From: Rhodospirillales bacterium
GTDB taxonomy: Bacteria > Pseudomonadota > Alphaproteobacteria > Reyranellales > Reyranellaceae
DNA: 64,000 bases
Reading direction: 5' to 3'
NCBI GenBank assembly: GCA_947466085.1
Contig: CANIEC010000005.1
Location: forward strand, 1-64,000
In this document: in pieces, positions 1 to 64,000 of the stretch
Position numbering within the stretch: the stretch's first letter is position 1
Layout of the letters: each line of letters begins with the position of its first letter
Notes under the pieces: generated by a model
Database searches by the model: none
What the model was told of the DNA's origin: nothing
Seen by the model: only the letters and a program-made list of their open reading frames with translations
Translations under genes and position numbers: made by a program

Positions 1-22
1 AGGACTTCCGCGAAATAGCCAT
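1..22 (-). CDS. Possible 5' end of a gene running off the left edge
   Basis: On the minus strand an ATG at 22-20 is preceded by GGAG about seven bases upstream and opens a reading frame (MAISRKS...) that leaves the window after seven codons. Nothing can be said about its product. It would place the AT-rich palindromic stretch at 31-102 directly in its promoter. Only the start context supports it, so it may be chance. Confidence 0.25.
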
Positions 23-30
23 GAACCGCT

Positions 31-102
31 CCATAACATTCCAAGGCATTTATATCTATTCTTTGGAATGTTATGGTGCAAGCAAATAATATTCTTTGGA
101 AT
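31..102. promoter_or_regulatory. AT-rich palindromic cluster, candidate operator/promoter region
   Basis: Positions 31-44 and 63-76 form a perfect 14-bp inverted repeat (CCATAACATTCCAA and its complement) around an 18-base spacer. The core TATTCTTTGGAAT recurs directly around 57-69 and 90-102. The stretch is strikingly AT-rich compared with the GC-rich surroundings. This looks like a multi-site operator for a dimeric regulator or the promoter of the gene entering at the left edge; a hairpin in RNA is the alternative. Confidence 0.45.
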
Positions 103-121
103 AGTTATTTGAGTCACATGC

Positions 122-178
122 AAGATCGCAGCTCACGCCCACGTGCCCCTTGCCCTGATTGTCAAGGAAGCGCGACCG
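122..178 (-). pseudogene. Degenerate 3' fragment of an AllA-like (ureidoglycolate lyase) gene
   Basis: Read on the minus strand this stretch encodes FLDNQGKGHVGVSCDLA, which matches FFDKQGKVHARVSCDLA of the intact AllA-like gene at 1767-2423 (its residues about 188-204). The nucleotide match covers about 54 positions with roughly nine differences by hand alignment; a two-base insertion near 172 breaks the frame. Nothing else of the gene is visible on either side. The SDR gene at 162-1097 ends inside the fragment, its last codons reading it in another frame, so a rearrangement probably joined the two. Confidence 0.55.
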
Positions 179-1097
179 GACGCCAGCCCTGAGAGATCGC
201 GCCCGCGAAGGCCGCGACCTCCTCCTGCCAGTCCTGGCGGTTGGAATCGGCCGAGCTCGCCGTCCTGCGGCCGGAGAAATCGAGATGCACGCCGGTGTCC
301 TGCGGGAACAGTCGGCCCGTGAGCAACAGCGCGTAGGTCGCCGCCGACCGGCGCGGCGTGCTGGCGCCCGGGATCGCCCGCGCCACCACCGGCAGAATCG
401 TCGACCACGCCCAGCGCTCCAGGGCGGAGCGATCGCGCGCCAGCCCCGTGCCCGGCATCAGGCCGGGATCGAAGGCGAACCAGCGCGGCCCACCCGCCGT
501 CGTGCTGCGCGCACGGGCATAGACATGCAGGATGGCGACGAGCTTGGACGTGGCGTAGCGGTCCAGACCCTGCTGCGTCTCGGACGCACCGCCGTCGAGT
601 TCTCCGCGCGCCACCCTTTCGATCCCCCGATAGAGGCCGCCCCTGAATCCGAACAGGCGGGCGGTGGCGCTGGCCGGGTCATGCGTGCCGCTCGCGGTGA
701 AGACGACCGGCGCGCCGCGCGCGAGGACCGGCAGCAGCCGTTCGATCAGCAGCGCATGCGCCAGCCAATTCGCCTGCAGGGTCTCCTCGTAGCCGTCGAC
801 GGTCATTCGCCGGCCCGCCACGTTCTGGATGCCGGCATTGGCGGCCAGCGAACCGATACGATCGCCGGCGAGACGGGTAATGACCACGTCGGCGAACGCG
901 ACCGTCGAGGCGAGCGAGGCGAGGTCGAGCGGCAGGATCTCGAGGCGGCCTACGTCGGCGAGGGCACGCAGTCCCGAGGCTTCGCCCGGCCGGCGGGCAC
1001 CGACGATGACCCGGTTCGCCGGGTCGGCGAGCAGCATGCGCACGAGTTCGAGGCCGATCCCCGATGTGCCGCCAGTGACGAGGTGGAGGACGGTCAT
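162..1097 (-). CDS. Short-chain dehydrogenase/reductase
   Basis: A 311-residue SDR-family NAD(P)-dependent oxidoreductase. The N-terminal cofactor motif TGGTSGIG is at residues 8-15, the NAG motif at 87-89, the catalytic Ser near 136 and YATSK at 181-185, so the catalytic set is complete. Size and the long insert after the Ser resemble the retinol dehydrogenase/WW-oxidoreductase-like branch; the substrate cannot be inferred. I chose the ATG at 1097 because it starts just ahead of the Rossmann strand; a second ATG at 1121 would add eight residues and overlap the TetR start. It is divergent from the TetR gene and probably its target. The last codons run into a remnant of an AllA-like gene. Confidence 0.85.
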   Translation of the reverse strand: MTVLHLVTGGTSGIGLELVRMLLADPANRVIVGARRPGEASGLRALADVGRLEILPLDLASLASTVAFADVVITRLAGDRIGSLAANAGIQNVAGRRMTVDGYEETLQANWLAHALLIERLLPVLARGAPVVFTASGTHDPASATARLFGFRGGLYRGIERVARGELDGGASETQQGLDRYATSKLVAILHVYARARSTTAGGPRWFAFDPGLMPGTGLARDRSALERWAWSTILPVVARAIPGASTPRRSAATYALLLTGRLFPQDTGVHLDFSGRRTASSADSNRQDWQEEVAAFAGAISQGWRPVALP

Positions 1098-1126
1098 TCT
1101 TTGACTCCGGCTGAGGTCCATTGAAA

Positions 1127-1792
1127 ATGGAAAGCAGGACGCTGACCGTCCATTCGCATCGGAGCCACGCCGTGCCGGCCACCCTGAAACCGCGCAAGAA
1201 GCCCCTCCAGGCCCGCTCCACCGTGACGGTGGATGCCATCGTCGAGGCGACCATTCGCATTCTGCGGCGGGACGGATGGGCGGCCTGCACGACGACGCGA
1301 ATAGCGATACTGGCCGGCGTCTCGGTCGGGTCCCTCTACCAGTACTTCCCGAACCGGAACGCGATTGCCGTCGAGATCGTCCGCCAGCGCACCCGCACCT
1401 ATCTCGACGCCGTCATGGCCGCCGACCTGTCAGGGGCTGCGTCGCCTGAAGAGGCCGTCGACGCCGCAATCGCCGCCTTCGTCGTCGAAAAACGTAAGGG
1501 CCTCGACGTCTCGCTCGCCCTGCGCGACGCGTTGCCTGAAGTGCAGGGGCGCCAGGCGATCATCGAGGAAGCGCGACGGTTCGTTCCCGCCCTTCAGGCC
1601 AAGCTCGCGGCGGTCGGCGCGGGGACTGCCGACACGATGCAACTCGCCGTGGCACTCGCCGCCGTGGAGGGTGCCGTCTGGGAGATGATGGCCCAGGACG
1701 AGGCCGCGATCGCGCGACCCGAGGCCATTGCCGCCCTGTCGAGAGTGTTCCGGGCCGCGGCGGGCTTCAGCCCTGCGGCAGGGGCACGTTGA
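1127..1792 (+). CDS. TetR/AcrR-family transcriptional regulator
   Basis: A 221-residue TetR-type repressor. The N-terminal helix-turn-helix is clear (ILAGVSVGSLYQYFPNRNAI, near residues 57-76), followed by a helical ligand-binding domain with no recognisable ligand signature. The start could be ATG 1127 or TTG 1121. It is divergent from the SDR gene with about 30 bases between start codons, so binding there would control both; self-regulation and control of the SDR are inferred from that layout. Its 3' end overlaps the convergent AllA-like gene by 26 bases. Confidence 0.85.
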   Translation: MESRTLTVHSHRSHAVPATLKPRKKPLQARSTVTVDAIVEATIRILRRDGWAACTTTRIAILAGVSVGSLYQYFPNRNAIAVEIVRQRTRTYLDAVMAADLSGAASPEEAVDAAIAAFVVEKRKGLDVSLALRDALPEVQGRQAIIEEARRFVPALQAKLAAVGAGTADTMQLAVALAAVEGAVWEMMAQDEAAIARPEAIAALSRVFRAAAGFSPAAGAR

Positions 1793-2423
1793 GCAGCACG
1801 CCGAATTCGCGCGCGAGATCGCAGCTCACGCGCGCGTGCACCTTGCCCTGCTTGTCGAAGAAGCGGCCGGTCTCGTTCACCGGAAAGACGCCTTCGTGCC
1901 AGATGCCGGGATGGATGTAGATGCCGAAGCTGCCGTCGGACCAGAAGGCCTTGAAGGTCTCGGGCTGGAGATCGTCGCCCGGCAGCGCGGCCGGCACGAC
2001 GAAGGGCTTGCCGTCGAGCGGCCAGAAGAGCTGCCCGCCGTCCGGGTGATAGTTGCAGTGCCATAGGAGCACGCGGCCCTGGCTGAGCTTCACCCCGGGC
2101 AGCACCGTCTCCGGCAGGTCGCGGAAGCCGATGACGTAGTGGCCGCCGACCGCCTCGTTGCGACCGATCAATTCGTTGCCGCGCCATTCGCAGGTGAAGA
2201 TGCCCTCGGTGGTACCGCCCTCGATGCCGGTGCCGGCGTCGAGCTTGCGCGACCCGTTGAGCGGCCACGGCACGATCTCGATCTTCTGCTTCTTCGGATC
2301 GCGCACGACCTCGCCATAGCCCTTGATCGTGTCGCGGTTGGCGCGGACCAGGGGAACGTCGAGCAGGCGCAGCCCGGCCGGAACGTCGGGATTGAGATAG
2401 TCGAAGACGACGCCGTCATGCAT
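1767..2423 (-). CDS. Ureidoglycolate lyase-like protein (AllA family)
   Basis: A 218-residue cupin-fold protein of the ureidoglycolate lyase (AllA) family, which splits ureidoglycolate to glyoxylate and urea in allantoin/purine breakdown. The diagnostic stretch is IHPGIWHEGVFPV near residues 170-182. It is longer than E. coli AllA (about 160 residues), having an N-terminal extension, so a related activity is possible. AGGGA precedes the ATG at 2423. It follows lysK on the same strand after 11 bases and may be cotranscribed. No other allantoin gene is nearby. A frame-broken scrap of the same family lies at 122-178. Confidence 0.75.
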   Translation of the reverse strand: MHDGVVFDYLNPDVPAGLRLLDVPLVRANRDTIKGYGEVVRDPKKQKIEIVPWPLNGSRKLDAGTGIEGGTTEGIFTCEWRGNELIGRNEAVGGHYVIGFRDLPETVLPGVKLSQGRVLLWHCNYHPDGGQLFWPLDGKPFVVPAALPGDDLQPETFKAFWSDGSFGIYIHPGIWHEGVFPVNETGRFFDKQGKVHARVSCDLAREFGVLLNVPLPQG

Positions 2424-2434
2424 GTCGCTGGTCC

Positions 2435-4036
2435 CTACGCTGCCTTGCCCAGATCCTCGCCGGCCAGCGCGCGTTCGATCAGCTTCACGACATTATCGCG
2501 GCCATAGAGCTTGATGAAGGCGCCCATGCGCGGCCCCTGCTCGCTGCCGAGCAGCACCTCGTAGAGCGTCTTGAACCACAGCCGCAGCTCTTCCTTGGCG
2601 AAGTGGCGCTTGCCCGCCTCGTAGACCTCGTCCTGGATGACTTCCGCCGTCGCGTCCTCGGGCATCTTGCATAGAGTCTCGAGCAGGTCCTGCAGCGCCA
2701 GCTGTTCGCGTTCGGTGGGCAGGCGGAACTTCTTCGAGGACTTCACAAAGTCCTGGTAGTAGGCGACCGCGCCGGCGAGCAGCCGGTCGAGATAGGGAGC
2801 GTTCTCCGGCGTGGCGCCCGGCACGTAGCGGCGCAGATACTGCCAGAGAACGTCCTTGTCCTCGGTATTGGCGACACCAGCGAGGTTGAGCAGCATGCCG
2901 AAGGTGACACCGGCCGCGGAATTGGCGGGGGCGGCGCCGTCATGGATGTGCCAGGCCGGATTCTCCAGCGCGCGGGCGGGCTCTTCCTTGGGCAGCTTCT
3001 CGACCAGCGAGAGATAGTCGTCGATGGCGCGCGGGATCACGTCGAAATGCAGGCGCTTCGCGCGCCGCGGCTGCTGGTGCATGTAGAGCGACAGCGATTC
3101 GGGCGAGGCATAGCGCAGCCATTCCTCGACCGAGAGGCCGTTGCCCTTGGACTTGGAGATCTTCTTGCCTTCCTCGTCGAGGAAGAGCTCGTAGTTGAAG
3201 CCCTCCGGCGGCTTGCCGCCCAGGATGCGCACGATCTTGGCGGAGAGTTCGGCCGATGGAATCAAATCCTTGCCGTACATCTCGTAGTCGACATCGAGTG
3301 CGAACCAGCGGCCGGCCCAGTCGGCCTTCCATTGCAGCTTGACGTTGCCACCGGTGACCGGCGTCTCGACCATCGAGCCGTCCTCGTCGCGATAGACGAT
3401 CGTGCCGGCATCGGCGTCGGTCTTGATCACCGGCGCCTGCAGCACGCGGCCGGTCTTCGCCGAGATCGGCAGGAAGATCGAGTAGGTCGCGCGGCGCTCC
3501 TCGCCCAGCGTCGGCAGCATGACCGCCTGGACTTCGTCGTAGTGCCGGAGCATGGCGAGCAGCATCTTGTCGAAGCGGCCCGACTTGTACCACTCGGTCG
3601 CCGACTGGAACTCGTATTCGAAGCCGAACGAATCGAGGAAGGCGCGCAGGCGCGCATTGTTCGCCGCGCCGAAGCTAGGATGCTCGTTGCTGAAGGGATC
3701 GGGCACGGACGTCAGCGGCTTGCCGATATGAGCCGCCAGCATCTCCTTGTTCGGCACGTTGTCCGGCACCTTGCGCAGGCCGTCCATGTCGTCGGAGAAG
3801 CAGAACAGCCGCGCCGGAACGTCGGACAGGCGGCGAAAGGCCTGGCGCACCATGGTCGTGCGCACGACCTCGCCGAAGGTGCCGATATGCGGCAGGCCCG
3901 ACGGACCGTAGCCGGTCTCGAACAGCACATAGCCTTTCGCGGGCGCCGTGCCGCCGGTGCGGGCGACGAGCTTGCGGGCTTCTTCAAACGGCCACGCGCG
4001 CGCGGCCTCGGCAAGGGTACGATCGATCTGGGACAT
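2435..4036 (-). CDS. lysK: Lysyl-tRNA synthetase, class I
   Basis: A 533-residue class I LysRS, charging tRNA-Lys with lysine in the cytoplasm. The HIGH-equivalent PHIGTFGE is near residues 49-56 and the KMSKS-equivalent KISKSKGNG near residue 290. The length is normal for the family. Class I LysRS occurs in archaea, spirochaetes and alphaproteobacteria in place of the class II enzyme and is a useful lineage marker here. The ATG at 4036 faces the MFS gene across about 70 bases. Confidence 0.97.
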
Positions 4037-4106
4037 GGGTCGGGCAACCTAGGTGCGAGGGCCATTTGCGTCAATTGCAGCGGCACCCCAAACTGCGGCG
4101 CCTGCA

Positions 4107-5270
4107 ATGAACAAACGTGCACTCTCGCTCAGTTTCGGCGGCCTGCTGGCGTTGGCGGCCGGTATCGGCGCCGGCCGCTTCGTCTATACGCCGATCCTGC
4201 CGGCCATGGTCGAGGCCTTGTCGCTCACCAAGGCGCAGGCCGGGCTGATCGCGTCGGCGAACTTCCTGGGCTACCTCGCGGGCGCGCTGCTGGCGGCCGT
4301 GCGCCTGCCGGGCTCGCGCCGCTTCTGGCTGCTGGCTTCCCTCGCGGTGACTGCGATATGCCTCTCCGGCATGGGCGTTGCGACCGCGATGCCGGTCTTC
4401 ATCGGCCTGCGTCTCGTGGCCGGAGCGGCGAGCGCCTTCGCGCTGATCTTCAGCTCCGCCCTCGTCCTCGACCGGTTGAGCGCCGCGGGCCACGGTGCGC
4501 TCTCCGCCGTGCATTTCGCGGGCGTCGGCGTCGGCATCTCCGTCTCGGCAATCATCGTTGCAGTTCTGCTCCAGCTGGGCGCCGCCTGGAGCATGCTGTG
4601 GCACGCGAGTGCGGTGTTTGCCGTCGCAGCGGGTTTCGCCGTCGCCTGGCTGATGCCGCCCGACGAGACGGCGGCGCAGACGACGAAACGTCCCGCCGAC
4701 ATGCGCCTGTCCGCCGACTTCGTGGCACTTCTTCTCGCCTACGGGCTGTTCGGCTTCGGCTACGTCATCACCGCAACCTTCATTGTCGACATGGTGCGCG
4801 GAACTTCGTCGATCGCCCCTCTCGAACCCTACATCTGGCTTCTGTTCGGCCTCTGCGCCGTCCCCTCGGTGGCGCTGTGGACGGCACTTGGCCGGCGCTG
4901 GGGCGTCCTTCGCATCTACGCCGTAGCCTGTATCGTCGAGGCGGCGGGCGTCGCAGCCAGTGCGCTGTGGCTGCATCCGATCAGCATCGTGATCTCAGCG
5001 GTGTTCGTGGGTGGTACTTTCGTAAGCCTGACGGCACTCGGCCTCGTCGCCACACGTTCGAGCGGCAGCGATCCGCGTGGACGCATCGCGCTGATGACGG
5101 TCTCGTTCAGCATCGGCCAAATCCTGGGACCGGCCTTCGCGGGCTACGTCTACGACGCCACGGGCAGTCTCGCGATGCCGCTGCTGGCCGCCGTCGGTGC
5201 GCTCATGCTGGCCGCCATCCTCTCGCTGATGGCAGACGCCAGACGCCGTGCGCTCAGCCCTTCCAGGTGA
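4107..5270 (+). CDS. MFS transporter, YbfB/YjiJ-like
   Basis: A 387-residue inner-membrane carrier with twelve predicted hydrophobic segments. The opening GGLLALAAGIGAGRFVYTPILP is typical of the YbfB/YjiJ family of major facilitator proteins, whose substrates are largely unknown. The ATG at 4107 begins just before the first membrane helix; a GTG at 4053 in the same frame would add an unlikely leader. The end overlaps the convergent hydroxylase gene by 17 bases. Substrate unknown. Confidence 0.85.
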   Translation: MNKRALSLSFGGLLALAAGIGAGRFVYTPILPAMVEALSLTKAQAGLIASANFLGYLAGALLAAVRLPGSRRFWLLASLAVTAICLSGMGVATAMPVFIGLRLVAGAASAFALIFSSALVLDRLSAAGHGALSAVHFAGVGVGISVSAIIVAVLLQLGAAWSMLWHASAVFAVAAGFAVAWLMPPDETAAQTTKRPADMRLSADFVALLLAYGLFGFGYVITATFIVDMVRGTSSIAPLEPYIWLLFGLCAVPSVALWTALGRRWGVLRIYAVACIVEAAGVAASALWLHPISIVISAVFVGGTFVSLTALGLVATRSSGSDPRGRIALMTVSFSIGQILGPAFAGYVYDATGSLAMPLLAAVGALMLAAILSLMADARRRALSPSR

Positions 5271-6405
5271 AGGGGAAGAGCTGCTGGCGCACGAAGCCGT
5301 TGGGCATGTAGTCGCCCAGCACGCCGTACTTGCCGGGGAACCGGCGGTCGGATTTCACCGCGGTGCCAAAGATATAGTCGATGAAAGCGAAGTGAGCGGC
5401 GTAGTTGCGGTCGATCGCCTCTCGCTCGGAACTGTGATGCCAGTGGTGGAAGTCGGGCGTCACGATCAGCCACTTCAGCGGCGCCTTGCCGAAGATCGCC
5501 GGCAGCCGGACGTTGGCGTGGTTGAACACCGCCTGGAAACCCACGATCACGATATAGACGTCGGTGACGGCCTGGCTGAAACCCATCACGTAGAGCACGC
5601 CGAGAATAGAGACGCGTGTCATCAGGAGCTCGAAGAGATGAAGGCGCGAGCCCGCCATCCAGTCCATGTACTCGGCGCTGTGATGCACGGCATGGAAGCG
5701 CCACAGGAATGGAATTTCGTGATAGGCGCGGTGCGTCCAGTACTGCACGAGGTCGGCCACCAGCAGGACGAGGAAGAGCGCGGCGAAGAATGGCAGACCG
5801 CCCACCCATTTCTGCAGAGGGTCCCAGACCATCCAGCCGAACAGGCGATGGATGGCGAAGTTCACGATCAACAGCGCCAGTCCGACGAGCAGATGATTCA
5901 CGATGAAATGCGTGAAGTCGGTCTGCCAGCCCGGCCGGAACACGGGCTGGTCGCGATGTAGCGGCACCACCTTCTCGATCAGGATGAAAATCATGCTTGA
6001 GCCCAGCAGGTCGAGGATGAACCAGTCGAGGCCGACATAGGGCGTGTTGTCGGGAAAGTCGGCGACGGGGACGCGATGGCCGCCCATTGCCGCGGCCAGC
6101 GCGATCAGGCCCAGTGCCGTCGCATTCAGCCAGCGATTACGGCGCTGGACCAGGTTGGCGATCGCCATGCCGCCCGCGATCACCATGCCCACCAGCAACA
6201 CCTGGCGCAGCAGCCCCACATCGTACTTCTTGCGCAGGTCCGGCGTGGTCAAATACTCCGGGAAATGGAAGGCGAGCACCGCCAGCACGGCAAGCCCCCC
6301 CAGAGTGAGGGCGATGATGCCGGTGATCTTGCCCTTGCCCACTTGCAGGGCGCCGGACTGGTGGAAGACGGCGGTGGTCTTCCGGATGACGGGCGGTGGT
6401 TTCAT
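5254..6405 (-). CDS. Sterol desaturase/fatty acid hydroxylase family membrane enzyme
   Basis: A 383-residue integral membrane di-iron enzyme. The family's histidine boxes are present: HRAYH, FHAVHHS and HHWHH, with further His residues (NHAN) between, set in a C-terminal half after five or six hydrophobic segments. Such enzymes hydroxylate or desaturate lipids, sterols or carotenoids; the substrate cannot be told. The ATG at 6405 is preceded by AAGGTC; an upstream ATG at 6426 is less likely. It is divergent from the helicase gene. Confidence 0.85.
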   Translation of the reverse strand: MKPPPVIRKTTAVFHQSGALQVGKGKITGIIALTLGGLAVLAVLAFHFPEYLTTPDLRKKYDVGLLRQVLLVGMVIAGGMAIANLVQRRNRWLNATALGLIALAAAMGGHRVPVADFPDNTPYVGLDWFILDLLGSSMIFILIEKVVPLHRDQPVFRPGWQTDFTHFIVNHLLVGLALLIVNFAIHRLFGWMVWDPLQKWVGGLPFFAALFLVLLVADLVQYWTHRAYHEIPFLWRFHAVHHSAEYMDWMAGSRLHLFELLMTRVSILGVLYVMGFSQAVTDVYIVIVGFQAVFNHANVRLPAIFGKAPLKWLIVTPDFHHWHHSSEREAIDRNYAAHFAFIDYIFGTAVKSDRRFPGKYGVLGDYMPNGFVRQQLFPFTWKG

Positions 6406-6472
6406 TGAGCATGACCTTAAGTGCAACTGACGGTCGCTGCATCGGGCATTTGCGCTGTGCTATTCACGGCCG

Positions 6473-9253
6473 GTGACAATCACCGCGACCTCTTCCTGGC
6501 CGGCCCTGGTCGCGACTGCCCGCGGCGCGCTCTGGCGCGCGCCCGACGGAACGCTGGAGCGTCTGACCGGCACCAATGCAGGGGCCCGGGCGGCCGGTAG
6601 CCCGCCACTGGTCTGCCATGCCCCCGCCGTGGCGGCGCGGCTCGGGCTTGAGGAGATTGCGGCACACGACCTGCTCGAACTCTTCGCCTTCGTGCGGCCG
6701 GCGGTCTTTTGCCTGCCTACAGTACGCGGCCTGTGCGAGACGCTCGGCCTGCAAGTCCCCTCGACGCCGGAGCAGGAGGCGGCGGCCCTGCCTGCGATCG
6801 CCGGCTCTCTGCTCGACGAACTCGACGACATGGCAGCGCTGGCCTCGCCCGAACTGAAGGAAACGGCGCTCGCCATGGCCCGTGGTCTCTGGAGCTGGGG
6901 CGAGGCGGTGCTGACCACGCTCGGCATCGACCCGGTTGGCCGCAAAGCGCGCCCGGGCGCCGGCCTCGATATCTGGAAGAGCCTGCCCGTGTGGGAGGAG
7001 CCGCCGCCGGCGCCCCCGCCGGGCAGCCAGCCGGTCGAACCGCGCGAGGCGCGATTGCGACTGGCCCATCTCGTTTCGGCCGGCGCCAACATGGCCGAGG
7101 CGCGCCCGACCCAGAGCGACTATGCCTCGGCCGCCAGCGAGGCCTTCGCGCCGCGCGAGGAAGAAGGCAAACCCCATGTCGTGCTGGTCGAGGCCGGCAC
7201 CGGCGTCGGCAAGACCCTGGGCTATGTCGCACCGGCCAGCCTGTGGGCCGAGAAGAACGGCGCGCCGGTCTGGATCTCGACCTACACGCGCAACCTGCAG
7301 CGCCAGATCGACAACGAGCTCGACCGGCTGCACCGCGACTCGGCGGAGAAGCGTCGCCGTGTCGTCATCCGCAAGGGCCGCGAGAACTATCTCTGTTTGC
7401 TGAACTTCCAGGAGGCGGCAATGCGCACCGTCCTGGTGCCGGAGAACGCGGTCGGTCTCGGCCTGCTGGCGCGCTGGGCGCTGGCCAGCCGCGACGGCGA
7501 CATGCTCGGCGGCGACCTGCCGGCCTGGCTGCTCGACCTGGTGGGCCGCAGCCGCGTGCAACGGCTGGCCGACCGGCGTGGCGAGTGCATCTACTCGGCC
7601 TGCGAACATTATCGGAAGTGCTACGTCGAACGCACGATCCGCCGCGCGCGCCAGGCCGACATCGTCATCGCCAATCATGCGCTGGTGATGATCCAGGCAG
7701 CGATGGGCGGGCTCGACGACGGCACGCGGCCGCTGCGCTACGTGTTCGACGAGGGCCATCACCTGTTCGATGCGGCGGACGGTGCGTTCGGCGCGCATCT
7801 GAGCGGCGTCGAGGCGTCGGACCTGCGCCGCTGGCTGCTCGGCGCGGAAGGACGGCGCGGCAGCCGCGCCCGCGGGCTGGAGCGCCGCGTCACCGACCTG
7901 CTCGGCGAGGATGTCGAGGCACAGAATGCCTTGCGTCGCCTGCTCGATCTCGCGCAACAGCTTCCCTCGACCAACTGGCAGACACGGCTGGCCGACGGCA
8001 CGGTGCTGGGCCCCACCGAGGAATTCCTCGCGCTGGTGCGCCAGCAGGTGCGCGCGCGCTCGGCCGGTGATGACCAGGGGTTCGGCCAGGAATGCGACGT
8101 GCGACCGCTCAATCCCGGCCTGGTCGAAGCGGCCGATCAGCTCGCCGAGGCGCTGGAGAAGATGCTGCAGCCGGTACGCCGGCTGCGCCAGGCGCTGCGC
8201 GCCAAGCTCGAAGGCGAGGCCGACAAGCTCGATTCCGGTCAGCGCGCGCGCATCGAAGGCGTGGCGCGGTCGCTCACCAACCGCTGCGAGCTGACGCTCG
8301 AATCCTGGCGTGCGATGCTGCGCGGCCTGCACAACGATCCCGATCCCGCCTTCGTCGACTGGTTCGCCGTCGAACGCGTACAGGGCCGCGAATACGACGT
8401 CGGCATGCATCGCCACTATCTCGATCCGGCCGAGCCGTTCGTGAATTCGGTGATCCGGCCGGCGCATGGCGCGGTGATCACCTCGGCGACCTTGCGCGAC
8501 TCGCTCGGCGTGCCGCAAGCGGCCAACGACGAGGACGTTGCGGCGCAGGCGGATTGGACGGTTGCCGAGGCGCGCACCGGCACGCGGCATCTCGCAGCGC
8601 CGGCGATGCGCGCGGCCATGGCCTCGCCGTTCGACTATGCGAACGCGACCAAGGTTCTGGTCGTGAAGGACGTCAAGCGCGACGATGCCGAACAGGTGGC
8701 GGCAGCCTATCGCGAACTCTTCCTCGCGTCGGGCGGCGGCGCGCTGGGGCTCTTCACCGCCATCGGCCGCCTGCGCGCCGTGCACCAGCGCATCGCGCCG
8801 GTGCTGGAGGAGGCCGGACTGCCGCTCTACGCCCAGCATGTGGGCGGTATGGATGCCGCAACCCTGGTCGATATCTTCCGCGCCGAGGAGCATTCGTGCC
8901 TGCTCGGCACGGATGCCGTGCGCGACGGTGTCGACGTGCCAGGACGGTCGCTGCGGCTGATCGTGTTCGATCGCGTACCCTGGCCGCGGCCCGATATTCT
9001 TCACCGCGCCCGCAAGGCGCACTGGAAGGCGGCCGGCGCGGGCGCCAACGGCTACGACGACATGCTGGCGAGGCTGCGGCTGAAGCAGGCTTATGGACGA
9101 CTGATCCGTCGCGCCGACGATCGCGGCGTCTTCGTGATGCTCGATTCGCGTTTGCCCAGTCGGTTGCTCAGTGCCTTTCCGCAAGGTGTGACCGTCGAAC
9201 GCGTCGGGCTGGCCGACGCGGTGGCCGAAACGAGGCGGTTTCTGGAGAGCTGA
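6473..9253 (+). CDS. DinG/YoaA-type ATP-dependent DNA helicase with Fe-S cluster
   Basis: A 926-residue superfamily 2 helicase of the XPD/DinG group, likely acting in repair or resolving structured DNA. Walker A (EAGTGVGKT) is near residues 240-248. Four cysteines around residues 372-388 (including GECIYSACEHYRKC) fit the Fe-S domain and precede IVIANHALV. The Walker B box DEGHH is near residue 425, and C-terminal motifs include LLGTDAVRDGVDVPG and an RLIRR arginine motif. The first 230 residues carry no motif I recognise. The start is a GTG at 6473 without an obvious ribosome site; a later start is possible. Confidence 0.9.
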   Translation: MTITATSSWPALVATARGALWRAPDGTLERLTGTNAGARAAGSPPLVCHAPAVAARLGLEEIAAHDLLELFAFVRPAVFCLPTVRGLCETLGLQVPSTPEQEAAALPAIAGSLLDELDDMAALASPELKETALAMARGLWSWGEAVLTTLGIDPVGRKARPGAGLDIWKSLPVWEEPPPAPPPGSQPVEPREARLRLAHLVSAGANMAEARPTQSDYASAASEAFAPREEEGKPHVVLVEAGTGVGKTLGYVAPASLWAEKNGAPVWISTYTRNLQRQIDNELDRLHRDSAEKRRRVVIRKGRENYLCLLNFQEAAMRTVLVPENAVGLGLLARWALASRDGDMLGGDLPAWLLDLVGRSRVQRLADRRGECIYSACEHYRKCYVERTIRRARQADIVIANHALVMIQAAMGGLDDGTRPLRYVFDEGHHLFDAADGAFGAHLSGVEASDLRRWLLGAEGRRGSRARGLERRVTDLLGEDVEAQNALRRLLDLAQQLPSTNWQTRLADGTVLGPTEEFLALVRQQVRARSAGDDQGFGQECDVRPLNPGLVEAADQLAEALEKMLQPVRRLRQALRAKLEGEADKLDSGQRARIEGVARSLTNRCELTLESWRAMLRGLHNDPDPAFVDWFAVERVQGREYDVGMHRHYLDPAEPFVNSVIRPAHGAVITSATLRDSLGVPQAANDEDVAAQADWTVAEARTGTRHLAAPAMRAAMASPFDYANATKVLVVKDVKRDDAEQVAAAYRELFLASGGGALGLFTAIGRLRAVHQRIAPVLEEAGLPLYAQHVGGMDAATLVDIFRAEEHSCLLGTDAVRDGVDVPGRSLRLIVFDRVPWPRPDILHRARKAHWKAAGAGANGYDDMLARLRLKQAYGRLIRRADDRGVFVMLDSRLPSRLLSAFPQGVTVERVGLADAVAETRRFLES

Positions 9254-9380
9254 GATCGCCGCGACGATCGCTGCGACAGGCTGTTTGGCACAGGCACGAC
9301 CGCCGGCGCCGTCGGGTTTGGGTGACGTCTCCGGCGGCGCTACGGGCACGACCCGCTGGTCGTCTACTTCGGGATGAGGC

Positions 9381-9408
9381 ATGGCCTGCTCCGCAGGGTG
9401 CAGGCCAT
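9381..9408. repeat. Small hairpin between helicase and TPR genes
   Basis: ATGGCCTGC at 9381-9389 pairs perfectly with GCAGGCCAT at 9400-9408 across a 10-base loop. No T-run follows, so it is a poor terminator. The rest of 9254-9495 shows no gene; TGCTACAA near 9442-9449 could be a -10 element for the TPR gene. Confidence 0.4.
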
Positions 9409-9495
9409 ACTGTGCCCAACGTACGACAGAACTGCGCCCTTCTGCTACAAGCGCCCGACATGAGACGACGTTCTCTCGGGATCGAGCCCTTGCCC

Positions 9496-10869
9496 ATGCG
9501 CCTTTCGACCAAGCTCCTGCTGACCGCCGCGGCATTCATCGCCGGCGGTGCCGGCATCTATGCCTTTTCCTACCACCTCTATCCGCCGCCTTCGGCGCGC
9601 GACCGGCAGGCGGCCATTCCGGCGCCGGCGCCGGCTCCCCCTCCCGCCGCTCCCCTTTCCGACCAGGCGGTTGCCCAGCTCTATGGCGAGTGCGTGCGGG
9701 GCGCCTGGCCCACGGTCAAGGACGCCGACGTGCGGGCGGCCGCCTGCTCGAAGGCTCTGCAGACCCGCCGGCTCAAGCCGCCTGAAATCGCGCTGGCCCG
9801 GCTCACGCGCGGCATTGCCCGCACGGCCCTGGGCGACAAGATCCTGGCCGCAGAGGATTACGCAGAGGCGCTGAAGCACTATGACGGCGCCGTCGATCCC
9901 AGGAATCCCGATTCGCTGAACCTCTACCGCCGCGCCACCTCGCTGCATGCGACGGGCGAGACCGACCGTGCGCTCTCCGACTATAGCGACGCGATCCGCG
10001 TCGACCCAGGCAACTCGCTTGCCTATCTCGGTCGCGGCGTCCTGCTGGCGAGCCGCAAGCGCGCCTACAATCGCGCCATCGAGGATTTCGACAAGGTGCT
10101 GGTTCTGCAGCCGGACAATGTCGACGCGCTGATTGCCCGCGGCAATGCCTACAGCCAGATCGGCGACAACGGCCGTGCGCTCGCCGACCTCGACCGCGCC
10201 ATTCAGCTCGCACCCGACAATGCCCAGGCCTACGTGATCCGCGGTCTCGCCAACAACCGGCGCGGCCAGAAGCAGCTGGCGATGCAGGATTACGAGACGG
10301 CGCTGAAGATCGCCCCCCGCTACCCGCAGGCGCTGGCCAATCGCGCCGCCCTGCTTTCGGAGGAAGGCAGCTACGACCGGGCGATCGGCGATCTCGACGA
10401 ATCGATCAAGGCCGATTCCGAAAATCCCGTCGCCTACTACAATCGTGGCTATGCCTACTTCGCCAAGCACGAGTACGACAAGGCGCTGGCCGATTACGAT
10501 GCGGCCATCAAGCTCGAACCCGACATGGGTCGGGCCTACAACAACCGCTGCCTCGTCCGCGCTATCACGGGCAAGGATCTGGTGGCCGGCCTGCAGGACT
10601 GCGACACGGCACAGAAGCTGATGCCGCTGAACCTCGACGTCCGCGACACGCGCGGCTTCATCTACCTCAAGCTCGGCGATCCCCGCCTCGCGGTGAAGGA
10701 ATACAACGACGCTCTCGATGTCGATCCCAACCGCCCTCTGGCGCTTTACGGCCGCGGCATCGCGCGCAGCATGATCGGCGAGACGCGGGAGGCAGACGCA
10801 GACAAGGCCGCTGCCCTGACGCTCGATCCGGAGGTCGCAGAGCAGTTCGCTCCCTTCGGCCTGAAGTAA
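9496..10869 (+). CDS. Membrane-anchored tetratricopeptide-repeat protein
   Basis: A 457-residue protein with an N-terminal hydrophobic segment (LLLTAAAFIAGGAGIYAF), a Pro/Ala-rich linker, then about eight TPR units recognisable by repeated A-Y-x-x-R-G and A-x-x-D-x-x-x-A-I patterns (residues about 100-450). TPR arrays mediate protein-protein contacts; here they would lie on the periplasmic side if the N-terminal segment is an anchor or signal. An ATG at 9460 would add twelve residues. Neither start has a clear ribosome site. It is a stand-alone gene followed by a repeat-filled spacer. Partner unknown. Confidence 0.8.
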   Translation: MRLSTKLLLTAAAFIAGGAGIYAFSYHLYPPPSARDRQAAIPAPAPAPPPAAPLSDQAVAQLYGECVRGAWPTVKDADVRAAACSKALQTRRLKPPEIALARLTRGIARTALGDKILAAEDYAEALKHYDGAVDPRNPDSLNLYRRATSLHATGETDRALSDYSDAIRVDPGNSLAYLGRGVLLASRKRAYNRAIEDFDKVLVLQPDNVDALIARGNAYSQIGDNGRALADLDRAIQLAPDNAQAYVIRGLANNRRGQKQLAMQDYETALKIAPRYPQALANRAALLSEEGSYDRAIGDLDESIKADSENPVAYYNRGYAYFAKHEYDKALADYDAAIKLEPDMGRAYNNRCLVRAITGKDLVAGLQDCDTAQKLMPLNLDVRDTRGFIYLKLGDPRLAVKEYNDALDVDPNRPLALYGRGIARSMIGETREADADKAAALTLDPEVAEQFAPFGLK

Positions 10870-11007
10870 CGTCCAGCTCGGTTAGCGCAAGTCGATGAGC
10901 CGCAAGTGCCCTAGCGGGCGCAGGGCTCGGTAATGGCTCCCGGGACGGGCAGGGCAATCGCATGTGGCCTAGAAAGGCCGGAGCAGTTGGCGTTTCCAAG
11001 AAAGTGA

Positions 11008-11106
11008 AAGGTCCCTCACTGCGTTCGGGATGACAATTTTTGTTGGGATTTGCGCAGTGCGCCAATCAAACAAACGCTGTCATCCCAAACGCAGAGAGGG
11101 ACCTTA
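11008..11106. repeat. Long palindromic dispersed element, copy 1 (HPERSEG type)
   Basis: Imperfect inverted repeat: the arm around 11008-11034 (AAGGTCCCTCACTGCG...) pairs with 11079-11106. A second copy lies at 31416-31514. Not only the arms but also the 40-odd-base loops are alike (GGATTTGCGCAGTGCG here, GGATTGGCGCCGTGCG there), so this is one element family. Its translation gives the familiar spurious peptide NCHPERSEG. It sits in a gene-free spacer, 10870-11408, which holds three repeats and no credible gene. Confidence 0.8.
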
Positions 11107-11136
11107 CCTCTATGCGATTGCCCTGCGGATTCGGTG

Positions 11137-11189
11137 GGTGCGGCATTCGCTTCATTTGTTTCGTTTATTTTGGTTATTTCGTTTGTGTT
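11137..11189. repeat. TTTGTTTCGTT-rich dispersed repeat, copy 1
   Basis: A T-rich stretch (GGTGCGGCATTCGCTTCATT then TGTTTCGTTTATT...TTTCGTTTGT) that aligns with 60475-60524 in an otherwise GC-rich sequence. Both copies lie in gene-free spacers. Function unknown; it may be a decayed mobile or REP-like sequence. Confidence 0.55.
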
Positions 11190-11273
11190 CCTTCTCGAGG
11201 TCGTCCAGCTGCCACGCGGCATCTTGGGAGCCAGCGCGGCCGTCCCTTGATACAAAGAGCGCTCTGATGGAGC

Positions 11274-11385
11274 GCGTCTCGAAGGGTGGGCACGAGCACC
11301 GCGTCTGTTGCCCATCCTTCGAGACGCGGTCCGGAGTTTACCCCGAGGTATTCGAGGGGGCCGCTCCTCAGGATGAGGGGGTACA
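11274..11385. repeat. Second palindromic repeat type with GCGTCTCGAAGG arms
   Basis: GCGTCTCGAAGGGTGGGCA at 11274-11292 pairs with 11309-11327 with a single mismatch. The tail to about 11385 (CCGAGGTATTCGAGGGGGCC then GCTCCTCAGGATGAGGGG) resembles intergenic repeats common in alphaproteobacterial genomes. It lies just downstream of the D-2-hydroxyacid dehydrogenase stop and could act as a transcription barrier. Confidence 0.6.
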
Positions 11386-11408
11386 GGTCGGCTTGAAGTG
11401 GAAAGACT

Positions 11409-12374
11409 CTAGTAACCCGCTGCGCGGTCGACCACTTCCTTGAGCGGCTCGCCGTCGAGGAAGCGCTTCAGGTTCTCGACGAACAGGCGCGCCACGAAGC
11501 GGTCGCGCTGCGGGTGCGGACCGCCGATGTGCGGCAGCACGATGATGCCCGGAGCTTTCCAGAACGGGTGCTCCGACGGCAAGGGCTCCTGGCGGAAGAC
11601 GTCGAGCAGGGCGCCGGCGATCTTCTTCTCCCTCGTGGCGGTCATGAGATCGGCATCGTGGACGATCTGGCCGCGGCCGAAGTTCAGCAGCCAGGCGGAC
11701 GGCTTCATCCTTGCCAGCCGCTTCGCATCGATAAAGTTCTCGGTGTCAGGAGTCGCCGGCAGCAGCAGGAGCACGTAGTCGGACTGCGACAGCACCTCGT
11801 CGGTCTGCCCGGGCGCGAGCACCTCGGCCACGTTCGGGATGCGCGTCGGCCGCCGCTTCGTGCCGATCACATGCATGCCGAGCGCGACGGCGATGCGCGC
11901 CACTTCCTGCCCGATGGCGCCCAGGCCCAGGATGCCAAGCGTCTTGCCCGTCAGTGGCTGGGCCACGGTATGGACCCACTTGCTTTGCTTCTGATGTTCG
12001 GCGACCTGGGCGTAAGGCTTCGCGACATGGAACAGCGCGCCGATGATGTTCTCCGGCATCGACTCGGTATGCGTGCCGCGCGCGCAGGTGAGTGTGAGGC
12101 CCGGCGGCAGGTCGGGCAGCGCCAGCCAGTTGTCGACGCCGGCGCTCATCGCCTGCGCCCAGCGCAGCCGGGGCATCGCCGGCAGGAGACCCGCCGGCAC
12201 CGCGCCCGCCATCATCGCCTCGGTCCGGGCGAGCTGCTCGGCCGACGGCTTCTCCTTGCGCGGCAGCGTGTCGACCGCGACCCGCTCGGCGAGGCCCGCC
12301 GCCTGGATCGCGTCGAGATAGGCCGCGGGGGAATCGGTCCAGAGCAGGATGTGGGAGCGGTTCGTCGAGGACAT
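11409..12374 (-). CDS. D-2-hydroxyacid dehydrogenase (NAD-dependent)
   Basis: A 321-residue member of the D-isomer 2-hydroxyacid dehydrogenase family, interconverting 2-oxo and D-2-hydroxy acids. The NAD site GILGLGAIGQE is mid-protein, the substrate-binding Arg is in LLNFGRGQ, and the catalytic His is in LPHIGGPH. The substrate (glyoxylate, hydroxypyruvate or another 2-oxoacid) is not determined. The ATG at 12374 begins five bases after the SDR stop on the same strand, so the two form an operon. The frame stays open far upstream inside the SDR gene, but that part is antisense-type noise. Confidence 0.88.
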   Translation of the reverse strand: MSSTNRSHILLWTDSPAAYLDAIQAAGLAERVAVDTLPRKEKPSAEQLARTEAMMAGAVPAGLLPAMPRLRWAQAMSAGVDNWLALPDLPPGLTLTCARGTHTESMPENIIGALFHVAKPYAQVAEHQKQSKWVHTVAQPLTGKTLGILGLGAIGQEVARIAVALGMHVIGTKRRPTRIPNVAEVLAPGQTDEVLSQSDYVLLLLPATPDTENFIDAKRLARMKPSAWLLNFGRGQIVHDADLMTATREKKIAGALLDVFRQEPLPSEHPFWKAPGIIVLPHIGGPHPQRDRFVARLFVENLKRFLDGEPLKEVVDRAAGY

Positions 12375-12379
12375 GGACG

Positions 12380-13126
12380 TTACAGCCCCTGTCCGCCGGC
12401 CACGGCGATGGTCTGGCCGGTCACCCAGGAAGCCAACGGCGAGGCGAGGAACAGCGCGACGTTCGCGACTTCCTCGGCATGGCCCATGCGACCGAACGGG
12501 ATCGAGGCCAGCGTGCCGTTGTAGAGGGCAGGATTGTCGGTCTTGCGCTTGTCCCAGACGCCGCCGGGAAACTCGATCGAGCCGGGCGCGATGCAGTTCA
12601 CGCGGATGCGATCCTTCGCATACATCGCAGCCTGGGTGACCGTGTAGTGGATCACCGCGGCCTTTATGGCGCCGTAGGGCGGCTGGCGCGCCGCCGGGTG
12701 GAGCGCGGAAATCGAGGAGATGTTGACCACGTTGCCCTGCGACTTCTTCAATTCCGGCAGGGCCTCCTGCGTCGCATGCACGATCGACAGCATGTCGACC
12801 GCGAGGCCGCTGGTCCAACCCTTGTCGTCATCCGAGGAGCCGAAGGCCGAAGCGTTGTTGATCAGGAGATCCACTCCCCCCAGTGCCGAGATGGCATCAC
12901 GTACATAGCCGCGCACGGCGTCGCCCTGCGCGAGGTCGGCGCTGGCGGCATGGGTCTTGTGGCCGTACCTGGCGAGTTCCGCGCGGGTCTCTTCGAGTGT
13001 CTTGGAATCGCGTGCGCAGATCGAGACGTCGCCGCCGCAGGCCGCGAAGCCCATGGCGATGGCCTTGCCGATGCCCCGGCTGCCACCGCAAACGATCGCC
13101 TTCTTCCCCGTGAAATCCAGTTTCAT
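12380..13126 (-). CDS. SDR-family oxidoreductase (FabG-like)
   Basis: A 248-residue classical SDR. GGSRGIG is at residues 12-18, NNAS near 89-92, the catalytic Ser in ISSISALH, and YGAIK supplies Tyr and Lys; the C-terminus is normal. It likely reduces or oxidises a hydroxyacyl or sugar-type substrate. The ATG at 13126 has a strong AGGAGAAGG site ten bases upstream. It is the first gene of a two-gene operon with the D-2-hydroxyacid dehydrogenase, which hints at a shared 2-oxo/hydroxy acid pathway. Confidence 0.9.
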   Translation of the reverse strand: MKLDFTGKKAIVCGGSRGIGKAIAMGFAACGGDVSICARDSKTLEETRAELARYGHKTHAASADLAQGDAVRGYVRDAISALGGVDLLINNASAFGSSDDDKGWTSGLAVDMLSIVHATQEALPELKKSQGNVVNISSISALHPAARQPPYGAIKAAVIHYTVTQAAMYAKDRIRVNCIAPGSIEFPGGVWDKRKTDNPALYNGTLASIPFGRMGHAEEVANVALFLASPLASWVTGQTIAVAGGQGL

Positions 13127-13143
13127 TGCACCTTCTCCTTTGC

Positions 13144-13209
13144 GGCCGCCACCGTGGCGGCCAGTGCCTTGCAAATCAATCAGGAATGAATTTCACATGG
13201 AGATTGATT
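13144..13209. promoter_or_regulatory. Two stacked palindromes in a divergent intergenic region
   Basis: GGCCGCC at 13144-13150 pairs with GGCGGCC at 13156-13162, and AATCAATC at 13174-13181 pairs with GATTGATT at 13202-13209. Both lie between the divergent SDR operon and the small secreted protein. They could be operator sites or hairpins; no promoter boxes are convincing. Confidence 0.3.
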
Positions 13210-13263
13210 GCATTCACCGTCATCATGCGACGCAGGCGCCGGAACGAGCGCGGCACAGGGAGA

Positions 13264-13665
13264 ATGAACAGGGTGCGGATACTTGGGACGCTTCTGGCGT
13301 CATTGGTGCTCCCCTTCTTGCCCGTTGCCATCGCCTGGGCCGCCAACGAGCCGGTCACCGGCGTCGACGTCACCGTCCGGAGCAAGGCTGACGGCCGCGT
13401 CATCATCGAGACCGTCACCGACGGGCGTGGCGCCTTCGTGGTGAGGGAGATGTGGCCGGGTCTCTACACCATTGAAGCCGGGGCCAAGCTTCCCCTGGCA
13501 CTCCTGAAGCGCAGCGGCGAATGGGGCATCGCGCTGATCCCCGTCTCCATCAGGCCGGCCAAGCCGGAAAAGCATCGCGCCAAACCGACGGCCAGGGGCA
13601 TGCAGGTCGACATCATCGTGCCTGACGGGACGATGGGATCCTACACGGTGATCATTACGGACTGA
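13264..13665 (+). CDS. Small secreted protein with carboxypeptidase-regulatory-like fold
   Basis: A 133-residue protein with a signal peptide (LASLVLPFLPVAIAWAA) followed by about 100 residues resembling a Greek-key, carboxypeptidase regulatory-like or SpaA-like domain: TDGRGAFVVREMWPGLYTIE is typical of the strand-turn pattern. It is probably periplasmic. Start chosen at ATG 13264, preceded by AGGGAGA; in-frame ATGs at 13225 and 13186 are alternatives. Function unknown, and no catalytic residues are evident. Confidence 0.65.
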   Translation: MNRVRILGTLLASLVLPFLPVAIAWAANEPVTGVDVTVRSKADGRVIIETVTDGRGAFVVREMWPGLYTIEAGAKLPLALLKRSGEWGIALIPVSIRPAKPEKHRAKPTARGMQVDIIVPDGTMGSYTVIITD

Positions 13666-13746
13666 GAGCGGCGGTACATATTGAACAGCGGAACGGCTCC
13701 GCTAGACTGCCTCCCAATCAAGAAATCACAGGAGGCTTTGTTCAAA

Positions 13747-14742
13747 ATGACCAAAATCATGATTCCGCGTCGACGCGCGCTCACTCTCTCCGCCGGCGCG
13801 CTCGCTGCGCCGATGATCGCGTCGGGCGTCGCCCGCGCGCAGAACGACTGGCCCAACCGGCCGGTGAAATACATCGTGGTGTTTCCGGCCGGCGGCCCGA
13901 CCGACACGCTGTCGCGCATCGTCTGCCAGGAACTCTCCGAACTCACGGGCCAGCAGTTCATCATCGAGAACCGCGCCGGCTCCGGCGGCAATATCGGCGC
14001 CGACGTCATCGCCAAGTCGGCCCCGGACGGCTACACGATCGGCCTCTACACGATCGCCGCGCATGCCATCGCGCCCACGCTCTATGCCAAGCTTCCGTTC
14101 GACGCGGGCAAGGACTTCACCGGCATCGCCATGCTGTGGTCGGTGCCCAACATGCTGATGACGCGGCTCGACTTCCCGGCCAACACGATCCCCGAGCTGA
14201 TCGCGCTGGCGAAGGCCACCCCGGGCAAGTTCACCTTCGCGTCGTCGGGTGCCGGCACCAGCCCGCACCTGACCGGCGAGATGTTCAAGCAGATGGCCGG
14301 CGTCAATCTGCTGCACGTGCCCTACAAGGGGAGTGCGCCCGCCCATCAGGACATCCTGGCCGGCCAGGTCGACATGATGTTCGACAATATCCCCGGCCCC
14401 CTTGGCCTGATGAAGGGCGGCAAGGTGAAGGGCATCGCGGTGACCTCCAAGGAGCGTCATCCCGCAGTGCCTGACAAGCCGACCTTCGGGGAATTCCTGC
14501 CGGGCTTCGAGATCACCTCGTGGGGCGGCGTCTGCGCGCCGGCCGGCGTGCCGCCGGCAATGGTCGAGAAGCTCTCGGCGCTGACCAAGCAGGCCCTGCA
14601 GAAGCCCAGCGTGAAAGCCGCCTTCGACCAGCAGGGCGCCACCCAGATCTGGATGACGCCGGCCGAAACCGCCGCCTACCGCGCCGCCGAGGAAAAGAAG
14701 CTCGCCCCGGTGATCAAGGCGTCGGGCGCCAAGGTGGAGTAA
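13747..14742 (+). CDS. Bug/TctC-family periplasmic solute receptor
   Basis: A 331-residue tripartite tricarboxylate transporter-type receptor. An N-terminal RRRALTL signal of Tat character ends near ARAQ; the mature part shows WPNRPVKYIVVFPAGGPTD, ENRAGSGGNIGAD, LLHVPYKGSAPAHQDILAGQ and PDKPTFGEF, all hallmarks of Bug proteins. Such receptors bind carboxylates, amides or nicotinate-like compounds. No TctA/TctB membrane partners are in the window. AGGAGG lies eleven bases before ATG 13747. It precedes an ABC importer of a different family and may share its locus only by proximity. Confidence 0.92.
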   Translation: MTKIMIPRRRALTLSAGALAAPMIASGVARAQNDWPNRPVKYIVVFPAGGPTDTLSRIVCQELSELTGQQFIIENRAGSGGNIGADVIAKSAPDGYTIGLYTIAAHAIAPTLYAKLPFDAGKDFTGIAMLWSVPNMLMTRLDFPANTIPELIALAKATPGKFTFASSGAGTSPHLTGEMFKQMAGVNLLHVPYKGSAPAHQDILAGQVDMMFDNIPGPLGLMKGGKVKGIAVTSKERHPAVPDKPTFGEFLPGFEITSWGGVCAPAGVPPAMVEKLSALTKQALQKPSVKAAFDQQGATQIWMTPAETAAYRAAEEKKLAPVIKASGAKVE

Positions 14743-14796
14743 CTTCCGCCTGTCGCGCTGTCGCGCGGGCTGGCATGGAATTCGCTGCACCGGTGC

Positions 14797-15874
<1,078 letters not shown>

Positions 15875-15891
<17 letters not shown>

Positions 15892-16735
15892 CACGCCGAC
15901 GGGCTGGCGGCCGCGCCATGGAGTCTATTGGCTCATCATCATGCCGGCCCTTGCAATGCTGGTCCTTCTCTATCTCGTGCCGCTCGCGGACGTTCTCGTC
16001 ACCAGCGTCACGGATCCCAAGCCGGGCCTCGACAATTTCCTGCTGCTCTTCACCAGCACGTCGGTCCAGAAGACCCTGCTGACGACTCTGCGCATTGCCG
16101 CGCTCACCACCTTCGTCGCCCTGCTGCTGGGCTATGTCGTCGCCTACGCGATGCGCGCCGCGAACTCCAGCCAGCAGCGTCTCATGCTGTTCTGTGTCCT
16201 CCTGCCCTTCTGGATATCGGTGCTGGTTCGCTCCTTTGCCTGGATCGCCCTGCTCAGCAGCCGCGGGCCGGTGAATGCCGGACTGATGGCCTGGGGGCTC
16301 ATCGACGAGCCGTTGCCGCTGGTGCGCAACGAGACAGGCGTCCTGATCGGCATGGTCCACGTCATGCTGCCTTATGCGGTGCTGACGCTCTACGCCAACA
16401 TGCGCGGCATCGACGTGCGGCTGGTCGCGGCGGCGCGCAGCCTCGGCGCCAGCCGGTTCCAGGCGTTCCGCATGGTCTTTCTGCCGCTCACCCGCCCCGG
16501 CCTGATCGGCGCCGGCACGCTGGTCTTCATCCTGTCGCTCGGCTTCTACGTCACGCCCGCGCTGCTGGGCGGCGGCAAGGTGCTGATGATCGCGGAGTAT
16601 GTCGCTGTCCAGATCAACGACACGCTGCGCTGGGGGTTGGGAACCATGCTGGCCACGACGCTGATGCTGTCCGTGCTTGCCGCGCTGTGGGCGCTCTCCC
16701 GCGTCCTCGACGTCAAGCGGCTGTTCGGCGCGTGA
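15875..16735 (+). CDS. ABC transporter permease, PotB-like
   Basis: A 286-residue inner-membrane permease with six hydrophobic segments. The EAA-type loop reads VAAARSLGASRFQAFRMVFLP, the docking site for the ATPase. A GTG at 15875 with GGAGG upstream overlaps the ATPase gene by 17 bases, implying translational coupling. It pairs with the second permease to form the membrane channel of a polyamine-type importer. Confidence 0.92.
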
Positions 16736-16745
16736 GGGGGACACC

Positions 16746-17534
16746 GTGAACCGCCACCACGCGACCGGGATCGTGATGGCGTTCGCCTGGATGGTGCTGG
16801 GCTTCCTCGCCCTGCCCGCCTTTGCCGTCGTGCCGATCTCCTTCACCGACACGCGCTATCTCGCCATGCCGGACGAGCATTGGTCGCTGCAGCACTGGCG
16901 CGCCTTCCTGTCGAACCGCGAGTGGCACGACAGCATCTGGCAAAGCCTCTGGATCGCCTGCGTCTCGACCCTGGGCGCCGTCGTGGCGGGCACGCTGTGC
17001 GCCATCGGCTGCTGGCGCGCCTCATCTCGCTGGTCGGAACGCGTCCGGACCGCGATGATTCTGCCCATGGCCGTGCCTACGATTGTCTATGCCTTGGGCA
17101 TCTATCGCCTCTATGTCGATCTCGACCTGGTGGGCTCGGCGATCGGCATCGTCTTCGCGCACACGGTGACCGGTCTGCCCTACGTCGTACTGACCGTCTC
17201 GGCTTCTCTCGCCAATATCGATCCCAGGCTCGAACAGGCAGCCCGCGGGCTCGGCGCGTCCGTCGGCCAGACCTTGCGCTGGGTGATCGTTCCGAACGTC
17301 GTGCCCGGCATCCTGTCGGGCGCGATTTTTGCTTTCATCCATTCGTGGGATGAGCTGATCGTCGTGATCTTCATCGGTGGCCGGGCGTTCTTCACCCTGC
17401 CGCGCCGCATGTGGGACGGCATCAACGACAATCTCGACCCCGTCATCGCCGTGGTGGCGACGGGCATGATCCTGTTCACGCTGCTCGTTCTCAGTGCGGA
17501 GCTTGCGCTAAGGGCCCGACGACCGAGGAGCTAG
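16746..17534 (+). CDS. ABC transporter permease, PotC-like
   Basis: A 262-residue permease with six hydrophobic segments and the EAA loop EQAARGLGASVGQTLRWVIV. The GTG at 16746 has GAGGGGGA just upstream and lies ten bases after the PotB-like stop. The frame stays open upstream, but the extension lacks membrane character. It is the second membrane subunit of the importer. Confidence 0.92.
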   Translation: MNRHHATGIVMAFAWMVLGFLALPAFAVVPISFTDTRYLAMPDEHWSLQHWRAFLSNREWHDSIWQSLWIACVSTLGAVVAGTLCAIGCWRASSRWSERVRTAMILPMAVPTIVYALGIYRLYVDLDLVGSAIGIVFAHTVTGLPYVVLTVSASLANIDPRLEQAARGLGASVGQTLRWVIVPNVVPGILSGAIFAFIHSWDELIVVIFIGGRAFFTLPRRMWDGINDNLDPVIAVVATGMILFTLLVLSAELALRARRPRS

Positions 17535-17545
17535 GAGGTGAAGTG

Positions 17546-18658
17546 ATGTCCGACATGAGCGATCGTCAGGGCGATATCGAGCGGTTCGTCCAGAATACCG
17601 AAGGCAAGGTCTACTCCCGCCGCGTGTTCTTCGGCATGTGCGCCGCACTCGGCGTCGCGCCGGTGGCGGCGCGCCTCAGCCCGGCGATGGCCGACCAGAA
17701 GGAACTCGTGCTGGTCAACTGGGGCGGCGATGCCGTGCGCGGAATGAAGGCTTCCTTCGTCGATCCCTACGTGAAGAAGTTCCCGGACCGCAAGGTCGCG
17801 ATCGACGGCACCGGACCGTCCACGAGCCGAATCCGCCTCATGGTCCAAAGCGGCAAGGTCACCTGGGACATCATGGACCGCAACCTCCACACGGCCCTGG
17901 AGATCGGCCCGGAAGGCATGCTGGAGAAGATCGACTATTCTGTCGTCGACAAGAGCAAGGTGCGCCCGGAGCACGCGGTCGAATGGGGCATCGGCAACTA
18001 CCTCTACGCCATGGTCCTGACCTACAACACCAAGAAGTGGGGCGGCGAGGTTCCGACGAGCTGGAAGGATGTCTGGGACTTCAAGAAATTCCCGGGCAAA
18101 CGGGCCTTTCGCCGCGAGCCCGACGCCGTGCTGGAAGCCGCTCTGATGGCCGATGGCGTGCCTTTCGACAAGATCTACCCGATCGACATGAAGCGCGCGC
18201 TCGACATGCACAAGAAGATGAAGGAGCACGCGATCTACTACACCGTCATCGCCGACGGCCAGAACGCCTTCCGCAACGGCGAGGTCCATCTCGGCCAGCT
18301 GCTCAATACACGCGCCTGGCCGCTGAAGCAGGACACCAAGGGCCTCTACGACTGGACCTGGAACGAGGGTGTGTCGTGGGGCGCCTGCTGGATGGTGCCC
18401 AAGGGCGCCCAGGGCGGCAAGGCCATCTGGGACTTCATCGCCATGACCCAGGACCCGCAGGCACAAGCCGAGCTTCTGAAGTCCAACGGCTACGGGCCGG
18501 TCAACCCCGAGGCCTCCAAGTTCCTCGATGCCGACTGGAACAAGGTCAATCCGGGCGCGGCCGAGAACTATGCGAAGATGCTGCCGGGCGGCATCGAATG
18601 GTACGCCAAGAACGCGACGGCGGCCCGCCAGCAACTCATCGACGCGCTCTCGAGCTGA
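17546..18658 (+). CDS. ABC transporter substrate-binding protein, PotD-like, Tat-exported
   Basis: A 370-residue periplasmic receptor of the spermidine/putrescine (PotD/PotF) group: LVLVNWGGDAVRGMKASFVDPY opens the mature part, and LTYNTKKWGGEVPTSWKDVWD is typical. The signal is twin-arginine type (YSRRVFFG near residues 23-30), preceded by an unusually long polar n-region of about 23 residues. AGGAGGTG precedes the ATG at 17546, eleven bases after the permease stop. Ligand is inferred only as a cationic or polyamine-like small molecule. Confidence 0.92.
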   Translation: MSDMSDRQGDIERFVQNTEGKVYSRRVFFGMCAALGVAPVAARLSPAMADQKELVLVNWGGDAVRGMKASFVDPYVKKFPDRKVAIDGTGPSTSRIRLMVQSGKVTWDIMDRNLHTALEIGPEGMLEKIDYSVVDKSKVRPEHAVEWGIGNYLYAMVLTYNTKKWGGEVPTSWKDVWDFKKFPGKRAFRREPDAVLEAALMADGVPFDKIYPIDMKRALDMHKKMKEHAIYYTVIADGQNAFRNGEVHLGQLLNTRAWPLKQDTKGLYDWTWNEGVSWGACWMVPKGAQGGKAIWDFIAMTQDPQAQAELLKSNGYGPVNPEASKFLDADWNKVNPGAAENYAKMLPGGIEWYAKNATAARQQLIDALSS

Positions 18659-18669
18659 GGACAACCGAC

Positions 18670-19773
18670 ATGACCGATATCCAGTCATCCGCCCCTGCGC
18701 CGCTGCCGGCTCCGAAGCTCGGGCGCTGGGCCAACGCCAACGAACTCCCGGTCATCGACTTCGCGCCGCTCGGCGGCACCAACGAGGAGGCCAAGGAGCG
18801 GCTCGCCCGCGAAGTCCACGATGCCTGCCGCGACGTCGGGTTCCTGACGATCGTCAATCACCCCGTGCCGCCGGAGAAGATCCGCGAGATCTTCCGCCAG
18901 TCGAAGCGGTTCTTCGCTCTGCCGCTCGAGGCGAAGATGAAGGCCTACATGGGCAACTCCAACCTGTTTCGCGGCTATCTGCCGATGGACCAGCCCGGGA
19001 AGCAGAATGCCTATCGCGGCGCAGCCATCGACGGCTTCCAGCCCCATCTCGATCCGGCGCGCATGAAGGCACGCAAGCCGCACAAGAACGAAGCCTTCCA
19101 GGTCTCGATCGAACTGCCGGACGACGATCCGGACGTCGTCTCGGGCAAGCCGCTGCACGGCGCCAATCTGTGGCCCGACGACCTGCCGGGCTTCCGCGAG
19201 GCGGTGCTGGGCTACCATGCCACCATGACCGACTTCGCCGCCCTGCTTGCCTCCGTGTTCGCGCGCGGACTCGACCTGCCGGATGGGTACTTCGCGCAGT
19301 ACTACAAGAAGCCGCTGATCCAGGTCCGATTGCTCCATTACCTGTCGCAGGACACACAGGCGGCCCTCGAGGGCGGCGACAGCCGCGCTCATCAGGATGC
19401 CGGTGGATTCACGATGCTGCAGCAGGACGATGTCGGCGGGCTCGAGATCAAGAGCAAGTCCGGGGAATGGCTGATCGTGCCACCCGTCGAGAACAGTTTC
19501 ATCGTCAATATCGGCGACTCGATGCGTATGTGGACGAACGACCGGTTCGCCTCGACGCTCCATCGCGTCGTCAACCACTATGGCCGCGAGCGGTATTCGG
19601 TCGGCGTGTTCGCCAACCCCGACTACGACACCGTCATCCGTCCGCTGCCGACCTGTGTCGACGCCGAACACCCGCCGACCTTCGACAGCATGAAGGCCGG
19701 CGAGGCGCTGTTGTATCTCTACAGCCGGGTCTGGCCTTCCAAGGGCGAACCGGACAAGGTTTCGTCCTACTGA
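18670..19773 (+). CDS. 2-oxoglutarate/Fe(II) dioxygenase, isopenicillin N synthase-like
   Basis: A 367-residue enzyme of the plant-type 2OG-Fe(II) oxygenase/IPNS family. The N-terminal DIOX_N part includes LPVIDFAPL and VGFLTIVNHPVP; iron ligands are His and Asp in RAHQDAGGFTML and His in STLHRVVN, and the 2OG-binding Arg is in RYSVGVF. It starts eleven bases after the receptor gene, so it is probably in the transporter operon and may oxidise the imported compound. Substrate unknown. Confidence 0.9.
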   Translation: MTDIQSSAPAPLPAPKLGRWANANELPVIDFAPLGGTNEEAKERLAREVHDACRDVGFLTIVNHPVPPEKIREIFRQSKRFFALPLEAKMKAYMGNSNLFRGYLPMDQPGKQNAYRGAAIDGFQPHLDPARMKARKPHKNEAFQVSIELPDDDPDVVSGKPLHGANLWPDDLPGFREAVLGYHATMTDFAALLASVFARGLDLPDGYFAQYYKKPLIQVRLLHYLSQDTQAALEGGDSRAHQDAGGFTMLQQDDVGGLEIKSKSGEWLIVPPVENSFIVNIGDSMRMWTNDRFASTLHRVVNHYGRERYSVGVFANPDYDTVIRPLPTCVDAEHPPTFDSMKAGEALLYLYSRVWPSKGEPDKVSSY

Positions 19774-19825
19774 CCGTCCCGTCATAGGGGCTTGCAGTGG
19801 CGGCAGCCCATGTCAGGCTGCCGCC

Positions 19826-20920
19826 ATGATCCGCAAGAAAATCCTCGTCGCCGGAGCCACCGGCCTCGTCGGCCATGCCGCCCTGAAGCACTTCGCTGCC
19901 GTCGAGGGCTGCGAAGTCGTCGCCGTCTCGCGCCGAAAGCCGGACGAAACCCACGGGGCGCGATGGTTCCCGCTCGACCTCGGCGACCGGGCGGCCTGCG
20001 AGGCGCTGGCGGCGGAATTCGCGGGCGTTACGCACCTCGTCTATGCCGCCCTCTACGAACGACCCGGGCTGGTCGCGGGGTGGCAGGAAGAGGAGCAGAT
20101 CCGCGCCAACGACCTGATGCTGCGCAATCTGATGGCCCCGCTCGAACGGGCGGCGCCGGGATTGCGGCACGTGGCCTTGCTGCAGGGCACCAAGGCCTAC
20201 GGCGTCCATGTCCGTCCGCTCGCCGTGCCGGCGCGCGAGAACCGTTCGGAAATGCACGAGCAGCCGAACTTCTACTGGAACCAGGAGCGGTTCCTGCGCG
20301 AGCGCCAGCAGGGCAAGGGCTGGAGCTGGTCGATCCTGCGGCCCGTGCTGATCGTGGGCGATTCGGTGGGCAGCGCCATGAACGTCATTCCGGCGCTGGG
20401 CGTCTATGCCGCCTTCATGCGCCGGGCCGGCAAGACGAAGCTCGACTATCCGGGCGGCGTCGGCCGCGTGGCGCAGGCGGTCGATGCCGATCTCCTGGCC
20501 CGCGCCATCGCCTGGTCGGGCGAGGCCGGGACGGCGCGCAACGAGATCTTCAATGTGACCAACGGCGACGTTTTCGTGTGGCCCAATGTCTGGCCCGCCA
20601 TCGCCGATGCGCTGGGCTTCGAGCCGGGCGACCACGTCCCCCTGCCGCTCGACCGCGAGATCCGGCCGCGCGAGGCCGAATGGGCGGAGATCTGCGCGGC
20701 CCAGGGGCTGAGGTCGGGCACGCTGAAGGAGTTCGTCGGCCTGTCGTTCGAATATGCCGACTACACGATGGGCTACGGCCGCACGGAGCCGGGACCGGCG
20801 GCGATCGTCTCGACCATCAAACTGATGCAAGCCGGCTTCACCGAGGTGATGGACACCGAGGCGATGTTCCGGAAATGCTTCGCCGAAATGCAGGAAAAAG
20901 GCCTGCTGCCGCGTCCCTGA
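19826..20920 (+). CDS. NAD(P)-dependent reductase, PRISE (progesterone 5-beta-reductase/iridoid synthase)-like SDR
   Basis: A 364-residue atypical SDR with Rossmann motif VAGATGLVGHAAL near residues 8-20. LLQGTKAYGVH and NFYWNQERFLRER correspond to PRISE-family catalytic segments (the Lys of the GxKHY-type motif and the Tyr of NFYY), which reduce activated C=C bonds of enones. It follows the dioxygenase by 52 bases on the same strand. Bacterial members are usually annotated only as NAD-dependent epimerases. Substrate unknown; the assignment rests on motif resemblance. Confidence 0.75.
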   Translation: MIRKKILVAGATGLVGHAALKHFAAVEGCEVVAVSRRKPDETHGARWFPLDLGDRAACEALAAEFAGVTHLVYAALYERPGLVAGWQEEEQIRANDLMLRNLMAPLERAAPGLRHVALLQGTKAYGVHVRPLAVPARENRSEMHEQPNFYWNQERFLRERQQGKGWSWSILRPVLIVGDSVGSAMNVIPALGVYAAFMRRAGKTKLDYPGGVGRVAQAVDADLLARAIAWSGEAGTARNEIFNVTNGDVFVWPNVWPAIADALGFEPGDHVPLPLDREIRPREAEWAEICAAQGLRSGTLKEFVGLSFEYADYTMGYGRTEPGPAAIVSTIKLMQAGFTEVMDTEAMFRKCFAEMQEKGLLPRP

Positions 20921-21013
20921 AGGCGCGCTTCGGGACGTAGCCTGAGTGTCGTCAAATTGTCATATGCGCCCCTCACCTTCCCGGCCATTCTGAAGGACGA
21001 CGGAGGGCTTGGC

Positions 21014-21937
21014 ATGCAGAGCGAAGGGGACCGCAAGGCGCTGGAGGACCGTGTCCGCCGCGAGCTGGCCGACAGTATCGACGAGGACCTCGAGCTCGAG
21101 CTGGGCGACGAAATGCTGGCCCGCCTGCCCGAGCATGGCGACGGCGACCTGCCGCAGACTGAAGGCATCGACCGGAAATTCTACTTCACCGAGCTGCTGC
21201 GGCTGCAGCGCGAGCTGATCAGGCTGCAAGACTGGGTGATCGCCCGGAAGCTCAAGGTCGTCGTCCTGTTCGAAGGCCGCGACGCCGCGGGCAAGGGCGG
21301 CGTGATCAAGCGCGTCACCCAGCGGCTGAACCCGCGCGTCTGCCGCACCGTCGCCCTGTCGGCGCCGTCCGAGCGCGAGCGCACCCAGTGGTACTTCCAG
21401 CGCTACATCGCGCACCTGCCGGCGGGCGGCGAAATCGTGCTGTTCGACCGCAGCTGGTACAATCGGTCGGGCGTCGAGCGGGTGATGGGCTTCTGCACCG
21501 AAAGCGACGTCCGGGATTTCTTCGAGACGGTTCCCGAATTCGAGCGCATGCTCGTGCGGTCCGGCATCATCCTGCTCAAATACTGGTTCTCGATCACCGA
21601 CGAGGAGCAGAACATGCGCTTCCTGATGCGCATCCACGACCCCATGAAGCAGTGGAAGCTGTCGCCCATGGACCTGGAATCCCGGCGGCGCTGGGAGGAG
21701 TACACCAAGGCCAAGGAGGAGATGCTGGCCCGCACGCATATTCCGGAGGCGCGCTGGTGGGTGGTCGAGGGCAACAACAAGCGCCGCGCGCGCCTCAATT
21801 GCATCCACCACCTTCTCCAGCAAGTGCCCTATAAGGATGTCGAACACCAACCGATCGTCCTGCCGAAGCGCGAACACAAGCCCGACTACGCGCGCATGCC
21901 GGTCGCTCCCGAACTCTATGTCCCGGCGGTTTACTGA
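21014..21937 (+). CDS. ppk2: Polyphosphate kinase 2
   Basis: A 307-residue PPK2 that moves phosphate between polyphosphate and nucleoside phosphates. Walker A-like FEGRDAAGKGG, the LFDRSWYNRSGVERVMGF lid region and the Trp-rich C-terminal segment are intact. Its length and one-domain form fit class I PPK2, which mainly phosphorylates nucleoside diphosphates. The ATG at 21014 has GGAGGG upstream; a TTG at 20957 is an alternative. Its stop overlaps the next start as TGATG, so it is coupled to the decarboxylase. Confidence 0.94.
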   Translation: MQSEGDRKALEDRVRRELADSIDEDLELELGDEMLARLPEHGDGDLPQTEGIDRKFYFTELLRLQRELIRLQDWVIARKLKVVVLFEGRDAAGKGGVIKRVTQRLNPRVCRTVALSAPSERERTQWYFQRYIAHLPAGGEIVLFDRSWYNRSGVERVMGFCTESDVRDFFETVPEFERMLVRSGIILLKYWFSITDEEQNMRFLMRIHDPMKQWKLSPMDLESRRRWEEYTKAKEEMLARTHIPEARWWVVEGNNKRRARLNCIHHLLQQVPYKDVEHQPIVLPKREHKPDYARMPVAPELYVPAVY

Positions 21938-24273
21938 TGGATTTCTTCAGGCGTTTCACGTTCCTCGTCTGCGCTCCGGCCTTCGACGCCGACGATCTCG
22001 AGGGCCACAGGCTCGGCGAGATCACGGTTTCCATCGAGAAGATGGGCTTCCAGGTCGTGCGCGCCCGCCGCATCGAGGATGCCGAGATGGTCGTCCAGAC
22101 CGACGCCGCCATCGGCTGCATGGTCGTGGACTGGGGCAAAAAGGGCCTCGACGGCAAGGCCGCCGCGATGATCAACATGATGCGGCGGCGCGGGCTGGAG
22201 ATGCCGATCGTCCTCCTCGTGCGCCGCAAGCGGCTGGAGGACATCCCCGTCGAGGTGATGGACTACATCGACGGCTACATCTTCCTCTCCGAGGAGACGC
22301 CGGAGTTCATCGCCAAGAACCTGGTGAGCCGGCTCAAGCAGTATGCCGAGACCCTGAAGACCCCGTTCTTCGGCGAGCTGGTCGACTACGCCGAGGAAGG
22401 CAACCAGCTCTGGACCTGCCCCGGCCATAATGGCGGCATCTTCTACAACAGGAGCCCGATCGGCCGGATCTTCGTCGAGCATCTCGGCGAGGCGGTGTTT
22501 CGCGACGATCTCGACAATTCCGTGCTCGATCTCGGCGACCTGCTGGTCCACGAGGGCCCGGCGTTGAAGGCGCAGAAGGAAGCGGCCGTCATCTTCGGCG
22601 CCGAGAAGACCTACTTCGTGCTGAACGGCACCTCGTCGTCGAACAAGATCGTGCTGCAGGCGCTGGTCGCGGAAGGCGATCTCGTGCTGTTCGACCGCAA
22701 CAACCACAAGGCCGCCCATCACGGCGCGCTGTTCCTGGGCAACGGCATTCCGATCTATCTCGAGACCGACCGCAACGCCCACGGGCTTATCGGGCCGATC
22801 TTCCACGAGGCGCTCGACGAGGCCGCCATCCGCGAGAAAATCCGCACCAACCCTCTGATCCAGGACAAGGAGGCATGGAAGCGCGAGCGGCCGTTCCGCG
22901 TTGCCGTCATCGAGCAGTGCACCTACGACGGCACGATCAACGACGCGCGCCTGATCGTCGATAAGATCGGCCATCTCTGCGACTACATCCTGTTCGACGA
23001 GGCCTGGGCGGGATTCATGAAGTTCCACCCGCTCTATGCCGGCCGCTTCGCCATGGGGCTCACCGACCTCGGCCCCGACAGCCCCGGCATCATCGCCACC
23101 CAGTCGGCGCACAAGCAGCTCGCCAGCTTCAGCCAGGCCTCGCAGATCCACGTCAAGGATCGCCATATCAAGGGCCAGCGCCGCCGCATCGAGCATCGCC
23201 GCTTCAACGAATTCTTCATGCTGCACGCCTCGACCTCGCCCTTCTATCCGATCTTCGCCTCGCTCGACGTCGGCGCGCAGATGATGAAGGGGCGTTCAGG
23301 CGAGGTGCTGTGGGACGACACCATCCGGCTGGGCATCGAGATCCGCAAGAAGATGCGCGCCATCCGGCGCGAGTTCGAGGACAAGGAGCGCGACGTGGCG
23401 CGACGCTGGTTCTTCGAGCCCTTCGTGCCCAATCGCGTCACGGTGGGCGGCCGCGAGCAGGCCTGGGAGGACGTGCCGACCGACGACCTCGCCGTCGACG
23501 CGCGCTATTGGGAGCTGGCGCCCGATGCGCATTGGCATGGCTTCAAGCACGTCGCGCCGGGCTATGCGATCACCGACCCCAACAAGCTGGTCGTGCTGAC
23601 CCCGGGATTCGATCGCGAGACCGGGCGCTATGCCGGGCACGGTATCCCCGCGCCCGTGGTCGCGCAGTATCTGCGCGAGAACCAGATCGTCCCGGAAAAG
23701 AACGACCTCAACTCGCTGTTGTTCCTGATGACTCCCGGAGTCGAATCGAGCAAGGCCGGCACCTTGCTGAGCGCGTTCGTGATCTTCAAGCGGCTGCACG
23801 ACGAGAATGCACGGTTGGAAGACGTCATCGGCGAGTTCGTTCGGAAGCGGCCGGCACGCTATGCCGGCATGCGGCTGCGCGATCTCTGCGCCGAAATGCA
23901 CGCCTTCTTCCGCGAGAGCAACGTCAGCCTGATGCAGCGTGCGCAGTTCATGCCCGAGCACCTGCCCGAGCCGGCGATGCCTCCGCACGTGGCGGTCCGC
24001 GAACTGGTACGCAACAATGTCGACTATGTGCCGATCGAAGAGGCGGCGGGCCGAATCGCGACCACCATGTTCGTGGTCTATCCGCCCGGCATCGCCAGCA
24101 TCGTGCCCGGCGAGCGGCTGGACGAACGGGCCAAGCCGATGCTCGACTACCTGCTCATGTTCGAGAAGTCGGCCAACCTGTTCCCCGGCTTCGACGTCGA
24201 GATCCAGGGCATCTACCGCGAGATCGACAAGGACGGCCGCGTGCGCTTCTACACCTACGTGGTGCGCGAGTAG
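21937..24273 (+). CDS. Orn/Lys/Arg decarboxylase (AdiA/LdcI-type, PLP)
   Basis: A 778-residue fold-type I PLP decarboxylase of the large inducible arginine/lysine/ornithine group, making agmatine, cadaverine or putrescine. The N-terminal receiver-like wing domain spans about residues 1-130; then come TCPGHNGG, LNGTSSSNK, LFDEAWAGF, the PLP lysine in QSAHKQL near residue 392, and a C-terminal domain. Arginine is the likeliest substrate but this is not settled by motif. Its start overlaps ppk2. The 3' end overlaps the convergent GNAT gene by 19 bases. Confidence 0.92.
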   Translation: MDFFRRFTFLVCAPAFDADDLEGHRLGEITVSIEKMGFQVVRARRIEDAEMVVQTDAAIGCMVVDWGKKGLDGKAAAMINMMRRRGLEMPIVLLVRRKRLEDIPVEVMDYIDGYIFLSEETPEFIAKNLVSRLKQYAETLKTPFFGELVDYAEEGNQLWTCPGHNGGIFYNRSPIGRIFVEHLGEAVFRDDLDNSVLDLGDLLVHEGPALKAQKEAAVIFGAEKTYFVLNGTSSSNKIVLQALVAEGDLVLFDRNNHKAAHHGALFLGNGIPIYLETDRNAHGLIGPIFHEALDEAAIREKIRTNPLIQDKEAWKRERPFRVAVIEQCTYDGTINDARLIVDKIGHLCDYILFDEAWAGFMKFHPLYAGRFAMGLTDLGPDSPGIIATQSAHKQLASFSQASQIHVKDRHIKGQRRRIEHRRFNEFFMLHASTSPFYPIFASLDVGAQMMKGRSGEVLWDDTIRLGIEIRKKMRAIRREFEDKERDVARRWFFEPFVPNRVTVGGREQAWEDVPTDDLAVDARYWELAPDAHWHGFKHVAPGYAITDPNKLVVLTPGFDRETGRYAGHGIPAPVVAQYLRENQIVPEKNDLNSLLFLMTPGVESSKAGTLLSAFVIFKRLHDENARLEDVIGEFVRKRPARYAGMRLRDLCAEMHAFFRESNVSLMQRAQFMPEHLPEPAMPPHVAVRELVRNNVDYVPIEEAAGRIATTMFVVYPPGIASIVPGERLDERAKPMLDYLLMFEKSANLFPGFDVEIQGIYREIDKDGRVRFYTYVVRE

Positions 24274-24839
24274 GCGATCTCGACCGGCGGCGTGCTGGCG
24301 CCCGCGCCGATGGCGCGCTGCATCAGCACGCTGTCGGCCCACTTGCCGTACTTGAAGCCGACGCCCTCTAGGAGGCCGACCCGGCGGAAGCCGTGGGTCT
24401 CGTGCAGGCTGAGCGACGCGACGTTGTCGGCGTCGATATAGGCGAACATCTGGCGATAGCCCGTGCCGGCGCAGGCCTCGATCAGCGCCGGCAGGAGGAG
24501 ACGGCCGATCCCGGTGGAGACATGGTCGGGATGGACGTAGATCGAATGCTTCACGGCATAGCGGTATGCCGGGCGCTTGCGAAACGGCACCGCATAGGCG
24601 TAGCCCACGATCACGCCGTCGCGCTCCGCCGCGAGATGCGGCAGCCGGCGCCGCAGCATGTTCTTGCGCCGCCGCTTGATGTCGTCGGACTGCGTCGGCT
24701 CGATATCGACGTCGCCCACGCCCCGCGTGATGTGGTGTGTGTAGATCGCGATCATCGCCGGCACGTCGTTTTCGGTCGACGGCCGCACCACGACCGCACC
24801 GCGCGGCTTGTCGAGCAGGGACTCGCTCGTCACTGACAT
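24255..24839 (-). CDS. GNAT N-acetyltransferase, phosphinothricin acetyltransferase-like
   Basis: A 194-residue GNAT enzyme. The acetyl-CoA loop is VHPDHVSTGIGRLLLPALIE, and the downstream ADNVASLSLHETHGFRRVG segment is characteristic of the PAT/MnaT type, which acetylates amino groups of small molecules such as methionine sulfone or phosphinothricin. GGAGG lies upstream of the ATG at 24839. It is convergent with the decarboxylase gene; a role with its amine products is possible but unsupported. Confidence 0.85.
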   Translation of the reverse strand: MSVTSESLLDKPRGAVVVRPSTENDVPAMIAIYTHHITRGVGDVDIEPTQSDDIKRRRKNMLRRRLPHLAAERDGVIVGYAYAVPFRKRPAYRYAVKHSIYVHPDHVSTGIGRLLLPALIEACAGTGYRQMFAYIDADNVASLSLHETHGFRRVGLLEGVGFKYGKWADSVLMQRAIGAGASTPPVEIAYSRTT

Positions 24840-24898
24840 CACTCGATCCTCCTCCGAGACGCCCGGATCAAACACGCCTCCATGACCGTTTCATGTCG

Positions 24899-24943
24899 GC
24901 AAAAAAAAGAGGGCCCGGAGAGTTATTCACTCTCCAGGCCCCC
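24899..24943 (-). terminator. Intrinsic terminator of the LysR gene
   Basis: On the minus strand a strong hairpin (24941-24929 with 24923-24911, one mismatch, AATAA-type loop) is followed by TCTTTTTTTT at 24910-24901. It lies about 110 bases beyond the LysR stop. The rest of 24840-25053 shows no gene. Confidence 0.9.
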
Positions 24944-25053
24944 AGACGCCCCCTCTAAACTCGCTGGCCGCCGCGGCGATCTCTCCAACCGCGCCCCGTC
25001 CATGCACGCGAAGATACGGGCCGGAGGGGCATCGGCACAGGGGGCGCTTGGTA

Positions 25054-25926
25054 TCAATTGTTATGGTTTCGTAACCGGCCGGAAAAGCTCGCCCGCACGT
25101 GATCGGCCAGGTCACGCGCCGCAGGACCCAGGCCCGGCGGCGCATAGAGGTTCACGCGGAACTCGGGCAGCATCGGCAGCCGGGCTTCGCGGCCCAGGAT
25201 GACGAAGCGCTCGGGCACCGAGGAGCGCAGCAGCGGCGCCACCGCGAGACCGGCTTCCAACACGGCGTAAACCGGTTCCAGCCGGCTCACCTCGCAGACG
25301 GCGCGCCAGTCGCGCCGCGCCTTGCCCAGCGCCTCGACCGCGACGGGGCGGAAGACGCAGGTCGGCGCCCCGAGCGACACCGGCAGCGGATCCTTGAGAT
25401 GGGCGTCCCCGTCCGGCGCCCCGACCCAGACCAGCCGGTCGGTGCGCAGCGTCTCGCCGTGGCGGCCGCACTCGGTCTCGGTCGTCATGGCGAGATCGAC
25501 GCCTCCCGACTTCAGCTCCTCCCGGATGACGCGCGAGTCCTCGCAGACCAGGCTGACCCTCACGCGCGGCTGCGCCTTGGCGAAGCGCCGCAGGATCGCC
25601 GGCACGAAGCTGCCGATGATGTCGTAAGGCACGCCGAAGCGAACCTCGCCCTCGAACTGCGGCGCGCGCATCGACGACCAGACCTCGTCGTTCATCGCCA
25701 CGAGACGGCGCGCCTGTTCGAGCAGCCGTTCGCCCGCCGGCGCCAGCACCAGCCCGCGTCCCTGGCGCGTGAAGAGACGGCAGTCGAGCGCTTCCTCCAG
25801 CCGCTTGATCTGCTGACTGGCGGCGGCCTGGCTCATGCCGAGCGCCGCCGCCGCGCGCGTGACGCCGCCCGCTTCGACGACGGTGAGAAAGGCGCGCACC
25901 AGCGCCAGATCGAGGTCCCTACGCAT
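25054..25926 (-). CDS. LysR-family transcriptional regulator
   Basis: A 290-residue LTTR. The N-terminal winged helix is plain (AAAALGMSQAAASQQIKRLE, residues about 24-43), followed by a two-lobed effector domain starting near EGEVRFGVPYDIIG. It is divergent from the dapA-like gene across 80 AT-rich bases and is therefore the likely regulator of that gene. It has its own intrinsic terminator. Confidence 0.9.
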   Translation of the reverse strand: MRRDLDLALVRAFLTVVEAGGVTRAAAALGMSQAAASQQIKRLEEALDCRLFTRQGRGLVLAPAGERLLEQARRLVAMNDEVWSSMRAPQFEGEVRFGVPYDIIGSFVPAILRRFAKAQPRVRVSLVCEDSRVIREELKSGGVDLAMTTETECGRHGETLRTDRLVWVGAPDGDAHLKDPLPVSLGAPTCVFRPVAVEALGKARRDWRAVCEVSRLEPVYAVLEAGLAVAPLLRSSVPERFVILGREARLPMLPEFRVNLYAPPGLGPAARDLADHVRASFSGRLRNHNN

Positions 25927-25959
25927 TTTGATACATAATCATTTCCGAACGATCTCATC

Positions 25960-25975
25960 AAAAACATTCGTTTTT
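25960..25975. promoter_or_regulatory. Palindrome in the LysR/dapA intergenic region, candidate operator
   Basis: AAAAAC at 25960-25965 and GTTTTT at 25970-25975 form a perfect 6-bp palindrome with a four-base centre, in the AT-rich 80-bp divergent spacer. LTTRs usually bind such sites between themselves and their target. Assignment is by position only. Confidence 0.4.
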
Positions 25976-26006
25976 ATTATTCTTCTGACCGCTCTAGCGT
26001 CTCACC

Positions 26007-26894
26007 ATGACCACGAAGATTTCAGGCCTCTGGCTGCCGCTCATCACGCCGTTCAAGGACGGCGCCATCGATTTCGCGAGCTACGACCGGCTGGTGAACC
26101 ACTACATCGCCAAAGGCGTCGACGGGCTGCTGCCGCTCGGCACAACGGGTGAATCGCCAGCGCTCGACGAGGACGAGGTCGCCGCCGTCATCGAGCGAAC
26201 GCTGGCGGTTGCCGACGGAAGGGTGCCGGTGTTTGCCGGTATCGGCGGCAATGCAACGGCCAAGGTCGAGAAGGAGCTGAAGCGGCTTCGCCATCTGCCG
26301 ATCGCGGGCATCCTCTCGGTGTGCCCCTGCTACAACCGGCCGAGCCAGGACGGGCTGATTGCGCACTTCCGGCGCTTCGCCGCAGCCACCGACCGGGACG
26401 TGGTGATCTACAACATCCCCTATCGCACGGCGGTCAATCTATCGAACGACTCGCTGCTCGAACTTGCCGAAGTGCCGAACATCGTGGGCGTGAAGGACAG
26501 TTCCGGCAGCGTCGAGCAGTCGCTCGAGCTGCTGCGCCGCAAGCCGACCGACTTCGCCGTGTTGACCGGCGAGGACGCGCTGTTCTTCACCATGAAGGCC
26601 AACGGCGCCGAAGGCGGCATCCTGGCGGCGAGCCACCTGATGACGGAAGGCTTCGTCGAGGTCGAGCGCTGCTTCGCCGCCAACGACCTCGCCGGCGCGC
26701 GGGCCGCCTGGGCGCCGCTTGCCCACTTCGTGCCGATGCTGTTCGCCGAAGCCAACCCGATGCCGATCAAGCATCTCCTGTGGCGCCAAGGGCTGATCGC
26801 CTCGCCGGAGTGCCGACTGCCGCTCACGAAGATCTCCGACGGGCTGGCCCGCCGGCTCGACGCGGTGTTCGCCGACAGGCGGGCGGCAGCCTAG
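26007..26894 (+). CDS. dapA: Dihydrodipicolinate synthase-family protein
   Basis: A 295-residue class I aldolase of the DapA/NanA family. DHDPS residues are present: the LGTTGES threonine pair, Tyr in CYNRPSQDG, Tyr and Arg in NIPYRTAV, and the Schiff-base Lys in VGVKDSSG. This favours true 4-hydroxy-tetrahydrodipicolinate synthase of lysine biosynthesis over NanA or KDG aldolase. The divergent LysR and isolation from other dap genes could instead mean a catabolic paralogue. It overlaps the convergent mscL by four bases. Confidence 0.82.
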
Positions 26895-27313
26895 CCGCGC
26901 GCCTTCAGGAGATCGCGGATCTCCGTCAGCAGCTCCTGCTCCTTGGAAGGCGGCGCGGGCGGCGGCGGTGCACTTTCCTCCTGCTTGACCACGCGGTTCA
27001 TGCCCTTGATCACCAGGAACAGGACCCAGGCGATGATCAGGAAGTTCACCGTCACCGTCAGGAACGTGCCGTAGCCCAGCGTCGCGCCGGCCTTCTTGGC
27101 CGCATCGTAGGTCGCGGCCTGGCTGGCCGCGGGCGTGAGACCGATGAAGTAGTTGGTGAAGTCCAGTCCGCCCGCGATACGGCCGATGATCGGCATGATG
27201 ATGTCGCCGACCAGCGAGTCGATGATCTTGCTGAAGGCGGCGCCGATGATCACGCCGATGGCGAGATCCACGACGTTGCCGCGCATCGCGAATTTCTTGA
27301 ATTCCTGAAGCAT
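26891..27313 (-). CDS. mscL: Large-conductance mechanosensitive channel
   Basis: A 140-residue MscL, the emergency valve releasing solutes on hypo-osmotic shock. The N-terminal helix ([17 protein letters not shown]) and pore helix ([17 protein letters not shown]) are unmistakable; a second membrane helix and a C-terminal charged coil follow. A Pro-rich linker ([10 protein letters not shown]) precedes the coil. GGGGGAGAAG lies upstream of the ATG at 27313. It follows the AEC carrier by 23 bases on the same strand. Confidence 0.97.
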
Positions 27314-27336
27314 GGATCTTCTCCCCCTTGTCGTCG

Positions 27337-28275
27337 TCAGGTCACGCGCAGCCATACCAGCAAAGCAGAAACCGTCACCACCGAGAAGGCCGTCGACAGC
27401 AGAACGGAGGCGGTGTTCTGCTCGACGGACACATCGAACTGTTTGGCCAGCACGAAGGCGTTGGCGGCGGTCGGCAGCGCGGCCATGAGCAGCGCCACCT
27501 TGCCCGCTATCGAATCGATGGGCACGAAGAAAGGCAGGATCAGCAACGCCGCCAGCGGCTGCAGCAGGAGCTTGATCAGGGTGGCGAGGCCGGCCTCGGC
27601 GAGGCCGCTCTTGATCGACTTGTCCGACAGGAACAGGCCGATGGCGAACAGGGCACAGGGCGCGGCCGCGGCGCCCATGAGGTCGAGCCACTTCTCGACC
27701 GGCACCGGAATGGGCAGGCCGACCCAGGAGGCCACGATGCCCAGCGCGATCGAGACCGGCAACGGATTGCGCGCCACGTTGAAGGCGGCGCGCAGGAAGG
27801 TCCGCACCGGCCCGTGCCCCGCCGCGACTTCGAGCTCGATCAGCATGACGCCGAACACCATTGAGACGACGGCCGTCACGATCACCGTGAGCATGGCCGG
27901 CGGCAGGCCCTGCTCGCCAAAGGCCGCCAGGCAGAGCGGCACGCCCATGTAGCCGACGTTGCCCCAGGACGCGGCGATCCCCTGCAGGCTCATCGCCGCC
28001 AGACCGCCCTGCGAAACAAGGCGGGTGGTGACCATGCCGACGAGGAAAGTGGCAACCACGGCGATTCCGAAGCCCGCCATGAGGCTGGGATCGAGCACGG
28101 CGGCCACCGGCGTACGCGCCAGAGTGCCGAAGAACAGCACCGGCAGGGCGAAATAGCTCACGAAGGCGTTGAGCGCCGTGGTCGCTTCCGGCCCCAGGAT
28201 ACGCCAGCGGCCGGCCAGGAAGCCCGCCAGGATGACGCCGAAGATCGGCAGGGCGACGTTGAAAATGGCCTGCAC
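27337..28275 (-). CDS. AEC-family transporter
   Basis: A 312-residue inner-membrane protein with about ten hydrophobic segments matching the auxin efflux carrier (AEC) family: [13 protein letters not shown] at the start, [11 protein letters not shown] in the middle and [13 protein letters not shown] near the end. Bacterial members carry malate, malonate or unknown anions. It is upstream of mscL in the same direction with a short gap, so the two may be cotranscribed. Confidence 0.88.
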
Positions 28276-28313
28276 GGCGCGTCCGATTGCAGTTGCTCTA
28301 ATCTATTAAGAAT

Positions 28314-28343
28314 TTGACATAAATGCCATAAATCACATAGCAT
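28314..28343 (+). promoter_or_regulatory. Candidate sigma-70 promoter
   Basis: TTGACA at 28314-28319 is followed after 18 bases by TAGCAT at 28338-28343, in an AT-rich spacer 60 bases upstream of the small secreted protein gene. The -35 box is perfect, the -10 box weak. Confidence 0.45.
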
Positions 28344-28402
28344 TTTAGAGATACAGCGAGGCCGCACCCGTCCCCTCACCGAAAGCGGCCCGGGAGAATA
28401 TC

Positions 28403-28750
28403 ATGCGTCTTTTGATCGCCAGCATGGCCGCCTTGGCTGCGGTCGCTTTTGCCGCCCCATCCTTCGCCCAGGACGAGACGATGCCGACCCCGGCACCGAC
28501 CGCCAAGCCGAAGGCGCCGACCACCGCCTCCTGCAACAAGATCAAGGGCAGTTCGCAGCGCAGTGCCTGCCTGAAGAAGGTCCAGGTCGCGAAGGCACCG
28601 TCGAAGAAGACGAAGAAGACCACCACCCCGGCCGCGCCGAAGTCGCCTGAAGTGGGCCAGCTTCCGCCGGCTTCTGCGCCGGCGCCGACCGCCGCCGCGC
28701 CCTCGTCCGGCCCGGTCAGCGTTCCGCCGCTGCCGTCCAAGACGATCTGA
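28403..28750 (+). CDS. Small secreted Pro/Ala/Lys-rich protein
   Basis: A 115-residue protein with a clear signal peptide (LIASMAALAAVAFAAPSFAQ). The mature part is low-complexity: Pro/Ala/Thr stretches flank a short core with two cysteines (SCNKIKGSSQRSACLKK) that faintly recalls the PsiF repeat. It is probably periplasmic and unstructured. Function unknown. Confidence 0.7.
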   Translation: MRLLIASMAALAAVAFAAPSFAQDETMPTPAPTAKPKAPTTASCNKIKGSSQRSACLKKVQVAKAPSKKTKKTTTPAAPKSPEVGQLPPASAPAPTAAAPSSGPVSVPPLPSKTI

Positions 28751-28812
28751 ATTAGCGCGCCTCCACCAGGAACCGCGCTAATCTCCGCTCTCCCCAACCC
28801 AGGGAGAGCGAC

Positions 28813-29676
28813 ATGGCCCATTCGGCCAACCTGATCTCGACAGACGACCTCGCACGCCAGCTCGGCGCTCCTGCCTTGCGCGTGTTCGACTGCACCACCT
28901 ATCTCAAGCCCGGCCCCGACGGGCGCTACATCGCCGAGAGCGGTCGCGCCAACTACGACAAGGGTCACATTCCGGGCGCGGCCTATCTCGACCTACAGGC
29001 CGATCTCTCCGACAAGACGTCGAAACTCCGCTTCACCCTGCCGTCGCTGGAAGAGCTCACCCGGGCCTTCGCCGCCAAGGGCGTGGGCCATGGCACCTTC
29101 GTGGTGCTCTACAGCCATGCCTCGCCGGTCTGGGCGAGCCGCATCTGGTGGATGCTGCGCGCCATCGGCTTCGACGAGGTCGCGATCCTCGATGGCGGCC
29201 TCGACAAATGGAAAGCGGAAGGCCGCCCGCTCTCCACCGAGCCCGCGACCCATCCGCCGGCCACGCTGTCGCTGCGCGCCCGGCCGGAGATCTTCGTCGG
29301 CAAGGACGCGATCAAGGGCGCGATCGGCGATGCCTCGACGCTGACCCTCAACGCCCTCAGTCACGACCAGCACACCGGCACGGGCGGCGTGGTCTATGGC
29401 CGCGCCGGCCGGATCGCCGGCTCGTCCTGCGTGCCGGCCGCCAGCCTGTTCGGGCCCGACAAGGCGCTGAAGCCGATCGCCGATCTGCGCGCGGCCTTCG
29501 AAGGCGTCGGCGCCGCGCCCGACAAGCGCGTGCTCGTCTATTGCGGCGGCGGCATTGCCGCCACGCTCGACGCTTTCGTCCTCACCGCCCTCTTGGGTCA
29601 CCGGAACGTCTCGGTGTACGACAATTCCATGCAGGAATGGGCCAACGATCCCGCCCTGCCTATGGAAGTCGGATAA
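28813..29676 (+). CDS. Sulfurtransferase (tandem rhodanese)
   Basis: A 287-residue thiosulfate/3-mercaptopyruvate sulfurtransferase with two rhodanese domains. The first is inactive; the second carries the active-site Cys in VYCGGGIAATLDAF near residue 240. The loop CGGGIA is closer to the CGSGVT-type mercaptopyruvate enzymes than to CRKGVT thiosulfate enzymes. GGGAGAG precedes the ATG. The DUF1330 gene follows after 14 bases, so they likely share a transcript. Confidence 0.9.
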   Translation: MAHSANLISTDDLARQLGAPALRVFDCTTYLKPGPDGRYIAESGRANYDKGHIPGAAYLDLQADLSDKTSKLRFTLPSLEELTRAFAAKGVGHGTFVVLYSHASPVWASRIWWMLRAIGFDEVAILDGGLDKWKAEGRPLSTEPATHPPATLSLRARPEIFVGKDAIKGAIGDASTLTLNALSHDQHTGTGGVVYGRAGRIAGSSCVPAASLFGPDKALKPIADLRAAFEGVGAAPDKRVLVYCGGGIAATLDAFVLTALLGHRNVSVYDNSMQEWANDPALPMEVG

Positions 29677-29690
29677 CGAGGGAGGATGAC

Positions 29691-29984
29691 GTGACGGCCT
29701 ATATCATCGTCGAGATCGACACCAAGGACGAAGAGCTGATGGCGGAATACCGCAAGCACACGCCCGGCCTCGTCTCCAAGTTCGGCGGCAAGTTCATCGT
29801 GCGCGGCGGCAACTGCACCAGCCTGGAAGGCGGCTGGACGCCGGCCCGCGTCGTGGTGCTGGAATTCCCCGACCGCGCCAAGGCCGAGCGCTTCTATCAT
29901 TCGGAAGAGTACAAGCCCGTCCTCGCGATGCGGCTCAAGGCCGGTCACTGCAAGGCGATCCTGGTCGACGGCCACAATGGCTGA
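29691..29984 (+). CDS. DUF1330-family protein
   Basis: A 97-residue dimeric alpha-beta barrel-type protein of the DUF1330 family: AYIIVEI at the start, KFIVRGG in the middle, and the hallmark EFPDRAKAERFYHSEEYKPV near the C-terminus. Function not established. The GTG at 29691 has GGGAGGA upstream. It overlaps the next gene by eight bases, suggesting coupling. Confidence 0.88.
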   Translation: MTAYIIVEIDTKDEELMAEYRKHTPGLVSKFGGKFIVRGGNCTSLEGGWTPARVVVLEFPDRAKAERFYHSEEYKPVLAMRLKAGHCKAILVDGHNG

Positions 29985-31035
29985 GGTGGCCGCCTACCGG
30001 GCGGTCGGCACGCTCTACAACGCGCTGATGACCGGCTTGGTCATCAGTCTCGTGTCCCGACGCGGCAGCGACACGGCACGCGAATACATCTTCCGCCACT
30101 TCCGCCGGCAGCATCTCGACAAGTTCCTGCCCGGCCTTCAGAAGCTCGGCATCGCGGGCGAGAAGGACGCGCCGGCCTGCGCCCTCTACCACTATCACTC
30201 CAACGCGCTTGGGGGCGTGAAGACCGGCTATCTGCGCGAGAGCGACACCAAGGCCTGGGTGCGCTATCCGCCGCCGCGCTGGATGTGGAAGGGCACCGCC
30301 ATCGCCGCTGTGCCGCACGAAGTATCGGCGGCCTTCCTGCACGCCTGGCACGGCCACAACGGCGTCTCGCTCAAGAATCCGGGCCTCGGCTTCGTCTGTA
30401 CCGGCATGACGGTCGACGGTAAGCCCGGCCTCGAGGGTTACTATTTCGACTATGGCCGTCCCTTGAAGGAAGAGGAGCGCGTCCGCTTCGCCTACCACGA
30501 GGAGATGCCGCGCATCGACTGGAAGACCCAGCCGAAGCTGGAGACGGCGAACTGGCCCGAGGAGCGCCGCCTGCGCACCTTCCGCTCCTACGCGATGGGC
30601 TACGTGCAGACCATGCTCCCGGTGCTGCAGGACCAGCTCGGCGCGAAGGACGCACAGACCGAGATGGGCCGCGTGGCACGACTGGTCGGCTTGCAGTTCC
30701 ACGAAGAGACCGCGCGCGACCTCGACCTGCCGACCGACGTCGAAACCGGCGATCTCGACAGCGCCCGCCTGTTTGCGCGCTGGCTGACGGCGATCCTCGC
30801 TGCCGAGGGGGAAGAGGTTTCGGCCGAGGAGAAGGACGGCGCGGTGGTCGTTCGGATGGAGGGATGGAAGCTGGCGCGCGAACTTCAGCTCGCCGATCCG
30901 GTGGCGGGCTTCGACGCCTGGAACGAATTGTGGCTGGGCGCGGCCGGCGCGCACGACCGCTTTCTCAAGATCGAGACCAGCCGGACCTATGGCGACAAGG
31001 GCTGGCGGGCAGCCTGGCGGATCGCGCCGAGATAA
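29977..31035 (+). CDS. Unrecognised 352-residue protein
   Basis: I do not recognise this protein. It has no signal peptide and no clear membrane segment beyond a mildly hydrophobic stretch at residues 8-26. The central part is rich in aromatic residues (WVRYPPPRWMWKG, HAWHGHNG, GYYFDYGR), with TGMTVDGKPGLEGYYF suggesting a small-molecule or cofactor pocket. Its start overlaps the DUF1330 gene by eight bases and its end overlaps the convergent NUDIX gene by 49 bases. It is clearly expressed as part of the sulfurtransferase-DUF1330 run. Confidence 0.75.
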   Translation: MAEVAAYRAVGTLYNALMTGLVISLVSRRGSDTAREYIFRHFRRQHLDKFLPGLQKLGIAGEKDAPACALYHYHSNALGGVKTGYLRESDTKAWVRYPPPRWMWKGTAIAAVPHEVSAAFLHAWHGHNGVSLKNPGLGFVCTGMTVDGKPGLEGYYFDYGRPLKEEERVRFAYHEEMPRIDWKTQPKLETANWPEERRLRTFRSYAMGYVQTMLPVLQDQLGAKDAQTEMGRVARLVGLQFHEETARDLDLPTDVETGDLDSARLFARWLTAILAAEGEEVSAEEKDGAVVVRMEGWKLARELQLADPVAGFDAWNELWLGAAGAHDRFLKIETSRTYGDKGWRAAWRIAPR

Positions 31036-31391
31036 CCGGCGGGGAGAAGGCGCCCGGCGATGCGCTCGCCGAGCGCCGAGAATTCAATCCAGCTCGCTTC
31101 GTGATGCTCGTGGCTGAGGGCGATCGCGCCCTCGGCCTGCAGCGTGCAGGCATAGGCAACGATGCGGACGAAGCGCTGCGGCAGCACCTCGAACAGATGC
31201 TCGTCGACGAGGGCACCGACCTCGACAGACAGCCCCGTCTCTTCCCGCACCTCGCGCACCAGCGCCGCTCGATGATCCTCGCCGGGATCGGGTCGTCCGC
31301 CGGGTAGATCCCACTCATCGCGCTCGTTCAGGAGCAGCAGCACGCGGCCGCCGTGCACGACGACGCCTTTGATAGAAAGCGGATAGCTCAC
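30987..31391 (-). CDS. NUDIX hydrolase
   Basis: A 134-residue protein with a complete NUDIX box (GGRPDPGEDHRAALVREVRE then ETG, near residues 31-53) that binds the metal and cleaves nucleoside diphosphate-linked substrates. The C-terminal third is generic. The substrate could be an oxidised nucleotide, ADP-ribose or another. It overlaps the unknown gene on the opposite strand at its 3' end. Confidence 0.88.
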   Translation of the reverse strand: MSYPLSIKGVVVHGGRVLLLLNERDEWDLPGGRPDPGEDHRAALVREVREETGLSVEVGALVDEHLFEVLPQRFVRIVAYACTLQAEGAIALSHEHHEASWIEFSALGERIAGRLLPAGYLGAIRQAARQPLSP

Positions 31392-31415
31392 GGGCTCGCC
31401 TATCGCATTTGACCT

Positions 31416-31514
31416 AAAGGTCCTTCGCTGAGCTCAGGATGACAGTTTTGCTAGGATTGGCGCCGTGCGTCGATGCAGAAAACGTTGTCATCCTGAGCTC
31501 AGCGAAGGACCTTT
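31416..31514. repeat. Long palindromic dispersed element, copy 2 (HPERSEG type)
   Basis: A perfect 29-bp inverted repeat (31416-31444 and 31486-31514) around a 41-base spacer. The arm begins AAAGGTCCTTCGCTGAGCTC. It shares arms and loop with the element at 11008-11106, here undecayed. It lies between the NUDIX gene and the groEL terminator, where nothing codes (31392-31642). Confidence 0.9.
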
Positions 31515-31584
31515 CTTTGTCTTCATAAAGCACAGGCTCGCGACCTGCCGAAGAGCGGAGGTTAGAGCCGCGGCGACGCCCGCC

Positions 31585-31618
31585 AAAAGAAAAGGCCGGG
31601 GATCGCTCCCCGGCCTTT
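31585..31618 (-). terminator. Intrinsic terminator of groESL
   Basis: A perfect 12-bp stem (31591-31602 with 31607-31618, TCGC-type loop) lies 25 bases after the groEL stop; on the minus strand it is followed by TCTTTTGG. Because both flanks carry A or T it may work in both directions. Confidence 0.88.
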
Positions 31619-31642
31619 CCGCAATCTCTGAGAAGACTGGAC

Positions 31643-33286
<1,644 letters not shown>

Positions 33287-33329
33287 CTATTCCTCTTGAA
33301 TGTTGGTTTTCAGTAAAGCCGAGCGAAGC

Positions 33330-33644
33330 TCAGGCGGCCTTCTTCATCGAGGCGGAGCCTTCGATGATGCCCATGATGTCGGATTCCTTCATGATCAGGA
33401 GATCCTGGCCATCGAGCTTGATCTCGGTGCCCGACCACTTGCCGAACAGGATGCGGTCGCCCTTCTTGACGTCGAGCGGGACCAGGTTGCCCTTCTCGTC
33501 GCGCGCGCCCGGACCGACGGCGATGATCTCGCCTTCCATCGGCTTTTCCTTGGCGGTGTCGGGAATGATGATCCCGCCCTTGGTCTTGCCTTCTTCCTCG
33601 ACGCGCTTGACCACGACCCGGTCGTGAAGCGGACGGAACTTCAT
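33330..33644 (-). CDS. groS: Co-chaperonin GroES
   Basis: A 104-residue GroES, the heptameric lid of the GroEL chamber. [13 protein letters not shown] opens it; the mobile loop is [19 protein letters not shown]. The C-terminus is slightly extended ([10 protein letters not shown]). GGAGGAAG lies upstream of the ATG at 33644. It is transcribed from a promoter with a CIRCE operator immediately upstream. Confidence 0.99.
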
Positions 33645-33707
33645 GGTTCTTCCTCCAGTGAGCGATTGACCCTGCGCGACCTGATGGCCGCGGTGAATGT
33701 AGTGCTG

Positions 33708-33734
33708 TCAGCACTCACAGAGAGTGAGTGCCAA
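33708..33734. promoter_or_regulatory. CIRCE element (HrcA operator)
   Basis: TCAGCACTC-N9-GAGTGCCAA matches the CIRCE consensus TTAGCACTC-N9-GAGTGCTAA at all but two positions. It lies 64 bases upstream of groES and right after the candidate -10 box, where HrcA bound at normal temperature would block transcription. Confidence 0.93.
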
Positions 33735-33744
33735 TGGCGCACGG

Positions 33745-33773
33745 GATTTAGGGTTGTCGGGTGCCCGAGTCAA
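33745..33773 (-). promoter_or_regulatory. groES promoter (-35/-10)
   Basis: On the minus strand TTGACT (33773-33768), 17 bases, then TAAATC (33750-33745). Transcription would start near 33738, at the edge of the CIRCE element, the usual arrangement for HrcA-controlled groESL. Confidence 0.7.
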
Positions 33774-33924
33774 GGCACGCCACAAAAGGTTCCCAAAGTA
33801 GGTTCGCACTAGCAGCAATCACCGAAGACTGCTGCTAAGTCTTTGATTTGGAACGATTTTTGCTGATTTCCCAGGAAGGGTGCGTAACTATTCTTCCCGG
33901 CGCACCAAGTCAAGGAGGGCCTAA

Positions 33925-34191
33925 ATGGATCGTAGTTTTGTTGCGCAGCTCAACGATTACCGCATCACGACCGCCGAAATCCTCTACTGGATGCCTGATC
34001 ACAAGCACGTCCTGCAGAGTTTCGTTTGGCAGAACCTTGATCTGGCCCCTCGTTACCCCGCCCTCACCAAGTTCCTCGATTTCTGGGACCGCAATCTCGA
34101 CGGCAAGCTGCACAAGGTGACCGTCGCCAACACGCAGCTGATCAAACCCGCCGAATTCCGCTTCTCCTGCGGGCTATACACGCTGCACTGA
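33925..34191 (+). CDS. usg: Usg-family protein
   Basis: An 88-residue member of the alphaproteobacterial Usg family (first noted beside trp genes in Caulobacter; function unknown). Conserved features visible are LNDYRITTAEILYWMPDH and the Asp/Trp segment FLDFWDRNLDGKLHKV. AAGGAGGG precedes the ATG at 33925. It is divergent from groES and overlaps the convergent flavin enzyme gene by 18 bases. No trp gene is nearby. Confidence 0.88.
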   Translation: MDRSFVAQLNDYRITTAEILYWMPDHKHVLQSFVWQNLDLAPRYPALTKFLDFWDRNLDGKLHKVTVANTQLIKPAEFRFSCGLYTLH

Positions 34192-35148
34192 GCGGCGCGC
34201 GGAGTCGTATTCCGCGGCGGTGCGCCGGACGAGCTCGGCGACCGTCGGGACATCGGCCACGCCCGAGACCGAATGGCCGGCGCTCCAGATGTCTTTCCAG
34301 CGCTTGGCGTCCGGCCGTTCGCGCTCGGCCGCGTTGATGTCCTTGGAAATGTCGATCTTGCCGCGCGCCGGCAGATTGTCCGGGTCCAGGCCGGCCGCGG
34401 CGATCGACGGCCGCAGCATGTTGGTTTCGAGCCCCGTGAAGGCCCGCGTCAGCAGCACGTCGTCGAGCCGGCTCGACACCAGCATCTGCTTGTAGGCGTC
34501 CTTGGCCAGGCTCTCGCGCGTGGCGATGAACTTGGTGCCCATATAGGCAAGGTCGCAACCCAAGGCCTGGGCAGCCGCGACGGCGTGGCCGTCGGCCATC
34601 CCGCCCGCCATCACGACGATGCCGTCCCAGAATGCCCGCACCGCCCGCACGAAGGCGAAGGGATTGGCCCAGCCGGTCTGGCCGCCGGCGCCGGCCGTCA
34701 GGAGCACCAGCCCGTCGACGCCCGCCGCCACCGCCTTCTCGGCATGGCGTACCGACGCCACGTCGGCCAGCACGAGGCAGCCCGCGTCCTTCAGAGGCTT
34801 CATCACCGGCTCGGGCGAGCCGACCGACGTGATCACGATCTCGGCCTTGTGGCGCAGCACGGCGGCGAGATCCTCCGGCACGCGTGGATTGGAGCGATGC
34901 ACGATCAGGTTGGGACACCAGGGGGCGGGCGCGCGACCCTCGGTATCGGCGGTGCGCTTGGCGTCGTCTGCCATGCCGGCCAGCCAGGCGTCGAGTTCCT
35001 CGACAGTGCGGCAGTTGGCGGTCGGGAAGGAGCCCACGACGCCGGCACGGCAGGCTGCCGTCACGAGGGCCGGGCCGGAGACGAGGAACATCGGCGCCGC
35101 GATCAGCGGCAGGCGGAGGCGGTCGCGCAGGGAGGGGGGCAAGGACAT
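34174..35148 (-). CDS. NAD(P)H-dependent flavin oxidoreductase, nitronate monooxygenase-like
   Basis: A 324-residue FMN-binding TIM-barrel enzyme of the 2-nitropropane dioxygenase family. Key segments are the opening IAAPMFLVSGPAL, the FMN loop TAGAGGQTGWANPFAF, and GGMADGHAVAAAQALG then YMGTKF. Members oxidise alkyl nitronates, or act as NADH:quinone reductases; the true substrate is open. Confidence 0.87.
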   Translation of the reverse strand: MSLPPSLRDRLRLPLIAAPMFLVSGPALVTAACRAGVVGSFPTANCRTVEELDAWLAGMADDAKRTADTEGRAPAPWCPNLIVHRSNPRVPEDLAAVLRHKAEIVITSVGSPEPVMKPLKDAGCLVLADVASVRHAEKAVAAGVDGLVLLTAGAGGQTGWANPFAFVRAVRAFWDGIVVMAGGMADGHAVAAAQALGCDLAYMGTKFIATRESLAKDAYKQMLVSSRLDDVLLTRAFTGLETNMLRPSIAAAGLDPDNLPARGKIDISKDINAAERERPDAKRWKDIWSAGHSVSGVADVPTVAELVRRTAAEYDSARRSVQRV

Positions 35149-35205
35149 GGCGCGAGCTTAGCTCAGCGCGCGACGGCACCGAAGATCGCCGTCGCAAGAT
35201 CGCGG

Positions 35206-35236
35206 CCGGGCCGCCCCGCACAGCGGGACGGCCCGG
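35206..35236 (-). terminator. GC-rich hairpin downstream of the GST gene
   Basis: A 14-bp stem with one mismatch (35206-35219 with 35223-35236) lies 13 bases after the GST stop. No U-run follows on the minus strand, so termination would need help or be partial. Confidence 0.45.
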
Positions 35237-35248
35237 ATCTCACGGAGG

Positions 35249-35875
35249 TCAGGCGGCGGCCGACAGGCCTTCCTTTTCGAGCACGCGCTGCACGGCCGGA
35301 CGGGCCTTCATGCGCTCGTAGTGGGCGGCCACGTTCTTGGGCAGCGGCATCTTCATGCGGGCGGCCGCCCAGAAGGAGACATAGAAGAGCGCGGCATCGG
35401 CCACCGAGAACTTGCCGGCCAGGTACTCCTTGCCTTCGAGGGCCTTGTCCATCAGCGCCAGGCCCTTCTCCATGATCTCCTTGCCGCGCGCCTTGACCTT
35501 GTCGTGGTCGGCTTCGGTCGGCGCGTAGTTGCCCGGACGGAACATGCGGCTGAAGCCCTGCATGTGCATGGTCGAGACCGCATAGTCCATTGCCTCGAGC
35601 GCGCGCGCCTCGGCGTCGGCATCGGAGGGCAGCAGGCCCGCGTCGGGATTCTTGCGGGCGAGCCACACGGCGATCGCGGGGAACTCGGTGAGCACGGAAC
35701 CGTCGTCGCGCTGCAGGGTCGGTACCTTCGACTTCGGGTTGAGCGCCACGAAGTCCGGCCCGTACTGTTCCTGCTTGGCGCCGTCGACCTTGTGCACGTC
35801 GTAGGGCTTGCCGATCTCCTCCAGCAGGACGTGAATGCCGATCGAGCAGGCGCCGGGCATGTAATAGAGCTTCAT
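35249..35875 (-). CDS. Glutathione S-transferase, beta class
   Basis: A 208-residue GST. The N-terminal thioredoxin fold starts MKLYYMPGACS with Cys10 in the beta-class catalytic position; KVPTL carries the cis-Pro and LTEFPAIAVWLA the glutathione site. It conjugates or reduces electrophiles with glutathione. A lone gene, divergent from the aldolase. Confidence 0.92.
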   Translation of the reverse strand: MKLYYMPGACSIGIHVLLEEIGKPYDVHKVDGAKQEQYGPDFVALNPKSKVPTLQRDDGSVLTEFPAIAVWLARKNPDAGLLPSDADAEARALEAMDYAVSTMHMQGFSRMFRPGNYAPTEADHDKVKARGKEIMEKGLALMDKALEGKEYLAGKFSVADAALFYVSFWAAARMKMPLPKNVAAHYERMKARPAVQRVLEKEGLSAAA

Positions 35876-35949
35876 GATTCTCTCCCTAAAGCAGGTGTGT
35901 GGTGGGGACGGTTCACGCTAGCATCGCGCCCCTATAGGGGGAAACGACA

Positions 35950-36741
35950 ATGGCAAACAACGGAGCAGGCAACGGCCTGCGAGCACTCGTCGGCACCGGG
36001 CCCACCAAGATCGGCACATTCCTGTTCGAGTTCGCCACGCCGGGAATCGGCCAGATCCTGAAGGCGGCGGGCGCGGAATTCGCGGTGCTCGACATGGAGC
36101 ATACCGGTTTCGGCTTCGATACCGTGCGCCAGGTCGTGCGCTACATGCAGGCCGCGAACCTGCCGCTGGTCGTGCGCGTGCCCTCGCAATCGCGCCATCA
36201 CATCTCGCGCGCGCTCGATACCGGCGCCGACGGGGTGATGGTGCCGATCGTGTCGTCGGTCGAGCAGGCCAAAGCGGTGCTCGACGCTGCGAAATACTGG
36301 CCCGACGGGACGCGCGGCGTGGCGCTGGGCCTCGGCCACGAGCGTTTTGCCATGCGCTCCGAACCGCTCCTGCCGCGCTTCGCCGAACAGAATGCGCGCA
36401 CCGCCATCATCCTGCAGGTCGAGGATCCGCGCGGCGCCGCCGCGGCCGACGAGATCGCCGCGATGCCGGGCGTCGACATGTTGTGGCTCGGCCACAACGA
36501 CCTCACCGTCGCCATGGGCGAACCGGGCGCCTTCGACCATCCCGACTTTCTCAGCGCCGAGCGTGCGACGATCGCGGCGGCGAAGAAGCACGGCAAGTCC
36601 GCCGGCCGCCTCGCCGTCGATGCGAAGCAGGCCGCGCAGTTCGTGAAGCTCGGCTACGACTTCGTCTCGATCGCCGGCGACGTCTGGCTGCTGCAGCAAG
36701 CCTTCGTCGCGGGGGTCGAGACGATCAGGCGCGAATCCTGA
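35950..36741 (+). CDS. HpcH/HpaI-family class II aldolase
   Basis: A 263-residue metal-dependent aldolase that splits or forms 4-hydroxy-2-oxo acids to pyruvate plus an aldehyde. The base His is in DMEHTGFGFD, Arg in VVRVPS, and the metal-binding Glu and Asp are in LQVEDPRG and GVDMLWLGHNDL. GGGGGAAACGACA precedes the ATG. Aldehyde partner unknown. The end overlaps the convergent P450 gene by 17 bases. Confidence 0.9.
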   Translation: MANNGAGNGLRALVGTGPTKIGTFLFEFATPGIGQILKAAGAEFAVLDMEHTGFGFDTVRQVVRYMQAANLPLVVRVPSQSRHHISRALDTGADGVMVPIVSSVEQAKAVLDAAKYWPDGTRGVALGLGHERFAMRSEPLLPRFAEQNARTAIILQVEDPRGAAAADEIAAMPGVDMLWLGHNDLTVAMGEPGAFDHPDFLSAERATIAAAKKHGKSAGRLAVDAKQAAQFVKLGYDFVSIAGDVWLLQQAFVAGVETIRRES

Positions 36742-37924
36742 CCGGCAGCGAGCGGATGCCGCGGATGAAGTTGGAGTAGAGGCGCACCGGCGGCGCGACG
36801 ACCTCGATCTCGAGGTCGCGCCTCAGCAGCTCCTCCCACAGGATGCGGATCTGCATCTCGGCCAGCCGGTCGCCGACACAGCGATGGATGCCGGCCCCGA
36901 AGGAAAGATGATGGCGCGCCTTCGGCCGGTCGACACGGAATCGTTCGGGTTCCTCGATCGCCGTCTCGTCGCGATTGCCCGAGACGTACCACATCACCAC
37001 CTTGTCGCCGGCGCGGATCTGCTTGCCGGCCAGTTCGCAATTCGTGCGCGCGGTGCGCCGCATGTGAATCACGGGCGTGGCCCAGCGGATCGTCTCCGAC
37101 ACGAGATTCGGCATCAGCGCGGGATCGGCCTTCACCTTCTCGACCTCGGCCGGATTGTCGAGCATGGCCATCAGGCCGGCGCTCATCGAGTTGCGGGTCG
37201 TATCGTTGCCGCCGACGATCAGCAGCCCGAAGTTCCCGATGAACTCGCGGGTCGGCATGTTCTTCGTGGCTTCGCTGTGCGCCATCATCGAGATCAGGTC
37301 GAAGGTCGGCGGCCGCGCGGCGCGCTCCTGCCAGAGCGCCGCCATCGTCTCGCCCATGTGCCGCAGCTCGGCCATCCGCTCCTCGTTGCTCTTAACGACG
37401 GCGTCCTCGGCCTCGATGTTGCAGATCGCCACGTCGGACCAGTGCGTCAGCTTGCGGCGGTCGGCCTGCGGAAAGTCGAACAGGGTCGCCAGCATCATGG
37501 CGGTGAGCTCGGTCGAGACCCGGTCCGCCCAATCGAAAGTCTCGCCTCGGGGCAGGCCGTCGAGTACCTGGGCGGTGCGCTGGCGAATCAGCCCCTCCAT
37601 GTTGGCCAGGTTCGACGGCGCCACGATCGGCGCCACGGTCCTGCGCTGGGCGGTGTGGCGCGGCGGGTCCATGCGGATGAAGTTGGGCAGTTCCTCGCCC
37701 TGCGGCTGGTCGGTGATCTGGATGCCGCCCAGCTCGGAGGCCGATGAATAGGTTGCCGGGTCGAGCTCGACCTTCATGATGTCGGCATAGCGCGTGACCG
37801 ACCAGTAGGGCCCGAACGGGCTTTCGGGGTGGTAGTGGACCGGGTCTTCGCGCCGCAGCCGGGCAAAGTGCGGGCCCCAGCTGTCCTCGCGATACAGGCG
37901 GGGCTGGCTGACATCGACAGGCAT
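36725..37924 (-). CDS. Cytochrome P450
   Basis: A 399-residue soluble bacterial P450. The I-helix oxygen motif is GGNDTTRN, the ExxR motif is in SETIRWATP, and the haem-binding loop is FGAGIHRCVGD, with the Cys ligand near residue 350. The GGNDTTRN form is common among CYP125/142/153-like enzymes acting on sterols, alkanes or terpenoids, but no family can be set. No ferredoxin or reductase gene is adjacent. Start at ATG 37924 with AGAGGAAG upstream. Confidence 0.93.
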   Translation of the reverse strand: MPVDVSQPRLYREDSWGPHFARLRREDPVHYHPESPFGPYWSVTRYADIMKVELDPATYSSASELGGIQITDQPQGEELPNFIRMDPPRHTAQRRTVAPIVAPSNLANMEGLIRQRTAQVLDGLPRGETFDWADRVSTELTAMMLATLFDFPQADRRKLTHWSDVAICNIEAEDAVVKSNEERMAELRHMGETMAALWQERAARPPTFDLISMMAHSEATKNMPTREFIGNFGLLIVGGNDTTRNSMSAGLMAMLDNPAEVEKVKADPALMPNLVSETIRWATPVIHMRRTARTNCELAGKQIRAGDKVVMWYVSGNRDETAIEEPERFRVDRPKARHHLSFGAGIHRCVGDRLAEMQIRILWEELLRRDLEIEVVAPPVRLYSNFIRGIRSLPVRIRA

Positions 37925-38013
37925 GGCGCGCTTCCTCTTCCGTTTCCTCAAAGCGGCCCGCATGGCCTGTGCAAGTCAAGGGGATTAGTCGCCGGCTCCC
38001 CCGATTTGGCGCG

Positions 38014-38035
38014 TTGACAGTGCCGATGCGTCGGC
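38014..38035 (+). promoter_or_regulatory. Possible kup upstream element
   Basis: TTGACA at 38014-38019 lies 60 bases upstream of kup, followed at once by a hairpin GCCGA-TGCG-TCGGC (38022-38035). No good -10 box follows, so this is weak. Confidence 0.25.
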
Positions 38036-38078
38036 GCAAACCCTCGCCGCGCCGCCGTCCTGGCGGCATTTGTTCATC

Positions 38079-40007
38079 ATGGCCCCAGCCGAACCGTCCC
38101 AAACCCAGACCAGCGCCGACGCCGCGCCGGCACCGACCTCCCCGCACCACCCGGCAGGGGCGGCGCTCGTTGTCGGCGCCCTGGGCGTCGTCTTTGGCGA
38201 CATCGGCACCAGCCCGCTCTATGCGCTGCGCGAGACCTTCCTGCACGGCAGCGGCATGGCGCCGACGCCCGAACATGTGCTGGGCGTGCTGTCGATGCTG
38301 TTCTGGGCGGTCACCCTCACCGTCACCATCAAGTACGTCGTGCTGATCATGCGCGCCGACAACAAGGGTGAAGGCGGCGTTCTGGCCCTGGCGACCCTGG
38401 CCACGCGGGGCCTCAACGGGAAAGCGCGCAAGACCCGCCGTGCCATCGTGGCGTTAGCCGTGATCGGGCTGGCGCTGTTCTATGGCGACGCCATGATCAC
38501 CCCGGCCGTTTCGGTGATGAGCGCCGTGGAGGGCCTGTCGGCTGCCGAGCCCGCCCTGACGCCGTTCGTCCTGCCGCTGTCGTTGGTCATCCTCATCGCG
38601 CTCTTCATGCTGCAGGCCCGCGGCACCGCAGACGTCGGCCGGTTGTTCGGGCCGGTGATGCTGGTCTGGTTCGTGGTGCTGGGGGTGCTCGGCATCTGGC
38701 AGGTAGCAAAGAACCCGTCGGTTCTGGCGGCCGTCAATCCCATCTACGCCTACGACCTCGTCACCGACCAGGGTTTCGGCATCTTCTGGGCCTTCGGCTC
38801 GATCGTGCTGGCCGTCACCGGGGCGGAGGCGCTCTACGCCGACATGGGCCATTTCGGGCGCAGGCCCATCCGCATCGGCTGGATGGGTCTGGTCATGCCG
38901 GGCCTGCTCCTGAACTATTTCGGCCAGGGCGCGCTCATCATCGAGAACCCCGAGGTCGTGCGGCAGGTCTTCTTCGAACTGGTCCCCAAGGACTACATCC
39001 TCGTGCTGGTCGTGCTCTCGACGCTGGCCGCCGTCATCGCCTCGCAGGCGGTCATTACCGGCGTCTTCTCGCTCACGCGCCAGGCCATTCAGCTAGGCTA
39101 CCTGCCGCGCATGGAGATCCACCACACGTCCGACACGGCGATCGGCCAGATCTACATTCCGCGCGTGAACTGGCTGCTGATGTCGTGCGTCGTGGCGCTG
39201 GTCGTGGGCTTTGGCTCGTCGAGCGCACTGGCCGGTGCCTATGGCCTGGCTGTGACCGGGGCCATGCTGGTCGATGCCGCGCTGGCGATGGCGGTGGCGA
39301 TCCTGGTGTGGCGCTGGTCGTGGCCGCTCGCCGCCCTGGTGTTCGGCTTCCTGGCCATCCCCGACCTCGCCTTCTTCATCGCCAACGCGCTGAAGATTCC
39401 GGACGGCGGCTGGCTGCCGATGATCGTGGCCTTCCTGATCTACTTCACCATCATGACCTGGCGCCGTGGCCGCCGGCTGGTCGCGACCGAACTGAGCGAG
39501 GGCTCGCTGCCGCTGAAGCAGTTCCTCGAGCGCATGGAGCGCGCGCCCGACCGGGTCGCCGGCACCGCCGTCTTCCTGACCGCCGATGCAACTCACACCC
39601 CGGCCGCCTTCCTGCACAATCTCAAGCACAACAAGGTCCTGCACGAGCGCATCATCATCCTCCAGGTCGACACGATGGACGTGCCGGTCGTGTCCGAAGC
39701 CAACCGGGTCGAGGTCGAGCGGCTGGGCAAGGGTTTCCACACCGTGATCGCCCATTACGGCTTCACCGAGCAGCCCGACATTCCCGAGGCGCTGCGGGCC
39801 TGCCGCCCGCACGGCATCGCCTACGACGAGATGGAGACCTCGTTCTTCCTCGGCCGCGAGACCTTGGTGCCGTCGCAGCATTCCAAGCTCGGACGCTGGC
39901 GCCGCGACTGGTTCATTTCGCTCTCCCATTCGGCCTCGGCCACCAAGACCTTCTTCCGTATCCCACCCAACCGCGCTATCGAACTCGGCAACCAGATCCA
40001 GATCTGA
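38079..40007 (+). CDS. kup: Low-affinity potassium transporter Kup
   Basis: A 642-residue KUP/HAK/KT potassium symporter: VGALGVVFGDIGTSPLYALR at the first helix, GEGGVLAL and FYGDAMITPAVSV later, about twelve membrane segments, and a C-terminal cytosolic domain (ERIIILQVDTMDVP onward) of about 170 residues. The ATG at 38079 is preferred over the TTG at 38070. The hydrolase gene follows after 11 bases. Confidence 0.96.
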   Translation: MAPAEPSQTQTSADAAPAPTSPHHPAGAALVVGALGVVFGDIGTSPLYALRETFLHGSGMAPTPEHVLGVLSMLFWAVTLTVTIKYVVLIMRADNKGEGGVLALATLATRGLNGKARKTRRAIVALAVIGLALFYGDAMITPAVSVMSAVEGLSAAEPALTPFVLPLSLVILIALFMLQARGTADVGRLFGPVMLVWFVVLGVLGIWQVAKNPSVLAAVNPIYAYDLVTDQGFGIFWAFGSIVLAVTGAEALYADMGHFGRRPIRIGWMGLVMPGLLLNYFGQGALIIENPEVVRQVFFELVPKDYILVLVVLSTLAAVIASQAVITGVFSLTRQAIQLGYLPRMEIHHTSDTAIGQIYIPRVNWLLMSCVVALVVGFGSSSALAGAYGLAVTGAMLVDAALAMAVAILVWRWSWPLAALVFGFLAIPDLAFFIANALKIPDGGWLPMIVAFLIYFTIMTWRRGRRLVATELSEGSLPLKQFLERMERAPDRVAGTAVFLTADATHTPAAFLHNLKHNKVLHERIIILQVDTMDVPVVSEANRVEVERLGKGFHTVIAHYGFTEQPDIPEALRACRPHGIAYDEMETSFFLGRETLVPSQHSKLGRWRRDWFISLSHSASATKTFFRIPPNRAIELGNQIQI

Positions 40008-40018
40008 GGCCGCCCGCC

Positions 40019-40717
40019 ATGCCGCGTTCTCCGCTCCTGCTGCTGCCGGGCCTGCTCAACACGCGCCGCGTCTTCGACCCGCAGGTCGAGGCCCTGGCGG
40101 ACGTCGCCGACTTCACCATTCCAGAGCTCTGGCACCACGACACGATCGCGGCGATGGCGGAGGCCGCGCTCGCCGTGGCGCCGCCGACCTTCGCCCTGTG
40201 CGGCTTCTCGATGGGCGGCTACGTCGCCTTCGAGATTTTCCGCCGCGCGCCCGAGCGGGTCGAGCGCATCGCCCTGATGGATACCCAGGCGGGACCCGAT
40301 TCGCCCGAGACAGCCGCGCGTCGGCGCGGCTTCATCGAGCAGACGCGCATCGGCCGGTTCCACGGCATTCACCCGACCTTGCTGCCGCAACTCGTCCATC
40401 CGTCGCGGATTGGCGACGAGAGCATCACGCGGCCGCTCCGGGACATGGCGAGCGAGATCGGCGGCGACGGCTTCGTTCGCCAGCAGCAGGCGATCCTCGG
40501 TCGCGCCGACAGCCGTCCGCTCCTGGTCGAGATCGAGATGCCCGCCCTCGTGATCGTGGGCCGCGAGGATCGGGTCACCCCCCTGCCGCGCGCGCAGCAG
40601 ATCGCCAGCGACATCGCCAATGCCCGCCTCGAGGTGATCGAGGGCAGTGGTCACATGACGCCGCTTGAGAAACCGGCCGAGGTCTCGGCTGCCCTGAGGA
40701 GATGGCTGACGCAATGA
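40019..40717 (+). CDS. Alpha/beta-hydrolase
   Basis: A 232-residue alpha/beta-hydrolase. The nucleophile elbow is CGFSMGGY (Ser near residue 63), the acid Asp is in VGREDRVTP, and the His is in EGSGHMTPLE. Opening LLLLPGLLNTRRVFD gives the oxyanion region. Substrate unknown. It is 11 bases after kup and overlaps the GNAT gene as ATGA, so the three form one transcript. Confidence 0.88.
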   Translation: MPRSPLLLLPGLLNTRRVFDPQVEALADVADFTIPELWHHDTIAAMAEAALAVAPPTFALCGFSMGGYVAFEIFRRAPERVERIALMDTQAGPDSPETAARRRGFIEQTRIGRFHGIHPTLLPQLVHPSRIGDESITRPLRDMASEIGGDGFVRQQQAILGRADSRPLLVEIEMPALVIVGREDRVTPLPRAQQIASDIANARLEVIEGSGHMTPLEKPAEVSAALRRWLTQ

Positions 40718-41115
40718 ACACGATCTACGCCCGCGAGGATCATCTCGGCGCCGACGAATACATCGACGTCGTGGCCAAGTCGGGCCTCAACCGCCCCATC
40801 GCCGACCGTCCCCGCATCGAGCAGATGCTGAAGCACGCCAACCTGATCCTGACGGCGCGCCAGGACGGCCAGCTGGTGGGCTTCGCGCGCTCCGTCACCG
40901 ATTTCTGCTTCTGCTGCTATCTCTCCGACCTCGCGGTCGACAAGGCGTGCCAGGGCCAGGGAATCGGCCGCCGCCTGATCGAGGAGACGCGCGCCGCCGC
41001 CGGCGGAGCCCAAACCACCACCCTGCTGCTCTCGGCGCCGACGGCAATGACCTTCTACGAGGGCATCAAGATGCCCAAGGCCGACAACTGCTTCCTGTAT
41101 CGCCGGCAGGCTTGA
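40714..41115 (+). CDS. GNAT-family N-acetyltransferase
   Basis: A 133-residue single-domain GNAT protein; the acetyl-CoA loop is QGQGIGRRLIEETRAA, preceded by LSDLAVDKAC. A Cys/Phe-rich strand (DFCFCCYLSDL) is notable. The ATG at 40714 overlaps the hydrolase stop and has GAGGAG thirteen bases upstream; the ATG at 40702 is too close to that site. Acceptor unknown. Confidence 0.87.
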   Translation: MNTIYAREDHLGADEYIDVVAKSGLNRPIADRPRIEQMLKHANLILTARQDGQLVGFARSVTDFCFCCYLSDLAVDKACQGQGIGRRLIEETRAAAGGAQTTTLLLSAPTAMTFYEGIKMPKADNCFLYRRQA

Positions 41116-41184
41116 CCGACATCAAGGGGCGAAACGGCAAATGGTTCTAGTTCTCCACGCAGCAACAGATGCGTGGAGTACGGA

Positions 41185-42186
41185 ATGCCCCAGTCGCCCC
41201 GCCGCTGGCCGATCCTGATCGCGCTGCTCGCCGTGGCACTGGCCGCCGCTGGCGGCGCGTACCGTTACTGGCCGCGGGCCCAACCAACGTTCCTCACCCT
41301 GTACGGCAATGTCGATGTCCGTCAGGTCGATCTCGCCTTCAACGCCAGCGGCCGCCTGCAGCAGCTCCACAAGGAGGAAGGCGATGCGGTGAAGGCCGGC
41401 GAAACGGTGGCGGTAATGGAGGCCGACACCTATCGCGACGCCGTCGCCCTGGCCCGTGCCCGGCTCGACGCGCAGCGCGCGGTGGTGGACCGGCTCGAAG
41501 CCGGCAGCCGCCCCGAGGAGATCGCCCGCGACCACGCCCAGGTGGATGCGAACAAGGCGGCCGTCGCCGATGCCGAACTCCTGCTCAAGCGACGGACGGA
41601 GCTGGTGGCCAGCGGCAACGTCTCGCGCCAGCTCTACGACGAGGCGAAGAACGCCTACGATTCGGCGCGCGCCCGTCTCGACCTTTCCCAGCAGGTCTCG
41701 CGGCTGACCGAGCTCGGCCCCCGCCGCGAGGACATCGAGCAGGCGAAGGCCCTGGTGCGGTCGGAGAACTCGATCGTCTCGCTGGCGGAGCGGCGACTTG
41801 CCGACACGGTGCTGAAATCACCGGCCGATGGAATCGTGCTCAGCCGCATCGCCGAGCCGGGTGCGATGGTCAGCCCCGCCAATCCGATCTTCACTGTGTC
41901 GCTCGTCGACAAGGTCTGGGTCCGTACCTACGTCTCCGAGCCCGATCTCGGTCGCATCCGGCCCGGGATGGCGGTGACGGTCGTCACCGACACCGACCCG
42001 ACCCGCCCGTACGAAGGCTGGATCGGCTTCATCTCCCCCACGGCCGAGTTCACGCCGAAGACCGTGGAGACCACCGAGCTGCGCACCCAGCTCGTCTATC
42101 GCCTGCGCGTGTTCATCAAGAATCCCGACGATCGCCTGCGCCAGGGCATGCCGGTCACGGTCCGCGTACCGCTGGGCGCCGGCTAG
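41185..42186 (+). CDS. HlyD/YbhG-like membrane-fusion protein
   Basis: A 333-residue periplasmic adaptor. One N-terminal membrane helix (ILIALLAVALAAAGGAY), a lipoyl/barrel-sandwich half (LYGNVDVRQVDLAFNASGR), a long coiled-coil hairpin at about residues 75-200, the returning KSPADGIVLSRIAEPGAMV half, and a beta-barrel end. It bridges the ABC exporter to an outer-membrane channel. GTGGAG precedes the ATG. First gene of a four-gene exporter operon like ybhGFSR. Confidence 0.92.
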   Translation: MPQSPRRWPILIALLAVALAAAGGAYRYWPRAQPTFLTLYGNVDVRQVDLAFNASGRLQQLHKEEGDAVKAGETVAVMEADTYRDAVALARARLDAQRAVVDRLEAGSRPEEIARDHAQVDANKAAVADAELLLKRRTELVASGNVSRQLYDEAKNAYDSARARLDLSQQVSRLTELGPRREDIEQAKALVRSENSIVSLAERRLADTVLKSPADGIVLSRIAEPGAMVSPANPIFTVSLVDKVWVRTYVSEPDLGRIRPGMAVTVVTDTDPTRPYEGWIGFISPTAEFTPKTVETTELRTQLVYRLRVFIKNPDDRLRQGMPVTVRVPLGAG

Positions 42187-42193
42187 GCCGGCC

Positions 42194-43921
42194 ATGCCCG
42201 CAAGCGTCACCCTCACGAACCTGGGCAAGAGCTTCGGCGCCACGGCTGCCCTGACAGACGTGACCGCCGCGATCGGGGCCGGCCAGATCACCGGTCTCGT
42301 CGGCCCAGATGGCGCCGGGAAGACGACGCTTCTGCGCCTCATCGCCGGTCTGCTCACGCCGGACAAGGGAACGCTGGAGGTCCTGGGCCACCCGGCCACG
42401 AACCGCGACGCGGTGCGCCGCGACATCGGCTACATGCCGCAGCGCTTCGGCCTCTACGAAGATCTGACGATCCAGGAGAACCTGAACCTGCAGGCGGACC
42501 TGCACGATCTGGACGCGGCAGCGCGCAGCGAGCGTTTCGCGACGCTGCTGCAGTTCACCGGCCTTGCGCCCTTCACCCGCCGGCTGGCGGGGCAGCTCTC
42601 CGGCGGCATGAAGCAGAAGCTCGGGCTCGCCTGTGCCCTGCTGCCGCGGCCGAAGCTGCTGCTGCTCGACGAGCCGAGTGCCGGCGTCGATCCCGCGTCC
42701 CGCCGCGAACTCTGGCGCATCGTGCGCACGATGGCGGGCACCGGCGTCGCCATCGTCTGGAGCACCGCCTATCTCGACGAGGCCGAGCGGTGCGACAGCT
42801 TCCTTCTGCTCGATGGCGGCCGTCTCCTCGCTTCCGGCAAACCTGCCGACTTCACGCACCGGCTGGAGGGACGCACCTTCCTGATCGACCTGCCCGAGCG
42901 GCAGCGTCATCGCGTCCAGCGTGAAGCGGCCTCGCTGCCGTCCGTTGCCGACGCCACCATCCAGGGCCGCAGCCTGCGGCTCGTGCTCAAGGAAGGATGC
43001 GCGTTGCCCGACGTCGCGGAACTCGTCGGCGCCGGCGCGCTCGCACGTCCGACGCGGCCGCGTTTCGAGGACGCGTTCGTGAGCCTGCTTCTGGCCGAGC
43101 GCCCGCCCGTGGCAGCGCCGGTCGTTCAGACGACCTCAGCCCCCTCCGCCGACGGTATCGCGATCGAGGCCCGCGACCTCACACGCGACTTCGGAAAGTT
43201 CCGGGCGGTCGACAAAGTGAGCTTCACGGTCAAGCCCGGCGAGATCTTCGGGCTGCTCGGCCCCAACGGCGCGGGCAAGTCCACGACCTTCCGCATGCTC
43301 TGCGGCCTGCTGGCGCCGAGCGCCGGCTCGGCGCATGTCGCCGGCGTCGATCTCGGCCGCGCCCGCGCCACCGCGCGCGAGCGCATCGGCTACATGTCCC
43401 AGAAATTCTCGCTCTACGGCACCCTGTCGGTTCGCGACAATCTCGACTTCTTCAGCGGCGTCTACGGCCTGGCCGGCCGTCGTCGGTCGAGCCGCATCGC
43501 CTGGGCGATCGAGAGCTTCGACCTCGCGGCGGTCGCCGACCTGGACGCGGGGAGCTTGCCGCTCGGCTTCAAGCAGCGCCTGGCGCTGGGATGCGCGCTG
43601 CTGCACGAACCGCAGGTCCTGTTTCTCGACGAGCCAACCTCGGGTGTAGATCCGCTGATGCGGCGGGAATTCTGGTCGCGCATCGGTGCGCTGGCCGAGG
43701 GCGGCGTCACGGTGCTGGTGACCTCCCATTTCATGGAGGAGGCCGAGTATTGCGACCGGCTGGGCATCGTCTATGCCGGGCGAATGATCGCCTCCGGCAG
43801 CCCGGACGCCATGAAGCAGCGGTTCGTGACGGCGGACCTGCCCGAGCCGACACTCGAAGACGCGTTCGTGGGGCTGATCCATGAGCATGACGCGGAACGC
43901 CAGGGCGCGGCCGCCGCATGA
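42194..43921 (+). CDS. Tandem-ATPase ABC exporter subunit, YbhF-like
   Basis: A 575-residue protein with two complete ABC ATPase domains. The first has GPDGAGKTT, LSGGMKQKL and LLLLDEPSAG; the second, after about residue 315, has GPNGAGKST and VLFLDEPTSG, with a LPLGFKQRLALG variant signature (no canonical SGG). This fused form is typical of YbhF. It powers the two permeases that follow and overlaps the next start as ATGA. Confidence 0.93.
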   Translation: MPASVTLTNLGKSFGATAALTDVTAAIGAGQITGLVGPDGAGKTTLLRLIAGLLTPDKGTLEVLGHPATNRDAVRRDIGYMPQRFGLYEDLTIQENLNLQADLHDLDAAARSERFATLLQFTGLAPFTRRLAGQLSGGMKQKLGLACALLPRPKLLLLDEPSAGVDPASRRELWRIVRTMAGTGVAIVWSTAYLDEAERCDSFLLLDGGRLLASGKPADFTHRLEGRTFLIDLPERQRHRVQREAASLPSVADATIQGRSLRLVLKEGCALPDVAELVGAGALARPTRPRFEDAFVSLLLAERPPVAAPVVQTTSAPSADGIAIEARDLTRDFGKFRAVDKVSFTVKPGEIFGLLGPNGAGKSTTFRMLCGLLAPSAGSAHVAGVDLGRARATARERIGYMSQKFSLYGTLSVRDNLDFFSGVYGLAGRRRSSRIAWAIESFDLAAVADLDAGSLPLGFKQRLALGCALLHEPQVLFLDEPTSGVDPLMRREFWSRIGALAEGGVTVLVTSHFMEEAEYCDRLGIVYAGRMIASGSPDAMKQRFVTADLPEPTLEDAFVGLIHEHDAERQGAAAA

Positions 43922-45051
43922 CCTCGGCCCGGACCTTCTTCCGCCGCTTCGGCGGGCTGCTGCGCAAGGAATTCGTCCAGATCGTGCGCGACCCCTCGTC
44001 GATCGCGATCGCCCTGGTGATGCCGGTCGTCCTGCTGCTGCTGATCGGCTTCGGCATCTCGCTCGACGCCCGCAACGTGCGCTTCGGGATCGTCGACGAG
44101 AATCGCAGCGTCGAATCGGCCGGCCTGTTCCAGGCCTTCGCCAACACGCCCTACTTCCGTCCCTTCTCCTTCCTCACGTCGCGGGCCGCCGAAGCGGCGC
44201 TGATGCGCGACGACATCGCGGGCTTCGTCGTGCTGCGCAGCGATTTCTCCCGCCGCGTGGCCGATCCGATCCGCGCCGCCGACATCGCCATCGTCGTGAA
44301 CGGCGTCGACGCCAACAACGCCCGCATCGTCACCGGCTATGCCCAGGGCGTGGTGGCGACGTGGCTGCTGGGCCACCGAAGGGACCGCGCCCAGCCGGCT
44401 TTGGCCCCTATCACGGTCGAGAACCGCTACTGGTTCAATCCGGAAATCCGCAGCACCAACTTCATCGTGCCCGGCCTCATCGCGATGGTCATGACCATGA
44501 TCGGCGCCCTGCTGACCGCGCTGGTGGTCGCGCGCGAATGGGAGCGCGGCACCATGGAGGCCATGCTCGCCTCGCCGGCCAGCATGACCGAAATCCTGCT
44601 GGGCAAGCTGGTCGCCTACTTCGTGCTGGGACTGGGCGGGCTCGGCGTCTCGGTGTTCATCGGCCTGGTCGTGTTCGAGGTGCCGTTCCGGGGTTCCGCC
44701 GAGGTGCTGATTGCCGTCTCCTCGGTGTTCCTCATCGTCTCGCTGGCGATGGGCTTGCTGATCTCGACGGTCGCGCGCAGCCAGTTCGTTGCCGCCCAGC
44801 TCGCCTTCCTCGTCACCTTCATGCCGGCGCTGATCCTGTCGGGCCTCATGTTCGACATCGAGAGCATGCCGCGCTGGGTACAGGCGGTGACCACGGTCTT
44901 TCCGGCCCGCTATTTCGTGTCGAGCCTGCAGACCCTGTTCCTCGCCGGCACGGTCTGGCCCGTTCTGCTGCCCAACCTTGCCATGCTGGTGGGCTTCGCC
45001 GTCCTGTTTCTCGCGCTGGCCATCGCCCGCACCCGCCGCAGCCTGGAGTAG
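43918..45051 (+). CDS. ABC-2 type permease, YbhS-like
   Basis: A 377-residue ABC-2 permease. After a first helix (VMPVVLLLLIGFGISLDARN), a periplasmic domain of about 150 residues precedes five more helices. ESMPRWVQAVTTVFPARYFV is a family signature. Overlaps the ATPase gene by four bases. Exports an unknown, possibly cationic or drug-like, substrate by analogy with YbhFSR. Confidence 0.92.
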   Translation: MTSARTFFRRFGGLLRKEFVQIVRDPSSIAIALVMPVVLLLLIGFGISLDARNVRFGIVDENRSVESAGLFQAFANTPYFRPFSFLTSRAAEAALMRDDIAGFVVLRSDFSRRVADPIRAADIAIVVNGVDANNARIVTGYAQGVVATWLLGHRRDRAQPALAPITVENRYWFNPEIRSTNFIVPGLIAMVMTMIGALLTALVVAREWERGTMEAMLASPASMTEILLGKLVAYFVLGLGGLGVSVFIGLVVFEVPFRGSAEVLIAVSSVFLIVSLAMGLLISTVARSQFVAAQLAFLVTFMPALILSGLMFDIESMPRWVQAVTTVFPARYFVSSLQTLFLAGTVWPVLLPNLAMLVGFAVLFLALAIARTRRSLE

Positions 45052-45056
45052 CCGCC

Positions 45057-46157
45057 ATGTGGCGCCGCATCGCCGCGCTGATCCTCAAGGAGTTCAAGAT
45101 GCTGTGGAAGGACCGCAAGAGCCGCATGGTTCTCGTGGTTCCGCCGCTCGTGCAGCTCGTCCTGTTCGCCAGCGCCGCGACCTTCGAGGTGACGGATGCC
45201 TCCCTCGGCCTCTGGATCGAGGACCGGGCAGGCCCGGCACAGGAACTCGTCAGCCGCTTCGAGGCATCGCCGGCCTTCCACGTCGTCGCGCGTTTCGACA
45301 ATCCGCATTCCGTCCAGGAGGCCCTCGACACGCAAAGGGTGAAGGCGGTGCTGCATGTCGGCCAGACCTTCTCGGCGGATGTCGCCGCCGGGCGGCCGGC
45401 CCGAGTCCAGCTGCTGCTCGACGGCCGCAAATCCAACGCCGCGCTGATCCTGCAGAGCTATGCGCTGGGCATCGTCGAAAGCTACAACCTCGCCCGGGCG
45501 GGCCAGGCCGCCGCCGAGCTGAACATCCACCCGCGCGCCTGGTTCAATCCCAACTTCGACAGCCGCTGGTTCATCCTGCCGGGCCTGACGGTGCTGCTCA
45601 CCACCGTGGCGATCCTGCTGATCACCGCCCTCTCGGTCGCCCGCGAACGCGAACTCGGCACGTTCGAGCAGCTTCTCGTCACGCCGTTGCGTCCGATGGA
45701 GATCCTGGTGGGAAAGACCGTCCCGGCACTCTGCATCGGCTTCGTCGAGGCGAACCTGATCGCCGCGCTGGCCTGCTTCGCCTATGGCGTCCCATTCGTC
45801 GGCAGCATCGTGCTGTTCAACGTCGCCATCGCGGTCTTCGTGCTGTCGGCGGTGGGCATCGGCCTGGTCATCTCATCGGTCGCCAAAACCCAGCAGCAGG
45901 CGATCCTGAGTGTCTTCCTCTTCCTGTCGCCGGCCGCGGTGCTGTCCGGCTTCACCACCCCGATCGCCAACATGCCCGACTGGGCGCAGGCTCTCACTCA
46001 TATCAACCCGATCCGCTACATGGTGACCCTGAGCCGCGGGATCTTCCTGCAGGATCTCTCCTGGGCGCTGGCCTGGCCCCAGCTCTGGCCGATGGCGCTG
46101 ATCGGCTGCGTCACGCTGGGCTACGCGACCTGGCTGTTCTCCCGCCGGCTGGAATAG
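45057..46157 (+). CDS. ABC-2 type permease, YbhR-like
   Basis: A 366-residue paralogue of the preceding permease, with the same plan: first helix, about 150 periplasmic residues, five helices, and ANMPDWAQALTHINPIRYMV. It starts five bases after the YbhS-like stop. The two make a heterodimeric exporter with the YbhF-like ATPase and the HlyD-like adaptor. No outer-membrane TolC gene is adjacent. Confidence 0.92.
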   Translation: MWRRIAALILKEFKMLWKDRKSRMVLVVPPLVQLVLFASAATFEVTDASLGLWIEDRAGPAQELVSRFEASPAFHVVARFDNPHSVQEALDTQRVKAVLHVGQTFSADVAAGRPARVQLLLDGRKSNAALILQSYALGIVESYNLARAGQAAAELNIHPRAWFNPNFDSRWFILPGLTVLLTTVAILLITALSVARERELGTFEQLLVTPLRPMEILVGKTVPALCIGFVEANLIAALACFAYGVPFVGSIVLFNVAIAVFVLSAVGIGLVISSVAKTQQQAILSVFLFLSPAAVLSGFTTPIANMPDWAQALTHINPIRYMVTLSRGIFLQDLSWALAWPQLWPMALIGCVTLGYATWLFSRRLE

Positions 46158-46168
46158 CCGGCGCCCGA

Positions 46169-46639
46169 TCAGCGGGCCCTCTGCGCCTGGATCGCCCTCT
46201 GCAGCTCGCGCTCGAAGCCCTTGAGCGACTGCATGAAGGGCCCCGCCATCGTGTCCTGCAACTGGAGCTGGATCTGGATCTGCGAGCCCGTGCGCAGCTG
46301 CTGCAGCAGCTCGGCGGACTTGCCTTCGTCGAACTGGCAGATGCCCTGCCCGCAGATGCTGGTCGAGATGAACGGGTTGGAATCGACCTGGATGCTGGCT
46401 CGCACACCCTGGCCGTCGCCGACCACGGAAATCTTGTTGTAGGCCGCCGAGTAGCGCATCACGAGGAACTGGCCGAGCAGGCTGTTGCCGTCGATCGTCG
46501 CCTGCGCGCCGCAGTCCTTGCCGCCCTCCGAGGAGCAGTACATGACCCACTTGTCGGGCGGCTGGTCCTGCGCGGAGGCCGGCAGCGAAAGGGACCATGC
46601 GGCGGCAGCAACACCGGCAGCCACGAATACGGATCGCAT
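46169..46639 (-). CDS. Secreted IalB-like protein
   Basis: A 156-residue protein with a signal peptide ending at PASAQ. The mature part has paired cysteines (WVMYCSS...KDCG and SICGQGICQF) and the closing pattern MAGPFMQSLKGFERELQRA, which resembles the invasion-associated locus B family of alphaproteobacteria. The segment RTGSQIQIQLQLQD is a striking alternating Gln strand. An ATG at 46642 is an equally good start. Convergent with the exporter operon. Family call is moderate. Confidence 0.7.
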   Translation of the reverse strand: MRSVFVAAGVAAAAWSLSLPASAQDQPPDKWVMYCSSEGGKDCGAQATIDGNSLLGQFLVMRYSAAYNKISVVGDGQGVRASIQVDSNPFISTSICGQGICQFDEGKSAELLQQLRTGSQIQIQLQLQDTMAGPFMQSLKGFERELQRAIQAQRAR

Positions 46640-46727
46640 CATCTTCCGCCCTGCTCCCGGGTTTGCCAACATTTCAAGCGCCACCTATGTAGCCCCACAC
46701 GCATACGCTGACAAAGGAACCCTTAGA

Positions 46728-47297
46728 ATGTCCGAGAGCCTGAAACTGGTCGCTTTCTGCGGCAGCCTGCGCAAGGCGTCGTTCAACCGCCTGTCGCTGC
46801 GGGCCTTCGTCGAGCGGCTCCCGGCGGGCGCTACGTGCGACACGATCGAGATCGGCGACTGGCCGCTCTACGACGCCGACCTCCAGACCAAGGGCTTCCC
46901 CGACAAGGTGCAGGCGGCGCAGAAGGCCATGCTCGAGGCCGACGGCATCGTCCTCGTCAGCCCGGAATACAATTACGGCATCTCGGGCGTGCTGAAGAAC
47001 GCCATCGACTGGCTGTCGCGCATGAGCCCGCAGCCCTTCACGGCCAAGCCGGTCGCCCTGTTCGGCGCCTCGATGGGCGTCCTCGGCACGGCGCGCGCGC
47101 AGTACCAGCTCCGCCAAACGCTGGTGTTCCTCGACGGCCGGCCGGTCAACAAGCCCGAGGTCATGATCGGCCAGGCGCAGAACAAGTTCGCCGACGGCAA
47201 GCTCACCGACGAGACGACGGGCAAGCTGCTCGGCGACCTCGGCGCGGCGCTGGCACTCGCCTGCCGCCAGGCCAGGGCAGCCGCAGCGATCAAGTAA
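46728..47297 (+). CDS. NAD(P)H-dependent FMN reductase (ChrR/YieF-like)
   Basis: A 189-residue flavodoxin-fold reductase. The FMN phosphate loop is CGSLRKASFNR and the diagnostic SPEYNYGISGVLKNAIDWLS lies near residues 76-95. Such enzymes reduce quinones, chromate or azo dyes by two-electron transfer. Start ATG 46728. A stand-alone gene divergent from the IalB-like one. Confidence 0.93.
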   Translation: MSESLKLVAFCGSLRKASFNRLSLRAFVERLPAGATCDTIEIGDWPLYDADLQTKGFPDKVQAAQKAMLEADGIVLVSPEYNYGISGVLKNAIDWLSRMSPQPFTAKPVALFGASMGVLGTARAQYQLRQTLVFLDGRPVNKPEVMIGQAQNKFADGKLTDETTGKLLGDLGAALALACRQARAAAAIK

Positions 47298-47385
47298 CGC
47301 CGCCGGGCGAGACGACGGAATTTCCGGATGATTCTTCGGTGCAGGCCGAAGGAATGTTCGGCCCATCCATGGTAGCAAACCGGCC

Positions 47386-48597
47386 ATGGCGTCGAGACTG
47401 CCCCTCCTCATCCTGCTGATCGCCGTCACCTGCCTCAGCCAATTCTATCGCGTGTCGAACAGCGTGATCGCGCCCGAGCTCGTGCGCGACCTCGATCTCA
47501 GCGCGCGCCAGCTCGGCTGGGCGGGCAGCGCCTTCTTCTTCGCCCTGTTCGCGGTCCAGATCCCCGTCGGCATGTGGTTCGACCGCTTCGGCGCGCGCCG
47601 GACGGTGGCCGCACTTTCGCTGCTCGCCATGCTGGGCTCGTTGTGGATCGCGAACGCGAGCGACGCGGCAGACCTGATCGCCGGTCGTACGATCGTCGGC
47701 GTGGGCTGTGCCGCCTCGTTCATGTCCGTGGTGTTCCTGTGCTCGCGCTGGTTCGAGCCGGCGAAGCTCGCCACACGGCTCTCCTGGGTGTTCGCGGCGT
47801 CGAATATCGGCACCTTGGCGGCGGCCACGCCGCTCGCCTGGATCGCGGCCACTGTCGGCTGGCGTAGCGGCTTCCTGGGGCTCGCCGTCGTCACGCTGCT
47901 GGTGGCGATCGGCTTTCTTGTCTTCGTGCGCGACCGGCCGCCGGAATATCGCGGACCCGAGCCCACGCGCGAATCACCGGGTCAGATCCTGCGCGGCCTC
48001 TGGGAAGTATGGCGCACCCCCGGCCTTGGCCCGGTGCTCTCGATGCACTTCTTCGCCTATGCCACGATGCTGACGGTGCTGGGCGTCTGGGGCGGCCCCT
48101 ATCTCTACGACGTCCACAAGCTCGATGGCGTCGCGCGCGGCAACGTGCTGCTCGCCATGGGCGTGGCGCAGATCCTGGGCATCCTGGCCTACGGGCCGAT
48201 GGACCGCGTGTTGCGCTCGCGCAAGCGGGTGGTGTTCGGCGGTGCGGCGATCTCGATGGTGCTGCTGGCGATCCTGGCCGTGCTGCCCCAGCCCCCGCTC
48301 TGGCTCGCCGTCTCGCTGCTGATCACCTTCTGCTTCTTCTGTGCTTACGGCACGGTGATCGTGGCGCAGGGCCGCGCGCTGTTTCCCGACCGGCTGGCCG
48401 GCCGCGGCGTCACCACCGTGAACATGGCGCAGTGCCTGGGGCTCGCCGTACTGCCGGCCGGCGCGGGCTACGTCGTCGAAGCCTTCGGCGCCGGCGACAC
48501 CGCCTATCGCTGGGTGTTCGGCACGCTCGCCGCCGGGCTCGTGCTGGGCTCGTTCGCCTATGTGCGGGCGCGCGACAGTTTTACGGCACGCGGGTAG
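47386..48597 (+). CDS. MFS transporter
   Basis: A 403-residue twelve-helix major facilitator protein. The loop motif GMWFDRFGARRTVA between helices 2 and 3 is present, as is the late LFPDRLAGRGVTTVNMAQC segment. It resembles nitrate/nitrite-porter-like and hexuronate-like MFS groups; substrate unknown. Starts 88 bases after the FMN reductase. Confidence 0.87.
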   Translation: MASRLPLLILLIAVTCLSQFYRVSNSVIAPELVRDLDLSARQLGWAGSAFFFALFAVQIPVGMWFDRFGARRTVAALSLLAMLGSLWIANASDAADLIAGRTIVGVGCAASFMSVVFLCSRWFEPAKLATRLSWVFAASNIGTLAAATPLAWIAATVGWRSGFLGLAVVTLLVAIGFLVFVRDRPPEYRGPEPTRESPGQILRGLWEVWRTPGLGPVLSMHFFAYATMLTVLGVWGGPYLYDVHKLDGVARGNVLLAMGVAQILGILAYGPMDRVLRSRKRVVFGGAAISMVLLAILAVLPQPPLWLAVSLLITFCFFCAYGTVIVAQGRALFPDRLAGRGVTTVNMAQCLGLAVLPAGAGYVVEAFGAGDTAYRWVFGTLAAGLVLGSFAYVRARDSFTARG

Positions 48598-48620
48598 AGT
48601 CCCTCCGAAAGGGAGAACTC

Positions 48621-49229
48621 ATGGTTGCGATGACAGCGCGTGTCGTGGTGGCGATCGTGATGTTGGCCGTCTCTTTGACGTCGACGAGCGCCCAACCCAC
48701 AGGATCGCCGACAAGTGCGCCCGCGATCCATCCGGCAACCGGCTTGAAGTTTCCGTCCATCGTCGGCCGCGATATCCGACTGTTGCGGTCAATCGACTAC
48801 GGAAGAAGCGAAGGAAGGCCCGAACTTGGCTACAGCTGGAACTACTCCGTGGCACCGCCGGTCGATGGCCTAGCCCGCGTCAATCTCTTCAACGGTGGCC
48901 TGACCTCGATACCGACCGGGGCCGACAGCACGCTCGTTGCAGAACAGGTCGAGCAGCTTCTCGATGAAATCCGCCAGCTCACGCCGGACGCCGAGGGGTT
49001 GAAGATCGTGAACGGCCCCGCCGGATGTTTTCCGGGCGGGATTCCCTTTCGCTGCGTCACACTGCGGGCCGTCATCCCCAAGACCCAGGTCCCGGTCTAC
49101 TCGACGCTCGCGGTGACCGGCTATCGCAACCACTTCTTGTCCATTTCACTGGAGTGGAATGGCACGAAGGCGGACCTGGTGGCAGCCGAGGCCTCCCTGA
49201 ACGACCTGGTCGGCGCGATGACACGCTGA
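48621..49229 (+). CDS. Secreted protein of unknown function
   Basis: A 202-residue protein with a signal peptide (VVAIVMLAVSLTSTSAQ). The mature part, mixed alpha/beta, holds a Cys pair in GCFPGGIPFRC. No family recognised. AGGGAGAA lies just upstream of the ATG at 48621, 24 bases after the MFS stop, so it is probably cotranscribed. Its stop abuts the convergent cytochrome c gene. Confidence 0.75.
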   Translation: MVAMTARVVVAIVMLAVSLTSTSAQPTGSPTSAPAIHPATGLKFPSIVGRDIRLLRSIDYGRSEGRPELGYSWNYSVAPPVDGLARVNLFNGGLTSIPTGADSTLVAEQVEQLLDEIRQLTPDAEGLKIVNGPAGCFPGGIPFRCVTLRAVIPKTQVPVYSTLAVTGYRNHFLSISLEWNGTKADLVAAEASLNDLVGAMTR

Positions 49230-49619
49230 CTACTTCGTCGCTTCCTTGAGGTAGGCGACGAGGTCCGCGAGCTGGCCGGCGTTCTTCACGCCATTGTAGA
49301 GCATCTTTGTGCCGGGCACCTTGCCCTTGGGATCGCGGTTGTAGTCGGCAAGCGTCGTCTCATCCCAGACGATGCCCGAATTCTTCATCGGCTCGGAATA
49401 GTCATAGCCCGCGCTGGTGCCGGCCTTGCGCCCGAACAGCCCGTGCAGGTTGGGGCCCGTCACCTGCGCGCCGTCCTTCTCCACCGTGTGGCAGGACTTG
49501 CACTGGGTGTTGAAGACGCGCTGGCCCTTCGAGGCCTCCCCCGATTGCGCGGCGGCGGGGCCAGCCGCGGTCGCCGTTGCGGCGACGATCACAGCGGCGG
49601 CAGTGATCCAGTTTTTCAT
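49230..49619 (-). CDS. Class I c-type cytochrome (cytochrome c2-like)
   Basis: A 129-residue periplasmic cytochrome with a signal peptide ending AAAQ, haem site CKSCHT, GPNLHGLFGRKAG and the sixth-ligand Met in GTKM. It is a soluble electron carrier. AGGAGTAG precedes the ATG at 49619. Divergent from alkB-like gene across 47 bases. Confidence 0.94.
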   Translation of the reverse strand: MKNWITAAAVIVAATATAAGPAAAQSGEASKGQRVFNTQCKSCHTVEKDGAQVTGPNLHGLFGRKAGTSAGYDYSEPMKNSGIVWDETTLADYNRDPKGKVPGTKMLYNGVKNAGQLADLVAYLKEATK

Positions 49620-49666
49620 CACGCTACTCCTGATGCTTCCGGCGGAAGATGCCCTATATCGGTGCA

Positions 49667-50308
49667 ATGCAGCAAAGCCTGTTCGACGCAGAGGGCGGAA
49701 AGGAGGCGCTGGCGCCCGGCGCCACGCTGTTGCGCGGATTCGCACGAAAGCGTGATGTCGCGCTGCTGGCAGCGATCGAGGAAATCGCGGCTCACGCGCC
49801 GTTTCGGCACATGGTGACGCCCGGCGGCTTCGAGATGTCGGTGGCGATGACCAATGGCGGCGCGGCCGGCTGGGTCACGGATCGAACGGGCTACCGCTAT
49901 CAGGCGCACGACCCGCAAAGCGGCGCCCCGTGGCCCGCGATGCCGGCCGGGTTTCTCGCGCTGGCCGACGAAGCCGCGACCGCAGCCGGGTTCGCGAACT
50001 TCGTTCCCGATGCCTGCCTGATCAACCGCTACGAGCCTGGCGCGAAGCTGTCGCTGCACCAGGACAAGGACGAAGCCGACTACGCGCATCCCATCGTATC
50101 GGTCTCGCTCGGCCTGCCCGCCACTTTCCAGTTCGGTGGACCGAAGCGCGCCGATCCCGTCCGGAAGTTCACGCTGGAGCATGGCGACGTGGTCGTCTGG
50201 GGCGGCCCGTCGCGGCTGTTCCATCACGGCGTGCTGACATTGAAAAGCGGCGAGCATCCGCTGACCGGACGCCGCCGCTTCAATCTCACCTTGCGCAAGG
50301 CGCTTTAG
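49667..50308 (+). CDS. alkB: AlkB-type DNA/RNA dealkylating dioxygenase
   Basis: A 213-residue 2-oxoglutarate/Fe(II) dioxygenase reversing N1-methyladenine and N3-methylcytosine damage. Iron ligands are in LHQDKDE (HxD) and FHHGV; the 2OG-binding Arg pair is in RRRFNLTLR; the substrate-side INRYEPGAKLSLH segment is typical. ATG 49667 preferred; ATG 49649 would add six residues. Confidence 0.94.
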   Translation: MQQSLFDAEGGKEALAPGATLLRGFARKRDVALLAAIEEIAAHAPFRHMVTPGGFEMSVAMTNGGAAGWVTDRTGYRYQAHDPQSGAPWPAMPAGFLALADEAATAAGFANFVPDACLINRYEPGAKLSLHQDKDEADYAHPIVSVSLGLPATFQFGGPKRADPVRKFTLEHGDVVVWGGPSRLFHHGVLTLKSGEHPLTGRRRFNLTLRKAL

Positions 50309-50372
50309 AAAGCGCTCGACCAAGCCATCAACCTCACCCTAACACCGTGAGGTCTGCTTGATGGGCGACGCC

Positions 50373-51344
50373 CTACTCCGGCTTGATGTTCTGTTCCTTG
50401 ATCAGCGTCGTCCAGCGCTTCTCTTCCTTGCCGAGGAAGGTCTTGAACTCGGCCGGGGTCGAGGCGCGGATCTCGACGCCCTGCGGCTTGAAGCGCTCGA
50501 TCATCTCGGGCTCGGCGGCGATCTTGGCGATCGCCTTCTGCAGCTTGTCGACGATCGCCTTGGGCGTGCCGGCCGGCACCACCATGCCCTGCCAGAACAC
50601 CGCCTCGAAATCAGCGAGGCCCGCCGCCTCGACCACGGTCGGGATGTCGGGGAAGGCGGGCGAACGCGTGAGGCTCGAGATGGCGATGGCCCGGGTGCGG
50701 CCCGTCGCCAGGATCGGCTTGGCCTCGAGGGCGGCCGAGAACATCATCTGGGCCTGGCCCGAGGCCACGTCCTGTCCGGCCTGCGCGCCGCCCTTGTAGG
50801 GAACGTGCGTGATGTTGAGGCCGGCCTGCGCCTTCAGCAGTTCGGCGGCGAGATGGTTGGTGGCGCCGATGCCCGAGCTCGCGATGTTGAACTTGCCGGG
50901 GTTGGCTTTCACGTAGGCGATCAGCTCGGCCATGTTCTTCGCCGGGAACTCCGAGTTCACGTGCAGGATGAAGGGCGTGAACGACATCAGCGACACGAGC
51001 TCGAAGCTCTTGTTGGGGTCGTACTGGACCTGGCCCGTGAGCGTCGGGTTGATGATCAGAGACGTGCCGGCGGCATAGATCGTGTAACCGTCGGGTGCGG
51101 CCTTGGCGACGAAGTTGGAGGCCACGGTGGTCGCCGCGCCGGCGCGGTTGTCGACGATGAACGGCTTGCCGAGTTCCGCCGAGAGCTTCTCGGCATAGAC
51201 GCGGGCCACGGCGTCGTTCACGCCGCCCGGCGGATAGGGCACGACCAGCGAGACCGGCTTCTGCGGCCAATCGGTCTGCGCCGAGGCGGCAAACGGCAGC
51301 AGCAGCGCGGCGATCGCCGACGCCACGAATACAGAACGCTTCAT
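50373..51344 (-). CDS. Bug/TctC-family periplasmic solute receptor
   Basis: A 323-residue receptor: signal peptide ending ASAQ, then DWPQKPVSLVVPYPPGGVND, VDNRAGAATTVASNFVA, ITHVPYKGGAQAGQDVASGQ and FPDIPTVVEA, all Bug hallmarks. It heads a gene run with the OB-fold protein and thiolase gene on the same strand and may deliver their pathway's substrate. No TctAB nearby. Confidence 0.93.
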   Translation of the reverse strand: MKRSVFVASAIAALLLPFAASAQTDWPQKPVSLVVPYPPGGVNDAVARVYAEKLSAELGKPFIVDNRAGAATTVASNFVAKAAPDGYTIYAAGTSLIINPTLTGQVQYDPNKSFELVSLMSFTPFILHVNSEFPAKNMAELIAYVKANPGKFNIASSGIGATNHLAAELLKAQAGLNITHVPYKGGAQAGQDVASGQAQMMFSAALEAKPILATGRTRAIAISSLTRSPAFPDIPTVVEAAGLADFEAVFWQGMVVPAGTPKAIVDKLQKAIAKIAAEPEMIERFKPQGVEIRASTPAEFKTFLGKEEKRWTTLIKEQNIKPE

Positions 51345-51366
51345 GATTTTTCCTCCCGGGATTTCT

Positions 51367-51798
51367 CTATTCGGCGACGAAGACGGGCAACGTCACCTCT
51401 TTGTTGACCGGCTCGAAGCCGAGCTTCACGCGCCGGCCGATCTTCAGTTCGGCTTCGGGAATGCCGTGCAGCTGCGCATTGACCCTCACGCCGGCATCCA
51501 TGTCCACCAGCGCCACGATGTAGGGCGCCGATGCCTTGAAGAAGAAATTGAACGGATGGTGGCACACCGTCCACGCATGGAGACTGCCGCCCAGCGGCGC
51601 CTCCTTGAATTCGCTCTCCATCGAGAAGCAGTGCGGGCAGACCGGGCGCGGATAGTGCCGGACCTTGCCGCAGGACGAGCAGTACTGCAGCAGGAAGCGT
51701 CCTTCGCGCATGCCGTCCCAATAGGGCTGGCTCTCGCGGGTCGGCGTCGGCAGCGGGCGTTCAGGCGCCGGCGCGACCGGTGTCGGAGCCTGGCTCAT
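51367..51798 (-). CDS. Zn-ribbon/OB-fold protein (DUF35), thiolase partner
   Basis: A 143-residue DUF35-type acyl-CoA-associated protein. The rubredoxin-like zinc ribbon is YCSSCGKVRHYPRPVCPHC near residues 39-57, followed by an OB fold. Such proteins pair with SCP2-type thiolases or MaoC hydratases in steroid and acyl-CoA breakdown (ChsH2/Ltp2-like). Its ATG overlaps the thiolase stop as ATGA, as in those pairs. Confidence 0.9.
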   Translation of the reverse strand: MSQAPTPVAPAPERPLPTPTRESQPYWDGMREGRFLLQYCSSCGKVRHYPRPVCPHCFSMESEFKEAPLGGSLHAWTVCHHPFNFFFKASAPYIVALVDMDAGVRVNAQLHGIPEAELKIGRRVKLGFEPVNKEVTLPVFVAE

Positions 51799-52955
51799 GC
51801 CGCCCTCCTCAGGATCGCGATCGAACCGTCGCCCATGTCGCCATAGCCGGTGACGAGGCCGGTCTCGGCCTGCTTCACCTGTGCCCTGCCGGCCTCGCCG
51901 CGCAACTGGCGCGTCAGTTCGATCACATGGTTCAGGCCCACGACGTGGCCCTGGCTCAGCAGCCCGCCATGGGTGTTGATCGGCAGCTCGCCGCCCAGCG
52001 CGATGCGGCCGTCCATCACGAACGGTCCGCCCTCGCCGGCCTTGCAGAAGCCCAGGATCTCGAGCTGGCGGATCACCGTGAAGGTGAAGCAGTCGTAGAT
52101 CTCGGCCACGTCGATGTCCTTCGGCCCCACCCCCGCCATCGCGTAGGCGCGCGGCGCCGATTTCACCAGGCCGAACTCCAGGATGTCCGGGCGCTGCGCG
52201 ATCGACGCCGGCGAATCGGGATGGCCCTCGGCCACGCCGGCGATGGTGACCAGCGGCTTCCTGAGATCCTTCGCGCGATCGGTGGCGCTGATGATGACCG
52301 CCGCGCCGCCGTCGCTCTCCAGGCTGCAGTCGAACAGGCGGAACGGGTCGGAGATCATGCGCGAGGCGTGATGGTCTTCGACCGTCAGCGGCTTGTTCAT
52401 CACCACGTTGCCGTTGAGGATCGCGTGCTGGCGCGTGACGACGGCCACTTCGGCGAACTGGCGCGCGGTCGTGCCGTAGAGTTCCATGTGGCGGCGCGCG
52501 CCCTGGGCATAGAGCTGGGCCGGCGCGAACATGCCGATCGGTAGTTCGAACTCGGCGGCCTGGGCGAACACCGGGAACTGCTGCAGGCGCGTCGAGACGC
52601 GCGAACCGGAGTAACCGGTGCGGCCGACCGAGATCAGCACGTGCTTGCACACGCCGGTCGTCACCGCCATCGCCGCCATCTGGATCGCGGCGACGCAGGT
52701 GGCACCGCCCATCGGGATGAAGGCCGAGAGCGTGAGATCCTTCAGGCCGAGATTGGCGATGAAGTCCTCGGCGATCGCGCCGCCCGGAAAGTACGGGATG
52801 ACACCGTCGACGTCGCGCGGATCGATCCCGGCATCGTCGAGCGCCTTGAGACTGGCCTCGAGCTGCAGCGCGAGCCCGCTCTTGGTCGTACCGCGCGTGT
52901 ATGCGGTCTCGCCAATGCCGCTGACGGCCGCCTTGTCGCGAAGCGGATGCACCAT
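51795..52955 (-). CDS. SCP2/Ltp2-type thiolase-fold enzyme
   Basis: A 386-residue thiolase-superfamily protein of the SCP-x/Ltp2 type. Features are GGATCVAAIQMA (the candidate nucleophile-loop Cys), EIYDCFTFTVIRQLEILGF and NTHGGLLSQGH with the catalytic His. It likely does retro-aldol or thiolytic cleavage of an acyl-CoA, together with the Zn-ribbon partner. ATG 52955 has GGAGGAA upstream. Confidence 0.9.
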   Translation of the reverse strand: MVHPLRDKAAVSGIGETAYTRGTTKSGLALQLEASLKALDDAGIDPRDVDGVIPYFPGGAIAEDFIANLGLKDLTLSAFIPMGGATCVAAIQMAAMAVTTGVCKHVLISVGRTGYSGSRVSTRLQQFPVFAQAAEFELPIGMFAPAQLYAQGARRHMELYGTTARQFAEVAVVTRQHAILNGNVVMNKPLTVEDHHASRMISDPFRLFDCSLESDGGAAVIISATDRAKDLRKPLVTIAGVAEGHPDSPASIAQRPDILEFGLVKSAPRAYAMAGVGPKDIDVAEIYDCFTFTVIRQLEILGFCKAGEGGPFVMDGRIALGGELPINTHGGLLSQGHVVGLNHVIELTRQLRGEAGRAQVKQAETGLVTGYGDMGDGSIAILRRAA

Positions 52956-53003
52956 CTTGATTTCCTCCGGCGCGCATTGTGCCGGAAGCGGCGCAGCAGG
53001 CAA

Positions 53004-53990
53004 TCAGTCTGCGCGGATATTTCCCGCCTTGATCACCTCGCGCCAGCGCGGCAGTTCCTTGGCGATGAGCGCAGTGTAGCCCTCCGAGCCCAGCGTGCCG
53101 GGCCGGATGCCGAGCTTGTCGAACCGGTCCTTGATCTCAGCGCTTTGCAGGGCGGCGGCGATCTCCACCTCCCACCGCTTGGCGATCTCTGGCGGGATAC
53201 CGGCAGGTGCGGAGAAGCCAAACCAGTTGGTCGCCACGACTTCCGGGAATCCCGCCTCGCGAAAGGTCGGCACGTCCGGCAGGGTCGGCGCGCGCTGATC
53301 CTCGCTCACCGCCAGCGGCTTCATGCGCTTGGAGGTGAAATAGCCGCTCGCCGTCGGCAGGCTCTCCATCAGCGCGGTGATCTGGCCGCCCATCAGGTCG
53401 TTCATCGCCGGCGCCGAACCGCGATAGGGAATGTGCGTGAGCTGCACCTTGGCCGCCAGTGCCAGCAACTGGCCCACGAGATGGTTCATGGTGCCGTTGC
53501 CGCCCGACCCGTAGGTCACCTCGCCCGGCTTGGCGCGTGCCATCTCGATCAGCTCCTTCGTCGAGGTGATCGGCGAGGTGCCGTTCACGGCCAGGACGGT
53601 CGGGAAGGTGCCCACCAGATGGATGTGCGTGAAGTCGGCCAGCGGGTCGTAGGGAACGTCCTTGTAGAGAACCGGCCCGATGCCGTGCGACGCGGCGCTG
53701 GAAATCATCACGATGTGCGTATCGCCGCGGGCCTTGGCCACGATGTCGGCGCCCAGCATGCCACCGGCGCCGGGCTTGTTCTCGACGACGATCGGTTGGC
53801 CGAGCTTGGTGCCGAAATACTCGGCCAGCGCCCGCGACATGATGTCGGCCGCACCCGCGGGCGGGAAGTTGACGATCCAGCGGATCGGCTTGGTCGGCCA
53901 GGGCGTAGGAGTCGCGGTCTGGCCCGCGGCCATGCTCGGGGAAGCGACGGCGGCGGTGCCTGCAAGCAGGAGATGACGTCGAGAGAGCAT
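53004..53990 (-). CDS. Bug/TctC-family periplasmic solute receptor, Tat signal
   Basis: A 328-residue receptor. The twin-Arg signal is SRRHLLLAG at residues 3-11; the mature part shows PTKPIRWIVNFPPAGAAD, ENKPGAGGMLGAD, LTHIPYRGSAPAMNDLMGGQ and LPDVPTFREAG. Upstream of the thiolase on the same strand by 48 bases, and divergent from the amidohydrolase gene, so the block may import an amide or cyclic nitrogen compound. Confidence 0.93.
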   Translation of the reverse strand: MLSRRHLLLAGTAAVASPSMAAGQTATPTPWPTKPIRWIVNFPPAGAADIMSRALAEYFGTKLGQPIVVENKPGAGGMLGADIVAKARGDTHIVMISSAASHGIGPVLYKDVPYDPLADFTHIHLVGTFPTVLAVNGTSPITSTKELIEMARAKPGEVTYGSGGNGTMNHLVGQLLALAAKVQLTHIPYRGSAPAMNDLMGGQITALMESLPTASGYFTSKRMKPLAVSEDQRAPTLPDVPTFREAGFPEVVATNWFGFSAPAGIPPEIAKRWEVEIAAALQSAEIKDRFDKLGIRPGTLGSEGYTALIAKELPRWREVIKAGNIRAD

Positions 53991-54080
53991 GGTTCTTGCT
54001 GAGCCTCCGGGGCCGTCGGGCTGTCAATGGACGACGGCATGGTGCAACATGCGTGCCGGCCGCTGCTGGCGACTGGAGTG

Positions 54081-55325
54081 ATGATGGATTTCGACCTTGT
54101 CCTGCGCGATGTGCGGCTCGCCGACAGTACGCCCGATCAACCGACCACGGACATCGGCGTCGTGCAAGGCCGCATCGCCGCCATCGCGCCGAAGCTGGGC
54201 GGTAGCGCCCGGGAAGAATACAAGGGCCACAGCCGCCTGGTCTGCTCCGGCTTCGTCGATACCCACATCCATCTCGACAAGGCGTGCATCCTCGGCCGCT
54301 GCGAGCACAACACCAAGCGCATGCCGCACCTCGCGATGGAGCGCGTGTCGGCGGTCAAGCACACCATGACGGTCGAGGACGTGATCGAACGTGCCTCGGC
54401 CACCATCGAGAAATGCATCAGCCACGGCGCCACCCGCATGCGCCCCCATTGCGAAGTGGATCCCAAGATCGGGATGCGCGGCTTCGAGGGCGTCAAGGCG
54501 CTGGTCGACAAGTACAAGTGGGCGATCGACATCGAGCTCTGCGTCATGCCGCAGGAAGGCTTGACCAATAATCCCGGCACCGACGAGCTGATGGTCGAGG
54601 CGCTGAAGAACGGCGCGAGGGTCGTCGGCGCGGCGCCCAGCTACGACAGCGACAGCGCGGCCCAGATCCATCGCGTCTTCGAGATGGCGCGCGAGTTCGA
54701 TGCCGATATCGACATGCATGTCGACAGCGGTCCCACGGCCGAGCATCTCGACACGCTGCTGGTCTGCGATCTCGCCGAGAAATACAAATGGGGTGGCCGG
54801 GTCGCGGTCGGGCATGTCGGGAAGCTCTCGACCATGCCGTTCAAGGACCTCGACAAGGTCGCCCGGCGCATGGCCGACACCGGCGTCGCCGCAACCGTGC
54901 TGACCGCGACCGACCTCTATCTCGGCGGCCGCCACACCGACCACAACGTGCCGCGCAACGTCCTCGACCTGAACTTTCTGACCGAGCGCGGCGTCACCTG
55001 CTCCGTCGCCTCCAACAACATCCTCAACCCGTTCACGCCGTTCGGCGATGGCCAGCTGCTGCGCCAGGTGAACATGCACGCGATCGTCACCCAGCGCGCC
55101 AACGACGACGAGGTGAAGGCGCTGTGGGACATGACGACCAAGTCGGCCGCCAGGCTGATGCGCAAGGAAGACTACGGCATCGCCATCGGCGGTCCGGCCG
55201 ATCTCGTCGTCCTCGATGCCCCCGATGCCGTCATGGCCCTCAGGACCATCGCGCCGGTGCTCGCCGCCTACAAGCGCGGCCGCCGCACCGTGACACGTGA
55301 ACCCGTCCAGCTGCACCGGCCGTAA
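54081..55325 (+). CDS. Amidohydrolase, cytosine deaminase-like, with altered active site
   Basis: A 414-residue TIM-barrel amidohydrolase like CodA. Ligands THIHLDK (His62, His64), DMHVD (His213) and GHVGKLS (His245) are present, and MPQEG supplies the Gln158 equivalent. But where CodA has metal Asp313 (HDD) this protein has SNNILNPF (Asn312), and the catalytic Glu217 position is Ser216. It may belong to a subfamily with another mechanism. Start ATG 54081, or 54084; GGAG upstream. An amidase gene follows after 22 bases. Confidence 0.85.
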   Translation: MMDFDLVLRDVRLADSTPDQPTTDIGVVQGRIAAIAPKLGGSAREEYKGHSRLVCSGFVDTHIHLDKACILGRCEHNTKRMPHLAMERVSAVKHTMTVEDVIERASATIEKCISHGATRMRPHCEVDPKIGMRGFEGVKALVDKYKWAIDIELCVMPQEGLTNNPGTDELMVEALKNGARVVGAAPSYDSDSAAQIHRVFEMAREFDADIDMHVDSGPTAEHLDTLLVCDLAEKYKWGGRVAVGHVGKLSTMPFKDLDKVARRMADTGVAATVLTATDLYLGGRHTDHNVPRNVLDLNFLTERGVTCSVASNNILNPFTPFGDGQLLRQVNMHAIVTQRANDDEVKALWDMTTKSAARLMRKEDYGIAIGGPADLVVLDAPDAVMALRTIAPVLAAYKRGRRTVTREPVQLHRP

Positions 55326-55347
55326 TCGATTTCAACAAGAGGAAGAA

Positions 55348-56871
55348 ATGTCGAAAGAAGAACTCGTCTCCCTGTCGTCGGTCGAGCTGCGCCGCCGCAT
55401 CGGCACCAAGGAAATCTCGCCGGTCGAGCTGCTCGACGCCTGCCTGGAGCGGATCGAGGAGGTGAACCCCGCCGTCAACGCCGTCACGGCGATGTGCGTC
55501 GACCGGGCGCGCAAGGAAGCCAAGGCGGCCGAGACTGCCGTGCGCCGCGGCGAGGACCTGCCGCTGCTGCACGGTCTCCCGGCCGGCATCAAGGATCTCG
55601 AGGAGACCAAGGACCTCCTCACCACCTACGGCTCGCCGCTCTATCGCGACTATGTGCCGGGCTACGACAACGTCATGGTCGGCCGCGTGCGCGCCGCCGG
55701 CGCCATCATCGTCGGCAAGACCAACGTGCCGGAATTCGGCGCCGGTTCGAACAGCCGCAACCCGGTCTGGGGCGCCACCGGCAATCCCTTCAACCCGATG
55801 CTCAACGCCGGCGGCTCGTCGGGCGGCTCGGCCGCGGCGCTCGCCACCGACATGCTGCCGGTCTGCACCGGCTCGGACACCGGCGGCAGCCTGCGCAACC
55901 CGGCCGCCTTCTGCGGCGTCGTGGGCTTCCGCCCCTCGCCCGGCATGGTCGCGGTCGAACGGCGCGCCATGGGCTGGACGCCAATCTCAGTCCTGGGGCC
56001 GATGGGCCGCAGCGTCGCCGATGTCTGCCTGCTGTTCGCCACACAGGTCGGCCAGCACGACAGCGATCCGCTCTCCTTCCCGCTCGAGCCGGAAGCCTAT
56101 GCCGACCCGTGGCCGGTCGATCTCGGCAGCTTGCGGGTCGCCTACACCGAGGATTTCGGCGGCGCGCCGGTCGAGAAGTCGATCCGCCAGACCTTCCGCG
56201 AGAAGATCAAGGCGATGAAGCCGTTCTTCCGCAGCCTCGACAAGGTGGACGTCGATTACGGCGGCGCCGACCGCTGCTTCGACGTGATCCGCGCGGTGAG
56301 CTTCCTGTCGCGTTACCACGACGTCTACAACAACAATCGCAGCATGCTCGGGCCGAACATCATCGCCAACTACGAGCTCGGCGCGAAGCTCAGCCTGGCC
56401 GACTTCGCCTGGGCCCATGGCGAGCAGACGCGGATCTTCCGGGCCTTCCAGGAGATCTACAAGGACTACGACCTGGTCATCGGCCCGACCGTCGGCTTCT
56501 CGCCCTTCCCCTGGAAGCAGCTCTACATCGAGGAGATGGATGGCAAGAAGCTCGGCACCTACTACCACTGGATGGCAACCAAGTACTTCGTCACGCTGAC
56601 GTCGAACCCGGCCGTCTCGCTGCCCTGCGGCGTCGACGACAAGAAGATGCCGTTTGGCCTGCAGGTGGTCGGCCGCTTCCGCGGCGACGGCGAGGTGCTG
56701 GGCGCCGCCCACGCCATGGAACAGGCGTTCAAGACCAACCCGGTGCTCGCCCGGCCGCTGCCCAACATCGCCAAGCTGCGCAAGCCGGTGCCGGCGCTGA
56801 AGTCGATCGTGACCCATCCGCCGAAGCTCAATGCCAAGGTCGCGCGCGGCCCGGCCCCCGGTGCGCTTTAG
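55348..56871 (+). CDS. Amidase (amidase signature family)
   Basis: A 507-residue AS-family amidase. The triad is Lys82 (GIKD), cis-Ser157 (GGSSGGS) and Ser181 (GSDTGGS), the same spacing as GatA. It hydrolyses a carboxamide to acid and ammonia. No gatB/gatC is near, and the coupling to an amidohydrolase favours catabolism over tRNA amidation. AAGAGGAAG precedes the ATG. Followed by a hairpin terminator. Confidence 0.92.
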   Translation: MSKEELVSLSSVELRRRIGTKEISPVELLDACLERIEEVNPAVNAVTAMCVDRARKEAKAAETAVRRGEDLPLLHGLPAGIKDLEETKDLLTTYGSPLYRDYVPGYDNVMVGRVRAAGAIIVGKTNVPEFGAGSNSRNPVWGATGNPFNPMLNAGGSSGGSAAALATDMLPVCTGSDTGGSLRNPAAFCGVVGFRPSPGMVAVERRAMGWTPISVLGPMGRSVADVCLLFATQVGQHDSDPLSFPLEPEAYADPWPVDLGSLRVAYTEDFGGAPVEKSIRQTFREKIKAMKPFFRSLDKVDVDYGGADRCFDVIRAVSFLSRYHDVYNNNRSMLGPNIIANYELGAKLSLADFAWAHGEQTRIFRAFQEIYKDYDLVIGPTVGFSPFPWKQLYIEEMDGKKLGTYYHWMATKYFVTLTSNPAVSLPCGVDDKKMPFGLQVVGRFRGDGEVLGAAHAMEQAFKTNPVLARPLPNIAKLRKPVPALKSIVTHPPKLNAKVARGPAPGAL

Positions 56872-56906
56872 GCGCGCGCTTTAGTCACGAAGCAAGAGCC
56901 ACCAAC

Positions 56907-56945
56907 GCCCGGCAACCCGCGAGGTTGCCGGGCGGACGGTCTTTG
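56907..56945 (+). terminator. Terminator after the amidase
   Basis: GCCCGGCAACC (56907-56917) pairs perfectly with 56923-56933 over a five-base loop; CTTT follows about seven bases later. A strong stem with a weak U-tract. Confidence 0.7.
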
Positions 56946-57049
56946 CCCCACATCATCTTTTCGCACCGCACCGCCACTTCGGAGGCCCTGCCCCGTTTGT
57001 GAGGGAGCGTCCCCGTCACGAGACGGGTTCCCCCAAAACGGAGGTAGCG

Positions 57050-57388
57050 ATGAACAAGCTGAAGTTCTTGATGGTGACAGGCCTGTTGGCCGCGACCGCG
57101 GCCTGCAACCAGACCGGACCCAACAACCCGTATGCCTACAACAACGGCTACAATACCCGGCCGGCCAACAACAACGCCTACAACCCCAGCAACAACCCGT
57201 ACAACAGCGGCTACAACAACAACGCCGCCTACTACAACAACAACCCTTCCTACAACCCGAACGGCAACCCGTATTCACGCGCCACCTCCCAGCGCGGTCC
57301 GAACGGCGACTACGACCGCGATGGCATCCCCAACCGCAACGACATCGACGCCAATGGCGATCGCATTCCGGACGCCTTCCAGCGCTAG
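57050..57388 (+). CDS. Asn/Tyr-rich lipoprotein with calcium-loop-like tail, copy 1
   Basis: A 112-residue predicted lipoprotein. The signal ends at Cys19 (LLAATAAC). Residues about 20-82 are a repetitive Asn-Tyr-Pro stretch (NNPY, YNNG, YNNN units). The C-terminal tail DYDRDGIPNRNDIDANGDRI has two DxDxDG-type loops like thrombospondin type-3 repeats. GGAGG lies upstream of ATG 57050. A terminator follows. Its neighbour at 57581 has the same plan. Function unknown. Confidence 0.75.
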   Translation: MNKLKFLMVTGLLAATAACNQTGPNNPYAYNNGYNTRPANNNAYNPSNNPYNSGYNNNAAYYNNNPSYNPNGNPYSRATSQRGPNGDYDRDGIPNRNDIDANGDRIPDAFQR

Positions 57389-57413
57389 CTCGACGACTGC
57401 GAACATGATCGAC

Positions 57414-57444
57414 CGGCTCCCGTGGAAATCCGGGAGCCGTTTCT
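57414..57444 (+). terminator. Intrinsic terminator after lipoprotein copy 1
   Basis: CGGCTCCCG (57414-57422) pairs perfectly with CGGGAGCCG (57431-57439), followed by TTTCT. Confidence 0.85.
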
Positions 57445-57580
57445 GCGTCCGGTCACCAATCGATCACCGCCCGCCTCGAACAAAGCTTCTCCGCGCCCCC
57501 GCGCCGCCACTGTCCCCCGCGAATCTCCGTTCATGGGAACGTCCCGCTCGACATCGGGCGTTCCTCCTGGAGGGAACAGA

Positions 57581-57949
57581 ATGCGCTGCGTCAGCTGGCT
57601 CGCCGCCGCGAGCCTCGTGGTGGTGACGGCGGGGTGCGTTGAACAGTCGGGCTATCCGACGACTTATGGCTACAGCCCGGGCTACGGATCGAACTACGGC
57701 TATTCCGGCTATTCCAACAACTATGTCAGCCAGCCGAGCTACTACCGGCCGGCCCCGACCTACTACGCACCGCCGCCGCCCCGGCCGCAGGTGATCACCC
57801 AGACGCGCTACGTGCCGGTGCCGGTGGCCCCGCCGAGGCCGCAATATCAGCGGGCGAGGGACAGCGACCGGGACGGCATCCCCGACCGCTACGACCGCGA
57901 CCGGAACGGCGACGGCGTACCGGACAAGTACCAGCGTTCGCGTTGGTAA
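57581..57949 (+). CDS. Tyr/Gly/Pro-rich lipoprotein with calcium-loop-like tail, copy 2
   Basis: A 122-residue predicted lipoprotein, Cys19 again (VVVTAGC). The middle is Tyr/Gly/Ser- then Pro-rich (SYYRPAPTYYAPPPPRP). The tail DSDRDGIPDRYDRDRNGDGV is alignable with copy 1 and has two acidic loops. GGAGGGAACAGA precedes ATG 57581. Separate from copy 1 by a terminator, so it has its own promoter. Function unknown. Confidence 0.75.
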   Translation: MRCVSWLAAASLVVVTAGCVEQSGYPTTYGYSPGYGSNYGYSGYSNNYVSQPSYYRPAPTYYAPPPPRPQVITQTRYVPVPVAPPRPQYQRARDSDRDGIPDRYDRDRNGDGVPDKYQRSRW

Positions 57950-57975
57950 CAGTCCGAGCAAAGCCTGGCAGCGAT

Positions 57976-59112
57976 TTAGCGGCGTTTGCCCCGGATCTCC
58001 GAATCGTGCTGGCCGAGCGTCGGCGCGGGACGACGAACGCCACCCGGCGTCGCCGATAGCTTGAGCGGCACGCCCAGCGTCCTCTGCGTGCCGGCCTTGG
58101 CGTGCTCGACCTCGGCCACCATGCCGCGCGCCAGGATCTGGGGATCGGCGAAGACCTCGTCGTGATGCAGCACCGGACCGGCCGGGATGCCCTCCTTCTC
58201 CAGCGTCGCCATCCAGTCGTCGGTCGTGCGCTTGGCGATCTCGGCCTGCAGGATGGCGACGATCTGCTCGTTATTCTTCACCCGGTCGGCGTTGGCCTTG
58301 AAGCGCGGATCCTCCGGCAGTTCGGGCCGGCCGATCAGGGCGCAGAGCCTGCGGAAGAAATTCTGCTGCGCCCCGCCGATGGTCAGCCAGCCGTCGGCCG
58401 TCTGGAACGCCTGGTAGGGCGAGGAGCCGCGGTGCGCCTGGCCGAGCTTCTCGGGCCGGATGCCGTTGGCGAAGAAGTTGGCTGCCTCGTAGACGCCCAG
58501 CGACACCGTGGCCTCGAGCAGCGAGGTCTCGACCCACTGGCCTTCGCCGGTCTTGTGCCGCGCCTGCAGCGCGCTCAGGACGCCGATGGTGAGATAGAGC
58601 CCGGCGCCCACGTCGGAGATGGCGAGCGGAATGCGGTACGGCGGGCCGTCCTTCGGGCCCGTCACCGACATCAGGCCCGACATGGCCTGGATCATCAGGT
58701 CGAAGCCGCCGCGGCCGGCATAAGGGCCGGTCTGGCCGAAGCCCGAGATCGAGCCCAGCACCAGCCGCTTGTTGCGCGCGTGCAGTGCGTCCCATCCGAG
58801 TCCCAGCCGCTTCATGACGCCGGGGCGGAAATTCTCCAGCACCACGTCGGCACCGTCGACCAGCTCCCAGAAGACCTTGAGATCGTCCTCGTTCTTGAGA
58901 TCGAGTTTGAGGCCGCGCTTGTTGCGGTTCCACAGCATGAAGGGCGCCGATTCGCCCTCGATGAACGGCGGCGCGCCCCGCATCGAATCGCCCTGCGGGC
59001 TCTCGATCTTGATGACGTCGGCGCCCATGTCGGCGAGCTGCATGCCGCAGAAAGGACCGGAGAGATGGGTCGTGAGATCGAGGACGACCAGACCGTCGAG
59101 CGCGCCTGCCAT
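57976..59112 (-). CDS. Class III CoA transferase (CaiB/BaiF family)
   Basis: A 378-residue family III CoA transferase. N-terminal GLVVLDLTTHLSGPFCGMQL, ADMGADVIKIE, NRNKRGLKLDLK and ISDVGAGLYLTIG (with the catalytic Asp) are all family signatures. Moves CoA between acyl groups by a glutamyl/aspartyl thioester route; its acyl substrate is unknown. The start is five bases after the CPPC protein's stop, so the two form an operon. Confidence 0.93.
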   Translation of the reverse strand: MAGALDGLVVLDLTTHLSGPFCGMQLADMGADVIKIESPQGDSMRGAPPFIEGESAPFMLWNRNKRGLKLDLKNEDDLKVFWELVDGADVVLENFRPGVMKRLGLGWDALHARNKRLVLGSISGFGQTGPYAGRGGFDLMIQAMSGLMSVTGPKDGPPYRIPLAISDVGAGLYLTIGVLSALQARHKTGEGQWVETSLLEATVSLGVYEAANFFANGIRPEKLGQAHRGSSPYQAFQTADGWLTIGGAQQNFFRRLCALIGRPELPEDPRFKANADRVKNNEQIVAILQAEIAKRTTDDWMATLEKEGIPAGPVLHHDEVFADPQILARGMVAEVEHAKAGTQRTLGVPLKLSATPGGVRRPAPTLGQHDSEIRGKRR

Positions 59113-59117
59113 GTTGC

Positions 59118-59510
59118 CTACCCCAGAAGTTTGCGAAGATCGTCGAGTGTGCTGGCCCATTTGCTGACGCCGAGATTGTTCGACACGATGCGGCCCGCCT
59201 GCACGATCAGGAAGCGCGGCGCCCCGCTCTTGCGTGGGATCTGGGCGAGGATGGGGGCGAGGTCGCCCGGCCAGTATCGCTCCTGATAGACCTCGCGGAA
59301 GCGCGCTGCCTCGACCTCTTCCCAGACGACCTGGCGGAACTCGGGCGAGGCGATCCAGGCTTCGAGATACTCGCGCTTCCAGCGCACGCAGGGCGGACAG
59401 TCCGGGCCGCCGATCAGGATCACCCTGATCTCGGCCGGGACGGCGCGTGCCGGAGCCCCGGCGGCCGCCGCGACAGCGAGTCCGGCGAAAAGAAGCGCGC
59501 GGCGATTCAT
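59118..59510 (-). CDS. Secreted thioredoxin-like protein with CPPC
   Basis: A 130-residue protein with a signal peptide (ALLFAGLAVAAAAGAPARA). The mature part is thioredoxin-like: ILIGGPDCPPCVRWKREYLE near residues 32-51 holds the redox Cys pair, and SGAPRFLIV gives a cis-Pro-like segment. It would act as a periplasmic thiol oxidoreductase. Divergent from prmB by 20 bases. Confidence 0.8.
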   Translation of the reverse strand: MNRRALLFAGLAVAAAAGAPARAVPAEIRVILIGGPDCPPCVRWKREYLEAWIASPEFRQVVWEEVEAARFREVYQERYWPGDLAPILAQIPRKSGAPRFLIVQAGRIVSNNLGVSKWASTLDDLRKLLG

Positions 59511-59530
59511 ATCCGGTAATGTAGGCCCGC

Positions 59531-60412
59531 ATGGCACGCGCGACCAAATCCTCTCTCGTCACCTTGGGTGATTTCTTCCACTTCGCCGTCGCGCGTTTTC
59601 GCACCGCGCGGCTGGCCTATGGTCACGGCACGACCAATGCGGTCGACGAGGCCGCCTTCATGGTGCTCGAGGCGTTGCGTCTTCCGATCTCCCGCATCGA
59701 CCCGTGGCTCGACCTCGTACCGACGGAACCCGAGAAGGCGCGCCTCATGACCTTGATCGAGGCGCGGATCGCGTTGCGCATGCCGGCGCCCTACCTGCTC
59801 GAGGCCGCCTACATGCACGGCGTGCGGTTCCACATTGACCGCCGGGCGCTGATCCCGCGCTCCTTCATCGGCGATCTGCTGGCCGGCGGCGCCCTGCCGA
59901 CCGCCAGGCCGCGCCGCATCCTCGATCTCTGCTGCGGCTCGGGCTGCCTGGCCATCCTGGCGGCGCTCGCCTTTCCACGCGCGAAGATCGATGCGGTCGA
60001 CCTCTCGGCCGGCGCGCTGGCGCTGGCGCGGCGCAACGTGGCGACGCACCGTCTCGGCGACCGCATCACCCTGCATCGCGGCGATCTCTTCAAGCCGCTG
60101 CAGGGCCAGCGCTACGACCTGATCATCAGCAACCCGCCCTATGTCGATGCCGGCGGCATGGCGAAGCTGCCGCCCGAGTTCCGGCACGAGCCGCGCATGG
60201 CGCTGGCCGCGGGCGACGACGGGCTGGACCTGGTGCATCGCATCCTCGCCGAAGCACCGAACCACCTGACCAAGAGCGGCGGCCTGGTGTGCGAGATCGG
60301 CCGCGGCCGTGCGCCCCTGGAAGCCGCCTATCCGCGGCTCCCCTTCATCTGGCTCGACACCGAGCTGAGCGAAGGCGAGGTCTTCTGGCTGTCGCGCAGC
60401 GATCTCGCTTAG
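59531..60412 (+). CDS. prmB: Ribosomal protein L3 N5-glutamine methyltransferase
   Basis: A 293-residue SAM-dependent methyltransferase. The SAM site is DLCCGSGCLAI and the catalytic NPPYVDAGG loop follows. RALIPRSFIGDLL and LPPEFRHEPRMALAAGDDGL favour PrmB over PrmC. It methylates a Gln in uL3. Confidence 0.88.
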   Translation: MARATKSSLVTLGDFFHFAVARFRTARLAYGHGTTNAVDEAAFMVLEALRLPISRIDPWLDLVPTEPEKARLMTLIEARIALRMPAPYLLEAAYMHGVRFHIDRRALIPRSFIGDLLAGGALPTARPRRILDLCCGSGCLAILAALAFPRAKIDAVDLSAGALALARRNVATHRLGDRITLHRGDLFKPLQGQRYDLIISNPPYVDAGGMAKLPPEFRHEPRMALAAGDDGLDLVHRILAEAPNHLTKSGGLVCEIGRGRAPLEAAYPRLPFIWLDTELSEGEVFWLSRSDLA

Positions 60413-60474
60413 CGGGTTGTTTTAAAAGGCTTTTCCGAAGTTCAACGGTCACCACGGCACCAGAGTCACGGAGG

Positions 60475-60524
60475 GGTGCGACTCCGGCTTCGATTGTTTC
60501 GTTGATTTCGTTTGTTTCGTCTAT
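60475..60524. repeat. TTTGTTTCGTT-rich dispersed repeat, copy 2
   Basis: Aligns with 11137-11189 (shared GGTGCG, CTTC, TTGTTTCGTT and TTTCGTTTGT blocks). It lies in the gene-free spacer 60413-60554 between prmB and the phosphofructokinase gene. Confidence 0.55.
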
Positions 60525-60554
60525 TCGCCCGACTCTGACCATTTCAGCGGCCTG

Positions 60555-61628
60555 CTAGACGGCGTCGCCCAGGCAGATCCCCAGCGCGCGGGCGGTGCGG
60601 ATGAGGGTGCCGTCGGCATCGACGGTGCGCGACCGGCCGACCACCTTGGCGAGCGGCACGTCGATCACCTGGCGATTCCACCAGGCCACCATGTGGTCGC
60701 CTTTTCCTTCGGCCAGCAGGTCGACCGCCCTCACGCCCAGCGCCGAGGCGAGCAGCCGGTCCTCCGCCGTCGGCATGGCGCCGCGCTGCACGTGCCCCAG
60801 GACGGTGGCGCGCGCCTCCGCGCCGGTGGCCTTGGCCAGACGCTTGGCCAGCCAGTCGCCGACGCCGTGATCGGGCGCGTCGGCGGCAGGATCCACCGCC
60901 TCGTCCGACTGGCCGGCGGCTTCCGCCACCACGACCAGCGCCGACGTGCGGCCCACCGCCCGCAGCTGCGCGATATGCTCGACGACCCGCTCGAGCTTCC
61001 AGCGGATTTCGGGAATCAGCACGACATCGGCACCGCCGGCGATGGCCGCGGCGATGGCGATGTGGCCGGCGTCGCGGCCCATCACTTCGAGCACCATGGT
61101 GCGCTCGTGGCTGGTGCCGGTCGGCTGCAGCCGGTCGAGCGCTTCGGTGGCAATGGCGACGGCGGTCGAGTAGCCGATGGCGCGCTCGGTGCGGCAGACA
61201 TCGTTGTCGATGGTCTTGGGAATGCCGACGAAGGCAATCCCCGAGGGTTCCAGCAGCTTGCGCAGGATGGCGAGGCTGCCGTCGCCGCCGACGCCGATCA
61301 GGCCGTCGAGGCCGAGCTGCTTCAGCCCCTCGACCATTTCGCCGGAACGGTCCTTGCGGCTGCCGTCAGGCATCGGGAAGGCGAACGGGTCGCCGCGATT
61401 GGTGCTGCCGAGAAACGTGCCGCCCTGCCGCGCCAGGGCGGCGCTGAGGCGATCCGGATCGAGGGTGACGGCGTCGACGGGGCGTTCGAGCAGCCCCAGC
61501 GTACCGTAGCGCAGCCCCACCGTCGTCCAGCCGTGACCATGATGCGCCCGCAGCGCCACCGCGCGGATCGTGGCATTGAGGCCGGCACAGTCGCCGCCGC
61601 TGGTGAGGATGCCGATCCGTTTCGTCAT
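60555..61628 (-). CDS. pfkA: 6-phosphofructokinase
   Basis: A 357-residue PfkA-family enzyme phosphorylating fructose 6-phosphate. The phospho-donor region is GVGGDGS (Gly117, equivalent to E. coli Gly104, indicating ATP) but PKTIDND has Lys138 at the E. coli Gly124 position, as in PPi-type enzymes. The catalytic TIDND Asp and the EVMGRDAGHIA loop are intact. ATP is the likely donor. Confidence 0.9.
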   Translation of the reverse strand: MTKRIGILTSGGDCAGLNATIRAVALRAHHGHGWTTVGLRYGTLGLLERPVDAVTLDPDRLSAALARQGGTFLGSTNRGDPFAFPMPDGSRKDRSGEMVEGLKQLGLDGLIGVGGDGSLAILRKLLEPSGIAFVGIPKTIDNDVCRTERAIGYSTAVAIATEALDRLQPTGTSHERTMVLEVMGRDAGHIAIAAAIAGGADVVLIPEIRWKLERVVEHIAQLRAVGRTSALVVVAEAAGQSDEAVDPAADAPDHGVGDWLAKRLAKATGAEARATVLGHVQRGAMPTAEDRLLASALGVRAVDLLAEGKGDHMVAWWNRQVIDVPLAKVVGRSRTVDADGTLIRTARALGICLGDAV

Positions 61629-61714
61629 CTGGGTACTCCTGGGTGCGGTGCGGACGACGGATTGAAAGAGCCAATCAATCTTGAAGGCGCGGCCGGCTGG
61701 TGCAGGATGCCGAC

Positions 61715-62230
61715 ATGAAGAAGCACTACCACACCTTCGCGGGCTATAATGCCTGGGCCAACCACCGGCTCTACGCGGCCGCAGCCGGGCTCGACGATTC
61801 GGAGTATCGCGCCGACCGCGGAGCGTTCTTCAAGTCGATGCACGGCACGCTCAATCATCTGCTGGCAACCGATCGCATCTGGATGCAACGCTTCACCGGC
61901 GAAGGCGATGCACCGTCACGGCTCGACGCGATCGTGCATGCCGACTTCAAGGAGCTCCGAGCCGCCCGGGAGGCCGAGGACGCGCGTATCGTTGCGTGGA
62001 TCCACGGGCTGGACGAGGCGCGGCTCGCCGGCGTCATCCGTTATCGGCGCGTCTCGAGTCCGGAGGAGTTCGTGCAGGAGCTGATGCCGGCTCTGGACCA
62101 CTGGTTCAACCACCAGACCCATCATCGCGGTCACGCGCACATGATCCTGACGAGCCTCGGCAAGGCCGCGCCCGAACTCGACCTGCTCTTCTACCAGCGC
62201 GAGGTCGCCGCCGGCCTCGACCGACCGTGA
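61715..62230 (+). CDS. DinB-family protein
   Basis: A 171-residue four-helix-bundle protein of the DinB/YfiT family. The metal triad is a His in HGTLNHLLATDRIW and two in NHQTHHRGHAHM. Members use a Ni/Zn site for thiol transfers or hydrolysis; its exact role is unknown. ATG 61715 has AGGA upstream. It abuts the convergent phosphoesterase by four bases. Confidence 0.9.
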   Translation: MKKHYHTFAGYNAWANHRLYAAAAGLDDSEYRADRGAFFKSMHGTLNHLLATDRIWMQRFTGEGDAPSRLDAIVHADFKELRAAREAEDARIVAWIHGLDEARLAGVIRYRRVSSPEEFVQELMPALDHWFNHQTHHRGHAHMILTSLGKAAPELDLLFYQREVAAGLDRP

Positions 62231-62234
62231 CCCG

Positions 62235-63812
62235 TTACTGGAGTTCGCAAACCGAACGCTGGCGACCAGGGCCCGGCCAGCGCGAATCGCAGATCGCCAG
62301 GGTGTCGCCCCCGGCGCCGTAGAGGACGCTGGTCCAGGTTCCGTCGTCGACCGGGCGCACGATCATCGCCGCGAAGTCGCGCAGGCCGACGACCCAGGCC
62401 GGGCTCCTGTCGAGCCCCTCGACACGCACCGGCGCCTTGGGATTGTCCGGCGACGGCGGCGGCTGCACATGCGACAGCTCCATGCCGCCGGTGCCGACCG
62501 CCAGATGAGGCGGGTGTGCTCCCTCGAAGCCGATCGCCTGGAAACGGTGCATGTGGCCCGCGATGACCGCAGTGACGTGACGCGGCAGGCCTCGACCGAA
62601 GACGCGGTTGATGGCCTCGCGCTGCGTCTCGTTGATGAAGCCGTAGGGGGTGAGGCCGATCGGCCCGCCCTTGTCGCGCTTCACCACCGCCCAGACCGGC
62701 CGATGCGTCACCAGCCAGGTCGGCGTCGGGTCCTCTTCGAGCATCCGCGCCACCTCGCGATACTGCGTGAGGTAGGTGTCGAGATTGTAGAGCACCGCGT
62801 CGGCGGCGTTCGCCGAATCGACGGCGATGATGTTCAGCTTTCCGAGCTTCAGCCGGAACGGCCCATTGGAGACGATCGGGAAAGGCAGGCCGGCAAAAGG
62901 CTGGGCCGGCGGCGCGGGCCAGGCGCCGGGGCGCCAGTCCGCCGGCAGCTGCGGCGGGCATTCCTTCTGGTGATGCCCCGGTCCGAGCAAGGGCGAGCCG
63001 GCATCGAGCAGGTAGAACCAGCCCGGGCCGCCGCGGCTGCAGAGTTCATGGTTGCCGCGGCTGAACAGCCAGGGCGCGGCGACCAGGAGCCTGGCGGCGG
63101 GCCTGAAGAAATCGTCGCGCCAGTTGGTCCATTTGTCCGGGTTCGGGCTGCCCTCGATGTTCTGGCTCCAGTAGGCCGCGCCGATCGGCAGGCTGGCGAT
63201 GTCCTCGTCGTCGAGATCGCCCGTATCGTAGACACTCACATGCAGCGGCGCGGCATAGCCGGTGAGGCCGGGCGGCAGCACCAGGCCGCGCTCGGTGCCG
63301 CGGTAATTGTAGTCGCCGACATGCACGATCAGGTCGGGGCGCTTGTCGGACTCCTCGTCGGACAGGATGCCGAACGGCCACACCTTGGCGAACCCGTCGC
63401 CGCTACAGGATTGCGGCTTGGCCGGGGTCTCGCCGCGGCAGCCGCTGTCGCCGATCAGCACGACGCGGCGCGGCGTGCCCAGCGAAACGTTCGGCAGGTC
63501 GATGCGACGGTCGCCCAGGAAGACGCTGGCCGCCTCGCCCACCGGATAAAGCGCCTCGCAGACCGTCACCGCGTCGAAATGACCGCCCGGCGGGCGGCGG
63601 CGCGGCGTCATCGCCGTGGAGGCACCGCCCGCCGAGGAGCGCAGCACCGGACAGGCGGTCGCGCGTTCGGCGACGCTGCGCACCATCGGCACGGGCCGGC
63701 CATCGCGGCCCTCGGCCAGCAGCACGAAGGCGAAGAAGTCGGGCGACGCGGTCTGGGCACGCGCGCCGAACGCCGGGAGCAGGAGAGCGAGGACAAGGCA
63801 GACGATGCGCAT
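62235..63812 (-). CDS. Secreted metallophosphoesterase
   Basis: A 525-residue calcineurin-like phosphoesterase with a signal peptide ending ARAQ. Motifs in order are VVLIGDSGC, VHVGDYNYRG, SRGNHELC, VTHRP and AGHMHRF, a complete di-metal site. About 130 residues precede the domain. Likely a periplasmic phosphatase. ATG 63812. Confidence 0.92.
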   Translation of the reverse strand: MRIVCLVLALLLPAFGARAQTASPDFFAFVLLAEGRDGRPVPMVRSVAERATACPVLRSSAGGASTAMTPRRRPPGGHFDAVTVCEALYPVGEAASVFLGDRRIDLPNVSLGTPRRVVLIGDSGCRGETPAKPQSCSGDGFAKVWPFGILSDEESDKRPDLIVHVGDYNYRGTERGLVLPPGLTGYAAPLHVSVYDTGDLDDEDIASLPIGAAYWSQNIEGSPNPDKWTNWRDDFFRPAARLLVAAPWLFSRGNHELCSRGGPGWFYLLDAGSPLLGPGHHQKECPPQLPADWRPGAWPAPPAQPFAGLPFPIVSNGPFRLKLGKLNIIAVDSANAADAVLYNLDTYLTQYREVARMLEEDPTPTWLVTHRPVWAVVKRDKGGPIGLTPYGFINETQREAINRVFGRGLPRHVTAVIAGHMHRFQAIGFEGAHPPHLAVGTGGMELSHVQPPPSPDNPKAPVRVEGLDRSPAWVVGLRDFAAMIVRPVDDGTWTSVLYGAGGDTLAICDSRWPGPGRQRSVCELQ

Positions 63813-64000
63813 GGCGGTGAAACTCCGGAGGAGTCCCTTGTAGCAAGCCAGCCCCTCTCCCGATAATCCACCCTGCAACAGCCGGTCACGTCCGGTCATG
63901 CTTGGAGGGGGCAAAAGGATCATGGCAGAGCGGCACACCGGACGGCGCAAGACTTCAGTGAGTCGATCGCCGAAAGTGCCTGGCTGAACCAGTTTGACGA
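63813..64000. other. Right-edge region, nothing firm
   Basis: No convincing gene. A plus-strand frame near 63867-64000 is open to the edge (ending DFSESIAESAWLNQFD) but has no start I can support; an ATG at 63922 with a ribosome-like site ends after 21 codons. Confidence 0.3.

Follow-up and report, generated by a model that had tools for sequence, protein, structure and literature searches.

What could be the role of two adjacent small lipoproteins whose middles have diverged almost beyond recognition while their C-terminal ends have been kept? This question arises at positions 57,050 to 57,949 of the 64,000-nucleotide stretch of alphaproteobacterial DNA analysed here (the window), where an original prediction, made from the letters of the sequence, had proposed a pair of envelope lipoproteins with calcium loops at their ends. 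We followed this pair, termed P1 and P2, through related genomes, protein families and solved structures.

Two tandem lipoproteins built on one plan

Both genes lie on the forward strand. P1 (57050-57388; Shine-Dalgarno (SD) sequence GGAGG) encodes 112 residues and P2 (57581-57949; SD sequence GGAGGG) encodes 122. Each protein opens with a hydrophobic signal segment and a lipobox ending in cysteine, as bacterial lipoproteins do; signal peptide and lipobox together occupy 57050-57106 in P1 (TAAC, Cys19 at 57104-57106) and 57581-57637 in P2 (TAGC, Cys19 at 57635-57637). The lipoboxes carry small residues at -1 and -2 and threonine instead of the usual leucine at -3, and Cys19 is invariant across alignment A1. 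A low-complexity linker follows, rich in Asn and Tyr in P1 (23 Asn, 10 Tyr, 9 Pro) and in Tyr and Pro in P2 (15 Pro, 14 Tyr), where it includes the VITQTRYVPVPV motif, and each chain closes with a two-loop tail. The tails agree at 16 of 25 positions and the signal segments at 6 of 19. The original description holds for the two reading frames, for the lipoboxes ending at Cys19, for the middles of low complexity and for tails that can be aligned.

The residue at +2 is Asn in P1 and Val in P2. Since neither protein has Asp at this position, both are probably sorted to the outer membrane, by a +2 rule that comes from Escherichia coli.

The most constant portion of the P2 linker is the VVTQTRYVPVPV motif (here VITQTRYVPVPV, residues 71-82, 57791-57826), which is retained even in relatives with a reduced tail. 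Several P1 orthologues (loci of the L013-L030 region, such as L022, L028 and L029) carry a GYWRNGxYYSN or YYSDGxYY linker motif that also occurs in a Novosphingobium lipoprotein (L104) and loosely resembles the WXXGXW repeat.

Each tail is a pair of aspartate-rich loops

Each tail consists of two 12-residue loops of the DxDxDG type, repeating every 13 residues. In P1, loop A covers residues 87-98 (DYDRDGIPNRND, 57308-57343, forward strand) in the DxDxDG register, and loop B covers residues 100-111 (DANGDRIPDAFQ, 57347-57382, forward strand). In P2, loops A (residues 94-105, DSDRDGIPDRYD, 57860-57895) and B (residues 107-118, DRNGDGVPDKYQ, 57899-57934), also on the forward strand, follow the register of COMP, the human protein discussed below. 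Ligand positions are kept in all four loops. P1 loop A and both P2 loops conform to the Dx[DN]xDG consensus with its downstream oxygen ligands, and P1 loop B departs from it by the Arg that replaces Gly6 in this clade.

The original prediction was right that the ends align but drew them too short, quoting only the first of the two loops in each tail. Its description of the tails as acidic applies to the 25-residue loop segments (net charge -4 in P1 and -3 in P2) but not to the P2 tail as a whole: with flanks included, the net charge (K/R minus D/E) is -3 in P1 and +1 in P2.

Shuffling the mature chains reproduced the double-loop pattern in 3 of 200,000 trials for P1 and in none of 200,000 for P2, and shuffling the tails alone gave it in none of 200,000. 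In the genome, the tail profile matched P1 and P2 only. EF-hand and dockerin loops are flanked by helices. In the tails, no helix would fit between loops set 13 residues apart, and the low-confidence AlphaFold model contains only three-residue helical turns. This model, computed on alignment A1 (mean pLDDT 51, about 55 in the tail), has no confident fold and so lends no support to a compact knob; as the alignment was shallow and no metal was present, it neither supports nor refutes one.

Relation to known calcium-binding families

The proposed likeness to thrombospondin type-3 loops held, in that motif and register match those of COMP and weak, sub-threshold matches to Pfam TSP_3 were found. 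Among solved structures, the tail profile matched human COMP (3fby; residues 94-118, both loops, same 13-residue register, E 0.002) as well as the OmpA-family protein 5wtl. COMP was reached by the profile only; a phmmer search of solved structures with the single P1 tail gave no match. Calcium binding by the type-3 repeats of COMP is established. Against TSP_3 (PF02412, cut-off 25 bits), P2 scored 14.6 bits and P1 gave no match; weak matches occurred in 8 of 21 family members, and a five-loop relative in genome G041 reached 53.9 bits. The tails thus share with type-3 repeats the DxDxDGxxDxxD loops, the 13-residue register and the extracytoplasmic setting. They differ in lacking the Cys/NCP disulfide pattern of the animal repeats, in having just two loops at the free C-terminus of a lipoprotein, and in their sub-cut-off Pfam score.

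More broadly, the tails belong to the Dx[DN]xDG class, in which near-identical calcium binding is found in unrelated folds and whose motifs strongly favour proteins that are periplasmic, at the surface or secreted (PMC3123361). They resemble this class in their two motif copies, in having further acidic or amide ligands at positions 9 and 12, and in the extracytoplasmic bias. Most contexts described for the class are folded domains (PMC3123361), whereas the chain that leads to the P1 and P2 loops is of low complexity and probably disordered. From these named families we infer that the tails would coordinate calcium. The Excalibur domain (PF05901, cut-off 22 bits) likewise has a DxDxDG-type loop in extracellular proteins; P2 scored 10.8 bits against it and P1 nothing, and the tails of both are free of cysteine. 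An NCBIfam BamM match of P2 (15.7 versus 315 bits) was rejected as a chance match of the Asp loops.

The original prediction knew of no described family. This holds for the whole protein, which no Pfam or NCBIfam model matched above cut-off, but not for the tail with its class membership. The loop is already known. The family formed by the whole protein has no name in the libraries searched, and a literature search for lipoproteins of Reyranella, or for small ones of the type-3 kind, returned nothing relevant. The arrangement, in which a minimal type-3-like loop pair closes a low-complexity lipoprotein and the genes stand in tandem at one fixed site, varies known kinds and does not amount to a new one.

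The same tail motif, with DRDRDGVPNRYDRDRDGDGVPNRYDRRPNNPYR-type ends, occurs in Burkholderiales on small lipoproteins and on WXXGXW (PF12779) proteins. A scan of named genomes found this plan in small lipoproteins from Variovorax, Xenophilus, Polaromonas and Ramlibacter; in the first three, lipobox, short linker and tail follow one another as in P1 and P2. In Massilia and Duganella the tail sits on WXXGXW proteins. The Burkholderiales proteins differ in their linkers and in an extra RRPNNPYR-type end, and they have no full-length similarity to P1 or P2. Their relationship to the pair may reflect either a shared tail module or convergence. WXXGXW-type secreted proteins ending in the tail motif (L077, L082-L085 and L096, from Massilia, Duganella and Janthinobacterium) sometimes carry at least four loops.

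Ligand positions are conserved while linkers diverge

Tails chosen by their motif would make any test of ligand conservation circular, and we therefore collected 110 array lipoproteins by lipobox, SD sequence and Tyr content only, regardless of tail. At the ten expected calcium ligand positions (1, 3, 5, 9 and 12 of each loop), 87-100% of residues are D, E, N or Q, as against 0-10% at the other loop positions. Most substitutions are exchanges of D and N, or of D to E or Q at position 12, so that an oxygen donor is kept. The Asp spacing, whose loss in homologues the original prediction had named as grounds for rejecting it, is retained. Several non-ligand positions are also conserved: Ile/Val7, Pro8, Arg10, the aromatic residue at 11, and Gly4 of loop B.

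Rates of change follow the same division. Among 13 close orthologues, dN/dS was 0.15 in the signal, 0.45 in the linker and 0.10 in the tail of P1, and 0.21, 0.16 and 0.03 in the corresponding parts of P2. Gap cells numbered 24 in the tail versus 984 in the linker for P1, and 0 versus 472 for P2. The predicted pattern of diverging middles and kept ends is thereby supported by alignment, by dN/dS and by indels that fall almost entirely in the linker.

Taken with the motif, this pattern makes calcium binding by the tail likely. A different reading holds that the D/R-rich end binds no calcium in the cell and is a conserved charged signal for adhesion or assembly, for instance for sorting or peptidoglycan binding. 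The alternating, nearly charge-balanced Asp and Arg residues (P2 net +1), the conserved Arg/Lys and aromatic positions and the missing Gly6 of P1 loop B would all suit such a signal. We nevertheless consider it unlikely, since the conserved sites coincide exactly with the ligand positions of EF-type loops, changes there preserve oxygen donors, and the register is that of solved calcium-binding type-3 repeats.

Within two genomes, G053 (L025) and G032 (L030/L058), the tail of P1 is exceptionally similar to that of P2, at 85-89% DNA identity compared with a cross-genome mean of 68%, which suggests local tail exchange. General gene conversion between the P1 and P2 tails was rejected, high within-genome tail identity being confined to these two genomes.

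Loops seem to be gained, lost and replaced

Loop number among relatives ranges from one (G026, G060) through three or four (G063, G065) to five (G041). The loci L138 (G041), L124 (G065), L135 (G026) and L134 (G021) include five-, four- and one-loop relatives. The two-loop counterparts of one-loop relatives are longer by 13 residues, so loops have seemingly been gained or lost as units. The shortest tailed member, of 69 residues (G070), has little beyond lipobox and tail; together with the variable loop number, it indicates that the essentials of P1 are the lipobox and the tail, with the linker as a spacer.

P2 tails are not universal. In several species they have shrunk to a RDRDGDGRPDRRS-like stub or been replaced by His-rich ends, which implies that calcium loops are not strictly needed for P2. 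The replacement ends include HHHHHHHRG (G038), HHHHHHHYDYG (G016) and HPHDHDGYHDHDGDRRS (G011). His-rich or His/Asp-rich ends were seen in the tail-less array lipoproteins L114 (G016), L129 (G038), L128 (G011) and L147 (G067). There is a hint here that metal binding in general, rather than calcium binding alone, is what the array lipoproteins conserve.

On that basis the tails might form an envelope metal buffer or scavenger, holding divalent metal (Ca2+, or transition metals too) as a reservoir or shield with no specific partner. The replacement ends and the range of one to five loops speak for such a role, but two sites per protein are few for a reservoir, the P2 tail is strongly constrained, and the conserved residues between the ligands exceed what a buffer would need. 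A buffering function is accordingly improbable in our judgement.

A proposed calcium-stabilised envelope tether

We favour a tentative account in which P1 and P2 act as tandem paralogous envelope lipoproteins. They would be exported, cut and lipidated at Cys19, and then placed in the outer membrane. The low-complexity middle would form an unstructured spacer of variable length, and the tail a minimal thrombospondin type-3-like unit in which positions 1, 3, 5, 9 and 12 of each loop coordinate one Ca2+. At millimolar external calcium this unit would be a compact, calcium-stabilised knob, disordered when calcium is absent. The knob, with its Arg/Lys and aromatic flanks, would most probably make calcium-dependent contacts with other envelope components, be they lipopolysaccharide (LPS) phosphates, peptidoglycan or a protein partner, and the pair would thus stabilise the envelope in the manner of short, flexible tethers or caps.

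In favour of this account we count the invariant Cys19, the conserved ligand positions, the low dN/dS of the tail, the COMP register, the unit-like behaviour of the loops, the minimal member, the extracytoplasmic bias of the motif class and the shared plan in Burkholderiales; against it count the missing Gly6 in P1 loop B, the lack of any TSP_3 score above cut-off, the AlphaFold model with no confident fold and the loss of the tail in P2 relatives. The role as a tether is inferred only, and the full account of tether and stabiliser, although plausible, falls a little short of being probable.

Small lipoproteins with short DxDxDG tails are found repeatedly in Reyranellaceae and Burkholderiales. 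These tails score below family-library cut-offs and so go unannotated. Should they fold on calcium, they would be very small type-3-like calcium modules and a simple means of learning what Gram-negative envelopes do with calcium besides bridging LPS. The two lipoproteins are also an easily testable system, comprising peptides of about 30 residues, two genes and one locus.

A fixed genomic site in Reyranella, a soil and water bacterium

Matches to P1 were found in 43 of 61 genomes of the genus and matches to P2 in 56 of 61, and the full-length profile matched in 65 of 76 genomes of the order. Near relatives include Reyranella sp. and metagenome assemblies labelled Rhodospirillales or Rhodospirillaceae, and the genus of the window is accordingly taken to be Reyranella. 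Across the class, the tail profile alone matched in 5 of 289 genomes: three of this genus and two others, one with a long repeat protein and one with a secreted protein that carries the tail mid-chain. Across the phylum it matched in 20 of 299 genomes, and most of these matches lay in open frames of great length, such as type-3 repeat proteins typically have; the matches inspected include WXXGXW-type and Tyr/Pro-rich secreted proteins.

At 16 of 18 inspected loci, the array is flanked by an amidase on one side and a CaiB-type CoA-transferase on the other. These flanks also occur in G071, which belongs to a genus outside Reyranella, and are absent from both loci of genus g3. Between them lie one to three lipoproteins, usually two; in G015, G042 and G044 a third gene with a single loop occupies the middle. 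The conserved neighbourhood consists of the amidase, the CoA-transferase, a PrmB-like methyltransferase and a phosphofructokinase.

The amidase/CoA-transferase site could conceivably be a fixed workshop that diversifies metal-capped bristle lipoproteins and so tunes the Reyranella surface to the local metal supply, an idea that we regard as quite unlikely. Linker length would vary in such a workshop, and the cap would be gained, lost, multiplied or swapped between calcium loops and His-rich ends.

Probably separately transcribed tandem paralogues

The terminator predicted between the genes corresponds to a real hairpin. It has 9 bp (57414-57439), is followed by a short T-run (57414-57442 in all, forward strand), folds at -19 kcal/mol and is probably an intrinsic terminator; a consensus terminator scan did not call it, because the T-run is short. 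Most relatives have a hairpin of the GGCTCCCG/CGGGAGCC type at this place between the two genes, several of them with a proper T-run.

Each gene also has an upstream region of its own on the forward strand. For P1 (56936-57047), a promoter-like block (about 56936-57010), CTtTaCa.aActtcatctTttcGCc...GCCAC...CgTACctCgTT, is conserved in 31 genomes and a leader hairpin lies at 57000-57047 (fold z -4.2 in the window). For P2 (57478-57580), the block (about 57478-57530), tGCCttcAAcAAatC..TTgcG.C...GTC, is conserved in 29 genomes and the leader hairpin lies at 57535-57565 (z -2.5 in the window; mean z -1.44 over the 29 genomes versus -0.22 in controls). Given a separate block for each gene and the hairpin between them, P1 and P2 look like separately transcribed tandem paralogues and not an operon.

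Such independent, seemingly regulated expression, together with the conserved surface residues between the ligands, would suit a calcium sensor, in which a calcium-driven change in the shape of the tail tells a signalling protein about the state of the envelope, but this is very unlikely, as the conserved neighbourhood holds no signalling gene and no partner was found.

An Rfam search of the window gave no match, and RNAalifold on gapped alignments detected no compensatory changes in the leader hairpins, the evidence for which therefore consists of folds of single sequences and a modest shift in z. Each leader hairpin stands directly before the SD sequence of its gene; in the window it outdoes shuffled sequences in folding, and across relatives it does so by a modest margin. 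The promoter-like blocks, compared in about 30 genomes, differ from the plain sigma-70 consensus and may mark a regulon.
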